From Chthoniobacteraceae bacterium (GTDB lineage Bacteria; Verrucomicrobiota; Verrucomicrobiia; Chthoniobacterales; Chthoniobacteraceae): a stretch of DNA of 48,854 nucleotides. Below the pieces are notes generated by a model. That model saw nothing but the letters and a program-made list of their open reading frames with translations, had not been told where the DNA came from and made no database searches. A program made the position numbers and the translations under genes. Below, piece after piece: positions 1 through 48,854 of the stretch. The stretch lies in contig CANIWM010000046.1 of assembly GCA_947471505.1 (NCBI GenBank), forward strand, positions 1 to 48,854, given 5' to 3'. Each line of letters opens with the position of its first letter. The stretch's first letter is position 1.

Positions 1-145
1 CCTAAAAACGGCAGTTGAACGGATTTTCAGAGAAAAATGAGCCTTGGACGGGTGAGTGATTTTCAACTGCTCCGCAGTTGGCAATTTCCAGAGTAAAATA
101 CCCTATTTTTCGGCCTCAAAAACGGGGTCAACTGCCGTTTTTAGG
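1..145. repeat. Inverted/tandem repeat block upstream of the giant surface protein gene
   Basis: Bases 1-18 are the exact reverse complement of 128-145. Between them lies a short hairpin at 64-80 (CAACTGC, loop TCC, GCAGTTG). The block reads as two units of about 63 bp, each beginning with GCAGTTG and ending with CAACTGC. Both units also hold a similar TTTYCAGAGWAAAAT word, near 23-37 and 85-100. The block starts at the window edge, so it may continue to the left. It sits directly before the start codon at 162 and could be a REP-like element, a terminator of the gene to the left or a regulatory leader. Confidence 0.6.
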
Positions 146-161
146 GTAACAAACCATCCTT

Positions 162-3100
162 ATGAAATACGCACACAACCAAATCGAACCACTCGAAACC
201 CGCATCGCTCCTGCGAATGCGATGTTCTTTACCGCATTTTCCGACGACCTGAAGGCGAAGCTCGATGCCGTTCAAGACATCGTGGATGCCGCCGTGGATG
301 TCGGCTCACTCATTCCGGTCGTGGGTGATAAAATCGTGAACGCGGGCAAGGTGATTGATAACTTCAGCGATGACCTTCGCGGCGTGATTGCGCAGCTCGC
401 AGGGTTCACAGATCCCCAAATCCAAACGGCTATCTTCGATCTCCTGGGGCCAGGCGCGATGCCTGAGCTTCGCTTGCTCGGCGACACAAATAACAGCGGT
501 GGCGTGACCGAGGCGGACGTGATCATCACGCATCCCGAAAGCGGGCGCGGCGGCGAATCCATCCTCATCGACATCAGCCTGCACGCGACCGCGTCGGTCG
601 GCACCGATGTAGCGTTCGACGTCGGCCTCGCTTCATTGCCGATAAAAGTCGAGGGCAACGCCGGCGTAAAGGTCGCGGCAACGCTTGATTACCAGCATCT
701 CAAGTTTGGCTACAGTGAGGCGACCGGATTTATCTTCGATACGAGCGCGGAGAATGAACTGTCCGTGGCATTCACGGCCGGCTTGTCCGAAGATTTTCAC
801 GTCACCGCGACCATCGGGTTTCTGCATGGCGAGATTAGGGACGGTTCGAGTAAAGATAGTGACCTCCATTCGCAACTCAGCGCCCAGTTGATCGTGGACA
901 TCACGGATACCGCCCCATTCTATGGAAAGGTGGACTTTGACGCCACGGCGGATGTCGCGCTCCAGCTCGACGCCGGATTCGACGAGAACTTCCCAGGCAT
1001 CGGCGCGGACTTTTTGATGCACTTCGGCGGGCTCAAACCCGAGGACCCAGCGCCCACGGTGGAGTTCACAAATGTGCATGTAAATCTCGGCAGCGCGATC
1101 AGCGGTATTTTGCAGCCCATCTTGGAGCATATCCTCCCGCTCTTACAACCGATTCAGCCCATCGTGGACTTCGTCACTGAGCCAATTCCGGTGGTGAGCG
1201 ACTTGGGTGCGGGCGATGTCACCTTGCTGGGAATCGCGGGCGTCGCTGCAAAGTATGCGCCGCCGCACTACCAGCAGCTCTTCCAGCTCGCATCCACGAT
1301 TATCGAGGTGCTGAACTTCGTGAACGACTTTAAGGCGGACCCGAATACGAAGGACATATCGATCGACTTCGGCAGCTTCCTCGCAGTCGCCGAGGCCGAT
1401 CCGTCCGCCGATTTGCGTGATAATGCGCTAAAGGCGGCGGATATTGTAAGCGCGGAAAATGATGAGGCGCTATCGAGCCTCGCGGTCGGCGGCATCATCG
1501 AGGCGTTTGATCTCAATGGGAAGATCGATGCGGCCATCGCCGCAATCCCGGACGGTGCGATTAAGGATGCGCTCGGCCCCGTCATCGGGAAGCTGAAGGA
1601 CACGCTGGATAAGTTCATCAATCCGAACGGAATCGATTACGCATTTCCATTCCTCTCGGACCCGACGGCTGCGGTCTTCAAACTCTTGATCGGGCGAGAT
1701 GCGGACCTTTTCACGGTCGATGTGAAGATTCAGGCGGACGGCGCGTTTAAACAGACTTACCCGACGCCCATCGGCATCGACATTGAGTTTGCGGGCCAGG
1801 GTAGCGTGGATTTGGAACTCCATCTCGGCTACGATACGTTCGGGATTCGGCAGTTCGTGAAAGAAGTGCTGGCGAATGGTGCGCCCCCAGCGGAGGCCTA
1901 CCTCAAGTTCCTGGATGGTGTGTATATGACGACGGATACGCACTTCTACCTCGACGGCCTGCTCACGGCGGGCGCGGCGATTAACAAGGGCATCGCGAGT
2001 ATCGCAGTGGAAGGCGGCGTCTCCATCGGGCTGCACATTGATACACCCCAACCGATCAACGGCATCGCGCAGGTCAAGAACCTCGACAATGATCCCAACA
2101 AGATCCATCTCCGCCCGGAGCTCATAGACTGCTTGTTCCAGACAAGCGGCGCAGTCGAGGCATCGCTCGACATCGTGGCAAAGGTCGGAGTTGGGCCCCT
2201 CAGCGTGTCGAAGGATTTCAACCTCGCTCATGTGCTGTTGCTCGACCTCAACGGCGGCTGCATCCCGAATCCGTTCAGCGTTCCCACGGAGTTGCATCTC
2301 GCTTCCACAAACTCAGAGGACGCCTCGATTCCCGCTGGCACGCTGCGGCTGAACATCGGCGGCTGGGCGAGCGAGCGTGGCATCAGCGAAAGCGAGATCG
2401 ACGAGAACTACCAAGTCTTCAGCGGCGCGGAGCCGGGGACGGTCATCGTGCTGGCGTTTGGACAACTCCAGGCGTTTAGCGGCATCACGCACATCACCGG
2501 AGACGGCGCGAATGGGAACGACACGATCACCTTCCTGTCGGCATCGGAAGATATGCCCTTTTCCGCGAACGTGAGCATCATCGGCGGCGACGGCAAAGAC
2601 CGGCTCTCCTACACCGGCGCGGGCAACGCGCTGCTGGTCGGCGGCATCGGCGACGACCAACTCACATACGAGGGCTCGGGCAACGCTGTGCTGCTCGGCG
2701 ACGACGGGATCGACCGGCTCACTTTCACTGGCTCCGGCAATGGGCTGCTCATCGGTGGCGCGGGCAATGATGGGATCAAAGGCGGGGCTGGCATCAACCG
2801 GATCAACGGCGGCGATGGCGACGATCACCTCACCGGCGGAGCTGGCACGAACATCATGGGCGTGTTCACTTTTGCCTCAGTCAATTATACCGAGGATGGC
2901 GATGACACTCTCATCGGCGGCACCGGGCTGAACCTGCTCAATGGCGGCGCGGGCAATGACAGCCTGTTCGCCGGAATCACCAGCGGCGATTTCCTTATAG
3001 GCGGAATCGGCAACGACCAATTCGTCGCAAGCGCTGGCAGCTCCAGTTTCCAGGGCGATGCGGGCGATGACACGTTCATCTGGCGCGAGGGCAACGGGAA

Positions 3101-5300
3101 GCCGAACCTCCTGGATGGCGGCAACGAGCGGCTGGAAATCAACACGCTGGAGATGACCGGCGGCAACCTCTCCGATTGGTTCACGCTTTCCAAGAACCCC
3201 ATCGACTCCCAGATGATTGTCGGTGTGCAAAACGCTTCGCAAAACTACACGTTCCTCGCACACGCGATTCACAACGTGCTGCTCGAAGGCGGTGCGGGCG
3301 CTGACACGTTGATCGTAAATCCGCTCTTCGGCACGCCGACCCAAAACGTAGGACTGAACCTCTCCGATGTGCTCAAAAATGCGCAGCAAGTCGGCGATGG
3401 CGTCACCGACATCATCACCGTGAACGGCCGCATCCTCGCGGACACCGCGCAGATCGAGGCGGAGCAGGTCGCCGTTCAGTTTATCGAGCACGGCGACATC
3501 ATCGGCGGCATCATGAAAGTGAGCGGGCTCCCGCTTTACACCGTGCGGCTTGCGAATGTGAACGACGACTTCACCTATAACGCGGGCGCTGGAAATGACG
3601 TCACCACACTCCTCTCCAACACCGGTCCCACACGACTGCTCGGCGGCGTGGGCGATGACATATTCAACATCGTCGCAGCGAAACTCGGCGACCCCGCAAG
3701 CCCCGCAAATCCAGCGAATCCGAAAGACTACCTCGCCGCAGTGAACGTGGACGCGGGTGCCGGGAAGAACGCGATCACCTTCGATGAAAGCGCGAGCTTC
3801 ATCGGCGACACGATGCTGCTCGGGCAGTCGCAGTTTAGCAGCCTGCTCGTGCCCGCCGTGAACTTCATCGCCACGGGCGGCACGTATAAAAACGGCGTCA
3901 CCGTGAAAGGCGGGCAGTTTGCCGACAGCATCTCCGTCGTCGGTTCGCTCGTCGGCGTCATCACCAGCATCACGGCTGGTGCCGGCGACGACACCATCCA
4001 GCTCGGCACCGCCGGGTCCGGGCTCATCGGCAATCTCGACTCCATCCTCGGCCCCGTCTCTGCGAACGGGGAAGCAGGCGTGAACAAGCTCCAACTCGTC
4101 GATTTCGGCGACGCAAACGGCAACGCCGCCGCATCCATCACCGCCACGCAAATCCTCAAACTCGCAGGCCCGAGCGACACCATTCCGCTCAACTACTCAG
4201 CGACGGGCGGCAACATCGCCATCACCATTCGCGGCTCCAATTCCGGCGTGGATAACATCACGCTCAACTCGCCAAGCTCACGCGTCACGATCTTCGGCAA
4301 CGGCGGCAAAGACATCGTCAAAGCGAACGCCGTCACTGCGGGGCTCACGTTCTCCGGCGGCACCGACGACGACCAGCTCATCCTCGGCGCGACCGCGCAC
4401 CTGCTCGACGGCTTCGTCCTGCCCGTCACCTTCCAAGGCGATTCGGGAAATGACGCGCTGCTCCTCGATGACACCGCAAACCCCGCTGCGCGCAACTTCG
4501 GCATCCACGCCGCATCCATCACATTCGCCGGCATTGGCCTAGTGAATTACGACACCACGCTCGAATCCGCGAACATCCGCGCCGGGAAGTTTGCCGACAC
4601 GTTTAATGTCACCGCCACGCCCACGATTAGCGGTTTCGTGAACATCGATGGCAACCTCGGCGACAACTCCATCACCGGCCCCAATGCGGCAAACGTGTGG
4701 GCCGTCACCGCCCTGAACGTCGGCACGCTGAACGCAAATGTGAAGTTCACCCGGATGCCCAACCTCATCGGTGGCACCGGCTCAGACCGTCTCGATTACT
4801 CGGCCTACAGCACCGGAGTGACCATCAACCTCACCACCGGAAAAACGACGAACATCTCCGGCTCCATCGCCGCGATTGAAAACGCCACCGGCGGCCTCGG
4901 CGCAGACATCATCGTTGGCAACGCGGTGGCCAACATCATCACCGGCGGCGGCGGACGCGACGTGCTCATCGGCGGCTTTGGCGCAGACACGATCATCGGC
5001 GGCGCGGACGAAGACATTCTCATCGGAGGCAGCACCGACTTCGACGCACAGGCACTTCCGCTGGCCGCGATCCTCAAAGAGTGGCGCACCGCCGGAACCT
5101 ACCTCACACGCATCGCCCACCTCACCGTCGGTGGTGGAGCGAACGGCGCAACCTTCCTCACCGGAGCCACCGTCCACGACGACATGGTCGGCGACACCAT
5201 CACCGGCGGCGCGGATGCCAAGGACTGGTTCTTCGCCCGCCTCATCCCCGGAGGAATGGATACCACCGACTTCCTACCCACGCAGGAGCGGAACGGCTAG
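162..5300 (+). CDS. Giant surface protein with LEPR-like N-terminus and calcium-binding (RTX-like) repeats
   Basis: A 1712-aa protein. The N-terminus carries EPLETRIAPA, the LEPR-type signature found at the start of very large exported proteins of Verrucomicrobia and relatives. Residues about 30-760 are low in cysteine and rich in beta-prone and hydrophobic segments, with no family I can name. From about residue 780 to 980 there are glycine/aspartate nonapeptide-like repeats (GGDGKDRL, GGAGNDGI, GGDGDDHL), the hemolysin-type calcium-binding pattern that folds as a parallel beta-roll. A second, shorter set lies near 1575-1625 (GGGGRDVLIGG, GGADEDILIGG). The C-terminus ends with a segment containing DWFFARL, which I associate with this kind of protein in the phylum. 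Function is probably adhesion or surface layer; no catalytic motif is visible. It converges on the metalloprotease gene at 5615. No clear ribosome binding site precedes the ATG. Confidence 0.85.
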   Translation: MKYAHNQIEPLETRIAPANAMFFTAFSDDLKAKLDAVQDIVDAAVDVGSLIPVVGDKIVNAGKVIDNFSDDLRGVIAQLAGFTDPQIQTAIFDLLGPGAMPELRLLGDTNNSGGVTEADVIITHPESGRGGESILIDISLHATASVGTDVAFDVGLASLPIKVEGNAGVKVAATLDYQHLKFGYSEATGFIFDTSAENELSVAFTAGLSEDFHVTATIGFLHGEIRDGSSKDSDLHSQLSAQLIVDITDTAPFYGKVDFDATADVALQLDAGFDENFPGIGADFLMHFGGLKPEDPAPTVEFTNVHVNLGSAISGILQPILEHILPLLQPIQPIVDFVTEPIPVVSDLGAGDVTLLGIAGVAAKYAPPHYQQLFQLASTIIEVLNFVNDFKADPNTKDISIDFGSFLAVAEADPSADLRDNALKAADIVSAENDEALSSLAVGGIIEAFDLNGKIDAAIAAIPDGAIKDALGPVIGKLKDTLDKFINPNGIDYAFPFLSDPTAAVFKLLIGRDADLFTVDVKIQADGAFKQTYPTPIGIDIEFAGQGSVDLELHLGYDTFGIRQFVKEVLANGAPPAEAYLKFLDGVYMTTDTHFYLDGLLTAGAAINKGIASIAVEGGVSIGLHIDTPQPINGIAQVKNLDNDPNKIHLRPELIDCLFQTSGAVEASLDIVAKVGVGPLSVSKDFNLAHVLLLDLNGGCIPNPFSVPTELHLASTNSEDASIPAGTLRLNIGGWASERGISESEIDENYQVFSGAEPGTVIVLAFGQLQAFSGITHITGDGANGNDTITFLSASEDMPFSANVSIIGGDGKDRLSYTGAGNALLVGGIGDDQLTYEGSGNAVLLGDDGIDRLTFTGSGNGLLIGGAGNDGIKGGAGINRINGGDGDDHLTGGAGTNIMGVFTFASVNYTEDGDDTLIGGTGLNLLNGGAGNDSLFAGITSGDFLIGGIGNDQFVASAGSSSFQGDAGDDTFIWREGNGKPNLLDGGNERLEINTLEMTGGNLSDWFTLSKNPIDSQMIVGVQNASQNYTFLAHAIHNVLLEGGAGADTLIVNPLFGTPTQNVGLNLSDVLKNAQQVGDGVTDIITVNGRILADTAQIEAEQVAVQFIEHGDIIGGIMKVSGLPLYTVRLANVNDDFTYNAGAGNDVTTLLSNTGPTRLLGGVGDDIFNIVAAKLGDPASPANPANPKDYLAAVNVDAGAGKNAITFDESASFIGDTMLLGQSQFSSLLVPAVNFIATGGTYKNGVTVKGGQFADSISVVGSLVGVITSITAGAGDDTIQLGTAGSGLIGNLDSILGPVSANGEAGVNKLQLVDFGDANGNAAASITATQILKLAGPSDTIPLNYSATGGNIAITIRGSNSGVDNITLNSPSSRVTIFGNGGKDIVKANAVTAGLTFSGGTDDDQLILGATAHLLDGFVLPVTFQGDSGNDALLLDDTANPAARNFGIHAASITFAGIGLVNYDTTLESANIRAGKFADTFNVTATPTISGFVNIDGNLGDNSITGPNAANVWAVTALNVGTLNANVKFTRMPNLIGGTGSDRLDYSAYSTGVTINLTTGKTTNISGSIAAIENATGGLGADIIVGNAVANIITGGGGRDVLIGGFGADTIIGGADEDILIGGSTDFDAQALPLAAILKEWRTAGTYLTRIAHLTVGGGANGATFLTGATVHDDMVGDTITGGADAKDWFFARLIPGGMDTTDFLPTQERNG

Positions 5301-5614
5301 CCGAGCCAAATCACCCGAAAGTGGATGCGAGTTTCCGCGCGACGCTAGGGTTGCTCTGCGAGCCAAGCTTCATATCGGCGCGTGGGAGATGCGGGCGCAA
5401 AAACGTAGCTCGACATTCCAATGTCGAGTGACGCGGCAGAAAACAAAGGCGTTCTCTCTGCTGGAAACGTCCAAACTCGACTTTGGAAAGTCGAGCTACG
5501 CCGCGCCACCGACTTTTTGCGCCCTCGTCATGGGATGACGCCGCCGCGAATCTCGGTGACTGCGCTGTCGTCCCCCACCGTTTTGCAATTGAACGCGGAG
5601 GACGGCGAAGATTT
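5301..5614. other. Convergent intergenic region, filled largely by a hairpin-pair element
   Basis: This 314-bp gap lies between the stop codons of the surface protein (+) and the metalloprotease (-). No credible gene is present; ORFs across it are short and compositionally unremarkable. Its middle is taken up by the GTAG-footed inverted hairpin pair described separately, which may end transcription from both sides. Confidence 0.7.
5393..5524. repeat. GTAG-footed inverted hairpin pair (REP/BIME-like), copy A
   Basis: Hairpin 1 has GTAG at 5405-5408, a 9-bp stem CTCGACATT/AATGTCGAG (5409-5417 and 5420-5428) and loop CC. Hairpin 2 has stem CTCGACTTT/AAAGTCGAG (5476-5484 and 5487-5495), loop GG and CTAC at 5496-5499, so the two are mirror-oriented. 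GGGCGCAAAAA at 5393-5403 is inverted at 5514-5524, forming outer arms. A near-identical element lies in reverse orientation at 34460-34590. The GTAG foot next to a palindrome is the hallmark of REP sequences mobilised by RAYT transposases; paired inverted REPs are called BIMEs. No transposase lies in the window. Confidence 0.8.
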
Positions 5615-8266
5615 CTACCAATCCGCCCGGATGCGGAAGAAGCCGGCGCCCGAGTTTCCCACATCCACGCTCCGCGACATCGTGCCGTTGATGCCGGGGA
5701 GACCTGAGTGAAGCGGGTGCGCGCTCCAGTTTGTGGGGCTGAGAGTGGACGCTGACTCGATGGTGTAGTTCACGCCGGACTGAATATCCCACATGAGGTT
5801 CACCGCGTTCCCCGTCCGAGTGACGGAGCGGATCTGAAACGGGTTCGTGATCGTGTAGGTGAATGTGGGGAATTGCCCGAGGATGGAGACGTTGTTTGCG
5901 ACTCCCATTTTGATGACGACCGTCTTCGACTTGGGCTTCCCGGTCGGGATGATTTTTAGGGCGATGTTTTTTGGCGAGGGCACCTTGCCGCCGTAGAAGC
6001 TGATGAAGCTGCCGGAGGTTTTGTAGTCCACGCCGTATTCGGCGGTGCTGCTCGCATCGATCCAGTAAAAGAAGTCCTGCTGGCCCTGCCACGTCGTGTA
6101 GCCCGGCGGGAGTTTCATGGTGATCGGGATATTCACCGTGCCGACCGTGTCGTCGCTGCTCGCGCCGCTGCTGCTGAATCCCGTCTCCGGCATTTGGCCG
6201 GGAATGTTCACGGGGAAATAGAGATGCTGCGTATCCGTGAGGGCGCGATAGGGCGCGCTGAATACGGGGGCGATGCTGTAGTTCCCGTTGCTCGCCGTGG
6301 CGACGGGCGAGACGAGCGCACCGTCGGGAACGGTCTGCTGCCAAAAGCCCGAACTCACCGTCGCTGGGCCGAACTCCGTGGTCACGGTGAGCGGTCCATC
6401 GGTCGCCGGATCGTAAGAGCGCCCGGCCACGGCGATGGGGCCGGAGATCGTGCGCGGCGTTCGGACGCGGGTGAAATTGACGTTCGTGAAATTGGTGGAG
6501 TTGACGTAGATCGTGCCGCCGCCAGTGCTGCAACTGAAAGTGCCGCCGTCGTAGAGCACGGACAGCTTGTAGATGTTCGGCCCGGGGCCATCGTAGGGGA
6601 GCTGGATGCGGTATTTTCCATCCGCCGCTGTCTCACCCGATGCGGCGAAATTCGCGGAATCGTAGCTGACTCCATTTGCCACGCTGAAGTTGTTCACCAC
6701 GGCACCCGCGACGGGGTTGCCGTTCTCGTCGTTCACCACTCCGCTGATGGTGAGATGCGCGGCGAGGCCGCCGGTGACGGTGACTTGCGAGGCGACGATC
6801 TTCTTCCCGCCTTTCATGTCGGTTACGGTGCAGCGGACGAGATACGTTCCGGCGCGCGTCCAAGTGTGCGTGCCCTGCGTGGCGAGGCGCGTGTCGGCGT
6901 TGCTTCCGCCGACGGAAACGCCCGCCGTCTGGTCGAGATCATCGAACTCCCAATAGTAAGCGAGCGTGTCGCCATTCGCGTCGGATGCTGTCGCGGTGAA
7001 GGTTTGCGCCACACCCGCAGCGATGGTGACGCTGGCCGGCGCGACGACCAAAGTGGGCGCGACATTGCCGGGGAAAGGGCCGCGATTAACCACCACATCG
7101 AGCGACTCAGGCGTGGTGCCGCCTTTCTGAATCGGCGTGATGTGGATGCCCGCCTCGGCGTCGCTATAAGTGCGCCCGAGCGCGAGCGGCGCATCGTGCA
7201 TCGTGGGAAAGGTCTCGCCTCTCACGCCGCGACTGCCGGGCGTCATGTCGATGAGGTAGGTGTTCCCCGCAGTCGCCTCAAACGACTCCGCGCCCATCGT
7301 CACGAGCAGCCCGTTTTGCGTGCGCTCCGCATCGGCACCGGTGAGCGCGGTCCGGTATTCGAGCCAGTAACTGTGAGTCTGATCGCGTTGGATTCGCATG
7401 GCGTAAAACTTCCCGGCGTCCAGCGTGCCTTGGTCGAAAGCATGGATGCGATAAGTGCCCGATGCCGCCGACGTCGCGATGTTTTCGCCGGGGAGCCAGC
7501 CGAGCGCGTACTTCCAGTAAGCGCCCGCATCGCGATTCAGCGGCAGCGGCTGAACGCCCGTATCCTTGTGGCCCATGAGATCAAAGACGTTGCCGTATTT
7601 GTTTTCAAAGTAAGTGTTCCTCGGCAGCGGCGCGTAGAACGTCGAACGCGACCAACCCCATGCGTGGCTGAGGCCCATGTTGTGGCCGAACTCGTGGGGC
7701 AACACCGTGAAGACGTTCGCGTAGATGCCCTTCCCATATGTCACCGCGATCGCGTAGTTGCCCTGCCCCGGAATGAATCCCGTGGCGATGATATCCAGAT
7801 CGTAGTTGTCCGTGTCATACATCGCCGGGTTTGCCGTGCCGAGGCCGGCCTGACGGGCGCGCGCCCTCGCGTCATCGGCAAACGATCCCGGCTCATACCA
7901 GCGCGTGAACTTCTTCGACGGGCTATCGGCATCCAACGGCTGATCATAGACCGTGTAACTCACGCCCATATCAACCTCCGGCAGCACCGTGAACTCGACG
8001 GTGAACTTCCCATACGACTGCTGCGAAAGAAACGCGCTCATCTCCGCCGTCATCGTTCCATTTGCGATATTCCCCCACCCCGACAGCGCCCCCGTAGGAC
8101 TCGGCGCATCCGAAGGTCCGCTAAAATCCGTGAAGCGCACCGGGATGATGAGCACCTTCTTGTGCCCCGTCGTCCAAGTCGCCGGAGGCGTCGCAGCAGC
8201 CTCGGTCCCCGTTAGGAAAGCGCAGGTGAAAAGCAGAGCGAGGAGGCGTCGGAAAAAATGGTTCAT
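5615..8266 (-). CDS. Secreted metzincin-type zinc metalloprotease with PKD and carboxypeptidase-regulatory-like domains
   Basis: An 883-aa protein with a signal peptide (MNHFFRRLLALLFTCAFL, cleavage near residue 24). The catalytic motif HEFGHNMGLSH at about 191-201 is the HExxHxxGxxH zinc site of metzincins, and DLMGH near 229-233 is a plausible Met-turn. This resembles gametolysin/M11-like or M6-like peptidases. A PKD-type beta domain follows at about 402-498, then a carboxypeptidase-regulatory-like domain at about 505-600 (ISGVVNDENGNPVAGAVV), then further beta-rich repeats. The C-terminus (NYTIESASTLSPTNWS) resembles the terminal domain common in secreted Verrucomicrobia proteins. It should act outside the cytoplasm on proteins or glycoproteins. 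It converges with the giant surface protein, separated by the hairpin-pair element. The peptidase subfamily is uncertain; the metzincin call is firm. Confidence 0.85.
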   Translation of the reverse strand: MNHFFRRLLALLFTCAFLTGTEAAATPPATWTTGHKKVLIIPVRFTDFSGPSDAPSPTGALSGWGNIANGTMTAEMSAFLSQQSYGKFTVEFTVLPEVDMGVSYTVYDQPLDADSPSKKFTRWYEPGSFADDARARARQAGLGTANPAMYDTDNYDLDIIATGFIPGQGNYAIAVTYGKGIYANVFTVLPHEFGHNMGLSHAWGWSRSTFYAPLPRNTYFENKYGNVFDLMGHKDTGVQPLPLNRDAGAYWKYALGWLPGENIATSAASGTYRIHAFDQGTLDAGKFYAMRIQRDQTHSYWLEYRTALTGADAERTQNGLLVTMGAESFEATAGNTYLIDMTPGSRGVRGETFPTMHDAPLALGRTYSDAEAGIHITPIQKGGTTPESLDVVVNRGPFPGNVAPTLVVAPASVTIAAGVAQTFTATASDANGDTLAYYWEFDDLDQTAGVSVGGSNADTRLATQGTHTWTRAGTYLVRCTVTDMKGGKKIVASQVTVTGGLAAHLTISGVVNDENGNPVAGAVVNNFSVANGVSYDSANFAASGETAADGKYRIQLPYDGPGPNIYKLSVLYDGGTFSCSTGGGTIYVNSTNFTNVNFTRVRTPRTISGPIAVAGRSYDPATDGPLTVTTEFGPATVSSGFWQQTVPDGALVSPVATASNGNYSIAPVFSAPYRALTDTQHLYFPVNIPGQMPETGFSSSGASSDDTVGTVNIPITMKLPPGYTTWQGQQDFFYWIDASSTAEYGVDYKTSGSFISFYGGKVPSPKNIALKIIPTGKPKSKTVVIKMGVANNVSILGQFPTFTYTITNPFQIRSVTRTGNAVNLMWDIQSGVNYTIESASTLSPTNWSAHPLHSGLPGINGTMSRSVDVGNSGAGFFRIRADW

Positions 8267-8359
8267 GCCTCACAAAGTGTAGCACCCGCCGTCCATCCGC
8301 TATGGAACGAAGGAGGTATCGCCGCCGCCCCTCACGGATTCCCTCCGAATGAGCCGTGC

Positions 8360-8396
8360 AAAAAAAGGGCGGCAGGATTCCAATCCCGCCGCCCTA
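8360..8396 (-). terminator. Rho-independent terminator, minus-strand reading
   Basis: AGGGCGGC (8366-8373) pairs with GCCGCCCT (8388-8395), and the stem continues past one mismatch with GGAT/ATCC. Read on the minus strand the stem is followed by seven T residues (A-run 8360-8366 on the plus strand). It would end a minus-strand transcript coming from 8400-8680, whose reading frame stops inside the stem. Confidence 0.65.
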
Positions 8397-8679
8397 AAAG
8401 CAGCACAGGTTCACGGCCTGTCGTGCGCATCCGATCCGGTCCTCCGGCCGCGGCGTCGGCGGCGTGATCGGCGTCACCGGAGAAGTGGAGACGCTGAGCC
8501 CGAGCGGCGCGGCCAGGTCCAGCACGATCGCGTTTGGCGACGTCGCAGCCGGAGCCGCGCCGTCATTCCGCGCGAGCATCGTCCCCGCAGTTTCAGTCAA
8601 TTCCTCGATGTTTTCCGGGACTGTCACCCGCGAAATCCCGAACGCCTTACCGCCGGACCTCCCGGAATCGATAGGTAGC
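8394..8679 (-). pseudogene. Possible 3' remnant of a minus-strand gene, cut off by a MITE-like insertion
   Basis: The minus strand is open from the edge of the palindromic element at 8680 to a TAG stop at 8394, about 95 codons. It contains the stretch VTVPENIEELTETAG and a Pro/Thr-rich stretch TPITPPTPRP. The stop sits inside a rho-independent terminator with a T7 tract, which is what the end of a real gene looks like. Upstream, the frame runs straight into the MITE-like element, so the original 5' part is missing or displaced. I do not recognise the family. The plus strand is also open here, so this is only a suggestion based on the terminator. Confidence 0.3.
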
Positions 8680-8816
8680 CTAGCAGTATGTTGAAAAACA
8701 ATATGTTGCCCGCAGATTTCGCAGATGACGCAGATTGGCTCTCTGAAGAATCTGCGCAATCTGCGAAATCTGCGGGCAAAGAACTTCAATGATGGAGTTT
8801 TTCAACAGGCTGCTGG
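8680..8816. mobile_element. MITE-like element with terminal inverted repeats and a large internal palindrome
   Basis: The left end at 8680-8699 (CTAGCAGTATGTTGAAAAAC) is the imperfect inverse of 8797-8816 (GTTTTTCAACAGGCTGCTGG), with about 4 mismatches in 20. Inside, 8706-8736 is the reverse complement of 8749-8779 except for two bases, giving a 31-bp-arm palindrome built of GCAGAT words. It is about 137 bp and has no transposase ORF. The ends resemble the terminal repeats of non-autonomous transposon derivatives, but I cannot assign an IS family from sequence alone. Confidence 0.55.
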
Positions 8817-8906
8817 CGCAGCGGGACATTTCCATTTTCCATGAACTTTGAGAAAATAAAACATCGACATCACTCATCCGCTCAGAGAAACAGAATCCCG
8901 TCGCGT

Positions 8907-9212
8907 ATGGATTTTCAACAATACATGGGTAGCGAGAAAACGGCTCCTTCCAGCCGCGCGACGCAGTCCCCTCGAACCAACTCACCGTCCGCAGCCCAAA
9001 AACTGCCCTCCGCAGCGGCAAAACTGGCGTCCGCACGGCAGGAACTGTGCCTAGCTGCGAAAGAACTGTTGTTCGCAGCGAGAAAACTGCGCTCCGCAGC
9101 CATCCAACCATCCCTCGCACGGTTTGCACCGGCGTCCGCGGCCATCGCACCAGCCTACGCTGCGTTCCCACCGATGCTCGCAGTCACGGCACCAGCACCA
9201 GCCGCCAAATAA
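8907..9212 (+). CDS. Small protein made of heptad (7-aa) repeats
   Basis: A 101-aa ORF from the ATG at 8907; an upstream ATG at 8841 would add 22 residues. From 8937 to 9209 the sequence is 13 uninterrupted 7-residue units of the type KLPSAAA, ELLFAAR, KLRSAAI, with later units becoming APASAAI-like. The period is exactly 21 bp with no indel. The middle units have Leu and Ala spaced as in an amphipathic helix, so a helical or coiled-coil rod is possible. Because the unit is 7 codons long and lacks stops, other frames are also open and show heptads; the coding frame is therefore not proven. It ends 44 bp before the start of the helical protein at 9257, as the 42-bp array at 26514 precedes another such gene. 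Confidence 0.45.
   Translation: MDFQQYMGSEKTAPSSRATQSPRTNSPSAAQKLPSAAAKLASARQELCLAAKELLFAARKLRSAAIQPSLARFAPASAAIAPAYAAFPPMLAVTAPAPAAK
8937..9209. repeat. Degenerate 21-bp tandem repeat, 13 units
   Basis: Units of 21 bp follow each other without a length change. Several contain CTSCGCAG-type words, e.g. CTGCGCTCCGCAG near 9090, which can form a short hairpin. Divergence between units is high while the period is kept, which suggests selection for reading frame or an old array. Confidence 0.65.
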
Positions 9213-9256
9213 CTGGAGTCCGCCGCCCTTTCACACACCAACGAAACCAAAAAACA

Positions 9257-10039
9257 ATGCCTACAACACAGCAACCCAAACGCCGGTTCAACTTCCTGCT
9301 CTCCATTTTGCTTCGCGATGGAGGTAAACTCCTCGCCGCCATCAACGACCCGGCGCACATCGCACTCATAAAGGCCCGCCTCGGCGAAAGCATCGCCAGC
9401 GACGTAAATAACAAGCTCGTCGCCGTGCGAGACATCCTCAATTTACAGGCCGGCAAAACAGGCGAAGCAGGCGAACTCACCCAAGACCAACAACTTGCAT
9501 TGCACGAGATGGAACGGCTCACCGCAGGCGCACGGCGCACCGCGAACCTCGCATTTCGCGGGCAAAAAGTCGTGCTGCACGACGAATTCCAAGTCGGCAT
9601 CAACGAACCCCAAGGGCTCGACGCCGAGCTCCTCCGCGCAGGAATCATCGCCGCCTCCTGCACAAACCGCGCGACAGAACTCGGAAAAGAAGGCTGGATC
9701 GTCGCCGACACCGCACTGCTAAACGCCGCCATCGCCAAACTCACCGGCACCGACCAGGAGCACCAGGACGCGATCATCGACCGCATGGAGCTCACCGGCG
9801 AAGCCACCCGAGCCGCCAACGCCCTCTACGACCAGCTCCTGCGAGTCCAAAACGCAGCCCGCCTGCAATGGCCGCTCCCGCCCGCCGGAGTCGAAATCGC
9901 CAGCGGAATCCTCAGCGCCCGCAACAAATTCCTACTCGACACATTCCCACCCCGCGACCGCAGCCAGCCCGACGCCGGAGCAACCGGCACACCACCGCCC
10001 ACGCCGCCACCAGCGCCACCAGCGCCACCTGCGTCGTAA
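9257..10039 (+). CDS. Helical protein of unknown function with Pro-rich tail
   Basis: A 260-aa protein. The start at 9257 follows an A-rich leader (ACGAAACCAAAAAACA); the frame is open further upstream but only through the repeat region. Residues 1-235 are predicted mostly helical by eye, rich in Ala, Leu, Arg and Glu (LTAGARRTANLAF, ELTGEATRAANALYDQLL). The last 20 residues are a Pro/Ala tail (TPPPAPPAPPAS). There is no signal peptide, transmembrane segment or catalytic motif. I do not recognise a named family. It stands behind a 7-codon repeat ORF, like the gene at 26930 behind a 14-codon repeat, and both have an A-rich leader and a KTM at the presumed start. The two proteins are not clearly homologous by eye. 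Confidence 0.65.
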   Translation: MPTTQQPKRRFNFLLSILLRDGGKLLAAINDPAHIALIKARLGESIASDVNNKLVAVRDILNLQAGKTGEAGELTQDQQLALHEMERLTAGARRTANLAFRGQKVVLHDEFQVGINEPQGLDAELLRAGIIAASCTNRATELGKEGWIVADTALLNAAIAKLTGTDQEHQDAIIDRMELTGEATRAANALYDQLLRVQNAARLQWPLPPAGVEIASGILSARNKFLLDTFPPRDRSQPDAGATGTPPPTPPPAPPAPPAS

Positions 10040-10054
10040 GGGGAGCGCGAATAA

Positions 10055-10077
10055 TGAACCACACCCAAAGTCCGCAC
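10055..10077. repeat. 23-bp direct repeat, left copy
   Basis: The sequence from TGAACCACACCC to CCGCAC recurs at 10467-10489 with one mismatch. The two copies bracket the small membrane protein gene at 10101; the right copy starts at that gene's TGA stop. Confidence 0.7.
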
Positions 10078-10100
10078 TCGCCTAAGAAACCATTGAGATC

Positions 10101-10469
10101 ATGGAACCAGGAGTAATCTTTATCGGATTCATCATTCTTGCCGTCGTGATTCGTCTTATCGCAGGCTCGTTTGATGGAGATCGCGTCGAACAATATATCC
10201 GCGATATGGGGTGCGAACTCATCGACAAGAGTTGGGATCCTTTCGGTCCCGGATGGTTTGGCGAGGAGGACTCGAGGATTTACGAGATTGTCTATCGTGA
10301 TCGCGATGGAAGGGTGCATCGGGCACACGTTAAGACATCCATGATGAGTGGCGTTTATCTAACGAACGATCGAATTATCGAGGACAAACCCAAACGATCT
10401 GTGGAGGAGGAGAAGGCCGAGCTTCGGAGGCGTTTGGCTGAACTCGAGAATGAATCACGCGCGCAGTGA
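10101..10469 (+). CDS. Small protein with one N-terminal membrane helix
   Basis: A 122-aa protein. Residues 4-24 (GVIFIGFIILAVVIRLIAG) form a single transmembrane helix. The rest is soluble: a short beta-like domain (IYEIVYRDRDGRVHRAHVKTS) and a charged C-terminal helix (RSVEEEKAELRRRLAELE) that may form a coiled coil. I do not recognise a family. The gene is bracketed by 23-bp direct repeats and its base composition is lower in GC than the gene to the left, so it may be an insertion. No partner gene is apparent. Confidence 0.65.
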   Translation: MEPGVIFIGFIILAVVIRLIAGSFDGDRVEQYIRDMGCELIDKSWDPFGPGWFGEEDSRIYEIVYRDRDGRVHRAHVKTSMMSGVYLTNDRIIEDKPKRSVEEEKAELRRRLAELENESRAQ

Positions 10470-10489
10470 ACCACACGCAAAGTCCGCAC
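10467..10489. repeat. 23-bp direct repeat, right copy
   Basis: This copy differs at one base from 10055-10077. It begins with the TGA stop of the small membrane protein gene. Two such copies around one gene suggest either recombination between repeats or duplication on insertion. Confidence 0.7.
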
Positions 10490-10636
10490 ATGAATCCAGC
10501 ATCAGGCAATAAACCGACCGCAATGAACGCCTCAACCCGTGATATCCGAACAAATCTGTCGCCTATAAAGGCGGAGCGCAAACAAACGGGTTTGTTCGTG
10601 ATCCTGTAGGCCGCCAAAGACACGGAGTACCCAAGT

Positions 10637-11182
10637 ATGATCAACTGGACACGTAAGATTTTCGGTCGCGCATACCGTAAATGCAGCAGCTTGTCACAGT
10701 TGGTAACTGCTCCTGAGTTGGTTAGAGAGCTGTCGCTGCGCGGGCCTTCCTGGACTATGCCCTCTCACTCTTTGGACGAGTGCAGGAGCCTTCTGCCAGG
10801 TTGCGTTGGCCTGGTTCGCTTCGAGATTGGTTGGCTAGACTGGACGGAGCTTCCGCCTGAGTTGGCATCGCTAACTCGCTTGGAGGAGGTCGCATGCTGG
10901 AATGTCCCGATTGGCACCTTCCCGTATCATCTTCAGGATTGTCCTAGATTGACGAGGCTTGTCATCCGTGGGGGCAATCTGATGGAAGTCACTGAAGAGA
11001 TTTACAGGTTTCGGTGCTTGAGTTACCTGGACCTCGCCAACAATCCTCTGTCCACCATACCATCAAACATGAAAGAGCGTCTCAGACTTCGTTTTCTACA
11101 GCTGCATGATACCCCGGTGCGGCTTACCATTCCTCCAGAATCTCATGACTCGCCTCGACCCTCCATGAGCAATGACGAGTAA
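10637..11182 (+). CDS. Leucine-rich repeat protein
   Basis: A 181-aa protein without a signal peptide. From about residue 55 to 165 there are leucine-rich repeats with a period near 23 residues (LPPELASLTRLEEVACW, CPRLTRLVIRGGNL, RCLSYLDLANNPLSTIP). The LxxLxLxxNxLxxIP pattern identifies a short solenoid, probably of four to five repeats, used for protein binding. The binding partner cannot be told. The preceding 167 bp hold no gene. Its lower GC and isolated position fit the accessory character of this stretch. Confidence 0.75.
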   Translation: MINWTRKIFGRAYRKCSSLSQLVTAPELVRELSLRGPSWTMPSHSLDECRSLLPGCVGLVRFEIGWLDWTELPPELASLTRLEEVACWNVPIGTFPYHLQDCPRLTRLVIRGGNLMEVTEEIYRFRCLSYLDLANNPLSTIPSNMKERLRLRFLQLHDTPVRLTIPPESHDSPRPSMSNDE

Positions 11183-11727
11183 ATTTAATCTACAATCTAC
11201 AACGATGGCGAACAAAACGGATGCAGGCAACGGCTCGAATGGCATCTGTCGTGTCATCGACGCCTCCCGCTCGCCGTCGCCTGATCCGGGACGTTAGGTG
11301 CCAAGGTCACAGCCATGACGCGCGCGTTTTCCTTTCGAGAGTTGTTCCGCTGGCTTCTCGCAGCAGGAGCGGTTGTCGCGTAAAAGGGCTTACAGCCCTC
11401 ACGCGATCCACCGGTCCGGGTATTCAGTGGGGTTGTGGTAGTTGGAAGAGTTACCGTGCATGGGCGGGACGCGATCTTGTAGTGCGGTGGGAAGCTTTAA
11501 GCGCCACACCGCCTTCGCACGCAGCGGCGTTCCTCCGATTCGCGAACGACGCGCATTCGCAAAACCACGCGCGGCCTTTTCCCCGCGGGCCGCTGACAAG
11601 GCGGTGTCGCCGCTCGTGCCTCGCTCTGCCACCGCACTACAAGATCGCGCTCCGGCTCACGAGCGATGCGCCTTTTTCGCAAATCCACCGAGTTGACGCC
11701 CCGTCGGACTTCGGGCACTTTCCGGGC
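11183..11727. other. Intergenic region with a 180-bp inverted-repeat element and decayed coding scraps
   Basis: There is no convincing gene. A frame is open from 11221 into the antitoxin at 11728, but its N-terminal 169 codons cross the inverted-repeat element and look non-coding. Short ATG-initiated scraps of about 30 codons (11203) and 22 codons (11315) exist but carry no support. The stretch from about 11539 to 11727 resembles 12331-12424, including the sequence just before the antitoxin start. Confidence 0.5.
11470..11649. repeat. 180-bp element with perfect 21-bp terminal inverted repeats and GTAG feet
   Basis: Bases 11470-11490 are the exact reverse complement of 11629-11649. Each end reads GTAGTGCGGTG, followed inward by a CACCGC that can pair with GCGGTG, so each half is a GTAG-footed hairpin and the two halves are inverted. 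This is the architecture of the elements at 5405, 13507 and 34485 but with a different stem sequence. No ORF inside encodes a transposase. It lies directly upstream of the PIN toxin-antitoxin pair. Confidence 0.7.
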
Positions 11728-11937
11728 ATGAGCACGCTTGCCGAAATTGAAGCCGCGGTGGATGAACTGCCGCCGGAGGAAGTGGAACATTTACTCCAAC
11801 ATCTCACCGCACGGCTGGGCCGTCCTCCGGCAGGGACGGGGGAGCGTATCGCGAATCTTCACCCCGGTGCTTTCCAGCCCACGGCGGACTTCGATGCGCC
11901 GTTGCCAGATGAGTTTTGGCTCGGGAATGACGCATGA
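11728..11937 (+). CDS. Antitoxin of a PIN-domain toxin-antitoxin pair (MSTLAEIE family)
   Basis: A 69-aa protein from the ATG at 11728. The N-terminus (MSTLAEIEAAVDELPPEEVE) is shared almost exactly with the MazF-type antitoxin at 41130, also 69 aa long. The C-terminal half (PTADFDAPLPDEFW) is Asp/Pro-rich and probably the toxin-binding tail. Its TGA stop overlaps the toxin ATG by the ATGA arrangement, so the two are translationally coupled. In type II systems such a protein binds and blocks the toxin and often represses its own promoter. A longer in-frame start at 11221 is rejected because it would translate through an inverted-repeat element. Confidence 0.8.
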   Translation: MSTLAEIEAAVDELPPEEVEHLLQHLTARLGRPPAGTGERIANLHPGAFQPTADFDAPLPDEFWLGNDA

Positions 11938-12320
11938 AACTCCTGCTCGATACACACACTTTCATGTGGTGGGATAGCGACAAGACGTTCCTTTCTCCAG
12001 TGGCTCTCGCCGCGTGTCAGTCGTCTGCGAACACTTTGCATCTGAGCCTTGCGAGCGTCTGGGAGATGCAGATCAAACATCAACTCGGGAAGTTACCATT
12101 GCGAGGGTCGCTTGCGGAAATCCTGCGCGACCATGAACAGCGCAATGCTCTGGTGATTGAGCCGGTGAGTCGTGCCGACATCCTCGCGCTCTCGTCACTG
12201 CCAGCGCATCACCGTGATCCTTTTGACCGTATTCTGATCGCGCAGGCAAAACGGGGAGACTACCGATTGGTGACGTGTGACCCGGAGATCGGGAAATACG
12301 ATGTGGAGATTTTGTGCTGA
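11934..12320 (+). CDS. PIN-domain ribonuclease toxin (VapC-like)
   Basis: A 128-aa protein of usual PIN length. The acidic active-site residues are visible: D6 in LLLDTHTFMWW, E44 in SVWEMQIK, D98 in HHRDPFDRILIAQA and D116 in VTCDPEIG. PIN domains of this type coordinate Mg2+ and cut RNA, often tRNA or rRNA, to arrest growth. The gene overlaps the antitoxin stop by 4 bp. The HTFMWW/DPFDRILIAQA form is a well-known subgroup of PIN toxins paired with short antitoxins. Substrate is not deducible. Confidence 0.9.
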   Translation: MKLLLDTHTFMWWDSDKTFLSPVALAACQSSANTLHLSLASVWEMQIKHQLGKLPLRGSLAEILRDHEQRNALVIEPVSRADILALSSLPAHHRDPFDRILIAQAKRGDYRLVTCDPEIGKYDVEILC

Positions 12321-12375
12321 TGCGATTCGCCTAATCGCGAACGACGCGGAGAGGCAAGCCACCCGCGGCTTTTTC

Positions 12376-12443
12376 GCAGCACCACCGGGTTGACGCCCTG
12401 CGGGACTTCGGGCACTTTCCGCGCACGAGCACGGTCACTGAAA
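12376..12443. repeat. Second copy of the antitoxin upstream region (decayed direct repeat of 11678-11750)
   Basis: About 95 bp here align without gaps to the region around the antitoxin start at 11728, sharing GGACTTCGGGCACTTTCCG exactly. The antitoxin ATG corresponds to ACG at 12425, so the start codon has been lost. Confidence 0.7.
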
Positions 12444-12523
12444 TAGAAACGGCTATCGAACTGTTGGGCTTGCACACACCTGTGCTCGCCACGCCGTTTC
12501 AACTACTGGAAGCCGCAAAATGA
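12425..12523 (+). pseudogene. Fossil MSTLAEIE-type antitoxin start, truncated
   Basis: Read from ACG at 12425, 32 codons remain open and begin TSTVTEIETAIELL, clearly related to MSTLAEIEAAVDEL of the antitoxin at 11728. The ATG is mutated and the sequence departs from the antitoxin after about 15 codons. The frame ends at TGA 12521-12523, overlapping the ATG (12520) of the next gene by the ATGA arrangement that true antitoxin/toxin pairs show. It is probably the remains of a second toxin-antitoxin operon whose antitoxin was partly deleted. Confidence 0.6.
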
Positions 12524-12783
12524 GCACACCGAACACTTCATCCGCAGAGGACGCCACAGACCCCATCGCCGAAATCCACGAAATCCGCCGCCGCATGGCT
12601 GAGGACGCAAATTTTGACCCGCATGAAATGGGTCGCCGGCTGCGCGAACAACAAAAGCGGGATGGTCGCCCCGTGTATCGCACGGAGCGTGTGCTCGTGC
12701 CGGTGGAGACGGTTTGTTCGGCGGATGAGGCGGAACTTTCCTGCGTGGTGCGGGAGGAACCGCCCGCAAATGCTCCGGTTTGA
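12520..12783 (+). CDS. Small hypothetical protein, antitoxin-like
   Basis: An 87-aa protein. The segment DPIAEIHEIRRRMAEDANFD followed by a helix with MGRRLREQQK resembles a common group of small bacterial proteins with an EIRxIR...DxxxM pattern that often sit in toxin-antitoxin neighbourhoods; the group has no established function that I can name. The C-terminal 30 residues are acidic and Cys-containing. The start overlaps the stop of a fossil antitoxin frame, so the gene may once have been second in a TA operon. No toxin gene follows it. Confidence 0.6.
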   Translation: MSTPNTSSAEDATDPIAEIHEIRRRMAEDANFDPHEMGRRLREQQKRDGRPVYRTERVLVPVETVCSADEAELSCVVREEPPANAPV

Positions 12784-12909
12784 CGTTCATACTCGAGGAC
12801 ACGTTCGATGGGCGGATGAGCCGCAGTTTTTCGTGAATTCTTACGACTCGCTGTTCGATTGCACCAAACGCTTGCAGCCCCGGCCACAGTTCCGATAGAC
12901 CCGCGCGCC

Positions 12910-13209
12910 ATGTTTAGCCACGTCGTCATTTTCTGGACCAATCCTGCCAATCCAACCGCCACCGAGGACCTTATCGCCGGGATGGAAAAGTACCTGCGCC
13001 CGATCTCGGGCGTCCGTCTTTTCCATGTCGGGAAGATGGTCACCAGCCCGCGCCCGGTCGTGGAGCAGTCGTATCAAGTCGCGCTGAATCTTACTTTCGA
13101 CACGAAGGAGGCGCAGGATGCGTATCAGGTGCATCCGCTGCATCTTGAGTTCGTGGAGAAGGTCTTTAAGGCGAATTGCGCGAAGGCTGTGATTTATGAT
13201 TTTGAGTAG
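12910..13209 (+). CDS. Stress-responsive A/B barrel (Dabb) domain protein
   Basis: A 99-aa protein. The start MFSHVVIFW, the internal SPRPVVEQSYQVALNLTFD and YQVHPLHLEFVEKV are the usual landmarks of the Dabb dimeric ferredoxin-like fold, and the length is right for a single domain. Members bind small molecules or serve as simple lyase/isomerase-like proteins; for most bacterial members the role is unknown. The ATG at 12910 is chosen over 12859 because the family starts with MxxHxVxFW. No operon partner is evident. Confidence 0.85.
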   Translation: MFSHVVIFWTNPANPTATEDLIAGMEKYLRPISGVRLFHVGKMVTSPRPVVEQSYQVALNLTFDTKEAQDAYQVHPLHLEFVEKVFKANCAKAVIYDFE

Positions 13210-13257
13210 TGGCTTGCCACGGGCGGCGCGCTGCTGAAAGGTGCGGCCTCACAATCC

Positions 13258-13425
13258 ATGCTTTCATACACGATATTCCTCAAGGCGCAGGCTCAGCCTG
13301 TGCAGGTAAAAGCCGACAGCTTCGAGTTCAACTTCACTCCGCGAAATGCGGACGACATCGAGCCAAAATTGCTCTTCCTCCTTCGCGGCGAAGAGATTCA
13401 GGGCTTCGTAGCGCCATCGGAGTAA
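13258..13425 (+). CDS. Possible small protein (55 aa)
   Basis: ATG at 13258 to TAA at 13423-13425. The product starts MLSYTIFLKAQAQ and contains VKADSFEFNFTPR and LLFLLRGEEIQGFV, with a balanced beta-strand-like composition that looks more protein-like than the other frames here. I cannot assign a family. It stands alone between the Dabb gene and the three-hairpin repeat element. Confidence 0.45.
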   Translation: MLSYTIFLKAQAQPVQVKADSFEFNFTPRNADDIEPKLLFLLRGEEIQGFVAPSE

Positions 13426-13506
13426 CGCTCTCGATGAGCACTGCCGAATACGAGCAATCGAACGACGGTGATGTCGGTGTATCTGATGGGCTCGCGCAAG
13501 CGGGTC

Positions 13507-13590
13507 GTAGCTGCGACGCCTCGTCGCAGTTGTCCCCCCTTTGCGACGGGGCGTCGCAGGCACTTACTGCGACGAGGGCGTCGCAGCTAC
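13507..13590. repeat. GTAG-footed three-hairpin element (REP/BIME-like variant), copy C
   Basis: GTAG at 13507-13510 is followed by the stem CTGCGACG/CGTCGCAG (13511-13518, 13522-13529). A middle hairpin follows, TGCGACG/CGTCGCA (13542-13548, 13552-13558). The third is CTGCGACG/CGTCGCAG (13567-13574, 13579-13586), closed by CTAC at 13587-13590. The outer hairpins are mirror images with GTAG/CTAC feet, as in copies A and B, but the stem sequence differs and a third hairpin is present. It lies 22 bp before the ExoD-like start codon. Confidence 0.75.
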
Positions 13591-13612
13591 GTCGCTTTGG
13601 CGGTGGTCAAAG

Positions 13613-14287
13613 ATGAACGAAGACGACCCATACAAACCACCGCTCCCAACTGCGGAAGATGTGCTCGACCCGATCTCGGCAGACCTCCGGGGGCTGCTCC
13701 CCCGCGCAAATGGCGGCCCGCTTTCGCTGCACGACATCGAGCAACACTTGAAGGATCGCGGCTACGCGCTGCTCGTGCTTTTTCTCGCCGCACCGTTTCC
13801 CATTCCGAATATTCCTGGGCTCTCGGTACCGTTTGGCATCGCCATAGCGCTGATCGGCTGGGCCTTCATGACGCGCACAAGGCCCCGACTGCCGGATCGC
13901 GTGATGAAGACGACACTGGAATACAGCACCCTGCAAAAGGTCATCCCTTTCATCGCGAAGTTAATGGAACGACTGGAACGCTGGACAAAGCCGCGCCAAA
14001 AGTGGCTGGCCACCGGGCCTACGATGACGAGCGTCATCGGTCTCGGCATCCTCTCCGGCGGCTTCTTCCTCGCTCTGCCGCTGCCCATCCCGCTGACGAA
14101 TGGACCGCCTGCGCTCTCCATCATTTTTCTCGTCGTGGGGATGCTCTGCCGCGACGGCGTGATGGTCATCATCGGGCACCTCTTGGGGGTTTTCGCTTGG
14201 CTCTATCTTGGCGCGTGGATTTACTTCGGAGCGAGGCTCTGGCCTATTTTTAACGGCTGGATCGATCACATCAAACACTGGTTTTAA
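13613..14287 (+). CDS. ExoD-family membrane protein
   Basis: A 224-aa protein. LLVLFLAAPFPIPNIPG and ALPLPIPLTNGPPALSIIF are the paired Pro-rich membrane motifs of the ExoD family (exopolysaccharide synthesis ExoD). Four to five hydrophobic segments are visible. The name comes from rhizobial ExoD, needed for exopolysaccharide production and alkali tolerance; the biochemical activity of the family is not known. The start MNEDDPYKP at 13613 is preferred to 13541 because the upstream frame crosses the hairpin repeat. The ROK kinase gene follows after 6 bp, suggesting co-transcription. Confidence 0.85.
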   Translation: MNEDDPYKPPLPTAEDVLDPISADLRGLLPRANGGPLSLHDIEQHLKDRGYALLVLFLAAPFPIPNIPGLSVPFGIAIALIGWAFMTRTRPRLPDRVMKTTLEYSTLQKVIPFIAKLMERLERWTKPRQKWLATGPTMTSVIGLGILSGGFFLALPLPIPLTNGPPALSIIFLVVGMLCRDGVMVIIGHLLGVFAWLYLGAWIYFGARLWPIFNGWIDHIKHWF

Positions 14288-14293
14288 GCACTT

Positions 14294-15226
14294 ATGAATC
14301 ACTCTCAAAAATCCATCGGCATCGACTTCGGCGGCACGAGCATTAAGCCCGCAGTCGTCCAAAACGGCGTCATCATCGCCCGTGGCGAAACCATTTATCC
14401 CGCCAAACACGAGAACTCGCTCACTCTCATCGAGGCACTCTTCGATGTCATCACCGCCCTCCGCGTTGCGCATCCAGAAATCGTCGGCGTGGGCATCGGG
14501 CTCCCCGGTTTCGTGGATAGCAAAGCCGGCATCGTCCACACCCTCAGCAACGTGAAAGGCTGGAACGAAGTCCCTATGGTGCGGATGCTCCGCGACCGCA
14601 CGGGGCTCAAAGCCGCCATCGAAAACGACGCCAACGCGATGGCCTACGCCGAATACCTCCACGGGGCTGCAAAAGGCGCGCAAAACGCCGTCTGTATCAC
14701 GCTCGGCACCGGCGTCGGCTGCGGGCTCGTGCTGGACGGGAAGATTTTCCGAGGCACACGATTCGCCGCTGGCGAGGTGGGGCACATGAGCATCGATCTG
14801 AACGGCCCACGCGGCGTCTATGGCACGCCCGGCGACCTCGAAGTCTATGTCGGCAACAAACAAACCGCCGAGCGCGCCTCGCGGCTCTTCAACGCTGCCG
14901 GACGCCCTCGCACGCCGGAGCAATGCACACCCAAAGACCTCGATGACTTGGCCGCTCAAGGGGACACCATCGCCATCGGCCTATGGGAGCAACTCGGCAC
15001 GGAGATTGGTGCGGCCTTGGTCAACGTTATCTGGGTGCTGAATCCCGATGTCATCGTCATCGGCGGCGGTGTCGCAAAAGCAGGCGCGCTCCTCTTTGAC
15101 CCCATCCGCCGCACCATCCGCGACCGCGTCTCACCGCTCTTTTACGAACAGCTCAAAATCGTCCCCGCAGAGCTCGGCAACGACGCCGGCATCATCGGCT
15201 GCGCAGCCCTCGCGTTAGATGCCTAG
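14294..15226 (+). CDS. ROK-family sugar kinase (glucokinase-like)
   Basis: A 310-aa cytoplasmic protein. IGIDFGGTSIK at residues 8-18 is the ATP-phosphate loop of the ASKHA fold, GIGLPGFVD and LGTGVGCG are further nucleotide-binding motifs, and AAGEVGHM carries the sugar-contacting E and H of ROK proteins. The CxCGxxGCxE zinc motif that usually follows GHM is absent; here the segment reads GPRGVYGTPGDLE. This resembles the zinc-free branch that includes polyphosphate glucokinases. The reaction is probably phosphorylation of glucose or a related hexose by ATP or polyphosphate. It lies 6 bp behind the ExoD-like gene and converges with the gene at 15262. Confidence 0.88.
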   Translation: MNHSQKSIGIDFGGTSIKPAVVQNGVIIARGETIYPAKHENSLTLIEALFDVITALRVAHPEIVGVGIGLPGFVDSKAGIVHTLSNVKGWNEVPMVRMLRDRTGLKAAIENDANAMAYAEYLHGAAKGAQNAVCITLGTGVGCGLVLDGKIFRGTRFAAGEVGHMSIDLNGPRGVYGTPGDLEVYVGNKQTAERASRLFNAAGRPRTPEQCTPKDLDDLAAQGDTIAIGLWEQLGTEIGAALVNVIWVLNPDVIVIGGGVAKAGALLFDPIRRTIRDRVSPLFYEQLKIVPAELGNDAGIIGCAALALDA

Positions 15227-15261
15227 CTGAAGTGAAAAGCCCCTCGCTCCGGCCGTAATCT

Positions 15262-16320
15262 TCATTTCGCTCCGAGCCCTACGACTTCCCGCAGATACTT
15301 GATGGAGCGTTCGATTTCGCCCTTCTGGTAGTCTTGCTCGGCGACTTTCTTGTCCGCTCCGTCCGGGGCTTTAAAGCCGGGGATGGATTTGCCGCGCTTC
15401 GCCATCGCCTCGAATTTCGCGAAGGACTCGGGGCGCTTGTCGTAGTTCTTCCAGAACTCCTCTTTTTTCGTAGCAAAGCCGCGTGAGAAGCCGGAGATCG
15501 TCTCGATTTGGATCGGCACCGTGGGGCAAAGCTCGACCCAGCGGGCGGCGAGGCGCTTCCAGTCCACGAGCCCCTCGCCGCACGCCGTCCACGCGACGCT
15601 TTGGCCCTCGGGCGTCTCCCAAATCATATCGTCGCGGAGGCTGGAGCAGATGGTCACGGGGCCGAGAACCTCGAAGGCTTCATGCGGGTCTTCGAGGGTC
15701 CATGCGGCGTTGCCGGAGTCGAAGTTTGCCCCGACGAAATCGCGGCCTGCTTCCTCGATGAGGTCGCGCAGCTCCCAAGAGTGCATGTCGCCCGCGTGGT
15801 TCTCGATTGCTACTTTCACGCCCGCATCGACGGCGGCAGATTTACAGGCTTTGAGCACTTTCACCGTGTCGGCGATGCGTGCGCGGATGCCGCCTTCCGT
15901 CTGCCGGTCATTCGCCGCGCCGAGGACGACGCGATAAATGGGCGAGCCGAGCGTCTTTGCCACGCGGATACCGAGGCGCAAGTGCTCCTCTGCGGTCCCG
16001 CGATTATTGCGGAAGGATTTGCTCGTCGGGCAGATGCTCCAGCCGCCCGCGTAGAGTTCAATGCCCATGTCGTCGGCCTTTTTCTTCACCTCCCGCAGGG
16101 CCGCATCTTCCAGCGACTCATAGCTGTCGAGGTCGCTGATGAAGAGCGTGTCGCACTTCATCGTCGCGGCGAAGTCGAGCAGCGCCGGCGCCTTCCAGCC
16201 CAAGGCCCGCACGGAAAAATTGTCGTAGCCGACTTTGATCTTCGGCTTCGTCCCCTGCGCAAAAAGCGGGCTGGCGGTGGCGGCGGCGAGGGTGGTGAGA
16301 AATGTGCGGCGTGTCTGCAT
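15262..16320 (-). CDS. Tat-exported sugar phosphate isomerase/epimerase-like TIM-barrel protein
   Basis: A 352-aa protein. The start at 16320 gives MQTRRTFLTTLAAATASPLFAQG, a twin-arginine signal peptide. The remainder is a xylose-isomerase-like TIM barrel with likely metal ligands in KVAIENHAGD and FDSGNA and in the C-terminal IQIETISG. Such proteins in Planctomycetes and Verrucomicrobia are annotated as sugar phosphate isomerases/epimerases but few have known substrates; an exported member is more likely to act on free sugars. An in-frame ATG 15 codons upstream is rejected because it would bury the Tat motif. It is divergent from citrate synthase with 132 bp between them. Confidence 0.85.
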   Translation of the reverse strand: MQTRRTFLTTLAAATASPLFAQGTKPKIKVGYDNFSVRALGWKAPALLDFAATMKCDTLFISDLDSYESLEDAALREVKKKADDMGIELYAGGWSICPTSKSFRNNRGTAEEHLRLGIRVAKTLGSPIYRVVLGAANDRQTEGGIRARIADTVKVLKACKSAAVDAGVKVAIENHAGDMHSWELRDLIEEAGRDFVGANFDSGNAAWTLEDPHEAFEVLGPVTICSSLRDDMIWETPEGQSVAWTACGEGLVDWKRLAARWVELCPTVPIQIETISGFSRGFATKKEEFWKNYDKRPESFAKFEAMAKRGKSIPGFKAPDGADKKVAEQDYQKGEIERSIKYLREVVGLGAK

Positions 16321-16452
16321 GGTCGCGCTTTGCCGGATTCTTGCGCCCGTGAGAAGAACTTTCACGTTCTCGCTTGCCCTTTATGCCGTGTCTGCGGAAG
16401 TCTCCGCGCTTCATTCGCCGGACCCCGGCCACCATTTTACCAACTTACAAAT

Positions 16453-17580
16453 ATGCCAATCACAGCAAAAGGACTCGAAGGAATCGTCGCCAACTCCACT
16501 CGGATCTCCGACGTGCTCGGAGACATCGGACAGCTCATCTACGCCGGCTACGATATCAACGAACTCGCTGGGAAGGTGTCGTTCGAGGAAATCATCCACC
16601 TTCTATGGTTTGGCGAATTGCCCAACGCGCTCCAGCTCGAAACTCTCACCGCGCACCTCCGCAATAGCCGCGAACTCCCGCAGGGCGTCATTGATTTCCT
16701 CAAGTCCGCGCCCGTCACGGGGGACCCGATGGATGTCATCCGCACGGCGGTAAGTATGCTCGGGCTCTACGACACGCGCATTGACGACAACTCCGTGGAC
16801 CGCAACCGCGAGCGCGCCGTGAGCATCACCGCCCGCATCGGCGTGATGGCCGGCTACTTCCACCGCGCCCGGCAAGGCAAGAGCCTCCCGCCGATCCGCA
16901 AGGACCTCGGCGAGGCCGCTCACTTCCTCTATTTGTTAAATGGCGAAGCGCCCACCAAGGAAATGACCGACACGCTCGATGTCGCCTACGTCCTCCATGC
17001 CGACCACGGGATGAACGCCAGCACCTTTAGCGCGCGAGTCACCGTTGCCACACTGAGCGATATGTTTTCCGCCATCACCAGCGCCATCGGCACGCTCAAA
17101 GGCCCGCTGCACGGTGGCGCGAATGAAGGCGTCATCCACATGCTCGAAGAGATCGGCACCGAGGCCAACGTGGATGCGTGGCTGGAAGATGCGATGGCGC
17201 AAAAGAAGAAGATCATGGGCATCGGCCACCGTGTTTACAAAGTGCTCGACCCCCGCGCACCGCACCTCCGCAACATGGCCATCAAGCTCACCGACCAGCT
17301 CGGCGAGCAAAAGTGGATTCGCATGTCCGAGCGCATCGCCGCTGTGATGAAAGAGCGCAAGGGGCTCAATGCGAACGTGGATTTCTACAGCGCCACGGTC
17401 TATTACAGCCTCGGAATCCCCACCGATATGTTCACGCCCATCTTCGCCATCTCGCGCACGGCGGGCTGGACGGCGCATGTGCTGGAGCAGCTCGCCGACA
17501 ACCGCCTCTACCGCCCGCTCAGCGAATACGTCGGCCCCGCCGTCGGCAAAAAAGTCGTGCCTATCGCCGACCGGAAGTGA
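16453..17580 (+). CDS. gltA: Citrate synthase (or 2-methylcitrate synthase)
   Basis: A 375-aa protein, the length of the shorter bacterial citrate/methylcitrate synthases. Catalytic residues are in place: H220 in GPLHGGANE, H259 in GIGHRVYK and D310 in NVDFYSA, with HADHGMNASTF at 182-192. It condenses oxaloacetate with acetyl-CoA at the entry of the TCA cycle; a methylcitrate function with propionyl-CoA cannot be excluded from sequence. The start MPITAKGLEG follows a short AT-rich gap; the frame is open far upstream but only antisense to the isomerase gene. The QueE gene starts inside its stop codon. Confidence 0.92.
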   Translation: MPITAKGLEGIVANSTRISDVLGDIGQLIYAGYDINELAGKVSFEEIIHLLWFGELPNALQLETLTAHLRNSRELPQGVIDFLKSAPVTGDPMDVIRTAVSMLGLYDTRIDDNSVDRNRERAVSITARIGVMAGYFHRARQGKSLPPIRKDLGEAAHFLYLLNGEAPTKEMTDTLDVAYVLHADHGMNASTFSARVTVATLSDMFSAITSAIGTLKGPLHGGANEGVIHMLEEIGTEANVDAWLEDAMAQKKKIMGIGHRVYKVLDPRAPHLRNMAIKLTDQLGEQKWIRMSERIAAVMKERKGLNANVDFYSATVYYSLGIPTDMFTPIFAISRTAGWTAHVLEQLADNRLYRPLSEYVGPAVGKKVVPIADRK

Positions 17581-18221
17581 CCCTCAAGGTCAACGAAATC
17601 TACCAGTCCATCCAAGGCGAAAGCTCCTGGGCGGGCTGGCCGTGCGTCTTCATCCGGCTCACCGCCTGCGACCTTCGCTGCACCTATTGCGACACGGCCT
17701 ACGCTTTCTACGACGGCAAGAAACGCCTCGTCTCCGAAATCCTCGCCGAGGTGCTAGCGCTCGATTGCCCGATGGTCGAGGTGACGGGCGGCGAGCCGCT
17801 TTTGCAAAAGAACGTCCTTCCGCTGATGACGCAGCTCTGCGATGCGGGCAAGACGGTCCTCATTGAGACAAGCGGCGCGCACGACATCGGGAAGATTGAC
17901 GCGCGCGTCCACCGCATCATGGATTTGAAAACGCCCAGCTCCGGCGAATGTGCGCGCAATTTGTGGAGCAACATCGAGCACCTCACGAAGCGCGACGAAG
18001 TGAAGTTCGTCATCGGCAGCCGCGAAGACTACGAGTGGTCGCGCGAGCAAGTCCGCGTGCATCGCCTCGCCGAACGTTGTGGCTGCGTGCTCTTCTCACC
18101 CATCTTCGGCAAGATCGAGCCGCGTGAAATCGTGGATTGGATCATCGCCGACAAACTCCCCGTCCGCTTCCAGCTCCAGATGCACAAATTCATCTGGCCC
18201 CCGCTCCAGCGCGGCGTGTGA
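17577..18221 (+). CDS. queE: 7-carboxy-7-deazaguanine synthase (radical SAM)
   Basis: A 214-aa protein starting with GTG at 17577, overlapping the citrate synthase stop by GTGA. NEIYQSIQGESSWAG at the N-terminus is characteristic of QueE. The radical SAM cluster motif is CDLRCTYC (C31, C35, C38), and VEVTGGEPLLQ is the SAM-binding GGE motif. It converts 6-carboxytetrahydropterin to 7-carboxy-7-deazaguanine in the queuosine pathway. The other pathway genes (queC, queD) are not in the window. The coupling to citrate synthase looks incidental rather than functional. Confidence 0.92.
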   Translation: MTLKVNEIYQSIQGESSWAGWPCVFIRLTACDLRCTYCDTAYAFYDGKKRLVSEILAEVLALDCPMVEVTGGEPLLQKNVLPLMTQLCDAGKTVLIETSGAHDIGKIDARVHRIMDLKTPSSGECARNLWSNIEHLTKRDEVKFVIGSREDYEWSREQVRVHRLAERCGCVLFSPIFGKIEPREIVDWIIADKLPVRFQLQMHKFIWPPLQRGV

Positions 18222-18242
18222 TCCACTTCTGAACGGAGAACG

Positions 18243-21200
18243 CTATTTCACCACGCGGAGGCGAATGAATTGCGCGTTTGCCGCGGCGTCGGCGGTCCAG
18301 GTCTCGGTGGCGGTGCCGTCGCCGTTATTAATATGCGCGGTGCGCGTGGCGGCGGTTGTCCAGGTGGAAAGATCGGCGCTGACTTCGACGGTGAGTGTGA
18401 GGTCGTCGGCGGCGAGGCGGCGCGGGAAGGTGACCTGGAGGCGGCCGTCGAGCGTGCGTCCGGCGGTGAGCGGCGAACGGTTTGAGACGGTGTCATTGGT
18501 CATGAAGAAATGCTCCAGCAAGGCGGGGATGCCATCTTTATCGGTATCGGCGAGGGCGGTGCCGGTGAAGGGGAATGCGGCGTCGGTGGTGCCGGGGTTG
18601 CCGTTGATGGCGGTGCTGGTGCGCCAGCTCGATGCGAGCGTGGGCGCGGCGACGTTGGCGAGGATGAGGCTATAGCCATTCCCATCGGCAGTCTCGGGCC
18701 ACGGGGCGAGGTCCTGATACTGGAGGGAGACGAGTTGCGTAGAACCGCTAGTGGCGAGTGTAAGCGTGTCGCCGTCGTTGCCAAGGCGGTCGAAATAGAC
18801 ACCGGCGACGGGAATACTGATGCCGTAGCGTTGCTGGAAATTGTAGAGGCTGGCGACGAGCAAAATGCGTTCGCCGGGAGCGAGGGAGATGTCGCGGTTG
18901 TCCGGGAAGTCGTAGCTGAGGCCGGCGGTGAATTTCGCGCCGCGCAGGTTCACGGCGTGCGTGGTGGGATTCCACAGTTCGATGAACTCGGAGTCGTCGT
19001 CGCCCTGGGGGTTGTAGTGGATTTCCGAGAAGACGATGTCGCCCGGCGCGAGCGGTGTGGTGACGGTGTAAAATGCTTCGTTGAGCGCGCTCCAGTTACC
19101 GCCGGAAAGGGCCCGGGCGCGAAGCCGCGTGTTGGATGTGATGGCAGTGCTGGTGCCGACGGTCGCTGCGGGGTTCATCGCGCCGCCGGGCAGTCGCGGG
19201 TCGCTGCCGTCCTTGGTGAAATAAACGGTGGCTCCGGCCACGGCGAAGCTGGGCGCGGTGCCGCTGGCGACGATGCCGCCGCCAAATGCGGGGGCTGCGA
19301 TGCTCGGGTAATAGCCGAGCGCCTGGAGCTGGGAGAGATAGATGCCCGTGCGGGTGGGGAGGAAGTTGTTGAGGATGTTGTCGCGCTCGGTGGCCCACGT
19401 TGCGGGAGTGCGGGATTCACCGCTGCCGACCCACCGTGCGCTCTCGGCGTAAAAGGCGCGCTGGATTTCCGCGCACATCGCCGTGAGGCGGGCGTTTGTC
19501 GCAGCCGGAGTGAGCGCGCCGCTGTTGAAAAGATGGCGGTGGATTCGGTCGGCGAGGAGCATCTTGTAATCCGCGTGCCCCTGCTGCCAGAGCTGGCTGA
19601 AGATGCTGCCGGGGCCGTCGCCATTTTCCCGCCCCGGATTCGGGTTCGAGCGGATGGCCATGCGGTCGCTGGGGACGGAGTTGATGTAGTTCGAGCTGGC
19701 GAGGTAGCCGTCGGCGTCGTTGAGCAGAAACTTGAATCCGCTGCCGGCGTTCTTCGGGCTCACGATGCGGTATTCGTCCTCACTTTTCCCGAAGCAGAAC
19801 ATGAGCATGTAATCGACATAATGCGCGACGTCGAGATACGGGCTGACGCCGGTATAATTGGCGCGCAGCGACTTGACGCGGGTCCACGATGAGCCGTCGC
19901 CGTCGTAGGCGTCGCCGGGCTCGGCCCAACCGCCAACGTTGAGGTTGCCGTTGACGGATTCGTAGTCGCCCGATGGCCCGCCGAGATAGGCGCTGTGCAT
20001 GTCGGCATCCCAGCGCTCGCGGAGTTGATACATGCCCCAGTAAGAGCCGTTCAGGTAGAGATGAACGAAGCGCGAGTGCGGGTTCAGCGCGCCCATGTCG
20101 AGCATGGTGCCATCGGTGAAGATGTTCGACATGTAGAAGCCGCGCTGAGCCATGTCATGCGAGCCGCTGCGGAGTTCGAGAGAGTCAAACTTGCCCACTG
20201 GTTTCCAGCCGCGTGCGTGGCTGGTGAAGAGGTCGGGGATCTCGATATTTGCCGCACCGAAGTCGGACTTGAAGGCGATGCGGAAGCTCTTCTTCTGGAA
20301 GTTCGTGTAAGCGCCCCCAAACATCTCGATGCCCGCATTTTCCTGAACGCCCACGCCGATGGCCGGGATGTATTCAAAGGAGCAGAGCACGCTCGTGCCG
20401 TTCACGATCGATGAGGGCGTGACCACCGAAATGCTCGGCAGGTCGGTGAGCGCCGCAATCATCTGCGGGCCATAAGTCGGGTCTTGCGTGATCGTCGTGC
20501 TCATCACCGGCGAGGCCACCACGGCGGCGGGGAAGATGTAGGTGTTCGTGTCCACATTCGTCGGCGCGAAGTTCGTCTTGTACGCCAGCGCCCGCAGCAT
20601 CGTGGTCGTGGTGATTGCAATCGGCGTCGTGTAAATCGTGCCGGTTGTTTCCGTCGGCTCGGTTCCATCGGTCGTGTAGCGAATCGTCGCACCCGCAGTG
20701 GCGGAAGTAATCGCGACACTCTGCGGCGTGCTGTAGATGCCGCGTTTCACGCTGAAGCTCGTGTCAGCGACGACACCGTCGTAGCTCGTGCCGTTGGCCG
20801 CGCCGGGAGTGGCGGGCTTGAAATACTTGGTCGCACCGCCTGCGGTGAGGCCGTAGGTCACGCGGTCGTATTGCTTCGGGAAAAGCAAGGTCGCAGGATA
20901 GTCGGCGGGAAATCGCTGCACGAGCGCGCCGCCCGGAGCCGAGAGCGCGAGGTATTCGCCGGACGCGGAGAGGGAGAAATTCGTATGCAGCGGCGCCCCA
21001 GTGATGGCGCGATTTTTCCCCGACGCGTAAACGAGCGCGTAGCCGCCGGGCACAATGTTCGCGAGCGGGAACGTCCATTTTGCAGGAAGGAGCGGCGCAT
21101 CGGTGAGCGTGTAACCCGCGACGTTCAGCGTGAAGGTGTTTGGGTTTTGCAGCTCGATCCAATCGGGGCGATCTCCGTTTTCATCCTCGATGATTCCGTC

Positions 21201-22430
21201 CGCCGCCTGGAATTCCGTAATCTTCGGCGCGAGCGCCGCAGCGTTGACGGCGATGGTGACCGCCGCGACGGAATTCGCTGCATTCGTGCGTGTAGCCGTG
21301 AGTGTGTAGGTGGTCGCGCTTCCGGGGGCGACGACTATGGTGCCGCTCGCGGGCACCGTGCCGATGCTGCTGATCGAAACGCTCGTCGCATTGACCACCG
21401 ACCACGAAAGCGTCGCGCCCGCGGGCAGACCGGGACCGCCGATGTTTCCGGCGTCCGTGAGAAAGTAGCGGATCGTCGCCGGCACCGGAGCGTATGCCTC
21501 GATCTCGGCGATCTGCGGTTTGTAAGCGACATTCGCGAGGTCGGTGACGCGGATGAACCGCCCAACGAAACTACCCACGCCATTCGCCACACGCACGGTA
21601 TCGCTCCCGCCCACGCCGCTGTCCGTTCCGTCGGTGCGCACATCGCCGCTCCAGTTCACCACGCCCGGCGAGCCGGCGTTGTCTGCCAGGAGTTGCACCC
21701 GATAGTTCGAAAGCCGGAAAGTGCAGCAGCCATCGCTCCGATTGAAGACCACCACGCGATCCAGTCCATACGTAGCCCCGAGATCGACAGTATAGTAAGC
21801 ACCCAACGGCGCACCGTCCCCGGGGTGCGAAAACGTCGCCGGATTCCCGTCGGTGATGTTCGAGGCTGGATAACCTGGAAGCGTAGAGCCCGAACTCGTC
21901 ACCGTAGTATTCAAGGCGAGATTCCCAGTCAGCAGTGGTTGTCCCGTGAACGCCCGGAACTCCGCGAACTGGAAATACTGCACAAACCCGTCGATGCGGA
22001 TGCGCCTCGCCCCCAGCCAACCCGTAGCTCCATTTGTGAAAACGAGCGTCTGCGAGCTGCTCGGCGTGCTCAGACCCGCGATGGGAATGGTCGCACCGAT
22101 CTGCATATTGTTCACGTCATACACCCGAATCTGCGAGCCATTGAGCCGGTTCGGCGAGCAGCAGCCATCGGAGCGATCCGTGATTTCGAGTCTCGTCAGG
22201 TCGTAGTTCTGTGTGAGATCGACCTGCCAGTAGGGGTTGTTTGGCACAGCGTTCGTATTGTCCGCGTGGGTGAATGTGGAAGTTGTTCCATCTACGCCAT
22301 TCGAAGTCGGAAATCCAAACGCGGTATCCCCCGTGGTAGGTTTCCCCTGCGCGACGTTGACGAATTGAGCCTGACCCGGAAATGCGACACACAGGAATAT
22401 GAGGATCAGGAGGCGGGACGTAAGATTCAT
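18243..22430 (-). CDS. Secreted CotH-kinase-like multidomain protein with discoidin, lamin-tail and chitobiase-like domains
   Basis: A 1395-aa protein with a signal peptide (residues 1-21, ending FPGQAQ). Residues about 22-162 and 170-312 are two F5/8-type-C (discoidin) carbohydrate-binding domains, each with the same SDGCC motif. Then follow a lamin-tail domain at about 401-545 (PKITEFQAADG, DWIELQNP), a chitobiase/FN3-like segment at about 556-632 (IRYTTDGTEPT) and a CotH domain at about 670-1010 with FKSDFG, YLNGSYWGMYQLRERWD and LLNDADG. A second lamin-tail domain lies at about 1175-1290 (IVFSEIHYNPQGDDDSEF). CotH is an atypical protein kinase first known from spore coats; in Verrucomicrobia these proteins are large, exported and of unknown substrate. 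It converges on queE and is divergent from mutY. Confidence 0.88.
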   Translation of the reverse strand: MNLTSRLLILIFLCVAFPGQAQFVNVAQGKPTTGDTAFGFPTSNGVDGTTSTFTHADNTNAVPNNPYWQVDLTQNYDLTRLEITDRSDGCCSPNRLNGSQIRVYDVNNMQIGATIPIAGLSTPSSSQTLVFTNGATGWLGARRIRIDGFVQYFQFAEFRAFTGQPLLTGNLALNTTVTSSGSTLPGYPASNITDGNPATFSHPGDGAPLGAYYTVDLGATYGLDRVVVFNRSDGCCTFRLSNYRVQLLADNAGSPGVVNWSGDVRTDGTDSGVGGSDTVRVANGVGSFVGRFIRVTDLANVAYKPQIAEIEAYAPVPATIRYFLTDAGNIGGPGLPAGATLSWSVVNATSVSISSIGTVPASGTIVVAPGSATTYTLTATRTNAANSVAAVTIAVNAAALAPKITEFQAADGIIEDENGDRPDWIELQNPNTFTLNVAGYTLTDAPLLPAKWTFPLANIVPGGYALVYASGKNRAITGAPLHTNFSLSASGEYLALSAPGGALVQRFPADYPATLLFPKQYDRVTYGLTAGGATKYFKPATPGAANGTSYDGVVADTSFSVKRGIYSTPQSVAITSATAGATIRYTTDGTEPTETTGTIYTTPIAITTTTMLRALAYKTNFAPTNVDTNTYIFPAAVVASPVMSTTITQDPTYGPQMIAALTDLPSISVVTPSSIVNGTSVLCSFEYIPAIGVGVQENAGIEMFGGAYTNFQKKSFRIAFKSDFGAANIEIPDLFTSHARGWKPVGKFDSLELRSGSHDMAQRGFYMSNIFTDGTMLDMGALNPHSRFVHLYLNGSYWGMYQLRERWDADMHSAYLGGPSGDYESVNGNLNVGGWAEPGDAYDGDGSSWTRVKSLRANYTGVSPYLDVAHYVDYMLMFCFGKSEDEYRIVSPKNAGSGFKFLLNDADGYLASSNYINSVPSDRMAIRSNPNPGRENGDGPGSIFSQLWQQGHADYKMLLADRIHRHLFNSGALTPAATNARLTAMCAEIQRAFYAESARWVGSGESRTPATWATERDNILNNFLPTRTGIYLSQLQALGYYPSIAAPAFGGGIVASGTAPSFAVAGATVYFTKDGSDPRLPGGAMNPAATVGTSTAITSNTRLRARALSGGNWSALNEAFYTVTTPLAPGDIVFSEIHYNPQGDDDSEFIELWNPTTHAVNLRGAKFTAGLSYDFPDNRDISLAPGERILLVASLYNFQQRYGISIPVAGVYFDRLGNDGDTLTLATSGSTQLVSLQYQDLAPWPETADGNGYSLILANVAAPTLASSWRTSTAINGNPGTTDAAFPFTGTALADTDKDGIPALLEHFFMTNDTVSNRSPLTAGRTLDGRLQVTFPRRLAADDLTLTVEVSADLSTWTTAATRTAHINNGDGTATETWTADAAANAQFIRLRVVK

Positions 22431-22635
22431 TCGGGTCAGTAGTTATTTGCGTGCGGAGAGGTTCGTGATGTCAGTGGCGTCGCGGCCCATGCGTTTGACT
22501 ATTCGACGCCCACGCCGACGGCGTCAATGGCGAGTTTTCAGCCGCTCGACGGAGAGAAACTCGCGAGTTAAAGCCGATGCATTCATTTGCCCAAACGGAG
22601 AACCGACTGCTACGTCTCCTTCTCCATTTTCAAAC

Positions 22636-23640
22636 GTGGCTCCAACAAACATCAAGACAAGCATTCAGCGGGACATCACGGTCTGGTTCGCCAAAGCGAA
22701 ACGGGAACTCCCGTGGCGTGAAACCCGGGATCCCTACGCAATTCTCGTTTCGGAGTTAATGCTCCAGCAGACGCAGGTCGCGACGGTGATTCCGTATTTC
22801 ACACGCTGGCTGGCGCGGTTTCCTAATTTTGAATCGCTCGCGGCAGCCAACGAGCAGGAGGTGCTGTCGCTTTGGCAAGGCCTTGGATACTACAGCCGCG
22901 CTCGGAATCTGCACAGGGCAGCGCAAAGCGTCGTGGCGATGCACGGCGGTTCCCTTCCGGCCGACGCGGCTGCAATCCGCGCGCTACCGGGCGTAGGGCG
23001 ATACACGGCGGGCGCGGTGGCGAGCTTTGCATTCGACCTTCCGGAGCCGCTTGTGGATGCAAACGTTGCGCGGGTGCTTGCACGGTTGCTCGATTTGCGG
23101 GAGCCGATCGATTCCACAAAAGGCCAGGCCGCCCTTTGGTCTGAGGCTGCGCGACTCGTCCCGAAAAAGAGCCCGGGGCTTTTCAACGGTGCGCTGATGG
23201 AACTCGGCGCGATCCTTTGCGTTCCTCGCTCACCGCGCTGCGGGGAATGTCCCGTGCGCGCTCATTGTCGGGGCCACGCTGCTGGCACCGCGGCGAATCT
23301 GCCTGTGAAAAAGCCCCGTCGAGAGCGCGCGGAACTCGTCGAGCATTGTGGATGGATTACCGGGAACGGGCGCATCCTTTTGGAAATCCAAACGGGCGCT
23401 CGCTGGAAAGGAATGTGGAAACTCCCGCTGCTCGCCACGCCGCCAAAAGGCACCCCGATTTTTTCGAGCGAGTATCCATTTACTCATCACCGCGTGTCCC
23501 TTCATGTGCACAAAGCGCCCGCCCCACCGAAGCTGGCCGCACAGCAAGCATGGCACCCGTTTGACTCACTCGACGCCCTGCCCATGACCGCACCTCACCG
23601 CCGCGCCATTGCGGCGCTGCTAAAGCGCAGGCCGCTTTAG
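22636..23640 (+). CDS. mutY: A/G-specific adenine glycosylase
   Basis: About 334 aa from the GTG at 22636, normal for MutY; the frame is open to 22399 but that part is antisense to the CotH gene and has no family resemblance. E40 in SELMLQQTQ and D141 in PLVDANVARV are the catalytic residues, LPGVGRYTAGA is the helix-hairpin-helix, and the [4Fe-4S] ligands are C195-X6-C202-X2-C205-X5-C211. A C-terminal NUDIX-like domain (8-oxoG recognition) covers about 230-334. The enzyme removes adenine mispaired with 8-oxoguanine. The exact start is uncertain. It converges on the sulfatase with a 4-bp gap. Confidence 0.92.
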   Translation: MAPTNIKTSIQRDITVWFAKAKRELPWRETRDPYAILVSELMLQQTQVATVIPYFTRWLARFPNFESLAAANEQEVLSLWQGLGYYSRARNLHRAAQSVVAMHGGSLPADAAAIRALPGVGRYTAGAVASFAFDLPEPLVDANVARVLARLLDLREPIDSTKGQAALWSEAARLVPKKSPGLFNGALMELGAILCVPRSPRCGECPVRAHCRGHAAGTAANLPVKKPRRERAELVEHCGWITGNGRILLEIQTGARWKGMWKLPLLATPPKGTPIFSSEYPFTHHRVSLHVHKAPAPPKLAAQQAWHPFDSLDALPMTAPHRRAIAALLKRRPL

Positions 23641-23644
23641 AGAG

Positions 23645-25006
23645 CTATTTCGCGGCTTTGCGTTTCGCGGCGGCTTCCTGTCCGGGCTGCACTGCGCCCT
23701 TGAGAAATGATGCGAGGCGCGTGCGGAGCTCCTTCACTTTTTCGGGCTGGGAAGCGGCGAGGTTCTTCGACTCGGCGATGTCGTCGGCGAGATTGTAGAG
23801 TTCCACCGTTCCTTTGGCTTTTGCATCGTCGTCGGGCGCTTCCTCGGCGTCTTTCTCGCTGGCGTTGAGCAGGAGTTTCCAGTCGCCCATGCGGATCGCG
23901 GCTTTTCCAGGGGAGGTGCCGTGCAGCAGCAGCGCGTCGTGCGGGGACTTCGCGCCTTGCGTGATCACGGGCCAGATGTCCAAGCCGTCCGGCGCGAGCT
24001 TTTGGTCTGCAGGAGCGCCCGCGAGTTTAAGCAAAGTAGGATACCAGTCCACGGCGTGCATCGGCTCTTTGATGTGAATGTCGGCGGCGATTTTTCCGGG
24101 CCAGTTTGCAAACGCAGAGACGCGGATCCCGCCTTCGTAGATGGTCCCCTTCCCTGCGCGGAGCGGCGTATTCATCGTCACCTTGCCGGGGCCGGGGCCG
24201 CCGTTGTCGCTGGAGAAAATGATGAGCGTATCTTTGGTCAGACCTTTCTCCTCCAGCGCCGCGGTGATTTGCCCGATTGCTTCATCCACCGCTGCGAGCA
24301 TTCCCGCAATCGTCCGGCGTGGCTCGGGGAGGGATTTGTAGGGCTCCTTGTAGCTCTCGGGCACTTGATGCGGGGCGTGGATTCCGTTGAACGGAACGTA
24401 GAGAAACAGCGGCTTGTCCGCAGGCTTCTCCGCGATGATGCGGCGCGCCTCCTTCGCGACGAGATGCGTCGTGTAGCCTTCGTCCGCGGACGGCTGGTCG
24501 TCGCGATACCAGTCGCGCTGACGGTCGCGCATTTTCGTAAAGTAATCGAGCGCCCCGAACATGTGCCCGTATTGATGGTCGAAGCCGCGATGCGTCGGCA
24601 TGTAGTCGGGCTGGAACTCGCCGAGGTGCCACTTCCCGCAAATCGCCGTCGTGTATCCCGCCTCGCGCAGCGCCTGCGGGAGCGTGCGCTCGGCGAGCGG
24701 CAATCCCCACGGCGCGCCGGGCCGCACGATGGTATAGACACCGGTGTGTGTGGCGTAGCGCCCGGTGAGCAGTGCGGCGCGCGTCGGCGAGCAAACCGGC
24801 TGCACATAAAACGAATCGAACACCGCGCCCGCCTTCGCGAGCTTGTCGATATTCGGCGTGAGGATGTCCTTCCCGCCATTGAACCCGCAGTCCGCATAGC
24901 CCATGTCATCGACTAGAAAATAAACGATGTTCGGCTTCGGTGCATCGGCGGCGAAGAGCGTGGCGAGCGGACTGAGCAGGAGCGAAAGAAGAGCGAGACG
25001 ATTCAT
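23645..25006 (-). CDS. Secreted sulfatase (arylsulfatase A-like)
   Basis: A 453-aa protein with a signal peptide (about residues 1-20). The formylglycine motif is CSPTRAALLTGR with C72; metal ligands include D33/D34 in FLVDDMGYAD and the DN pair in FSSDNGGPG, and GKWHLG carries further active-site residues. It hydrolyses sulfate esters, most likely on sulfated polysaccharides, outside the cytoplasm. C72 must be converted to formylglycine by a sulfatase-modifying enzyme that is not in the window. Such sulfatases are abundant in Verrucomicrobia and Planctomycetes. The C-terminal 25 residues are Ala/Lys-rich. Confidence 0.93.
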   Translation of the reverse strand: MNRLALLSLLLSPLATLFAADAPKPNIVYFLVDDMGYADCGFNGGKDILTPNIDKLAKAGAVFDSFYVQPVCSPTRAALLTGRYATHTGVYTIVRPGAPWGLPLAERTLPQALREAGYTTAICGKWHLGEFQPDYMPTHRGFDHQYGHMFGALDYFTKMRDRQRDWYRDDQPSADEGYTTHLVAKEARRIIAEKPADKPLFLYVPFNGIHAPHQVPESYKEPYKSLPEPRRTIAGMLAAVDEAIGQITAALEEKGLTKDTLIIFSSDNGGPGPGKVTMNTPLRAGKGTIYEGGIRVSAFANWPGKIAADIHIKEPMHAVDWYPTLLKLAGAPADQKLAPDGLDIWPVITQGAKSPHDALLLHGTSPGKAAIRMGDWKLLLNASEKDAEEAPDDDAKAKGTVELYNLADDIAESKNLAASQPEKVKELRTRLASFLKGAVQPGQEAAAKRKAAK

Positions 25007-25089
25007 TGCGGTTGTCTGGCGAGTGTCACGCGGCCCGGTAGGTTATGGCAATCCGAGAGAAATCCGAGAGGGCATTTTTGACTCACTGC

Positions 25090-25209
25090 TTACATGAGCA
25101 GTACCAATAGAAATTGATTCACGGGACCGAACCGGTGCCCGCATTTCGGGCAGGCCGTTGCGTAGGTGGAAACATCGGTTTTACAATCGGGGCATGGTCG
25201 GAGTGGCAT
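25090..25209 (-). CDS. 39-aa zinc-ribbon protein
   Basis: Reading the minus strand from ATG at 25209 to TAA at 25090 gives MPLRPCPDCKTDVS, then YATACPKCGHRF, then a short hydrophobic tail NQFLLVLLM. C6/C9 and C20/C23 form a two-CxxC zinc ribbon like the rubredoxin-type ribbons at the N-termini of small bacterial membrane proteins. The hydrophobic tail is only about 8 residues, so either the tail anchor has been truncated or the stop is recent. It lies between the sulfatase start and the VapBC-like pair, on the sulfatase strand. Too short for most gene callers, but the motif is too regular to be chance. Confidence 0.65.
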   Translation of the reverse strand: MPLRPCPDCKTDVSTYATACPKCGHRFGPVNQFLLVLLM

Positions 25210-25302
25210 GGTGTGAAAAGCGTAGCAGACGGTTCGTCCTCCGTCACTCCCGATCAAGCCCCTTGCGACTCCATCGCTGAGGTGGTATTGGCACCGAGCA
25301 TT

Positions 25303-25500
25303 ATGAGTGTTCTGACCATACGCATTTCGGAGAAGGAGAAAACCACGCTCGCTCGCCGCGCCAAGGAGGAGGGAACGACGACCGGAGCACTCGTGCGGAG
25401 GATGATTCAGGAGCGCCCGTTTACCACAGCGGCGGACCTGCTCGCGGAGATGGATTCGCTCATGGGTGATAAGCGGCTGGCCATTCGGAAAAGGCCGTGA
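25303..25500 (+). CDS. Ribbon-helix-helix-like antitoxin
   Basis: A 65-aa protein. MSVLTIRISEKEKTTLARRA and GTTTGALVRRMIQE match the beta-strand and two-helix arrangement of CopG/ribbon-helix-helix DNA-binding antitoxins; the C-terminal part is the presumed toxin-binding tail. The ATG at 25303 is chosen because the fold begins there; upstream in-frame sequence overlaps the zinc-ribbon ORF on the other strand. Its stop overlaps the toxin start by GTGA. Confidence 0.8.
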   Translation: MSVLTIRISEKEKTTLARRAKEEGTTTGALVRRMIQERPFTTAADLLAEMDSLMGDKRLAIRKRP

Positions 25501-25883
25501 ATGCGCTGCTGGATTCTTCCTTCCTGATCGACCTCCTCAACGAACTCGCTTCGGCGAAACCCGGCCCGGCGTGCGCTTGGCTGGCCCGGAACCGCCATAT
25601 GCGACTTTGGGTTAGCGCGGCGAGTGTGGCGGAAGTCCTGGAAGGTGCCGATGACATCGACGCGGTGCGCGAGTTCCTGAGCCGTTTCGGCTGGCAGGGG
25701 CTGCATCACGCTCATGCTGCCCGAGTCGCGCTCCTTCAGCGCCGAGCGACCCACCGGATGGGAGAAAATGATGCGTGGCAGGCTGCGGTGGCTATGGAAA
25801 TGCGTGGCAAGATTGTCGGCCACGATCCGAAGGCATTTGCGCGCCTCGGGGCGATGTATTGCGACCATCGGGCGAAAGCGTGA
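25497..25883 (+). CDS. PIN-domain ribonuclease toxin (VapC-like)
   Basis: A 128-aa protein starting with GTG at 25497 in a GTGA overlap with the antitoxin stop. Active-site acids are D6 in LLDSSFLIDLL, E43 in SVAEVLEG, D92 in GENDAWQAAVAM and D109 in GHDPKAFARL. It belongs to a different PIN subgroup from the one at 11934, with a ribbon-helix-helix partner rather than the MSTLAEIE partner. The predicted action is Mg2+-dependent RNA cleavage. Confidence 0.88.
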   Translation: MNALLDSSFLIDLLNELASAKPGPACAWLARNRHMRLWVSAASVAEVLEGADDIDAVREFLSRFGWQGLHHAHAARVALLQRRATHRMGENDAWQAAVAMEMRGKIVGHDPKAFARLGAMYCDHRAKA

Positions 25884-26042
25884 GCGGCGCGGCGTTCGTC
25901 ATTTCCCCATACACCCGCACCCAATCACTTTTCACCGCTCTCCCGCTTGCCAAATGCGGGGTGCGGATTATTTTTTGCGGCATGAATCTGCTCCTTCTTA
26001 TGAACATTCTGCGCGCCGTGGGTCGGCGCTTGGGGAGGCTTT

Positions 26043-26048
26043 TATAAT
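26043..26048 (+). promoter_or_regulatory. Possible -10 element of the XRE regulator gene
   Basis: TATAAT lies 17 bp before the ATG at 26066. No good -35 hexamer is found at the usual distance, so the promoter would depend on an extended or activated form, or the match may be chance. The rest of the 182-bp gap 25884-26065 holds no gene. Confidence 0.35.
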
Positions 26049-26065
26049 GGGAGGCTCGATGGTGC

Positions 26066-26413
26066 ATGAAGGCCGGACGCAAAGCAAAGTGTGTGTGCAA
26101 GCCTCGCAAGGCGATGCCGGTGCCGCCGCCCGATTTGGTTTGCCCGGTGTGTGCGGCGTTTGGGCGCGTGTTGCGGGCGGAACGATTGCGGCAGGGGCTT
26201 TCGCAGACTGAACTGGCACGGGCGGCGGGTGTGGGGCGCTCTTCGGTGAGCGATGTGGAGGCGGGCAAGGGCGGCGGGCCGGAGCTGGACTGGGGGACGC
26301 GCATCGCGTTTGCGCTGGGGGTGCCCTTTGATGAGCTGGCGCGTCTGGCTCGACTGGAAGTGGCGAAGGCAGAGGCGAAAGCATCGACCAAGCCACAGCA
26401 CCCGTCGGTATAA
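26066..26413 (+). CDS. XRE-family transcriptional regulator with N-terminal cysteine cluster
   Basis: A 115-aa protein. Residues about 34-92 form a Cro/C1-type helix-turn-helix (LRQGLSQTELARAAGVGRSS, then VSDVEAGKG). Ahead of it, C9, C11, C26 and C29 (CVC and CPVC) could bind zinc. The C-terminus is a short Ala/Lys helix. It is followed after only a few bases by the open frame that contains the 42-bp repeat array, then by the WDSG-leader protein, so all three could be one transcript. It may regulate this locus or the toxin-antitoxin pair just upstream. Confidence 0.85.
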   Translation: MKAGRKAKCVCKPRKAMPVPPPDLVCPVCAAFGRVLRAERLRQGLSQTELARAAGVGRSSVSDVEAGKGGGPELDWGTRIAFALGVPFDELARLARLEVAKAEAKASTKPQHPSV

Positions 26414-26442
26414 CGACCGTGCCAGATGCGCCTCTCGGGGGT

Positions 26443-26952
26443 ATGGTGGCACTCATGAAAAGGAGCGACTCCGATTTCAGGGAAACTCAGCTTCCGGGCG
26501 CTGCAACCATACTGGTTGGCGACCACCGGAGTCTCCCCTCACCGCCAACCACGCTGGTTGGCGACCACCGGAGTCTCCCCTCACCGCCAACGATGCTGGT
26601 TGGCGACCACCGGAGTCTCCCCTCACCGCCAACCATGATGGTTGGCGACCACCGGAGTCTCCCCTCACCGCCAACCATGCTGGTTGGCAACCACCGGAGT
26701 CTCCCCTCACCGCCAACCATGCTGGTTAGCGGCCACCGGAGTCTCCCCTCACTGCCAACCATGCTGGTTGGCAACCACCGGAGTCTCCCCTCACTGCCAA
26801 CCATGCTGGTTGGCGACCACCGGAGTCTCCCCCAACCGCCAACCATTATGGGTACCATAATGAGGAGCCTGTTTTCCGACCGTTCCATCGGCGGAGCGCG
26901 CACTCCTTTCCACCACCTGCATCCACCTTATGTCGCCGCCAAACTGGGATGA
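26443..26952 (+). CDS. ORF composed of 14-aa repeats (42-bp array), coding status uncertain
   Basis: From ATG 26443 (GTG 26419 also possible) the frame is open to 26952. Eight units of 14 residues, typified by MLVGDHRSLPSPPT, run through the array, followed by about 35 non-repetitive residues. Because the period is a multiple of three and units lack stops, the two other informative frames, including the minus strand (GEGRLRWSPTS units), are open as well, so no frame can be called coding with certainty. It begins 29 bp after the XRE gene and its end overlaps the start of the WDSG protein at 26930. Confidence 0.35.
   Translation: MVALMKRSDSDFRETQLPGAATILVGDHRSLPSPPTTLVGDHRSLPSPPTMLVGDHRSLPSPPTMMVGDHRSLPSPPTMLVGNHRSLPSPPTMLVSGHRSLPSLPTMLVGNHRSLPSLPTMLVGDHRSLPQPPTIMGTIMRSLFSDRSIGGARTPFHHLHPPYVAAKLG
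26514..26849. repeat. 42-bp tandem repeat array, 8 units, each with an embedded hairpin
   Basis: The GGTTGGC word recurs at 26514, 26556, 26598, 26640, 26682, 26724 (variant), 26766 and 26808, an exact 42-bp spacing with no indel. Each unit ends in CCAACCA-TGC-TGGTTGG, a 7-bp stem with a 3-nt loop, separated by CACCGGAGTCTCCCCTCACC. Unit differences are single-base. There are no unique spacers, so this is not a CRISPR. Confidence 0.9.
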
Positions 26953-27961
26953 AGGTTCGTGGGACAGCGGCTCGTGGGATTCTCCGACGCCGCCCGTTTT
27001 CGTCCCCCTTCCACAAAGTAAAAAACCAATAAACCGCAAAACCATGGCCAGCAATCCAACACCCGAAGACGACGACCTCCTCTGCGCACTCGCCGAGGAC
27101 CTCGCCGATGGCGCTAACCTTCACGAAGGGCCCATCGGCATCAAACAAAACACCGAAGCCGTGCTTCGCGCCGCCATCGCCGCGACGGTAGCGGCAAAGC
27201 TCGCACTGGGGGGCGCGCGAAATGCGCTCGAAGACTTGGTCGATGCCCGTCAGGCGGCGGACGTGGCCGGGACCGAGGTGCTGCGCAATTGCCGCCTCCG
27301 CCTCGTGAAATTATTCGGTGCGCGATACACTGCGCAGTGGGGACAGGCGGGATTTCCCAACCAGTCCACCGCGATCCCGGATGCACAGGATGCGCGCTTC
27401 ACCCTGCTGAACGCGCTGAAGGCTTACTTCGTCGCAAATCCATCCGCAGAGAGCGTGGATATGGAGGCAACCGCCGCGATTTGCACCGCAGCACACACCG
27501 CTCTGAGCAATGCGCGTCAGGCCGAAAACACCGGCGAACAAGCCGTGACGGATGCGAAAGCCGCCGAAGCCGCTGCAGTGAAAACCCTGCGCAAACGCGT
27601 GCGCGGGCTCATCGAAGAACTCGGCCAGCTCATCGCCGACGATGATTCGCGCTACGAGGCATTCGGCCTGAACATTCCGGCACATCCGACCGCGCCGGAG
27701 TCCCTCACCTCGCTCACCGCCGAGCCGCAGGGCGGAGGAAAAGCGCACTTCTCATGGCCCTACGCCACGCGCATGACCGGCACCCGAATCATGGGCAAAC
27801 GCATCGGCGTGGACGACGAGGCGCACTCCCTCGGCACCGCCGAAGGACTGGAGAAAACATTCACCGGCCTCGCCCCGGGCAACTGGGAATTCTCGGCAAT
27901 CTCCTACAACGAAGGCGGCGACGCCCCCGCCAGCCCGACGGTGCAAGCGACGATCACTTGA
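26930..27961 (+). CDS. WDSG-leader helical protein with C-terminal FN3-like domain, unknown function
   Basis: 343 aa from ATG 26930, or 305 aa from ATG 27044 (MASNPTPEDDD). The optional leader holds WDEGSWDSGSWDSPTPP, a Trp-Asp-Ser-Gly repeat followed by a Pro-rich and Lys-rich linker ending KTM. I recall similar leaders in proteins of this phylum, so I keep the longer form. Residues 40-270 are largely helical (KQNTEAVLRAAIAATVAAK, TLRKRVRGLIEELGQLIADD), and FGLNIPAHPTAPESL leads into about 80 residues with a beta pattern like fibronectin type III (FTGLAPGNWEFSAISYNEGG). There is no signal peptide or catalytic motif. It follows the 42-bp array directly and precedes a nuclease-like gene. Confidence 0.7.
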   Translation: MSPPNWDEGSWDSGSWDSPTPPVFVPLPQSKKPINRKTMASNPTPEDDDLLCALAEDLADGANLHEGPIGIKQNTEAVLRAAIAATVAAKLALGGARNALEDLVDARQAADVAGTEVLRNCRLRLVKLFGARYTAQWGQAGFPNQSTAIPDAQDARFTLLNALKAYFVANPSAESVDMEATAAICTAAHTALSNARQAENTGEQAVTDAKAAEAAAVKTLRKRVRGLIEELGQLIADDDSRYEAFGLNIPAHPTAPESLTSLTAEPQGGGKAHFSWPYATRMTGTRIMGKRIGVDDEAHSLGTAEGLEKTFTGLAPGNWEFSAISYNEGGDAPASPTVQATIT

Positions 27962-28091
27962 TCTTACCGACGGAAGTCGGGGACTACTTTCGCAAGCGTG
28001 CTTCGCCGACACGCTCGCGACTGGCGGGCCACTTTGTATCTGTTAAATTGACCTCCCACCGCTTTTGATCGTGAACTCAGAAAAATCCAAA

Positions 28092-28616
28092 ATGAGTTAT
28101 CCCGAAATCAAGAAAAAGCTGAACGCACTGTTTGAGGCCAAAGTCGCTCTTCGAGCTGACGGAGTTCTTCGCTCCGAAAGAATTACTGGCGAAATCGGGG
28201 AATGGTTTGCCGAAAAGGCATACGATGGAAACCGCGCTCAAGCGACGTCCAACAAAGGGTGGGATATAATCCAGCAAGTTACAGCCGACAAAAAGGAAAG
28301 ATTGCAGGTAAAGGCTCATGCAAAAGGGCGCGATAACAATGCTCGATGGACCGAGGTTAATCCCGACCGTTTCGACAATTTCAACCGTTTGATAATCGTC
28401 GTCATGGGCGATGACTATCTCATCAAGGAATGGTACGATATCCCGTCAAAGGATTTGAAGTGGCTCTCAGTCAAATCAGGAGGGGCAAGGATTGTGAATT
28501 GGGATGACGCCAATGAAGGCGGCTTTAAGAAGAATATTTCCGAATTGCCGAATGGTAAATCCTTGAGCGAGTTCATCGCTGTGGACGACTTCTCCCTTTT
28601 GGGGGACGGGGATTAG
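28092..28616 (+). CDS. PD-(D/E)XK nuclease-like protein
   Basis: A 174-aa protein from ATG 28092; TTG 28065 would add 9 residues. ITGEIGEWFAEKAY (E34/E37), NKGWDII (D58) and LQVKAHAK (Q72, K74) have the spacing of a PD-(D/E)XK endonuclease core, with Q in place of the usual second acid, as in several restriction-like families. This would be a Mg2+-dependent DNA cleavage or DNA-binding protein. Codon use is clearly more AT-rich than in neighbours, so the gene was probably acquired horizontally. No methylase accompanies it. The 130 bp before it contain a short GCAAGCGTG/CACGCTCGC inverted repeat and no gene. Confidence 0.6.
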   Translation: MSYPEIKKKLNALFEAKVALRADGVLRSERITGEIGEWFAEKAYDGNRAQATSNKGWDIIQQVTADKKERLQVKAHAKGRDNNARWTEVNPDRFDNFNRLIIVVMGDDYLIKEWYDIPSKDLKWLSVKSGGARIVNWDDANEGGFKKNISELPNGKSLSEFIAVDDFSLLGDGD

Positions 28617-28680
28617 GAGCCGAAGACAGCCAACGGCAAATTCCCGCTCCGGTTCGCTTGCGCTCGCATTTTCCCTGCGC

Positions 28681-31600
28681 TCACTCCCGATACACCCGCA
28701 CCCAATCAAACCTGCTCCACCCCATCTGCCCGGCTTCTCCGTGGTCTTCGGGTTTGCCGTTGTTGGGGATTTTGCCGAGGCGGAGGGTGGCGGGTTGGGC
28801 GGGGTAGTCTTTGCGGGGGATGCGGGCTAGTTCGATGTCTTGGTCGAAGGTGCCGGGGCCGGTGGCTACGATGCGGATATGTTCTTTTTCGAGGACGAAG
28901 GCGACGGTGACGGGGCTTTCGATGTCGCAGAGGCCGGTGAGTTTTTCGCCGCCGTTGGCGCTGATGCCGAAGCGGCCGTCTTTGCGGCGGTTGGCTTTGA
29001 GGAATTTGCCGTCGGGCCAGACGAGGGCGACGCCGGGGCCCCAACTGTTGCCTTCGTCGCCGGCGTCCTGGCGGATTTGGGCGGCGACGGTTTTTGTGCC
29101 GTCGGGGAGCGGGCGCTCGGTCCATGCGTGGACGTTGGCGGGGGCGAGGATGACGAGGCCTTCTTTGTCGGGCTTGATGCTTTCGATGCGCTTGGAGGCG
29201 ACGTTTTTCCAGCCGTCTTTCGGGGCGGGGACGAAGGTGTCTTCGAAGACGATTTTCGTTTTGTCGAGCGTGAGGGCGGAGACGGGTTTGGCGACGTTGC
29301 GCGGGGTGGCGTCGAGGATGAAGGCGAATCCGCGCCACGCTGCGATGCCGATGGCGGCGTCGGGTTTGAACGAAAGCTCGGGCTGGAAGTTGTCCATCGG
29401 CGGGGCGTAGAGGGCGCATGTGGCGGGGTCGAGGCCGAGGGCTCCGAAGTCTATGACGAGTTTGGTGCGGACGCCTTTGCCGCTGTAGTTGCCGACGGCG
29501 ATGAGGGTTTTGCCGTTCTTTTTCCAAATGGTGGCGCGGCAGTCGGGCGACTCGGTTTTCACGGGGTTCGCGGTGTCCCACCAGCCGATGAACTGGCTGT
29601 CGTGAACGCCGAAGTCGTCCCACAATTTCCACACGGGCTGAGGGGAGCCGCCCCAGCCGAGACGGCCGGTCATTCCGAATGGAAGACCAAGCCACGGGTT
29701 GCCGCCGCCTTCGAGCATTTCGCCCATGAGGCCATAGGGGATGCCGCTGATGCCGACGAGCATTTGCTCGGCGGAGACGTTGTAGTGGTGGCCTTCGCCG
29801 AACCACATGCGGTCCACATACGGGAGGGAATCCATGAAGATGAGGGCGTTGCTGGCAAAGCCGGCCATATCGTTCATTTCGTTCCACGAGTGGAGGTCGA
29901 TGAGGCCGCCGCGCGTGGCGTATTGGTCGAGGATTTTGCGGGCGCGCTTCATGACGGTGCGGTCGAACGAAATGTCGTCGAGGTAAATGCCGTCGCAGCC
30001 CGCGTTTTCGATGAGCCAGCGGAGGCCTTCGAGGTAGAGGTTGTCAAAGCGCGACTTGGTGGCGGTGAGGACGCTGGCGTCGTTCGTGCCGGGCTCGTAC
30101 CAAGCGCCCCAGTAGTTGCCGCCGAGATGCTCCTCCAGCCACGCATGGCCGCCGCCTTTACCCGGCGCGAGCAGTTCGCTGCCAAAGGACCGCAGGGCGA
30201 AGATTTCGGGCGTCCAGTTCGAGAGTTCGCGGATGGTGTAGTAATACTTCACGCGCATCCCGAGGGCGTGGACTTTGTCGGCATACTCGCGGAGTTTGTC
30301 GGCGGTGAGGAACGGGTAGTTGATGTAGGGATTGAGCGCGTTGCCCTGGTGGATGTTGATGATGTTTGCACCGGTCGCTTTGACCTTCGCGGGGTCCTGG
30401 ATGCCGCCGATGTGGAAGTAGCGGTCCTTCCACTGCGCGGCGGTATTGAGCGGCTTGAACGGGGTGATGGAGAGGTCGAAGTTGAATGCAAGCGGCTTGC
30501 CGGGCTCCAGCGTGCGCGGGCCGGAGTAGGCGGTAAAGAGGACGGTTTGCGCGTCCTTGCGCTCCACTTTGATTCCGCCCTTCCCGCCCCCGCTCCACGA
30601 CGGCGGGTCGTTCAACGGCTGGTGCGGGTAGTGGATATTGATCATCGGGCGGACGTAATTCTCCGCCGTGAGCCGCACGCGCAGGCCGGCATTCACATCG
30701 CCCATCCAAAGCGCGTCCTGATGCTTGCGAACGTCCCATTTCCAATCCACCGGCAACTGCGCCGCCCCGCCGTAGTAGCCTAGGCCGGTGGAGTATTTGC
30801 AGGTGTCGGCGGTGCGGGGGATTTCGAGGCGGATGTCGCGGATGCTTGTGACTATGGGGATGAAATAGCAGCGCATCGCCAAGTATCCTTCAGTGTCGAG
30901 CGAGCCGGAGACATTCATATCGCCGACGCCATCCGCAGAGAGTTTCCCTGTCCAATAAGACGCTGATGATACTTGCAGCGCCTTTTGCGTGGTGAACTCC
31001 ACTTCGGTTCCATCTTCACGAGTCGCGACGAACCGCATCGGGCTTGTGAGAATACCAACGCTGGGGCCTTTGCTCTCCGTCACGCTCTGATTGAACATGC
31101 TGGTGATTTTTTCGGGCAAGCCGCTCTCCGCAACCGTCACCGTATGACCATCGAAACGGAGGATGCGCCGTTCACTCGGGGGCTGTGTGGTTTGGCCGCC
31201 GGGGCGTGGAATCGCTGGCTGCGGCTCTGGCGCGTTCGGGGCATCCATGATGTAAGGCTCACCGGATTTCGGGATCACTTTTATTCGATCCCTGCTTTGT
31301 GGGGGCTGTGGTTGCGCAACTTGGTTCGGCTGCGGAGCATTGGTTGCACCGTCCTTGTTGATGACTCTGATTCGCTGGCGTGGACTAGCTGCGGGACTCG
31401 GCGCGGGCGCAGGGGGGAGGGCCATCCCAATCCTCGAATCCAGCCAACGCAGCTTCGTGTGCTTCCACGGCTCCGAGTCACCGCCATCAGTAAGGAGTTC
31501 GCCGGCGATTTCGATTTGAAGAGGAAATTCGCGGTTTCCGATCCTGAGTTCTGTGTGGCCTTTAGGATGTTGGATCAAGACAACGACTTCGCCTTTATAT

Positions 31601-32466
31601 GTGCCAGCCTTCGCGTCTTTTGGCACCATGACATAGCACCATAGTGAGTGAACGAGGCCGAGTTGAACACGCGTTCGCATGGCAGAGGAATATGAGGCTC
31701 CCGACAATAGATTGTTTGTGTTTTCGAGGTCGCCAAGCGTGTCAAACGTCCCCGCGATACGTTCGATTTCGGCATCCCGTTTCGCAGCCCACACCACCAC
31801 CTGAAACATAAACACCTCCCCCGGCCGCGCCACGAACTCCGGCGGCTTCTCGCGCTTCAGCCAAATCTCCGGCACCTGGTCGAACATCCGCACGGGCCGC
31901 TCGCGGCTTTCGAGGAAGACATGCACGTCGCCCGGATGCGCAGCCAGCCACGCGTCCTTTTCCGCCTTCGTGGCGATGATTTCCATTTCGTTGAACCGGT
32001 CGTGCTCCGAGCGCGCTTCCCAGCGGATGGCTTTGGCCTCGGGCAGCTTCTTCACATCGCCGAGCTTGCCTTTCCAATCCGCCGCGCACGTGTCCTGCGG
32101 GCCGAGATACTTCGCCGCCGGAAACGAGCCGCCGCCCGGATTCCCCGGCAGAAAATACACCGCATACTCCCCTGCCGCCGCCGCTTGAAAAACCACCTCG
32201 CCCGCGTCGTTCGTCACCAGCGTGGCCAGCGCATTCTCCACGCGCTTCCCCGCCGCATCCATCACCACGATGCCGTGTTGCGTCGGCGAAGGGTCGCGCC
32301 GCCGCCATTCCAGATTCGCCCGCACCGCCTCCGCAGGCGCTTCCACGCGCACCACGACGCGATGCGTGCCGAGGTTTTTGTCCCACGCCTTTTGCGGGAC
32401 TTCATAGCGGATGCTCTGGGCGTGGAGCGTGATGGCGAGGAAAAGGAATGCGAGCTGGCGAAACAT
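28681..32466 (-). CDS. Large secreted glycoside-hydrolase-like protein (DUF6067/GH123-like)
   Basis: A 1261-aa protein. The start at 32466 gives the signal peptide MFRQLAFLFLAITLHAQS; 67 further codons upstream are antisense to the peptidase leader and rejected. The first 350 residues are beta-rich. A Pro/Gln-rich low-complexity linker follows (nt about 31180-31440), holding two similar short words RIRVINKDG and RIKVIPKSGE. The central part contains a TIM-barrel-like region with CDGIYLDDISFDR, DLHSWNEMND and MWFGEGHHYN, typical of the DUF6067 glycoside-hydrolase-like group; the DD pair is a catalytic candidate. The C-terminus ends DWVRVYRE, as in concanavalin-like carbohydrate-binding domains. 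Substrate unknown. It is divergent from the S9 peptidase with 85 bp between starts. Confidence 0.8.
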   Translation of the reverse strand: MFRQLAFLFLAITLHAQSIRYEVPQKAWDKNLGTHRVVVRVEAPAEAVRANLEWRRRDPSPTQHGIVVMDAAGKRVENALATLVTNDAGEVVFQAAAAGEYAVYFLPGNPGGGSFPAAKYLGPQDTCAADWKGKLGDVKKLPEAKAIRWEARSEHDRFNEMEIIATKAEKDAWLAAHPGDVHVFLESRERPVRMFDQVPEIWLKREKPPEFVARPGEVFMFQVVVWAAKRDAEIERIAGTFDTLGDLENTNNLLSGASYSSAMRTRVQLGLVHSLWCYVMVPKDAKAGTYKGEVVVLIQHPKGHTELRIGNREFPLQIEIAGELLTDGGDSEPWKHTKLRWLDSRIGMALPPAPAPSPAASPRQRIRVINKDGATNAPQPNQVAQPQPPQSRDRIKVIPKSGEPYIMDAPNAPEPQPAIPRPGGQTTQPPSERRILRFDGHTVTVAESGLPEKITSMFNQSVTESKGPSVGILTSPMRFVATREDGTEVEFTTQKALQVSSASYWTGKLSADGVGDMNVSGSLDTEGYLAMRCYFIPIVTSIRDIRLEIPRTADTCKYSTGLGYYGGAAQLPVDWKWDVRKHQDALWMGDVNAGLRVRLTAENYVRPMINIHYPHQPLNDPPSWSGGGKGGIKVERKDAQTVLFTAYSGPRTLEPGKPLAFNFDLSITPFKPLNTAAQWKDRYFHIGGIQDPAKVKATGANIINIHQGNALNPYINYPFLTADKLREYADKVHALGMRVKYYYTIRELSNWTPEIFALRSFGSELLAPGKGGGHAWLEEHLGGNYWGAWYEPGTNDASVLTATKSRFDNLYLEGLRWLIENAGCDGIYLDDISFDRTVMKRARKILDQYATRGGLIDLHSWNEMNDMAGFASNALIFMDSLPYVDRMWFGEGHHYNVSAEQMLVGISGIPYGLMGEMLEGGGNPWLGLPFGMTGRLGWGGSPQPVWKLWDDFGVHDSQFIGWWDTANPVKTESPDCRATIWKKNGKTLIAVGNYSGKGVRTKLVIDFGALGLDPATCALYAPPMDNFQPELSFKPDAAIGIAAWRGFAFILDATPRNVAKPVSALTLDKTKIVFEDTFVPAPKDGWKNVASKRIESIKPDKEGLVILAPANVHAWTERPLPDGTKTVAAQIRQDAGDEGNSWGPGVALVWPDGKFLKANRRKDGRFGISANGGEKLTGLCDIESPVTVAFVLEKEHIRIVATGPGTFDQDIELARIPRKDYPAQPATLRLGKIPNNGKPEDHGEAGQMGWSRFDWVRVYRE

Positions 32467-32551
32467 GACGCACGAGAGAACCAGCACGGGGCGCTTTGAA
32501 AAGGCGGAAATAATACTGCAACCCTCCCCTGCCCTATCGCAATCTCCCGCC

Positions 32552-34453
32552 ATGCGAATCATCCTACTCCTGCTCACCGCCGCCGCCATCGCGTCCGCGC
32601 AAACCGTCCCGGCCAATCTCACCGCCGAGGGCATCCCGGCATTCTCGCCCGAGCTGCGCCGGAGCACGGGGCGCTACATGGAGTTTCGCAAAGCGGAGTT
32701 TGTCGGCTGGCACCCGACAGAGCTTCGGATGCTCATCAGCACACGCTTCGGCGAGACGACGCAGCTCCATACCGTCGCAGCCCCCGGCGCTGCGCGGAAG
32801 CAGCTCACCTTCGCCGCAGAGCCCACCATGCGCGGCGCGTGGCAGCCGAAAAGCGCACGCTGCATCGTCTTCCCCCGCGACTCCGGCGGCGGCGAATTTT
32901 TCCAGCTCTACCGCCTCGACGACGATGGCTCGGAGACGCTGCTCACCGACGGGAAATCCCGCAACACCGACCTCGCGTGGTCGCCCGACGGCACCCGCAT
33001 CGCCTACACTTCCACGCGCCGCAACGGGAAGGATAACGACATTATCCTGCAAGACCCGTTCGCCCCCGAGAGTGTCAAAACTGCCCTCGAAGTCACCGGC
33101 GGCGGCTGGTCCGTGCTCGACTGGTCGCACGACTCGCAGCGCATCGCCCTCGGCGAATACATCAGCGCCAACGAAAGCCGCATCCACCTCCTCGACACGG
33201 CCACGGGGAAAGTGACACGCCTCACGCCCGAGGAAGGCAAAGTCGCGTGGGGCGGCGGGCAGTTCTCGCCGGATGGACGCACCATTTTCGCCACGACGGA
33301 TCGGCAGAGCGAGTTCCACCGCCTCGTCCGCATCACCATCGCCGACGGGAAAATCGAACCCATCATCCCCGGCGAAGCGCAGCACGATGTGGAGAGCTTC
33401 GACCTTTCCCGAGATGGCCGCGCACTCGCCTACGTGCTCAATGCCGACGGTGCCAGCCAGCTCCACATCCTCGATTTAGCCAGCGGCAAAACGCTCACGC
33501 CCAAAGTGCCCAACGGCGTCATCGGAAATCTCCAATGGGATCGCCAAGGCACCGAACTCGGCTTCTCCCTCAGCTCGGCGGGCAACCCCTCCGATGCTTA
33601 CTCCATCAAGGCCGACGGCAAACTCACCCCGTGGACCGAGAGCGAAACCGGCGGGCTCTCCCTCTCGAATGCGCCCGCCGAACTCATCCGCATCGAGTCG
33701 TTCGACGGCATGAAAATGAGCGGCTTCCTCTACCGCCCAGACGCCTCGAAATTCCCCGGCAAACGCCCCTGCCTCATCAACATCCACGGTGGCCCAGAAG
33801 GGCAGTCGCGCCCGGACTTCATCGGGCGCTGGAACTACCTCACCCGTGAACTCGGCGTCGCGATATTTTTCCCGAACGTCCGCGGCAGCGACGGCTTCGG
33901 GAAGTCCTTCCTCGCCGCCGACAACGGCTTCAAGCGCGAGGACAGCGTGCGCGACATCGGAGCCTTCATCGCCGCCCTCAAAAAAGACCCCGCGCTCGAC
34001 GGCACGCGGCTCGGCGTCATGGGCGGCAGCTACGGCGGCTACATGGTCTTGGCCTCGCTCATCCACCACAGCGCCGACCTCCGCTGCGGGATTGATGTCG
34101 TCGGCATCTCGAACTTCCTCACCTTTCTAAAGAACACGCAGGACTACCGCCGCGACCTCCGCCGCGTGGAATACGGCGACGAGCGCGAGCCCGCGATGGC
34201 CGAGCATTTGGCGAAGATTTCCCCCACCACGCGCGCCGCAGAAATCAAAGACCCGCTCTTCATCGTGCAGGGCAAAAACGACCCGCGCGTTCCCGTCACC
34301 GAAGCCCGCCAGATGGCCGCAGCCGTGCGCGCCGCCAGCGGCAACGTGTGGTATCTCGAAGCCGCCGATGAAGGCCACGGCTTTCAGAAAAAAGGCAACG
34401 CCGACTTCCTCTTCCTTAGCGTCATCGAGTTCCTCAAAGCGAACCTGCTGTGA
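32552..34453 (+). CDS. Secreted S9 prolyl-oligopeptidase-family peptidase
   Basis: A 633-aa protein with a signal peptide (MRIILLLLTAAAIASAQ). Residues about 30-390 form a WD40/TolB-like beta-propeller (AWSPDGTRIAYTS, RDGRALAYVLN). The alpha/beta-hydrolase domain follows, with nucleophile S493 in GGSYGGYM, D577 in GKNDPRVP and H609 in DEGHGF. It should cleave short peptides in the periplasm, as dipeptidyl or acylaminoacyl peptidases do. The start at 32552 is set by the signal peptide; the frame is open upstream across the divergent promoter region. Confidence 0.92.
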   Translation: MRIILLLLTAAAIASAQTVPANLTAEGIPAFSPELRRSTGRYMEFRKAEFVGWHPTELRMLISTRFGETTQLHTVAAPGAARKQLTFAAEPTMRGAWQPKSARCIVFPRDSGGGEFFQLYRLDDDGSETLLTDGKSRNTDLAWSPDGTRIAYTSTRRNGKDNDIILQDPFAPESVKTALEVTGGGWSVLDWSHDSQRIALGEYISANESRIHLLDTATGKVTRLTPEEGKVAWGGGQFSPDGRTIFATTDRQSEFHRLVRITIADGKIEPIIPGEAQHDVESFDLSRDGRALAYVLNADGASQLHILDLASGKTLTPKVPNGVIGNLQWDRQGTELGFSLSSAGNPSDAYSIKADGKLTPWTESETGGLSLSNAPAELIRIESFDGMKMSGFLYRPDASKFPGKRPCLINIHGGPEGQSRPDFIGRWNYLTRELGVAIFFPNVRGSDGFGKSFLAADNGFKREDSVRDIGAFIAALKKDPALDGTRLGVMGGSYGGYMVLASLIHHSADLRCGIDVVGISNFLTFLKNTQDYRRDLRRVEYGDEREPAMAEHLAKISPTTRAAEIKDPLFIVQGKNDPRVPVTEARQMAAAVRAASGNVWYLEAADEGHGFQKKGNADFLFLSVIEFLKANLL

Positions 34454-34459
34454 AGGAGT

Positions 34460-34590
34460 GGGCGCAAAAAGTCGGAAGCGCGGCGTAGCTCGACTTTCCA
34501 AAGTCGAGACTGAGCGTTCTCGACAGGAAGAACCTTCTCCAGTGAGGGCGCCAACACTCGACATTGGAATGTCGAGCTACGTTTTTTCGT
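34460..34590. repeat. GTAG-footed inverted hairpin pair (REP/BIME-like), copy B
   Basis: GTAG at 34485-34488, stem CTCGACTTT/AAAGTCGAG (34489-34497, 34500-34508), then stem CTCGACATT/AATGTCGAG (34557-34565, 34568-34576) and CTAC at 34577-34580. Reverse-complemented it matches copy A at 5393-5524 over both hairpins and the GGGCGCAAAAA outer arm (34460-34470), with a diverged middle. It too lies between two convergent genes. Confidence 0.8.
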
Positions 34591-34634
34591 CCGCCCCCGT
34601 ACGACGTCGACGGCGCTTGCCACTGACGTGGCAA

Positions 34635-34654
34635 CGGGGCTTGGGAAAGCCCCG
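34635..34654. terminator. Possible bidirectional terminator hairpin
   Basis: CGGGGCTT (34635-34642) pairs with AAGCCCCG (34647-34654) around loop GGGA, between the convergent peptidase and DUF1080 genes. It lacks a T tract, so its role as terminator is only suggested by position. Confidence 0.4.
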
Positions 34655-34679
34655 CTCCGATTCGCGTCTGCTCTGACGC

Positions 34680-35621
34680 CTACCTCGGTGCGAGCGCGCG
34701 CTTTGGTAGCAGGTAGGGATTTACCGGGAGCACAGGCTGCACAGGCTGCACGCCGGGGACGGGGGCTCCGGGGCGAGTGCCGACGACCGCCGCTGGGCTG
34801 AGGACTTTGATCTTCAGATTCCGGTAGGAAATCTCGGTTCCTTGATCGAGGAGCGCGATGCGAGTCAGGCGCTTCATCCCCCATGTCGGGCCGACGCGCA
34901 CGCCGTTCGCCGCAGCGGTATTGCGAAGGCTCGGACCGAGATCGAACTCGAGGACCTTCTCGCCGTTCAACCAATGCTGGACATGGTTCCCCTGCACAAC
35001 GATCCGGCCTTCGTTCCACGGGTCGCCGCGACGTTCCAGCGGGTCGGCCGTGCGGAGGTTCGCGTTTGAACCAGGTGCGATGATGCCTTCGAGCGAACCA
35101 GTACGCATGATGCCGCCGCCTTTCAGCCCCTTGGAATTGTGTACGTTATCAATGATTTGATACTCCAGCCCCTCGGGCGATTTGCCGAGGACTTCGGTGA
35201 CAAGATAGCGCACGCCGCTTTCTGCGGAGGTGGTCGCTTTCCACTCAAAGCGGAAGTCGAAGTCGTAATACTGTTCGCTCGTGATGATGTCGCCACCGGT
35301 CACGCGGTCCGCGTCCTTGATCTCTTTAGGCAGCTTCAGTTCGCCCGCCTCAATCTTCCACCCTGCGGAGAGAATATCCGTACGCTGCACGCCGCGCAGC
35401 CCGATGAGCTTCATTCCATCAAAGAGCAACCGCCAGCCCTGCGCCTTTTCCTCGGCGCTCAGTGCGTTCGGAGCCGCGAGTCCGAGATCTGCCACGGGCT
35501 GAGTCACTGGCGCTGGCGTGAGACCGGGATCGATCGTCGGCGGCGGCGGAATGACGCCGGTTTGCGCAAGCGCGGATGCGCTGAGTAGTGATGCGGTGAA
35601 AAGTGAACGAACTGTGTACAT
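34680..35621 (-). CDS. Secreted DUF1080 (3-keto-disaccharide hydrolase-type) protein
   Basis: A 313-aa protein. The start at 35621 gives the signal peptide MYTVRSLFTASLLSASALAQ. WRLLFDGMKL, DILSAGWKIEAGEL, DFDFRFEWK and ESGVRYLV are the landmarks of DUF1080, a concanavalin-like jelly-roll; some members hydrolyse 3-keto-glycosides. GLKGGGIM and NHVQHWLNGEKVLEFD are the later strands of the same domain. The C-terminal tail is Pro/Val-rich. The gene converges with the S9 peptidase and is divergent from the membrane glycosyltransferase. An in-frame upstream start would include non-coding repeat sequence. Confidence 0.88.
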   Translation of the reverse strand: MYTVRSLFTASLLSASALAQTGVIPPPPTIDPGLTPAPVTQPVADLGLAAPNALSAEEKAQGWRLLFDGMKLIGLRGVQRTDILSAGWKIEAGELKLPKEIKDADRVTGGDIITSEQYYDFDFRFEWKATTSAESGVRYLVTEVLGKSPEGLEYQIIDNVHNSKGLKGGGIMRTGSLEGIIAPGSNANLRTADPLERRGDPWNEGRIVVQGNHVQHWLNGEKVLEFDLGPSLRNTAAANGVRVGPTWGMKRLTRIALLDQGTEISYRNLKIKVLSPAAVVGTRPGAPVPGVQPVQPVLPVNPYLLPKRALAPR

Positions 35622-35720
35622 TAGATAGACGGAAAGACGGTTGTGACGGCTGATTATTAGGCGGCACTGCGAAGAAGTGCCAGAAAGCGGGAAGTGAGTC
35701 CACAAGGGAGTTTGAGGGGG

Positions 35721-35782
35721 AAATGACGAATGACGAAGTGGAGGCGCAGTTTTCGTCATTCGTCATTCGTCATTCGTCATTT
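35721..35782. repeat. CGTCATT heptamer tandem repeat with a 17-bp-stem hairpin
   Basis: CGTCATT is repeated four times at 35754-35781, and 35721-35737 is the exact reverse complement of 35766-35782. The structure sits in the 211-bp divergent region between the DUF1080 and glycosyltransferase genes, so it could affect either promoter. I see no other gene in this gap. Confidence 0.75.
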
Positions 35783-35832
35783 AGAAAAACCACCGGGCAA
35801 GCCGTCTGCTATACCAGCAGGACAGCCCAATC

Positions 35833-37236
35833 ATGTCCGACCAATCTACTGCCAAAGCGCCCGCGCTTTCCGCCCGCACGTTCACCGTGCTCTTCCTGCT
35901 CATCGCGCTTGTCGGCACCGCTCTGCGCGTCTCGGATTCCGGCTCGTTCCGCCGCGTCGGGTTCGATGAGATCATCTACCGCCGCTACGTGAACATGATG
36001 GACGGTGGGAAAACCACCGTCGGCGTCTTCCAGCGCGACATGACGATGGTGCCCTACGAAATCACCGTGGAAGGCTCTGGCGCTGGTGCGATGCCCGATT
36101 TATGCGGGCTCTTTCTCGACTCACAGGCCTCGGAGAAAACCGAGTGCGAGCTGCCGCCGACGCGCTTCCTTTACATCTACACATCGTGGATTTGGAAGCG
36201 CATCCAGTTCGGCGACACCGCGCCGCTTTCCACTGCGGAAATGCAAGCGCCCGTCGTGAATGACGACCGCTCCCGCGATGCCGATCATCGCGACCCGGCG
36301 CTCGCCTCGCTCCACCGTGTCGCGTGTCTTTTCACCATCCTCCTCATGCTCGCGGGCGGGCTCTGCGCTTGGCGCATGGCGGGCTACGCCGTGGGCCTCG
36401 GCGTGCTGGCGCTCATGGCGTTTAGCCCCGTGCAGATTCACTTCAGCCAGCACGCGCTCATTGATGGCTTCTTCGCCTTCTGGGCGATGATGACGCTGTG
36501 GACGACTTGGGAATGCCTGCAAGCCCCGGCCTCGAAACGCTGGCTCGCCGCGCACGGCATCTTCCTCGCGCTGCTCCCGCTGGCGAAGCTGGAGAACGCG
36601 TTCTTCGTCTGCGTCGGCATCGGCGCAATCATCCTCGCGAATCGCTGGCTCAAGTTTGGCACCGCCACGCCGCGCTTTATCCTCACGAGTATTTGCGCGC
36701 CGCTCATCGGCATCGCGCTCCTCACCGCACTCGCAGGCGGGCCGTCCACTTTCATCGCCATCTACAAGATGCTCGTCGTGAAAGCGCAGAATCTCCAATA
36801 CGCGAAACTCACCGGCGACGGTCCGTGGTATCGCTACTTTTTGGACATGATCACCGTGAGCCCCATCGTCGTCCTCCTCGCGCTCGGCGCTGTGTTTAAG
36901 CTCATCCCCGCGCGCAAGGAACTCACGTTCGTCGCCCTATTCGTCGCCGCCAGCTACGTCGTGATGTGCAACATCCCCTACGGCATGAACCTTCGCTACA
37001 CGAGCATCTGGGAGATGCCCTTCCGACTCGGGGCAGTGCTCATGGTTGGCTCGCTCACCGCATGGCTCCAGCATCGACAGTGGCTCGCCGTCGTCCTCAT
37101 CATCAGCGGCATCTGCGCCTACGATTTGCGACAATACGAAATCTTGGCCACCAACCCCAAACTCCCCCTCTACGAACTCGTCCCCAACGACCTGCTGCGG
37201 CTGACGAAGATCCTCAAATCACCGAGCGATTTGTAG
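35833..37236 (+). CDS. GT-C fold membrane glycosyltransferase (ArnT/PMT-like)
   Basis: A 467-aa integral membrane protein with about nine or ten hydrophobic segments (first: FTVLFLLIALVGTAL). After the first segment comes VGFDEIIYRRYV, where the D/E pair in the first external loop is the catalytic acid site of dolichyl/undecaprenyl-phosphate-dependent GT39/GT83-type enzymes. ALIDGFFAFWAMMTLWT resembles the next family motif. It would transfer a sugar from a polyprenyl-phosphate donor to an acceptor on the outer face of the inner membrane. The donor and acceptor are unknown. It stands alone, with ribonucleotide reductase following after 373 bp. Confidence 0.8.
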   Translation: MSDQSTAKAPALSARTFTVLFLLIALVGTALRVSDSGSFRRVGFDEIIYRRYVNMMDGGKTTVGVFQRDMTMVPYEITVEGSGAGAMPDLCGLFLDSQASEKTECELPPTRFLYIYTSWIWKRIQFGDTAPLSTAEMQAPVVNDDRSRDADHRDPALASLHRVACLFTILLMLAGGLCAWRMAGYAVGLGVLALMAFSPVQIHFSQHALIDGFFAFWAMMTLWTTWECLQAPASKRWLAAHGIFLALLPLAKLENAFFVCVGIGAIILANRWLKFGTATPRFILTSICAPLIGIALLTALAGGPSTFIAIYKMLVVKAQNLQYAKLTGDGPWYRYFLDMITVSPIVVLLALGAVFKLIPARKELTFVALFVAASYVVMCNIPYGMNLRYTSIWEMPFRLGAVLMVGSLTAWLQHRQWLAVVLIISGICAYDLRQYEILATNPKLPLYELVPNDLLRLTKILKSPSDL

Positions 37237-37534
37237 AGCCAACGGAAAACGCCCAAACAGCGGGAGCCTTGTCCCGCTCTGAATCTGCCCGCCGGTCCCC
37301 CGTTCCACCCTGAATCCATAAGCATTCCCGTCGAAATCGGCGCGCAAACTGTGCAAGACCGCACGTTCCACGTGCTCGTAACCAAATTGCCATTTTCCCA
37401 TCATGGGGAGCGGTCCATCGCGTTTATGGCAAGAGGAAATTCACCGGAAAAAACTTTCCTCTAAGGCATCCGTAATTTTCTTGGATACCCCCACTAATTG
37501 TGGTGTCATGCGGACCTGCGCCCAATGGGGAGTG

Positions 37535-37543
37535 TTATTCACA
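37535..37543 (+). promoter_or_regulatory. DnaA-box match (TTATTCACA), distal
   Basis: An exact match to the TTATNCACA consensus, 66 bp before the second copy. DnaA regulates ribonucleotide reductase transcription in Escherichia coli, so two exact boxes in this leader suggest a similar link. Confidence 0.5.
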
Positions 37544-37600
37544 GTATGGACTCTGAAAGACATCACTTGTTAGCCCTTTGCGCACAAAGTTTTCACCAAG

Positions 37601-37609
37601 TTATTCACA
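37601..37609 (+). promoter_or_regulatory. DnaA-box match (TTATTCACA), directly before the nrdJ start
   Basis: An exact TTATNCACA match whose last base touches the ATG at 37610. A related TTTTCACCA lies just upstream. Occupancy here would block transcription or ribosome access if the start is at 37610 or at the next ATG, 37619. Confidence 0.5.
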
Positions 37610-40600
37610 ATGCCAACCATGCCCACGCTCCAAACTGTCCGCCGCGCCCTTTCTGGGCGCGCAAACGTCGCCGCGACTCGTCGCGGCGTCTCGAAGAAAT
37701 CCACCGCGAAAGGTCTGCGATTTGACCGCGTTTTCAGCAACGCCGCCATCGCGCCTTTCGATGAACTCGAATGGGAAACTCGCACCGCTGCCATCACCGA
37801 CGATTCCGGCAAGGCGATTTTCAAACAGGACAATGTGGAGGTGCCAAAATCGTGGTCGGAGCTGGCGACGAAGATCGCCGTGTCGAAGTATTTTTACGGC
37901 GACATCGCGAACGGCACGGACCCGTTTCGCGGTGGACGCGAGCGGTCGGTGAAGCAGCTCGTGCATCGCGTCACGCGCACCATCGCCGATTGGGGGCTGG
38001 CGGACGGCTATTTCGCGGACAAGGAGACGGCGGAACTGTTTTACAACGAGCTGACTTGGCTCTGCGTGAATCAGCACGGCGCGTTCAATTCTCCGGTGTG
38101 GTTTAACTGCGGGCTCTTTCACCAATACGGTACCGGCACGGGGCGCGGTGAGGGTAACTACTTCGTGAATCGCGACACTCGCAAAGCCGAGCGTGCGCCG
38201 ACGCAATACGAGTATCCGCAATGCTCCGCATGCTTCATTCAGCGCGTGGACGACAATATGGAAAGCATCATGGGCCTCGCGCAATCCGAGGCGATGCTCT
38301 TCAAATACGGGAGCGGCTCTGGCAGCGACCTCACGCCGCTCCGCTCCACGCGCGAAAAGCTCTCCGGCGGCGGCAAACCGAGCGGTCCCCTCTCCTTCCT
38401 CAAAGTGTTCGACCAAGTCGCAAACGTCGTGAAATCCGGCGGCAAAACGCGGCGCGCTGCGAAGATGAATACGCTCAAGGATTTCCACCCCGACATCGAA
38501 GAATTCATCGAGGCAAAAACGAAGGAAGAAAAGAAAGCCTGGGCGCTCATCGCGCAGGGCTACGACTCGTCTTTTAACGGCGAAGCGTACGGCTCCGTGA
38601 TGTATCAAAACGAGAATCTTTCAGTCCGCGTGAGCGATGAGTTTATGGACGCCGCGATGGCGGGCCGCGAGTGGTGGACGAAGCGCGTGACGGACGGCAA
38701 GCCGTGCGAGAGAAAAGACGCGAAGACGCTCCTACGCAAGATCGCAGAGGGAACGTGGGTTTGCGGCGATCCCGGAATGCAGTTCGATACGACCATTGAT
38801 AAATGGCACACTTGCCGTGGCACTGCGCGGCAAAACAGCACGAACCCGTGCTCCGAATATCTCTTCCTCGACAACACCGCGTGCAACCTCGCCTCGCTCA
38901 ATTTGATGAAGTTCAAAAAGGCCGACGGCGTGTTCGATGTCGAGCGATTCAAGGCTGCCGTGCGCATCTTCATCACCGCGCAAGAAATCGTCGTGGATAA
39001 CGCCAGCTACCCCATCAAAGAGATCGCGGAGAACTCGCACATTTTCCGCACGCTCGGGCTCGGCTACGCGAACCTCGGCTCGCTCATTATGAGCTACGGA
39101 CTTGGCTACGACAGCGATGAAGGCCGCGCACTTGCCGGAGCCATCACCGCCATTATGACCGGCCACGCTTACGAGCAAAGCGCCCGCATTTCACAAGTCA
39201 TGGGTGCATTCCCCGGCTACCACGATGCGCGCTGCACCGGCGTGGAAAAACCCGCACAAAAGGACAACGTCGCCGCCATGCGCAAAGTCATCGAACTCCA
39301 CCGCGACAGCGTGGACGGCATCCAAGTCAGTGAGCGTTTCGGCTTTTTGAAAACGGAAGCTCGCACTGTTTGGGACAGCGCCCTCGCGCTCGGCGACAAG
39401 CACGGCTACCGCAACGCGCAAGTCACCGTCCTCGCGCCGACGGGCACCATCGGCTTCCTCATGGATTGCGACACCACCGGCATCGAACCCGACATCGCGC
39501 TGGTAAAATACAAGCTGCTCGCAGGCGGCGGCGTCCTCAAAATCGTCAACCAAACCGTCCGTCCCGCGCTGCAAAACCTCGGCTACAATCGCCGCGACGT
39601 AGAGCGCATCGAGGCGCACATTGACCAGCACGACACCATCGAAGACGTGCTCGGCGAAAGCGGCGAGCCCATCCGCTCCGGCCTCCGCTCTGAGCACCTC
39701 AGCATTTTCGACTGCGCCTTTAAGCCCAGCGCGGGAACCCGCAGCCTCCACTATCGCGGACACATCCAAATGATGGCCGCAGCGCAACCGTTCCTCAGCG
39801 GCGCAATTTCCAAAACCGTGAACATGCCCAAAGACGCCACCGTCGAGGACATCATGAACACCTACATCGAAGGCTGGCAGCTCGGCTTGAAAGCAATCGC
39901 CATCTACCGCGACGGCTCCAAAGGCAGCGCCCCCATCGCCACCGACAAAAAGACCCACGCCACCAGCTCCGTCGCCGAAGTCGAAGCCATCGCCAACGAC
40001 GAAACCAACCGCATCGCCGAACTCGAAACCGAACTCGCCGAACTCCGCGCCAAAGCCGACCAGCCCTTGCGCAAACGCATGGCCGACACCCGCGTCGCCC
40101 TCACCCACAAGTTCGATATCGCCGGCCACGAAGGCTACATCACCGTCGGCATGTTTGAGGACGGACAGCCCGGCGAACTCTTCGTCCAAATGCAAAAAGA
40201 AGGCAGCACCCTCGGCGGACTCATGGACACCGTCGGCGCTCTCACCAGCATGGCTCTGCAATACGGCGTCCCGCTCGACAGCATGGTGCGCAAATTCGCC
40301 CACCAACGCTTCGAGCCCAGCGGCTTCACCAAGAACCCCGACATCCGCACCGCCAGCAGCATCACCGACTACGTCTTCCGCTGGCTCGGCTGCCAATTCA
40401 TCAAAGGCTACAAAGAAGCCACCAGCCCCCACAAAGGCCAAGCCGAACTCCCCATGAAAGAACTCGCCGAACTGGACAAAAAGGCTCTCAACCGCCCCGT
40501 CCCCGACTTGGAGCGCACCGCCGAGCCCAGCGTTATAGACATCGTCACCCACGGAGGCAGCAGCGAAGGCCACCCCCACATCGCACAAGCCTCCAACACC

Positions 40601-40738
40601 CACGCCGACCGCCTAAAAACCGCCCTCGGCCACATGTATATGGACACGACTTGCTCGAACTGCGGCAGCAGCAAAGTCATCCGAGCCGGAGCCTGCGGAG
40701 TCTGCACCGAATGCGGCACCAGCCAAGGGTGCTCCTGA
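37610..40738 (+). CDS. nrdJ: Vitamin B12-dependent (class II) ribonucleoside-diphosphate reductase
   Basis: A 1042-aa protein. FDELEWETRTAAI and VPKSWSELATKIAVSKYF at the N-terminus are characteristic of the long class II enzymes. NSPVWFNCGL near residue 160 holds an active-site cysteine, NPCSEYLFLDNTACNLASLNL contributes the N-C-E radical and substrate residues, and LAPTGTIGFLMDCDTTGIEP is the conserved C-terminal barrel segment. The tail CSNCGSSKVIRAGACGVC plus ECGTSQGCS is a zinc-ribbon-like cysteine cluster involved in reduction. The enzyme makes deoxyribonucleotides using adenosylcobalamin and needs no separate radical subunit. It is monocistronic. The start may be 37610 or 37619. Confidence 0.95.
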   Translation: MPTMPTLQTVRRALSGRANVAATRRGVSKKSTAKGLRFDRVFSNAAIAPFDELEWETRTAAITDDSGKAIFKQDNVEVPKSWSELATKIAVSKYFYGDIANGTDPFRGGRERSVKQLVHRVTRTIADWGLADGYFADKETAELFYNELTWLCVNQHGAFNSPVWFNCGLFHQYGTGTGRGEGNYFVNRDTRKAERAPTQYEYPQCSACFIQRVDDNMESIMGLAQSEAMLFKYGSGSGSDLTPLRSTREKLSGGGKPSGPLSFLKVFDQVANVVKSGGKTRRAAKMNTLKDFHPDIEEFIEAKTKEEKKAWALIAQGYDSSFNGEAYGSVMYQNENLSVRVSDEFMDAAMAGREWWTKRVTDGKPCERKDAKTLLRKIAEGTWVCGDPGMQFDTTIDKWHTCRGTARQNSTNPCSEYLFLDNTACNLASLNLMKFKKADGVFDVERFKAAVRIFITAQEIVVDNASYPIKEIAENSHIFRTLGLGYANLGSLIMSYGLGYDSDEGRALAGAITAIMTGHAYEQSARISQVMGAFPGYHDARCTGVEKPAQKDNVAAMRKVIELHRDSVDGIQVSERFGFLKTEARTVWDSALALGDKHGYRNAQVTVLAPTGTIGFLMDCDTTGIEPDIALVKYKLLAGGGVLKIVNQTVRPALQNLGYNRRDVERIEAHIDQHDTIEDVLGESGEPIRSGLRSEHLSIFDCAFKPSAGTRSLHYRGHIQMMAAAQPFLSGAISKTVNMPKDATVEDIMNTYIEGWQLGLKAIAIYRDGSKGSAPIATDKKTHATSSVAEVEAIANDETNRIAELETELAELRAKADQPLRKRMADTRVALTHKFDIAGHEGYITVGMFEDGQPGELFVQMQKEGSTLGGLMDTVGALTSMALQYGVPLDSMVRKFAHQRFEPSGFTKNPDIRTASSITDYVFRWLGCQFIKGYKEATSPHKGQAELPMKELAELDKKALNRPVPDLERTAEPSVIDIVTHGGSSEGHPHIAQASNTHADRLKTALGHMYMDTTCSNCGSSKVIRAGACGVCTECGTSQGCS

Positions 40739-41129
40739 GTGATAGCCAATCGCAAATAGCAAATAGCCAATGAACGACAAAGACCCAACCCGAGACGAAG
40801 AAAACGGCCCCGTTTTAGCCGATTAAGCCGAAGGATTGTCCACGGAAGACACGGAAGACACGAAAAACACGGACGCCTGCCGCGGGTTGCCTGCGGGTTT
40901 CTCCGCTTCGCTACGAATCTCAACGCTCAACTCTCAGCTTTCAACTTTCCCACGACCGTCAGCCCAACCAAACAAGCCACGCGCCGCTTGAGCAATCAGG
41001 CGGCGCGTGTGCGGTTTTTTGGAAGGAAAACCCCAGCGCAAATCTTCAAATCGCCCCGCGAGAGGGATTGGTGATTGCGTGATCTCGCCGACGATTGACG
41101 TTTCCGGCAATTCCGCTCATTGTCCCGTC
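40739..41129. other. Intergenic region with palindromes and a short tandem repeat, no gene
   Basis: This 391-bp gap holds a palindrome AAAACGG-CC-CCGTTTT at 40801-40816 that may end the nrdJ transcript, CACGGAAGA-type 9-bp tandem units at 40841-40872, and a strong terminator at 40978-41020. A repeated CAAATAG word lies near 40752-40766. No ORF here has coding character. Confidence 0.6.
40978..41020 (+). terminator. Rho-independent terminator
   Basis: CACGCGCCGC (40978-40987) pairs with GCGGCGCGTG (41000-41009), a 10-bp GC-rich stem, followed by six T residues at 41015-41020. It lies 240 bp behind nrdJ and is the clearest plus-strand terminator in the window; it also insulates the toxin-antitoxin pair at 41130. 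Confidence 0.8.
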
Positions 41130-41339
41130 ATGAGCACGCTTGCTGAAATCGAAGAGGCACTACCGAAGTTGACCAATGAAGAATTGATGCACGTCGAAGC
41201 ACTGCTCCATTCGACTCAGCGGCAGCGGGGCGTCGGCATCATTTTCGACGACAGCTATGGCGTCTGGACGGAGGACGACCAGACTTCCGTGGCCGCAGAA
41301 GCGTGGGCAGTGCTGGATGCGGAAAAGAAAAAACCATGA
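41130..41339 (+). CDS. Antitoxin of a MazF/PemK-type pair (MSTLAEIE family)
   Basis: A 69-aa protein. MSTLAEIEEALPKLTNEELM is nearly the same N-terminus as the PIN-associated antitoxin at 11728, and the first 25 bases of the two genes are almost identical. The C-terminal part (GIIFDDSYGVWTEDDQTSVA) is different and acidic, fitting a toxin-specific binding tail. Its TGA overlaps the toxin ATG by ATGA. Confidence 0.8.
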   Translation: MSTLAEIEEALPKLTNEELMHVEALLHSTQRQRGVGIIFDDSYGVWTEDDQTSVAAEAWAVLDAEKKKP

Positions 41340-41653
41340 GCGATCCCGTGCGCGGTGAGGTGTGGTGGGTGGACTTAGGCATTGCAGGAAAAGTGCGTCC
41401 TGTAGCGGTAGTGAGTGCTCCCTGGGGCGACGACGATTTTGCTCTGGTTGCAGCAGTTCCTCACACGACTTCGGAGCATCGGTCTCAGTATTCTCTCGCG
41501 ATGCGCGTGGATGGACTGAAGGAAGGCAGCTTCAATCTCCAAGGACTTGCGCCGGTTCCGCTCGCAAAGTTTATACGGAGGATCACGACGCTCCGGGCGG
41601 ATGAGATGGCGCAACTCGACGCAGCGCTTAAATGCTGGCTGGCGTTAAGCTGA
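41336..41653 (+). CDS. MazF/PemK-like endoribonuclease toxin
   Basis: A 105-aa protein. VRGEVWWVDLG, GKVRPVAVVSAPWG and LAPVPLAKFIRRITTL follow the SH3-like barrel of the PemK/MazF family: RGEVWxVD start, KxRPVvVvs strand and the terminal I-t-L helix region. These toxins cut mRNA or other RNA at short sites. The gene overlaps its antitoxin by 4 bp. It converges with the carotenoid-type membrane protein gene 31 bp away. Confidence 0.85.
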   Translation: MSDPVRGEVWWVDLGIAGKVRPVAVVSAPWGDDDFALVAAVPHTTSEHRSQYSLAMRVDGLKEGSFNLQGLAPVPLAKFIRRITTLRADEMAQLDAALKCWLALS

Positions 41654-41684
41654 CGAGGAACATCAAGGATCATCCAATTATTCC

Positions 41685-42458
41685 TTACCGCATCCAGCGC
41701 GCACCGAGTGCGACAGCGTTTAGGATGAGCAGAATGAGGATGGGGCGCACGGAGCGCGGGGCGACTCCGGCGACGACATCCTGCTCCCGCATGGAAAATA
41801 GCACGAGCCACGGCCAACCGAACCACGCGGCCCACGCCCATAGATGCACGCCACTCGGGTTGCGCGGGGTGTCGAGGTACCAGTCCCACCAGCCCCGCGT
41901 GTGACGGGCGACGGGCTCTAGGTTCGCGATAGTCGCGAGGACGATGAGTGCGGCAAAGGCGGACACTTTTGCATGGCTGGCGCGCGGGCTGAGGAGGAGG
42001 ACGGCCTCGCGTGCGGCGATGATGAGCGTGGCCCAGAGCAGCGGCCAACCGATGGGGACGGCGAGGAATTTCGCCCCGAGGCCGCTGCCAAATGCCATGC
42101 CGCCAAAGGGGATGTGGGTGGTGACATTCAGGAGGCCGAGGAGGAACGCACTCCCCGCTGTGAAGCCCAGCCACGCTCGCGCGGCGCGAAGTCCGTTCGC
42201 GGCGGTGACGACGAGATGCAGGCTCACGACGGCGAGGGCGAGGCAGATGAGATCGGCATTTTGCGCCAGCAAAAGCACGGCAGTGCGGAGCGCGGCATCG
42301 GGCGGCGGCGGTTCGCCCTCTTGCATGGAGAAGCCGAGCGTGATCGCGTCCACCGGGTAAAGCCAGACGACGGCGAGCCAAACACTCGCAGCGAGGAAAA
42401 GTCCCCACAAAATGCCGACGAGGGGTTCGAGCGAACGGGAAAGGAGCGAGCGTGCCAT
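41685..42458 (-). CDS. Integral membrane protein, carotenoid biosynthesis (CruF/DUF422)-like
   Basis: A 257-aa protein with about seven hydrophobic segments. IPFGGMAFGSGLGAKFLAVP followed by WPLLWATLIIAAREAVLLL and the later HTRGWWDWYLDTPRNPSGVH with LWAWAAWFGWPWLVL resemble the conserved loops of the carotenoid biosynthesis protein family that includes the carotenoid hydratase CruF. No other carotenoid gene lies in the window, so the function is tentative. The start at 42458 immediately follows the stop of the metallophosphoesterase gene, implying one transcript. Confidence 0.6.
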   Translation of the reverse strand: MARSLLSRSLEPLVGILWGLFLAASVWLAVVWLYPVDAITLGFSMQEGEPPPPDAALRTAVLLLAQNADLICLALAVVSLHLVVTAANGLRAARAWLGFTAGSAFLLGLLNVTTHIPFGGMAFGSGLGAKFLAVPIGWPLLWATLIIAAREAVLLLSPRASHAKVSAFAALIVLATIANLEPVARHTRGWWDWYLDTPRNPSGVHLWAWAAWFGWPWLVLFSMREQDVVAGVAPRSVRPILILLILNAVALGARWMR

Positions 42459-43538
42459 CTATGCGATGGGGAAGCGCCAGACTTCGGGCGTCCAAGCGGC
42501 GGTGAGCCAGCCGTCGGGCGTAGCAAACTCGCGGGCGATGACTTCCTTTTCGGTGACTTGGAAATACATGAGCGCCTGCGTCTCGCTTTTAAAATGGCCG
42601 GAGTTGTCGGTGTTGAAAACGGCGATTCCTTTCACGGGCGGCGCGTCTTTTCCGAGCTTCGGCGTGGTGCCATCCCACGGGAAAATCTTCCGCACATGCG
42701 TGTGCCCGTAGAGGATTGCGGCGATGCGATATTTCACGAGCACGGCGTGGTAAGCGCCGACGTCGGCGTAGTCCCACTCGTTCTTGCTGACCAAGGATGG
42801 ATCAAGCGGGGCGCAGTATCGCGCGACATCAACGTGGTGGGTGATGACCACGGACCGCCCGCTATCGCCGACGCGTTCGGCGAGGTCGCTGGTGAGAAAT
42901 GCGAGGCTCTCCAGCGAGGCGTAGCGGCGCGGGCGCTCGATCTCTTTCACGGCTCCGACGACGATGCCGATGTTGATGAAGTGGACGCCGTTCCAATCCC
43001 ACGAAAAGTGCATCCCGTTCGCGGAAACGTTCACATCTTTCCGCCGAGTGTTGCGCTCTTTCAGCGCATCAATGACCAGCCCTTTGCCCTGCGGCCCGTC
43101 GTGGTTCCCCCACACTTCGCGGATGGGATAGCGCAGCTTGCCGTCGCCGCCATTGAGCCCCCAATCAGCGGAAAACGCGGCCCACTCGGTCTTCTGCATC
43201 GCGACATTCGGCTCGCCCGTTTTGTCGCCAGAATCAATGAGATCGCCGGAGTGGATGACGCCTTGCACTTCGGCGACCTTGCCGCCGCCGGCCTCGTCGG
43301 GGATGTCGGTGCCGGGGAGTTTGTTGAGCCATTCGATGAGGCGGGCGTTGATGTCGCGGGAGGTTTCATCCATCGCGCCGGGGTTCGCTTTATCCGCGAG
43401 ATAGTGGGTATCGCTGGCGAGGAGAAAGGACGCGCATTTTCCCTCCGGCACGGCTGCCCCATCGGCAGCGAAGAGCGGGCGCAGGGCGAAGAGCCCGGTG
43501 GCGGAGGCTGAGAGTTGTAGAAAGCGACGGCGATTCAT
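42459..43538 (-). CDS. Tat-exported calcineurin-like metallophosphoesterase
   Basis: A 359-aa protein. The start at 43538 gives MNRRRFLQLSASATGLFAL, a twin-arginine signal. Metal-binding motifs follow in family order: LASDTHY (DxH), HSGDLIDSGD (GDxxD), VWGNHDGP (GNHD), VITHHVD and LYGHTHVRKIF (GHxH). It would hydrolyse phosphoesters outside the cytoplasm; the substrate is unknown. The frame is open upstream to 44477 but that part is antisense or out of frame with the SGNH gene. It abuts the carotenoid-type gene and follows the SGNH hydrolase after 50 bp on the same strand. Confidence 0.9.
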   Translation of the reverse strand: MNRRRFLQLSASATGLFALRPLFAADGAAVPEGKCASFLLASDTHYLADKANPGAMDETSRDINARLIEWLNKLPGTDIPDEAGGGKVAEVQGVIHSGDLIDSGDKTGEPNVAMQKTEWAAFSADWGLNGGDGKLRYPIREVWGNHDGPQGKGLVIDALKERNTRRKDVNVSANGMHFSWDWNGVHFINIGIVVGAVKEIERPRRYASLESLAFLTSDLAERVGDSGRSVVITHHVDVARYCAPLDPSLVSKNEWDYADVGAYHAVLVKYRIAAILYGHTHVRKIFPWDGTTPKLGKDAPPVKGIAVFNTDNSGHFKSETQALMYFQVTEKEVIAREFATPDGWLTAAWTPEVWRFPIA

Positions 43539-43588
43539 GCGCGCGGAGATGGAGGAAGGCGAGCGGTGCGGCAATGCTGAAAAGCTGC

Positions 43589-44686
43589 TCACCACCTCGG
43601 GAGGAATCCCATGATGCGCTCGGCCATGAGGGCGTGGCCGGCTTCGTTCGGGTGGATGCGCTCGCCGAATAGCGCTGCTGACGCGGGCCAGTTTGCTTCC
43701 GTCAGCTCCGGGATCGCCAGCACGGGGATGCTGCTGGCTTGTGCGGTGGCTTGCAGGCGTGCGCGGTAGTCCGTCATGCGCTGGCCTTCTTCCGCACTCG
43801 TCCACTGGCCGGGGTCGGTGTCGGGAGTATTCGGGTCGCGATACACGGGGAGGACGATGCCGAACCACGCGCCGTGCGCCCGGCAGAGGGCGGCCATTTC
43901 GATAAAGTGCGCCGTGTATTCCTCCGGCGACGACCTCGGCTCTGGCGCACGTTGGCTCACGGCCACTGCATTTTTCACGGCAGCATCCGCAGTAAGATAG
44001 AGCAGCCCTTGGCTCCGGCACACGAGTTCGCGCGCCCATACTTGCCCACTCGTCTGCGGGAAGGTCTCGCGGTCGGGGAGCCCTGCGGCGCGAATGTCGT
44101 TCCAACCGAAGCACGCCGTCACCGCATCCGGCTTCAGCTCCGCAATATCGCGCTGCAACCACGCCAATCCTTGCCCGCTGGTGTAGCCGGGGCAGGCCAG
44201 CGGAATCACCTCGATCTCGCGGCCCGGATATTTCGCGCGCAGCCGCTCTGCCAGCAGCGAGGGATAAGGCTGCCCGCTTTCCACCTGCGCGGGGTTTGCC
44301 CGGTCCCGCGCGACGGGCACGCGGTAGCCGAACGTCACGGAATCGCCGAGCGTGATAATGCGGATTTGGCCGGGCTTTTTCGGCATGAGTTCCCGCTCCA
44401 TGCGGATGCCCCGGCTGTTCGTGGAGACGGAGGTGAAGTCCCACCAGACGTCCTTGAGCTTGGGGCGAATCTTCCACGTCAAGAGCGGGTCGAACTCGAA
44501 CATCCCTTTCGTATTTTCGCCCTGCGTATCCTGCCGAAGTTGGGGCGAGCTGATGAAGACTTCGAGCGGGTCTAAATGCGGGCGCAATACGCGCGTGCCC
44601 ACTTCAAACACGAGCAATAGAGCAGGCACCAAAGCCAGAGCAGCTCCCACGAGAGCCCATTTCGCACGACGAGTGGATTTCGACAT
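43589..44686 (-). CDS. Membrane-anchored SGNH/GDSL hydrolase
   Basis: A 365-aa protein. An N-terminal membrane anchor (WALVGAALALVPALLLVFEV) precedes the hydrolase domain with ITLGDSVTFGY (nucleophile Ser of GDS), CFGWNDIRAAG (GxND block) and IHPNEAGHALMA (DxxH-like block with H). Such enzymes remove acetyl or acyl groups from polysaccharides or lipids. The start at 44686 (MSKSTRRAKW) is chosen because the anchor follows directly; the longer frame to 45262 is antisense to the pyruvyl-transferase-like gene. It is the first gene of a three-gene minus-strand run ending at 41685. Confidence 0.85.
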   Translation of the reverse strand: MSKSTRRAKWALVGAALALVPALLLVFEVGTRVLRPHLDPLEVFISSPQLRQDTQGENTKGMFEFDPLLTWKIRPKLKDVWWDFTSVSTNSRGIRMERELMPKKPGQIRIITLGDSVTFGYRVPVARDRANPAQVESGQPYPSLLAERLRAKYPGREIEVIPLACPGYTSGQGLAWLQRDIAELKPDAVTACFGWNDIRAAGLPDRETFPQTSGQVWARELVCRSQGLLYLTADAAVKNAVAVSQRAPEPRSSPEEYTAHFIEMAALCRAHGAWFGIVLPVYRDPNTPDTDPGQWTSAEEGQRMTDYRARLQATAQASSIPVLAIPELTEANWPASAALFGERIHPNEAGHALMAERIMGFLPRW

Positions 44687-44792
44687 ACCCGGACTTTCCC
44701 CATTCCTCCCGGAGAACTCCAGCCCGCATCTGCAACACATCACTCTGGAACTGCTTCGGAGGCCCCCATAGAACTGCTCGAACTCACTCACC

Positions 44793-46004
44793 ATGAATCG
44801 TCGCACTTTCCTAAAATCCACCCTCGCAGCCAGCCTCAGCACCACTCTACACGCGCAGGACAAAAAGCCCGTGCGCATTTTACTCCGCTCATCTTGGCAG
44901 ACGGTCAATATCGGCGACATCGCCCACACGCCGGGGATGCTGGCGCTGCTGGAGAAACATCGACCCGATGCGGAGGTAACTCTCTGGCCGAGTAGTGTGG
45001 ACCGCGGCGTGGAAGAGATTTTGCGCGCGCGCTTCCCGAAGCTGAAGCTGGCGAAGAGCAAGGCCGAGAAGGACGCAGCGCTGGCCGAGTGCGATTTTTT
45101 CCTGCACGGCTCCGGCCCCGGATTGGTCGGCGTGAAGGAGGCGAAACTCGCGCAGGCGGCGGGTAAGCCGTATGGCTTTGGCGGTGTGACGCTGAGCGAC
45201 GCTGAGATCGCAGGGCAGCGTGAACTCTTGGCGGGGGCGAAGTTCGTTTTCCTCCGTGACACGGATTCAATGCGAGCGTTGGCGACCGCGACTGGAATGA
45301 AAGCTCCGCAGACTCAGTTCGGGCCGGATGCGACCTTCGCCATCGACCTACGCGACGACGCTGCTGCCGCCGCGCTTTTAAAGGAATGCAACATGGAGCC
45401 TGGCAAATTCCTGTGCGCCATCCCGCGCCTGCGCTGGACGCCGTATTGGGAAATCCACCCCGAATCGAGAAAGCCCGACCTCGAACGCATCAAAGTGAAC
45501 GAGGAATTTGCGGAGAAGGACCACGCGAAGCTGCGCGAGGGCATCACCGCCTGGGTGCGCGAGACGAAGATGCGGGTGCTCCTCACGCCCGAGATGACTT
45601 ACGCCGTGCCTCTGCTGCGCACGCTGCTCTTTGATAAATTGCCCGACGATGTGAAGCCGCACGTTCGCTTCATGGAGCGTTACTGGCTCACCGCAGAGGC
45701 GTGCAGCGTCTATGCACAAGCGGCGGCGATCGTGAGCATGGAGCAGCATTCCCCCATCATGGGCATCGCTGCCGGAGTGCCTTCCGTGCTAGTCCGCCAG
45801 CCCACAGATACGCGCAAAGGTCGCATGTGGTATGACCTAAAAATGGACGATTGGGTCTTTGAAGTGGACAACACCACAGGCACACAAATCGCCGCCCGAC
45901 TCGTCCAAATCGGCCACGACCTCCCCACCGCCCGCGCCACCGCTGCGAAAGCCCGCGCCCTTGCTCACGAACGCATGGCGGCGATGATCTCTGCCATCGG
46001 GTGA
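44793..46004 (+). CDS. Exported polysaccharide pyruvyl transferase family protein
   Basis: A 403-aa protein. MNRRTFLKSTLAASLSTTLHA is a twin-arginine signal peptide. The rest matches the polysaccharide pyruvyl transferase family: NIGDIAHTPGML near the N-terminus, FFLHGSGPGL, FGGVTLSD, QFGPDATFAIDL and the late AIVSMEQHSPIMGIAAGVPS, which corresponds to the conserved H-G-x-I-x-A-x-G-x-P region. Known members use phosphoenolpyruvate in the cytoplasm, so a Tat signal is unexpected and the reaction may differ. It is divergent from the SGNH gene (106 bp) and converges with the ABC exporter. Confidence 0.8.
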   Translation: MNRRTFLKSTLAASLSTTLHAQDKKPVRILLRSSWQTVNIGDIAHTPGMLALLEKHRPDAEVTLWPSSVDRGVEEILRARFPKLKLAKSKAEKDAALAECDFFLHGSGPGLVGVKEAKLAQAAGKPYGFGGVTLSDAEIAGQRELLAGAKFVFLRDTDSMRALATATGMKAPQTQFGPDATFAIDLRDDAAAAALLKECNMEPGKFLCAIPRLRWTPYWEIHPESRKPDLERIKVNEEFAEKDHAKLREGITAWVRETKMRVLLTPEMTYAVPLLRTLLFDKLPDDVKPHVRFMERYWLTAEACSVYAQAAAIVSMEQHSPIMGIAAGVPSVLVRQPTDTRKGRMWYDLKMDDWVFEVDNTTGTQIAARLVQIGHDLPTARATAAKARALAHERMAAMISAIG

Positions 46005-46030
46005 CCCGATAACGCGAAGGGTTCACCCCT

Positions 46031-47782
46031 TTACGACAAATGCGCGGCGCGGTGGAGCTGCGCGTAGCGTCCGCCCTTGGCGACGAGTTCATCGCCTCGA
46101 CCTTGTTCGACGACCGTGCCTTCGCTGAGGACGATGATGTTATCGACTCGATGAATCGTCGCGATGCGGTGGGTGATGATGAGCGTGGTGCGCCCTCGCA
46201 TCAGGTCTTCGAGCGTCGTCATGATGGCGGCTTCGGTCTGCGGATCGAGAGCGCTGGTGGGCTCGTCGAGGATGAGAATAGGGGCGTTTTTAAGAAAGGC
46301 GCGCGCGATGCCGATGCGTTGGCGCTGGCCGACACTGAGGTGCCCACCGCGTTCGCCGACTTGGGAGGCGTAGCCGCCGGGCATGGCGATTATAAATTCG
46401 TGCGCCTGTGCGCGTTTTGCGGCTTCGACGATCTCGGCCTCGGTGGCGTCGGGGCGACCATAGGCGATGTTCTCGCGGATCGTCGTGGAGAAAAGCAGCG
46501 TGTCTTGAAGGACGATGCTGATCTGGGCGCGAAGCGAGCGCTTTGTGAGCGTTCGGAGATCGTGCCCGTCGATGAGGACGCGACCTTTCACCGGGTCGTA
46601 AAAGCGAGGGACGAGGGAGAGCATAGTGCTTTTCCCTGCGCCAGTGCCGCCAACAAATGCGACGGTCTGGCCGGGGGCGATCCGCACATTGACATCGTGG
46701 AAGACGAGACGCTTCTCATCGTAGCCAAACGAGACATTTTCCAAAACGACCTCCCCTTTCACCGGAGGCAGTTCTTTGGCGTCCGGAGCGTCGGGAACGT
46801 CGTTCTCGCGATCGAGCACTTCGAAGCAACGCTGCGTGCCAGCGGCAGCGCCCTGCAATCCCCACGCGACGTGCGTGAGAGCTTCGAGCGGCTGGTAGAG
46901 CATGAGGACCAGCGTGGAAAGCCACCAAATGTCGCCAAGCGAGAGCTTTCCATCCATCACATGCCGCGCGCCAAGGTAAAACATCGCCGCGCTGCCCGTC
47001 GCGACGAGTGTGCCCACGATAAGAGCGCTGCGCATGGAGGTCGCGTTGAGCGTAAGATTGGCCTCTAGGCTTTGTTTGGCGCTGGATTGGAATTGAGCGA
47101 CCTCGTATTCCTCGCGCCCGAATGCCTGCACGATTTTCACAGAACTGAGACCTTCCTGTGCAACGGTGAGAACGGCGCTTTCTTTCTCTGCGATTGCCGT
47201 ACTCTGCTCACGTATCCTCTTGGCGTACCAATAGATAGCAAGAACCATAAAAGGCACAATTAACAGCGAAAGCACTGCGATTTGACGATCCAAGGCCCAC
47301 ATCGTTCCAAAAGTTGCGAAAAGCGCGATGGTGCTCTGGAATACGAAGAACCACTTCGAATAGACGGCTTGGATGCTCTGGGAATCGTAGGCGACGCGAA
47401 ATGAACTATCAGCGCTCCGCCGTTGATCGTGGAATTTCAGCGGTAGCGAATGGAGATAAGCATAAAGCTCCGTCCGCAGCCGAAGCAGAGCCTGCAAGCT
47501 GACTCGCAGTGTGATGACCGAAACCATGTAGCCGATTCCTCCCGCCAGAAGGTGAAAGACGACCATGAGCGCACAGACGGCTGCAAGGATCGCCGGAACA
47601 CTCCAGCCATCGTGGACGATGCTCTGTGCCGTAGCGGCAGGAAGGAGCCTGTCCACGATATACTTCATCGGCCACGGGCGCAGGACATTGAAGGCGCTCG
47701 ACAAAAGCGTAAGCAACATCGCAGCACACGTCGGCCCTGCGTACGGACGAAAATAAGACAAAGCACGGCGATGAACGGACAT
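46031..47782 (-). CDS. ABC exporter, fused membrane and ATPase domains (MsbA/ABCB-like)
   Basis: A 583-aa half-transporter. Residues about 15-310 carry six transmembrane helices. The ATPase domain follows: Walker A GGTGAGKST at 378-386, Q-loop near 426 (IVLQDTLLF), signature LSVGQRQR at 482-489, Walker B ILILDEPTSALD at 503-514 and the H-loop in IITHRIATI. It works as a homodimer exporting lipids, drugs or peptides; substrate not deducible. It converges with the pyruvyl-transferase-like gene, with the palindrome ATCGGGTGACCCGAT near 45998-46012 between them as a possible shared terminator. Confidence 0.93.
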   Translation of the reverse strand: MSVHRRALSYFRPYAGPTCAAMLLTLLSSAFNVLRPWPMKYIVDRLLPAATAQSIVHDGWSVPAILAAVCALMVVFHLLAGGIGYMVSVITLRVSLQALLRLRTELYAYLHSLPLKFHDQRRSADSSFRVAYDSQSIQAVYSKWFFVFQSTIALFATFGTMWALDRQIAVLSLLIVPFMVLAIYWYAKRIREQSTAIAEKESAVLTVAQEGLSSVKIVQAFGREEYEVAQFQSSAKQSLEANLTLNATSMRSALIVGTLVATGSAAMFYLGARHVMDGKLSLGDIWWLSTLVLMLYQPLEALTHVAWGLQGAAAGTQRCFEVLDRENDVPDAPDAKELPPVKGEVVLENVSFGYDEKRLVFHDVNVRIAPGQTVAFVGGTGAGKSTMLSLVPRFYDPVKGRVLIDGHDLRTLTKRSLRAQISIVLQDTLLFSTTIRENIAYGRPDATEAEIVEAAKRAQAHEFIIAMPGGYASQVGERGGHLSVGQRQRIGIARAFLKNAPILILDEPTSALDPQTEAAIMTTLEDLMRGRTTLIITHRIATIHRVDNIIVLSEGTVVEQGRGDELVAKGGRYAQLHRAAHLS

Positions 47783-47819
47783 TGAATGCGTGAATATCAG
47801 CCTTCCTCAGAAAAGCAAA

Positions 47820-47849
47820 CACCCGGCTGACCTTACGGCCAGCCGGGTG
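47820..47849 (-). terminator. Terminator-like hairpin behind the left pseudopilin gene
   Basis: CACCCGGCTG (47820-47829) pairs with CAGCCGGGTG (47840-47849), and the stem extends inward with ACC/GGC after a mismatch. On the minus strand the stem is followed by TTTGC. The same hairpin is found behind the right pseudopilin at 48367. Confidence 0.65.
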
Positions 47850-47867
47850 CTGCGATATCCTCTGGGA

Positions 47868-48272
47868 TTACTGGTTATACGGCGACCAGAACGACGTCGG
47901 AGCCTCGTTCGAGAGCGCGTTGAATGTGGCGAGCGGCACCTTCGGAGTCGTGTCCACCGCAGGAATGGTGAACGTGCTACCGATGACGTCTTTTGCACCG
48001 GACGCCTCCAAGCGGGTTCCCGGTTTCAGGTAAATGCGAACGTCCGTCCAACTCACCCCTGAGGATGCGGACTTGTTATTCTCAACCGCATACATGGAAA
48101 TCGCTGAGTCAATCATACGGAGATCTTGAAGGACCTGAGTCGCTTGAGAGCGTCGGCGGCTGCGAAGGAAGTTCGGAACGGAGATCATTGCGAGAAGCGC
48201 GATGATGGTGACCACGATCATGATTTCCACGAGCGTGAAGCCCCCACGTTTGATATTCAGTTTTTGCAGCAT
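47868..48272 (-). CDS. Type II secretion/type IV pilus-like pseudopilin, left copy
   Basis: A 134-aa protein. RGG|FTLVEIMIVV is the prepilin peptidase site with E at +5, followed by the usual hydrophobic helix (TIIALLAMISVPNFLRSRR) and a short soluble domain ending in APTSFWSPYNQ. The start at 48272 (MLQKLN) is chosen to equal the paralogue; an ATG 5 codons upstream is possible. By hand alignment it differs from the copy at 48423 at about 17 of 134 positions. Such SFWSP-ending pseudopilins are numerous in Verrucomicrobia; the assembly machinery is not in the window. Confidence 0.9.
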   Translation of the reverse strand: MLQKLNIKRGGFTLVEIMIVVTIIALLAMISVPNFLRSRRRSQATQVLQDLRMIDSAISMYAVENNKSASSGVSWTDVRIYLKPGTRLEASGAKDVIGSTFTIPAVDTTPKVPLATFNALSNEAPTSFWSPYNQ

Positions 48273-48366
48273 TTGAATGTGGATCATTTTGTCCCATCTC
48301 TACGGCACCTCACCTATGGGGACGCAGTGCTGATTTAAGTGGCGAGACAAAGTTCGACTACGCAAA

Positions 48367-48396
48367 CACCCGGCTGGCTTTGCAGCCAGCCGGGTG
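48367..48396 (-). terminator. Terminator-like hairpin behind the right pseudopilin gene
   Basis: CACCCGGCTGGC (48367-48378) pairs perfectly with GCCAGCCGGGTG (48385-48396), loop TTTGCA. On the minus strand the stem is followed by TTTGC. It is nearly the same as 47820-47849, so gene and terminator were duplicated together. Confidence 0.7.
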
Positions 48397-48422
48397 CTGC
48401 GAATGATTACGTTAACCGAGGA

Positions 48423-48827
48423 TTACTGGTTGAACGGCGACCAGAACGATGTCGGAGCTTCGTTCGAGAGCGCGTTGAATGTTGCCAATGGCACCTTCGG
48501 AGCTGTGTCCACCGCAGGAATGGTGAATGTGTTGCCGATGATGTCTTTCGCTCCGGAGGTCTCAAGGCGGCTGCCCTGTTTCAGGTAATTGCGAACGTCC
48601 GTCCAGCTCACCCCAGAGGATGCGGACTTGTTGTTCTCAATTGCGTATTGGTCAATCGCTGCATCAATCATGCGCAGATCTTGAAGGACCTGTGTTGCTT
48701 GAGCGCGGCGGCGGCTGCGCAGGAAGTTCGGGACGGCAATCGACGCCAGAAGGGCGATGATGGCGACCACGATCATGATTTCGACGAGCGTGAAGCCCCC
48801 GCGTTTGGTGTTTAGTTTCTGTAGCAT
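48423..48827 (-). CDS. Type II secretion/type IV pilus-like pseudopilin, right copy
   Basis: A 134-aa protein with RGG|FTLVEIMIVVAIIALLAS, E5 of the mature protein, a helix continuing into PNFLRSRRRAQATQVLQDLR and a C-terminus ending SFWSPFNQ. It would be cleaved and N-methylated by prepilin peptidase and assembled into a pilus-like filament at the inner membrane. It is the first of two tandem copies. Only 27 bp of AT-rich leader remain before the window edge, so its promoter and any further copies are outside the window. Confidence 0.9.
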   Translation of the reverse strand: MLQKLNTKRGGFTLVEIMIVVAIIALLASIAVPNFLRSRRRAQATQVLQDLRMIDAAIDQYAIENNKSASSGVSWTDVRNYLKQGSRLETSGAKDIIGNTFTIPAVDTAPKVPLATFNALSNEAPTSFWSPFNQ

Positions 48828-48854
48828 TGTATTATTTCGTTTGTTTGTTTTGTA

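What the first reader, a model, noticed from the sequence alone, without database searches (positions are those of the whole stretch)
26514..26849. Eight exact 42-bp units, codon-periodic, open in several frames, each with a 7-bp hairpin
No indel has broken the 42-bp (14-codon) period, yet units carry point differences. CCAACCA-TGC-TGGTTGG recurs in each unit, so a transcript would be a string of hairpins. The array can be read as protein on either strand. Selection on frame and on hairpins at once would be unusual; it might be a coding repeat, an RNA scaffold or a protein-binding array.
Basis: seen in the sequence. Interest (0 to 1): 0.78.

Follow-up and report, generated by a model that had tools for sequence, protein, structure and literature searches.

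The report
Phased palindrome arrays before FN3 genes
The eight 42-base repeats are one of a genome-wide class of repeat arrays whose sequence differs from place to place but whose spacing stays at whole multiples of two turns of the DNA helix; they sit just upstream of a family of genes of unknown role and look like stacked docking sites for a regulator, not like a protein or an RNA.

Summary
The array is real: 8.2 units of 42 bp at 26504-26846, no indels. The palindrome holds in most units but is broken in two, and all six reading frames score as non-coding.

It is not a one-off. It lies between an XRE-type helix-turn-helix gene (26066-26413) and a 343-aa gene (helical domain plus fibronectin-III domain; called P343 here). 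Homologues of P343 have a tandem array of period ~41/42 bp or a multiple within 700 bp upstream in 21 of 31 cases and downstream in 0 of 30. The array sequence differs from locus to locus, even between proteins 77-92% identical. In a sample of 800 kb of the same genome, 10 of 11 arrays have periods of 42, 63 or 105 bp. Across 23 arrays, self-similarity peaks only at 21 bp, and dyads recur at 21 and 10.5 bp. Ten arrays have a co-directional XRE gene upstream. G.T and A.C mismatches are equally common, so nothing favours an RNA hairpin.

Best reading: helically phased arrays of dimer operators, probably bound by the neighbouring XRE protein, controlling the FN3 gene. Binding is inferred, not shown. 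I found no description in the papers searched.

The parts
26066..26413 (+). XRE/HTH_31 helix-turn-helix gene, 115 aa; first gene of the recurring HTH - array - FN3 order
   Evidence: Pfam HTH_31 E 1e-12, HTH_3 E 1e-10; same order at other array loci
26504..26846 (.). Tandem array, 8.2 units of 42 bp, consensus CAACCATGCTGGTTGGCGACCACCGGAGTCTCCCCTCACCGC
   Evidence: TRF; unit alignment; single place in this genome
26503..26519 (.). First copy of the main dyad (AACCA-N3-TGGTT); repeats every 42 bp at 26545, 26587, 26629, 26671, 26713, 26755, 26797
   Evidence: pattern search, 13 matches against 0.09 expected
26528..26536 (.). First copy of the second, shorter dyad GGAG-T-CTCC, centre 21 bp after the main dyad; repeats every 42 bp
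   Evidence: sequence; GGAG-A-CTCC at the same offset in Phragmitibacter (L107)
26840..26854 (.). Decayed ninth half-unit (CAACCATTATGGGTA) at the downstream end
   Evidence: unit alignment
26930..27961 (+). P343: 343-aa protein, helical N-terminal domain and C-terminal fibronectin type III domain, no Pfam/NCBIfam family; Met39 (27044) is invariant in the family and may be the real start
   Evidence: no family; alignment A1; model matches FN3 chains in the PDB

Best explanation
The array is a DNA-level control region: a row of palindromic sites laid out with a 21-bp (two-turn) module so that dimeric DNA-binding proteins sit side by side on one face of the helix. It controls the P343 gene that follows. 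In this clade the most likely binder is the XRE-type protein encoded directly upstream, giving a self-contained cassette: HTH regulator gene - its own operator array - FN3-domain gene. Units are gained, lost and homogenised as whole 42-bp units, so array sequences turn over and diverge between loci quickly while spacing and dyad symmetry are kept; copy number would tune the strength of repression or activation. Shown: position, recurrence, period, dyad phasing, unit-number change, gene order. Inferred: that a protein binds, that it is the XRE protein, that it regulates the FN3 gene, and the direction of the effect.
For: Arrays of period 41/42 or multiples lie within 700 bp upstream of 21 of 31 P343 homologues and downstream of 0 of 30, and upstream of 3 of 4 full-length testable members of a second FN3 family with periods 21, 42 and 63. 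In an 800-kb sample of this genome 10 of 11 tandem arrays have periods of 42, 63 or 105; two genomes of other families show no 21n array in 200 kb each. Across 23 arrays the only self-identity peak is at lag 21 (z 4.0) and the dyad signal recurs at lags 21 (z 3.5) and 10.5 (z 2.9). Dyad arms vary less than the rest of the unit (0.052 v 0.080 per site). Co-directional XRE domains lie 154-326 bp before the array in ten loci, although the same profile finds only 3 per 800 kb in the sample. P343 proteins 77% (C46/C29) and 92% (L227/L234) identical have unrelated arrays of the same period. Related genomes carry the same unit at 5.7 v 3.7 and 9.6 v 3.5 copies.
Against: No binding or expression data. 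Several array loci, mostly beside more distant P343 homologues, show no XRE gene within reach. HTH similarity tracks array similarity only through one near-duplicate pair (Mantel r 0.61, p 0.013; without it r 0.16, p 0.27), and L220 and L233 have similar main dyads beside dissimilar HTH proteins. Ten of 31 homologues have no detected array. The second dyad is weak or displaced in many arrays. Most loci come from one family of genomes, so they are not fully independent.
Confidence: 0.5

Rival explanations
1. RNA element: the array is transcribed as the 5' leader of the P343 message and acts as a run of hairpins (stability, termination or an RNA-protein scaffold).
For: Palindromes recur in most arrays, the array folds far better than shuffles (z -13.5), and it lies between two co-directional genes.
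Against: Stem mismatches show no G.T excess on the gene strand (21 G.T v 19 A.C). A phase of 10.5/21 bp and multiples has no reason in RNA. The best fold pairs units with each other instead of forming separate hairpins. Related units occur in both orientations: L289 and L302. No Rfam match.
Confidence: 0.15
2. Neutral minisatellite: slippage and unequal crossing-over amplified arbitrary intergenic DNA, and palindromes simply help slippage.
For: Units are gained and lost as wholes; sequences differ from locus to locus; intergenic tandem repeats are common in Planctomycetota (PMC9426551).
Against: Does not explain why the period is held to 21n in unrelated sequences, why arrays lie upstream and never downstream of one protein family, or the lower substitution rate in dyad arms.
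Confidence: 0.2
3. A protein other than the neighbouring XRE binds the arrays, for example a nucleoid or partition-type protein acting on all 21n arrays of the genome.
For: Many arrays have no XRE gene beside them and arrays occur genome-wide; C46 and C14 share the AACCATGCTGGTT core although C14 has no XRE gene beside it.
Against: A single common binder should keep one common site, whereas unit sequences are mostly locus-specific.
Confidence: 0.13
4. Coding repeat: a 14-residue repeat protein is made from the array.
For: 42 bp is 14 codons and two of the six frames are open through the array.
Against: Negative coding score in all frames; substitutions are not concentrated in third positions of an open frame (units); sister arrays of 22 and 41 bp cannot hold a frame.
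Confidence: 0.02

Closest known systems
Multi-operator control regions of lambda-type/XRE repressors (OR/OL; from general knowledge)
   Same: Palindromic sites about two helical turns apart, adjacent HTH_3-type regulator gene, sites between the regulator gene and the gene it would control
   Different: Up to 16 dyads in tandem instead of three; unit sequence specific to each locus; the array turns over by whole units; binding not tested
REP/BIME palindromic repeats and RAYT-associated REPs (PMC3733652 treats the GTAG/CGTC-tagged kinds)
   Same: Intergenic palindromes in many copies
   Different: Here tandem with a fixed 21n period, a different sequence at each locus, tied to one protein family; not dispersed copies of one sequence
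Variable-number tandem repeats in bacterial promoters (phase variation; from general knowledge)
   Same: Copy number of an upstream repeat differs between relatives
   Different: Long palindromic units in helical register; variation seen here between species, not within a population
Intergenic tandem repeats of Planctomycetota (PMC9426551)
   Same: Intergenic arrays that gain and lose units in environmental genomes
   Different: The passages read report them in general, without period, dyads or a gene family

Membership tests
XRE/lambda-type multi-operator control region | Adjacent gene for an HTH_3/HTH_31 regulator | tested here: met
   HTH_31 E 1e-12 in the window; ten array loci
XRE/lambda-type multi-operator control region | Dyad-symmetric sites spaced in helical register | tested here: met
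   Dyad autocorrelation peaks at 21 and 10.5 bp
XRE/lambda-type multi-operator control region | The regulator's specificity matches the sites | tested here: inconclusive
   Mantel r 0.61 with, 0.16 without one near-duplicate
XRE/lambda-type multi-operator control region | The regulator binds the sites and changes transcription | not testable with these tools
   Needs binding and reporter assays
REP/BIME repeats | One conserved palindrome dispersed in many copies over the genome | tested here: not met
   The unit occurs only at this place; one further array shares only the 13-bp core
Coding tandem repeat | Coding signal in the repeat's frame | tested here: not met
   All six frames negative
Structured RNA family | Match to a described family | tested here: not met
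   No Rfam match in the window at gathering cut-offs
Structured RNA family | G.U-tolerant stem conservation on one strand | tested here: not met
   G.T 21 v A.C 19
CRISPR array | Repeats separated by unique spacers | tested here: not met
   Head-to-tail units with no unique spacers

The most novel reading that the evidence does not exclude
A widespread cassette in this lineage - XRE gene, locus-specific operator array with a 21-bp module, FN3-domain gene - in which regulator and operator array diversify together while period and dyad symmetry are held, so that each paralogue gets its own insulated switch set by the number of repeats.
Probability: 0.35. Interest if true: 0.85.

Novelty: new variant of a known kind. 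Interest (0 to 1): 0.68.

Why it matters
Conserved spacing without conserved sequence is unusual for bacterial regulatory DNA. If the neighbouring regulators really read these arrays, the paralogues of one genome form a ready-made set of protein-DNA pairs for studying how new DNA-binding specificities arise and how the number of tandem operators sets gene output. It also gives a handle on a large family of FN3-domain proteins of unknown function.

Tried and rejected
Array DNA in phages, plasmids: no match. Array DNA in 39 other genomes of the family: none; in the phylum sample only short chance-like matches, plus the sister array on C14. P343 in viral contigs, phages, plasmids: none, so no sign of a phage origin. 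PADLOC: no defence family for P343. PHROGs: only insignificant matches. Two dyads per unit at exactly 21 bp do not hold in every array taken singly; only the pooled signal is significant. MAFFT broke the register of the dyads, so pair counts were made in fixed register; those dyads were chosen for symmetry, so that count is descriptive only. The stem-versus-rest comparison uses stems chosen from the consensus and non-independent units, so its P value (5e-4) is optimistic. Promoter and terminator scan of 26000-27100: nothing. Loading the whole genome was not available; stretches were sampled instead, as that message suggested. Literature searches returned nothing on this architecture, within an open-access library only.

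Full report
1. The observation. TRF finds one array at 26504-26846: period 42, 8.2 copies, 93% matches, no indels. Aligned units differ from the consensus CAACCATGCTGGTTGGCGACCACCGGAGTCTCCCCTCACCGC at one to three bases each. The 17-bp core palindrome matches 13 times in the window on the two strands with up to three mismatches, 0.09 expected. Two units have unpaired changes in a stem arm. The unit occurs at one place in the genome, contig C46 of a 6.07-Mb assembly in 153 contigs.

2. Not coding. Two frames run open through the array and the others contain stops. A hexamer score trained on long open frames of the same genome is negative in all six frames of the array and positive for the neighbouring genes. 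Sister arrays have periods of 22 bp (C14) and 41 bp, which cannot keep a frame.

3. The surroundings. Upstream is an XRE-type gene (26066-26413, HTH_31 E 1e-12). Downstream is a 343-aa gene, here P343, with no Pfam, NCBIfam or PADLOC family and only insignificant PHROGs matches. A two-sequence AlphaFold model (mean pLDDT 70) has long helices and a C-terminal beta sandwich that matches fibronectin type III domains in the PDB.

4. Recurrence. A search for the paired palindrome in other genomes found arrays of the same period in a groundwater Verrucomicrobia bacterium (L040) and a Phragmitibacter (L107). In L040 the spacer is unrelated, yet the array again lies between an HTH gene and a P343 homologue. 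P343 homologues occur in 9 of 40 genomes of the family, often in several copies, and in a few other families of the phylum. Under one uniform test, 21 of 31 homologues have an array of period near 42 or a multiple within 700 bp upstream, and 0 of 30 have one downstream. A second, distantly related FN3 family shows periods of 21, 42 and 63 upstream in three of four full-length testable members.

5. The period is the conserved thing. In 800 kb of this genome taken without regard to P343, 10 of 11 arrays have periods of 42, 63 or 105. A congener without a P343 hit has three of seven (21, 21, 42); two genomes of other families have none in 200 kb each. Array sequence is locus-specific: P343 pairs with 77% (C46/C29) and 92% (L227/L234) identity have unrelated arrays. 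Pooling 23 arrays of 41-42 bp, self-identity within the unit peaks only at lag 21 (z 4.0), and dyad symmetry recurs at lags 21 (z 3.5) and 10.5 (z 2.9). These are two helical turns and one.

6. Dyads. About half of 29 arrays have a best dyad beyond what shuffles of the unit reach at p<0.05. Positions in dyad arms depart from the consensus less often (0.052) than the others (0.080, with the caveats given under tried and rejected). In related arrays the dyad changes on both arms together: C1 CCGAGA-T-TCTCGG against C4 CCAGA-GAT-TCTGG, with the rest of the unit nearly the same; within the C29 array one unit has GCCCGA...TCGGGC for GCCGGA...TCCGGC. G.T and A.C mismatches on the gene strand are equally common (21 and 19), as expected for duplex DNA and not for an RNA hairpin. 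The minimum-energy RNA fold pairs units with each other rather than giving separate hairpins.

7. Unit number. The C29 array has 5.7 units and its close relative in G032 (L218) has 3.7, with the outer units the same or nearly so; C1 has 9.6 units and its relative L227 has 3.5 with an identical consensus. Change is by whole units.

8. The HTH gene. A profile made from the first finds places XRE domains upstream of and co-directional with the array in ten loci: window, L247, L248, L249, L250, L227, L040, L199 (broken into two frames), L315 (second family) and L282 (the gene beyond the array is off the contig, so its direction is not seen). The same profile finds three such domains in the 800-kb sample, one of them beside an array. 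Many loci with more distant P343 homologues have none.

9. Mechanism. The anatomy is that of an operator array: dyads on one face of the helix, a regulator gene before it, a target gene after it. XRE dimers bind odd-centred palindromes of about this size (general knowledge of the HTH_3 class). I judge the DNA-level operator array likely, the identity of the binder less so. The test whether HTH similarity follows array similarity was inconclusive.

10. Novelty. Each part is of a known kind. The combination - a period fixed at 21n in arrays of unrelated sequence, linked to one protein superfamily and partly to an adjacent XRE gene - was not found in the papers searched. Intergenic tandem repeats as such are reported for Planctomycetota (PMC9426551). 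The window's own taxon is not told; a place in Verrucomicrobiota is inferred from the named relatives only.

Noticed in passing
L196 9891-10178 (G000:C14, about 87890-88177): A second array in the same genome, 13 copies of 22 bp (TCAACCATGCTGGTTGTCGCCG), shares the AACCATGCTGGTT core with the window array but has another spacer and period; it lies upstream of a gene with 165-bp coding repeats, not of P343.
   Followed up: partly
window 26930-27043: P343 begins with a leader rich in WDxG motifs (NWDEGSWDSGSWDSP) that scores weakly as coding and is shared with an otherwise different protein (L243), so it may be a separate module; Met39 is invariant in the family.
   Followed up: partly
L243 1159-1416, L279 16809-17109, L296 9030-9216, L275 16608-16860: Arrays of 21, 42 or 63 bp also precede other small proteins of no known family (265, 316, 320 and 254 aa).
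   Followed up: partly
L289 2080-2371 and L302 19559-19802: Two loci of this genome carry the same 42-bp unit family in opposite orientations, with no P343 gene seen beside them.
   Followed up: no
window 28065-28616: Gene after P343 resembles a type II methyl-directed restriction enzyme (PADLOC mREase_II E 4e-6; Pfam DUF6998 below cut-off).
   Followed up: no
window 25304-25883: A ribbon-helix-helix/PIN-domain pair that looks like a toxin-antitoxin module lies just upstream of the XRE gene.
   Followed up: no
L040 2736-5942: In the groundwater Verrucomicrobia relative a Cas9-like gene (by eye, not tested) lies about 1.6 kb from the array.
   Followed up: no
L036 5285-5399: Three TGTAACCA-N3-TGGTTACA operator-like palindromes close together in another Verrucomicrobia genome.
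   Followed up: no
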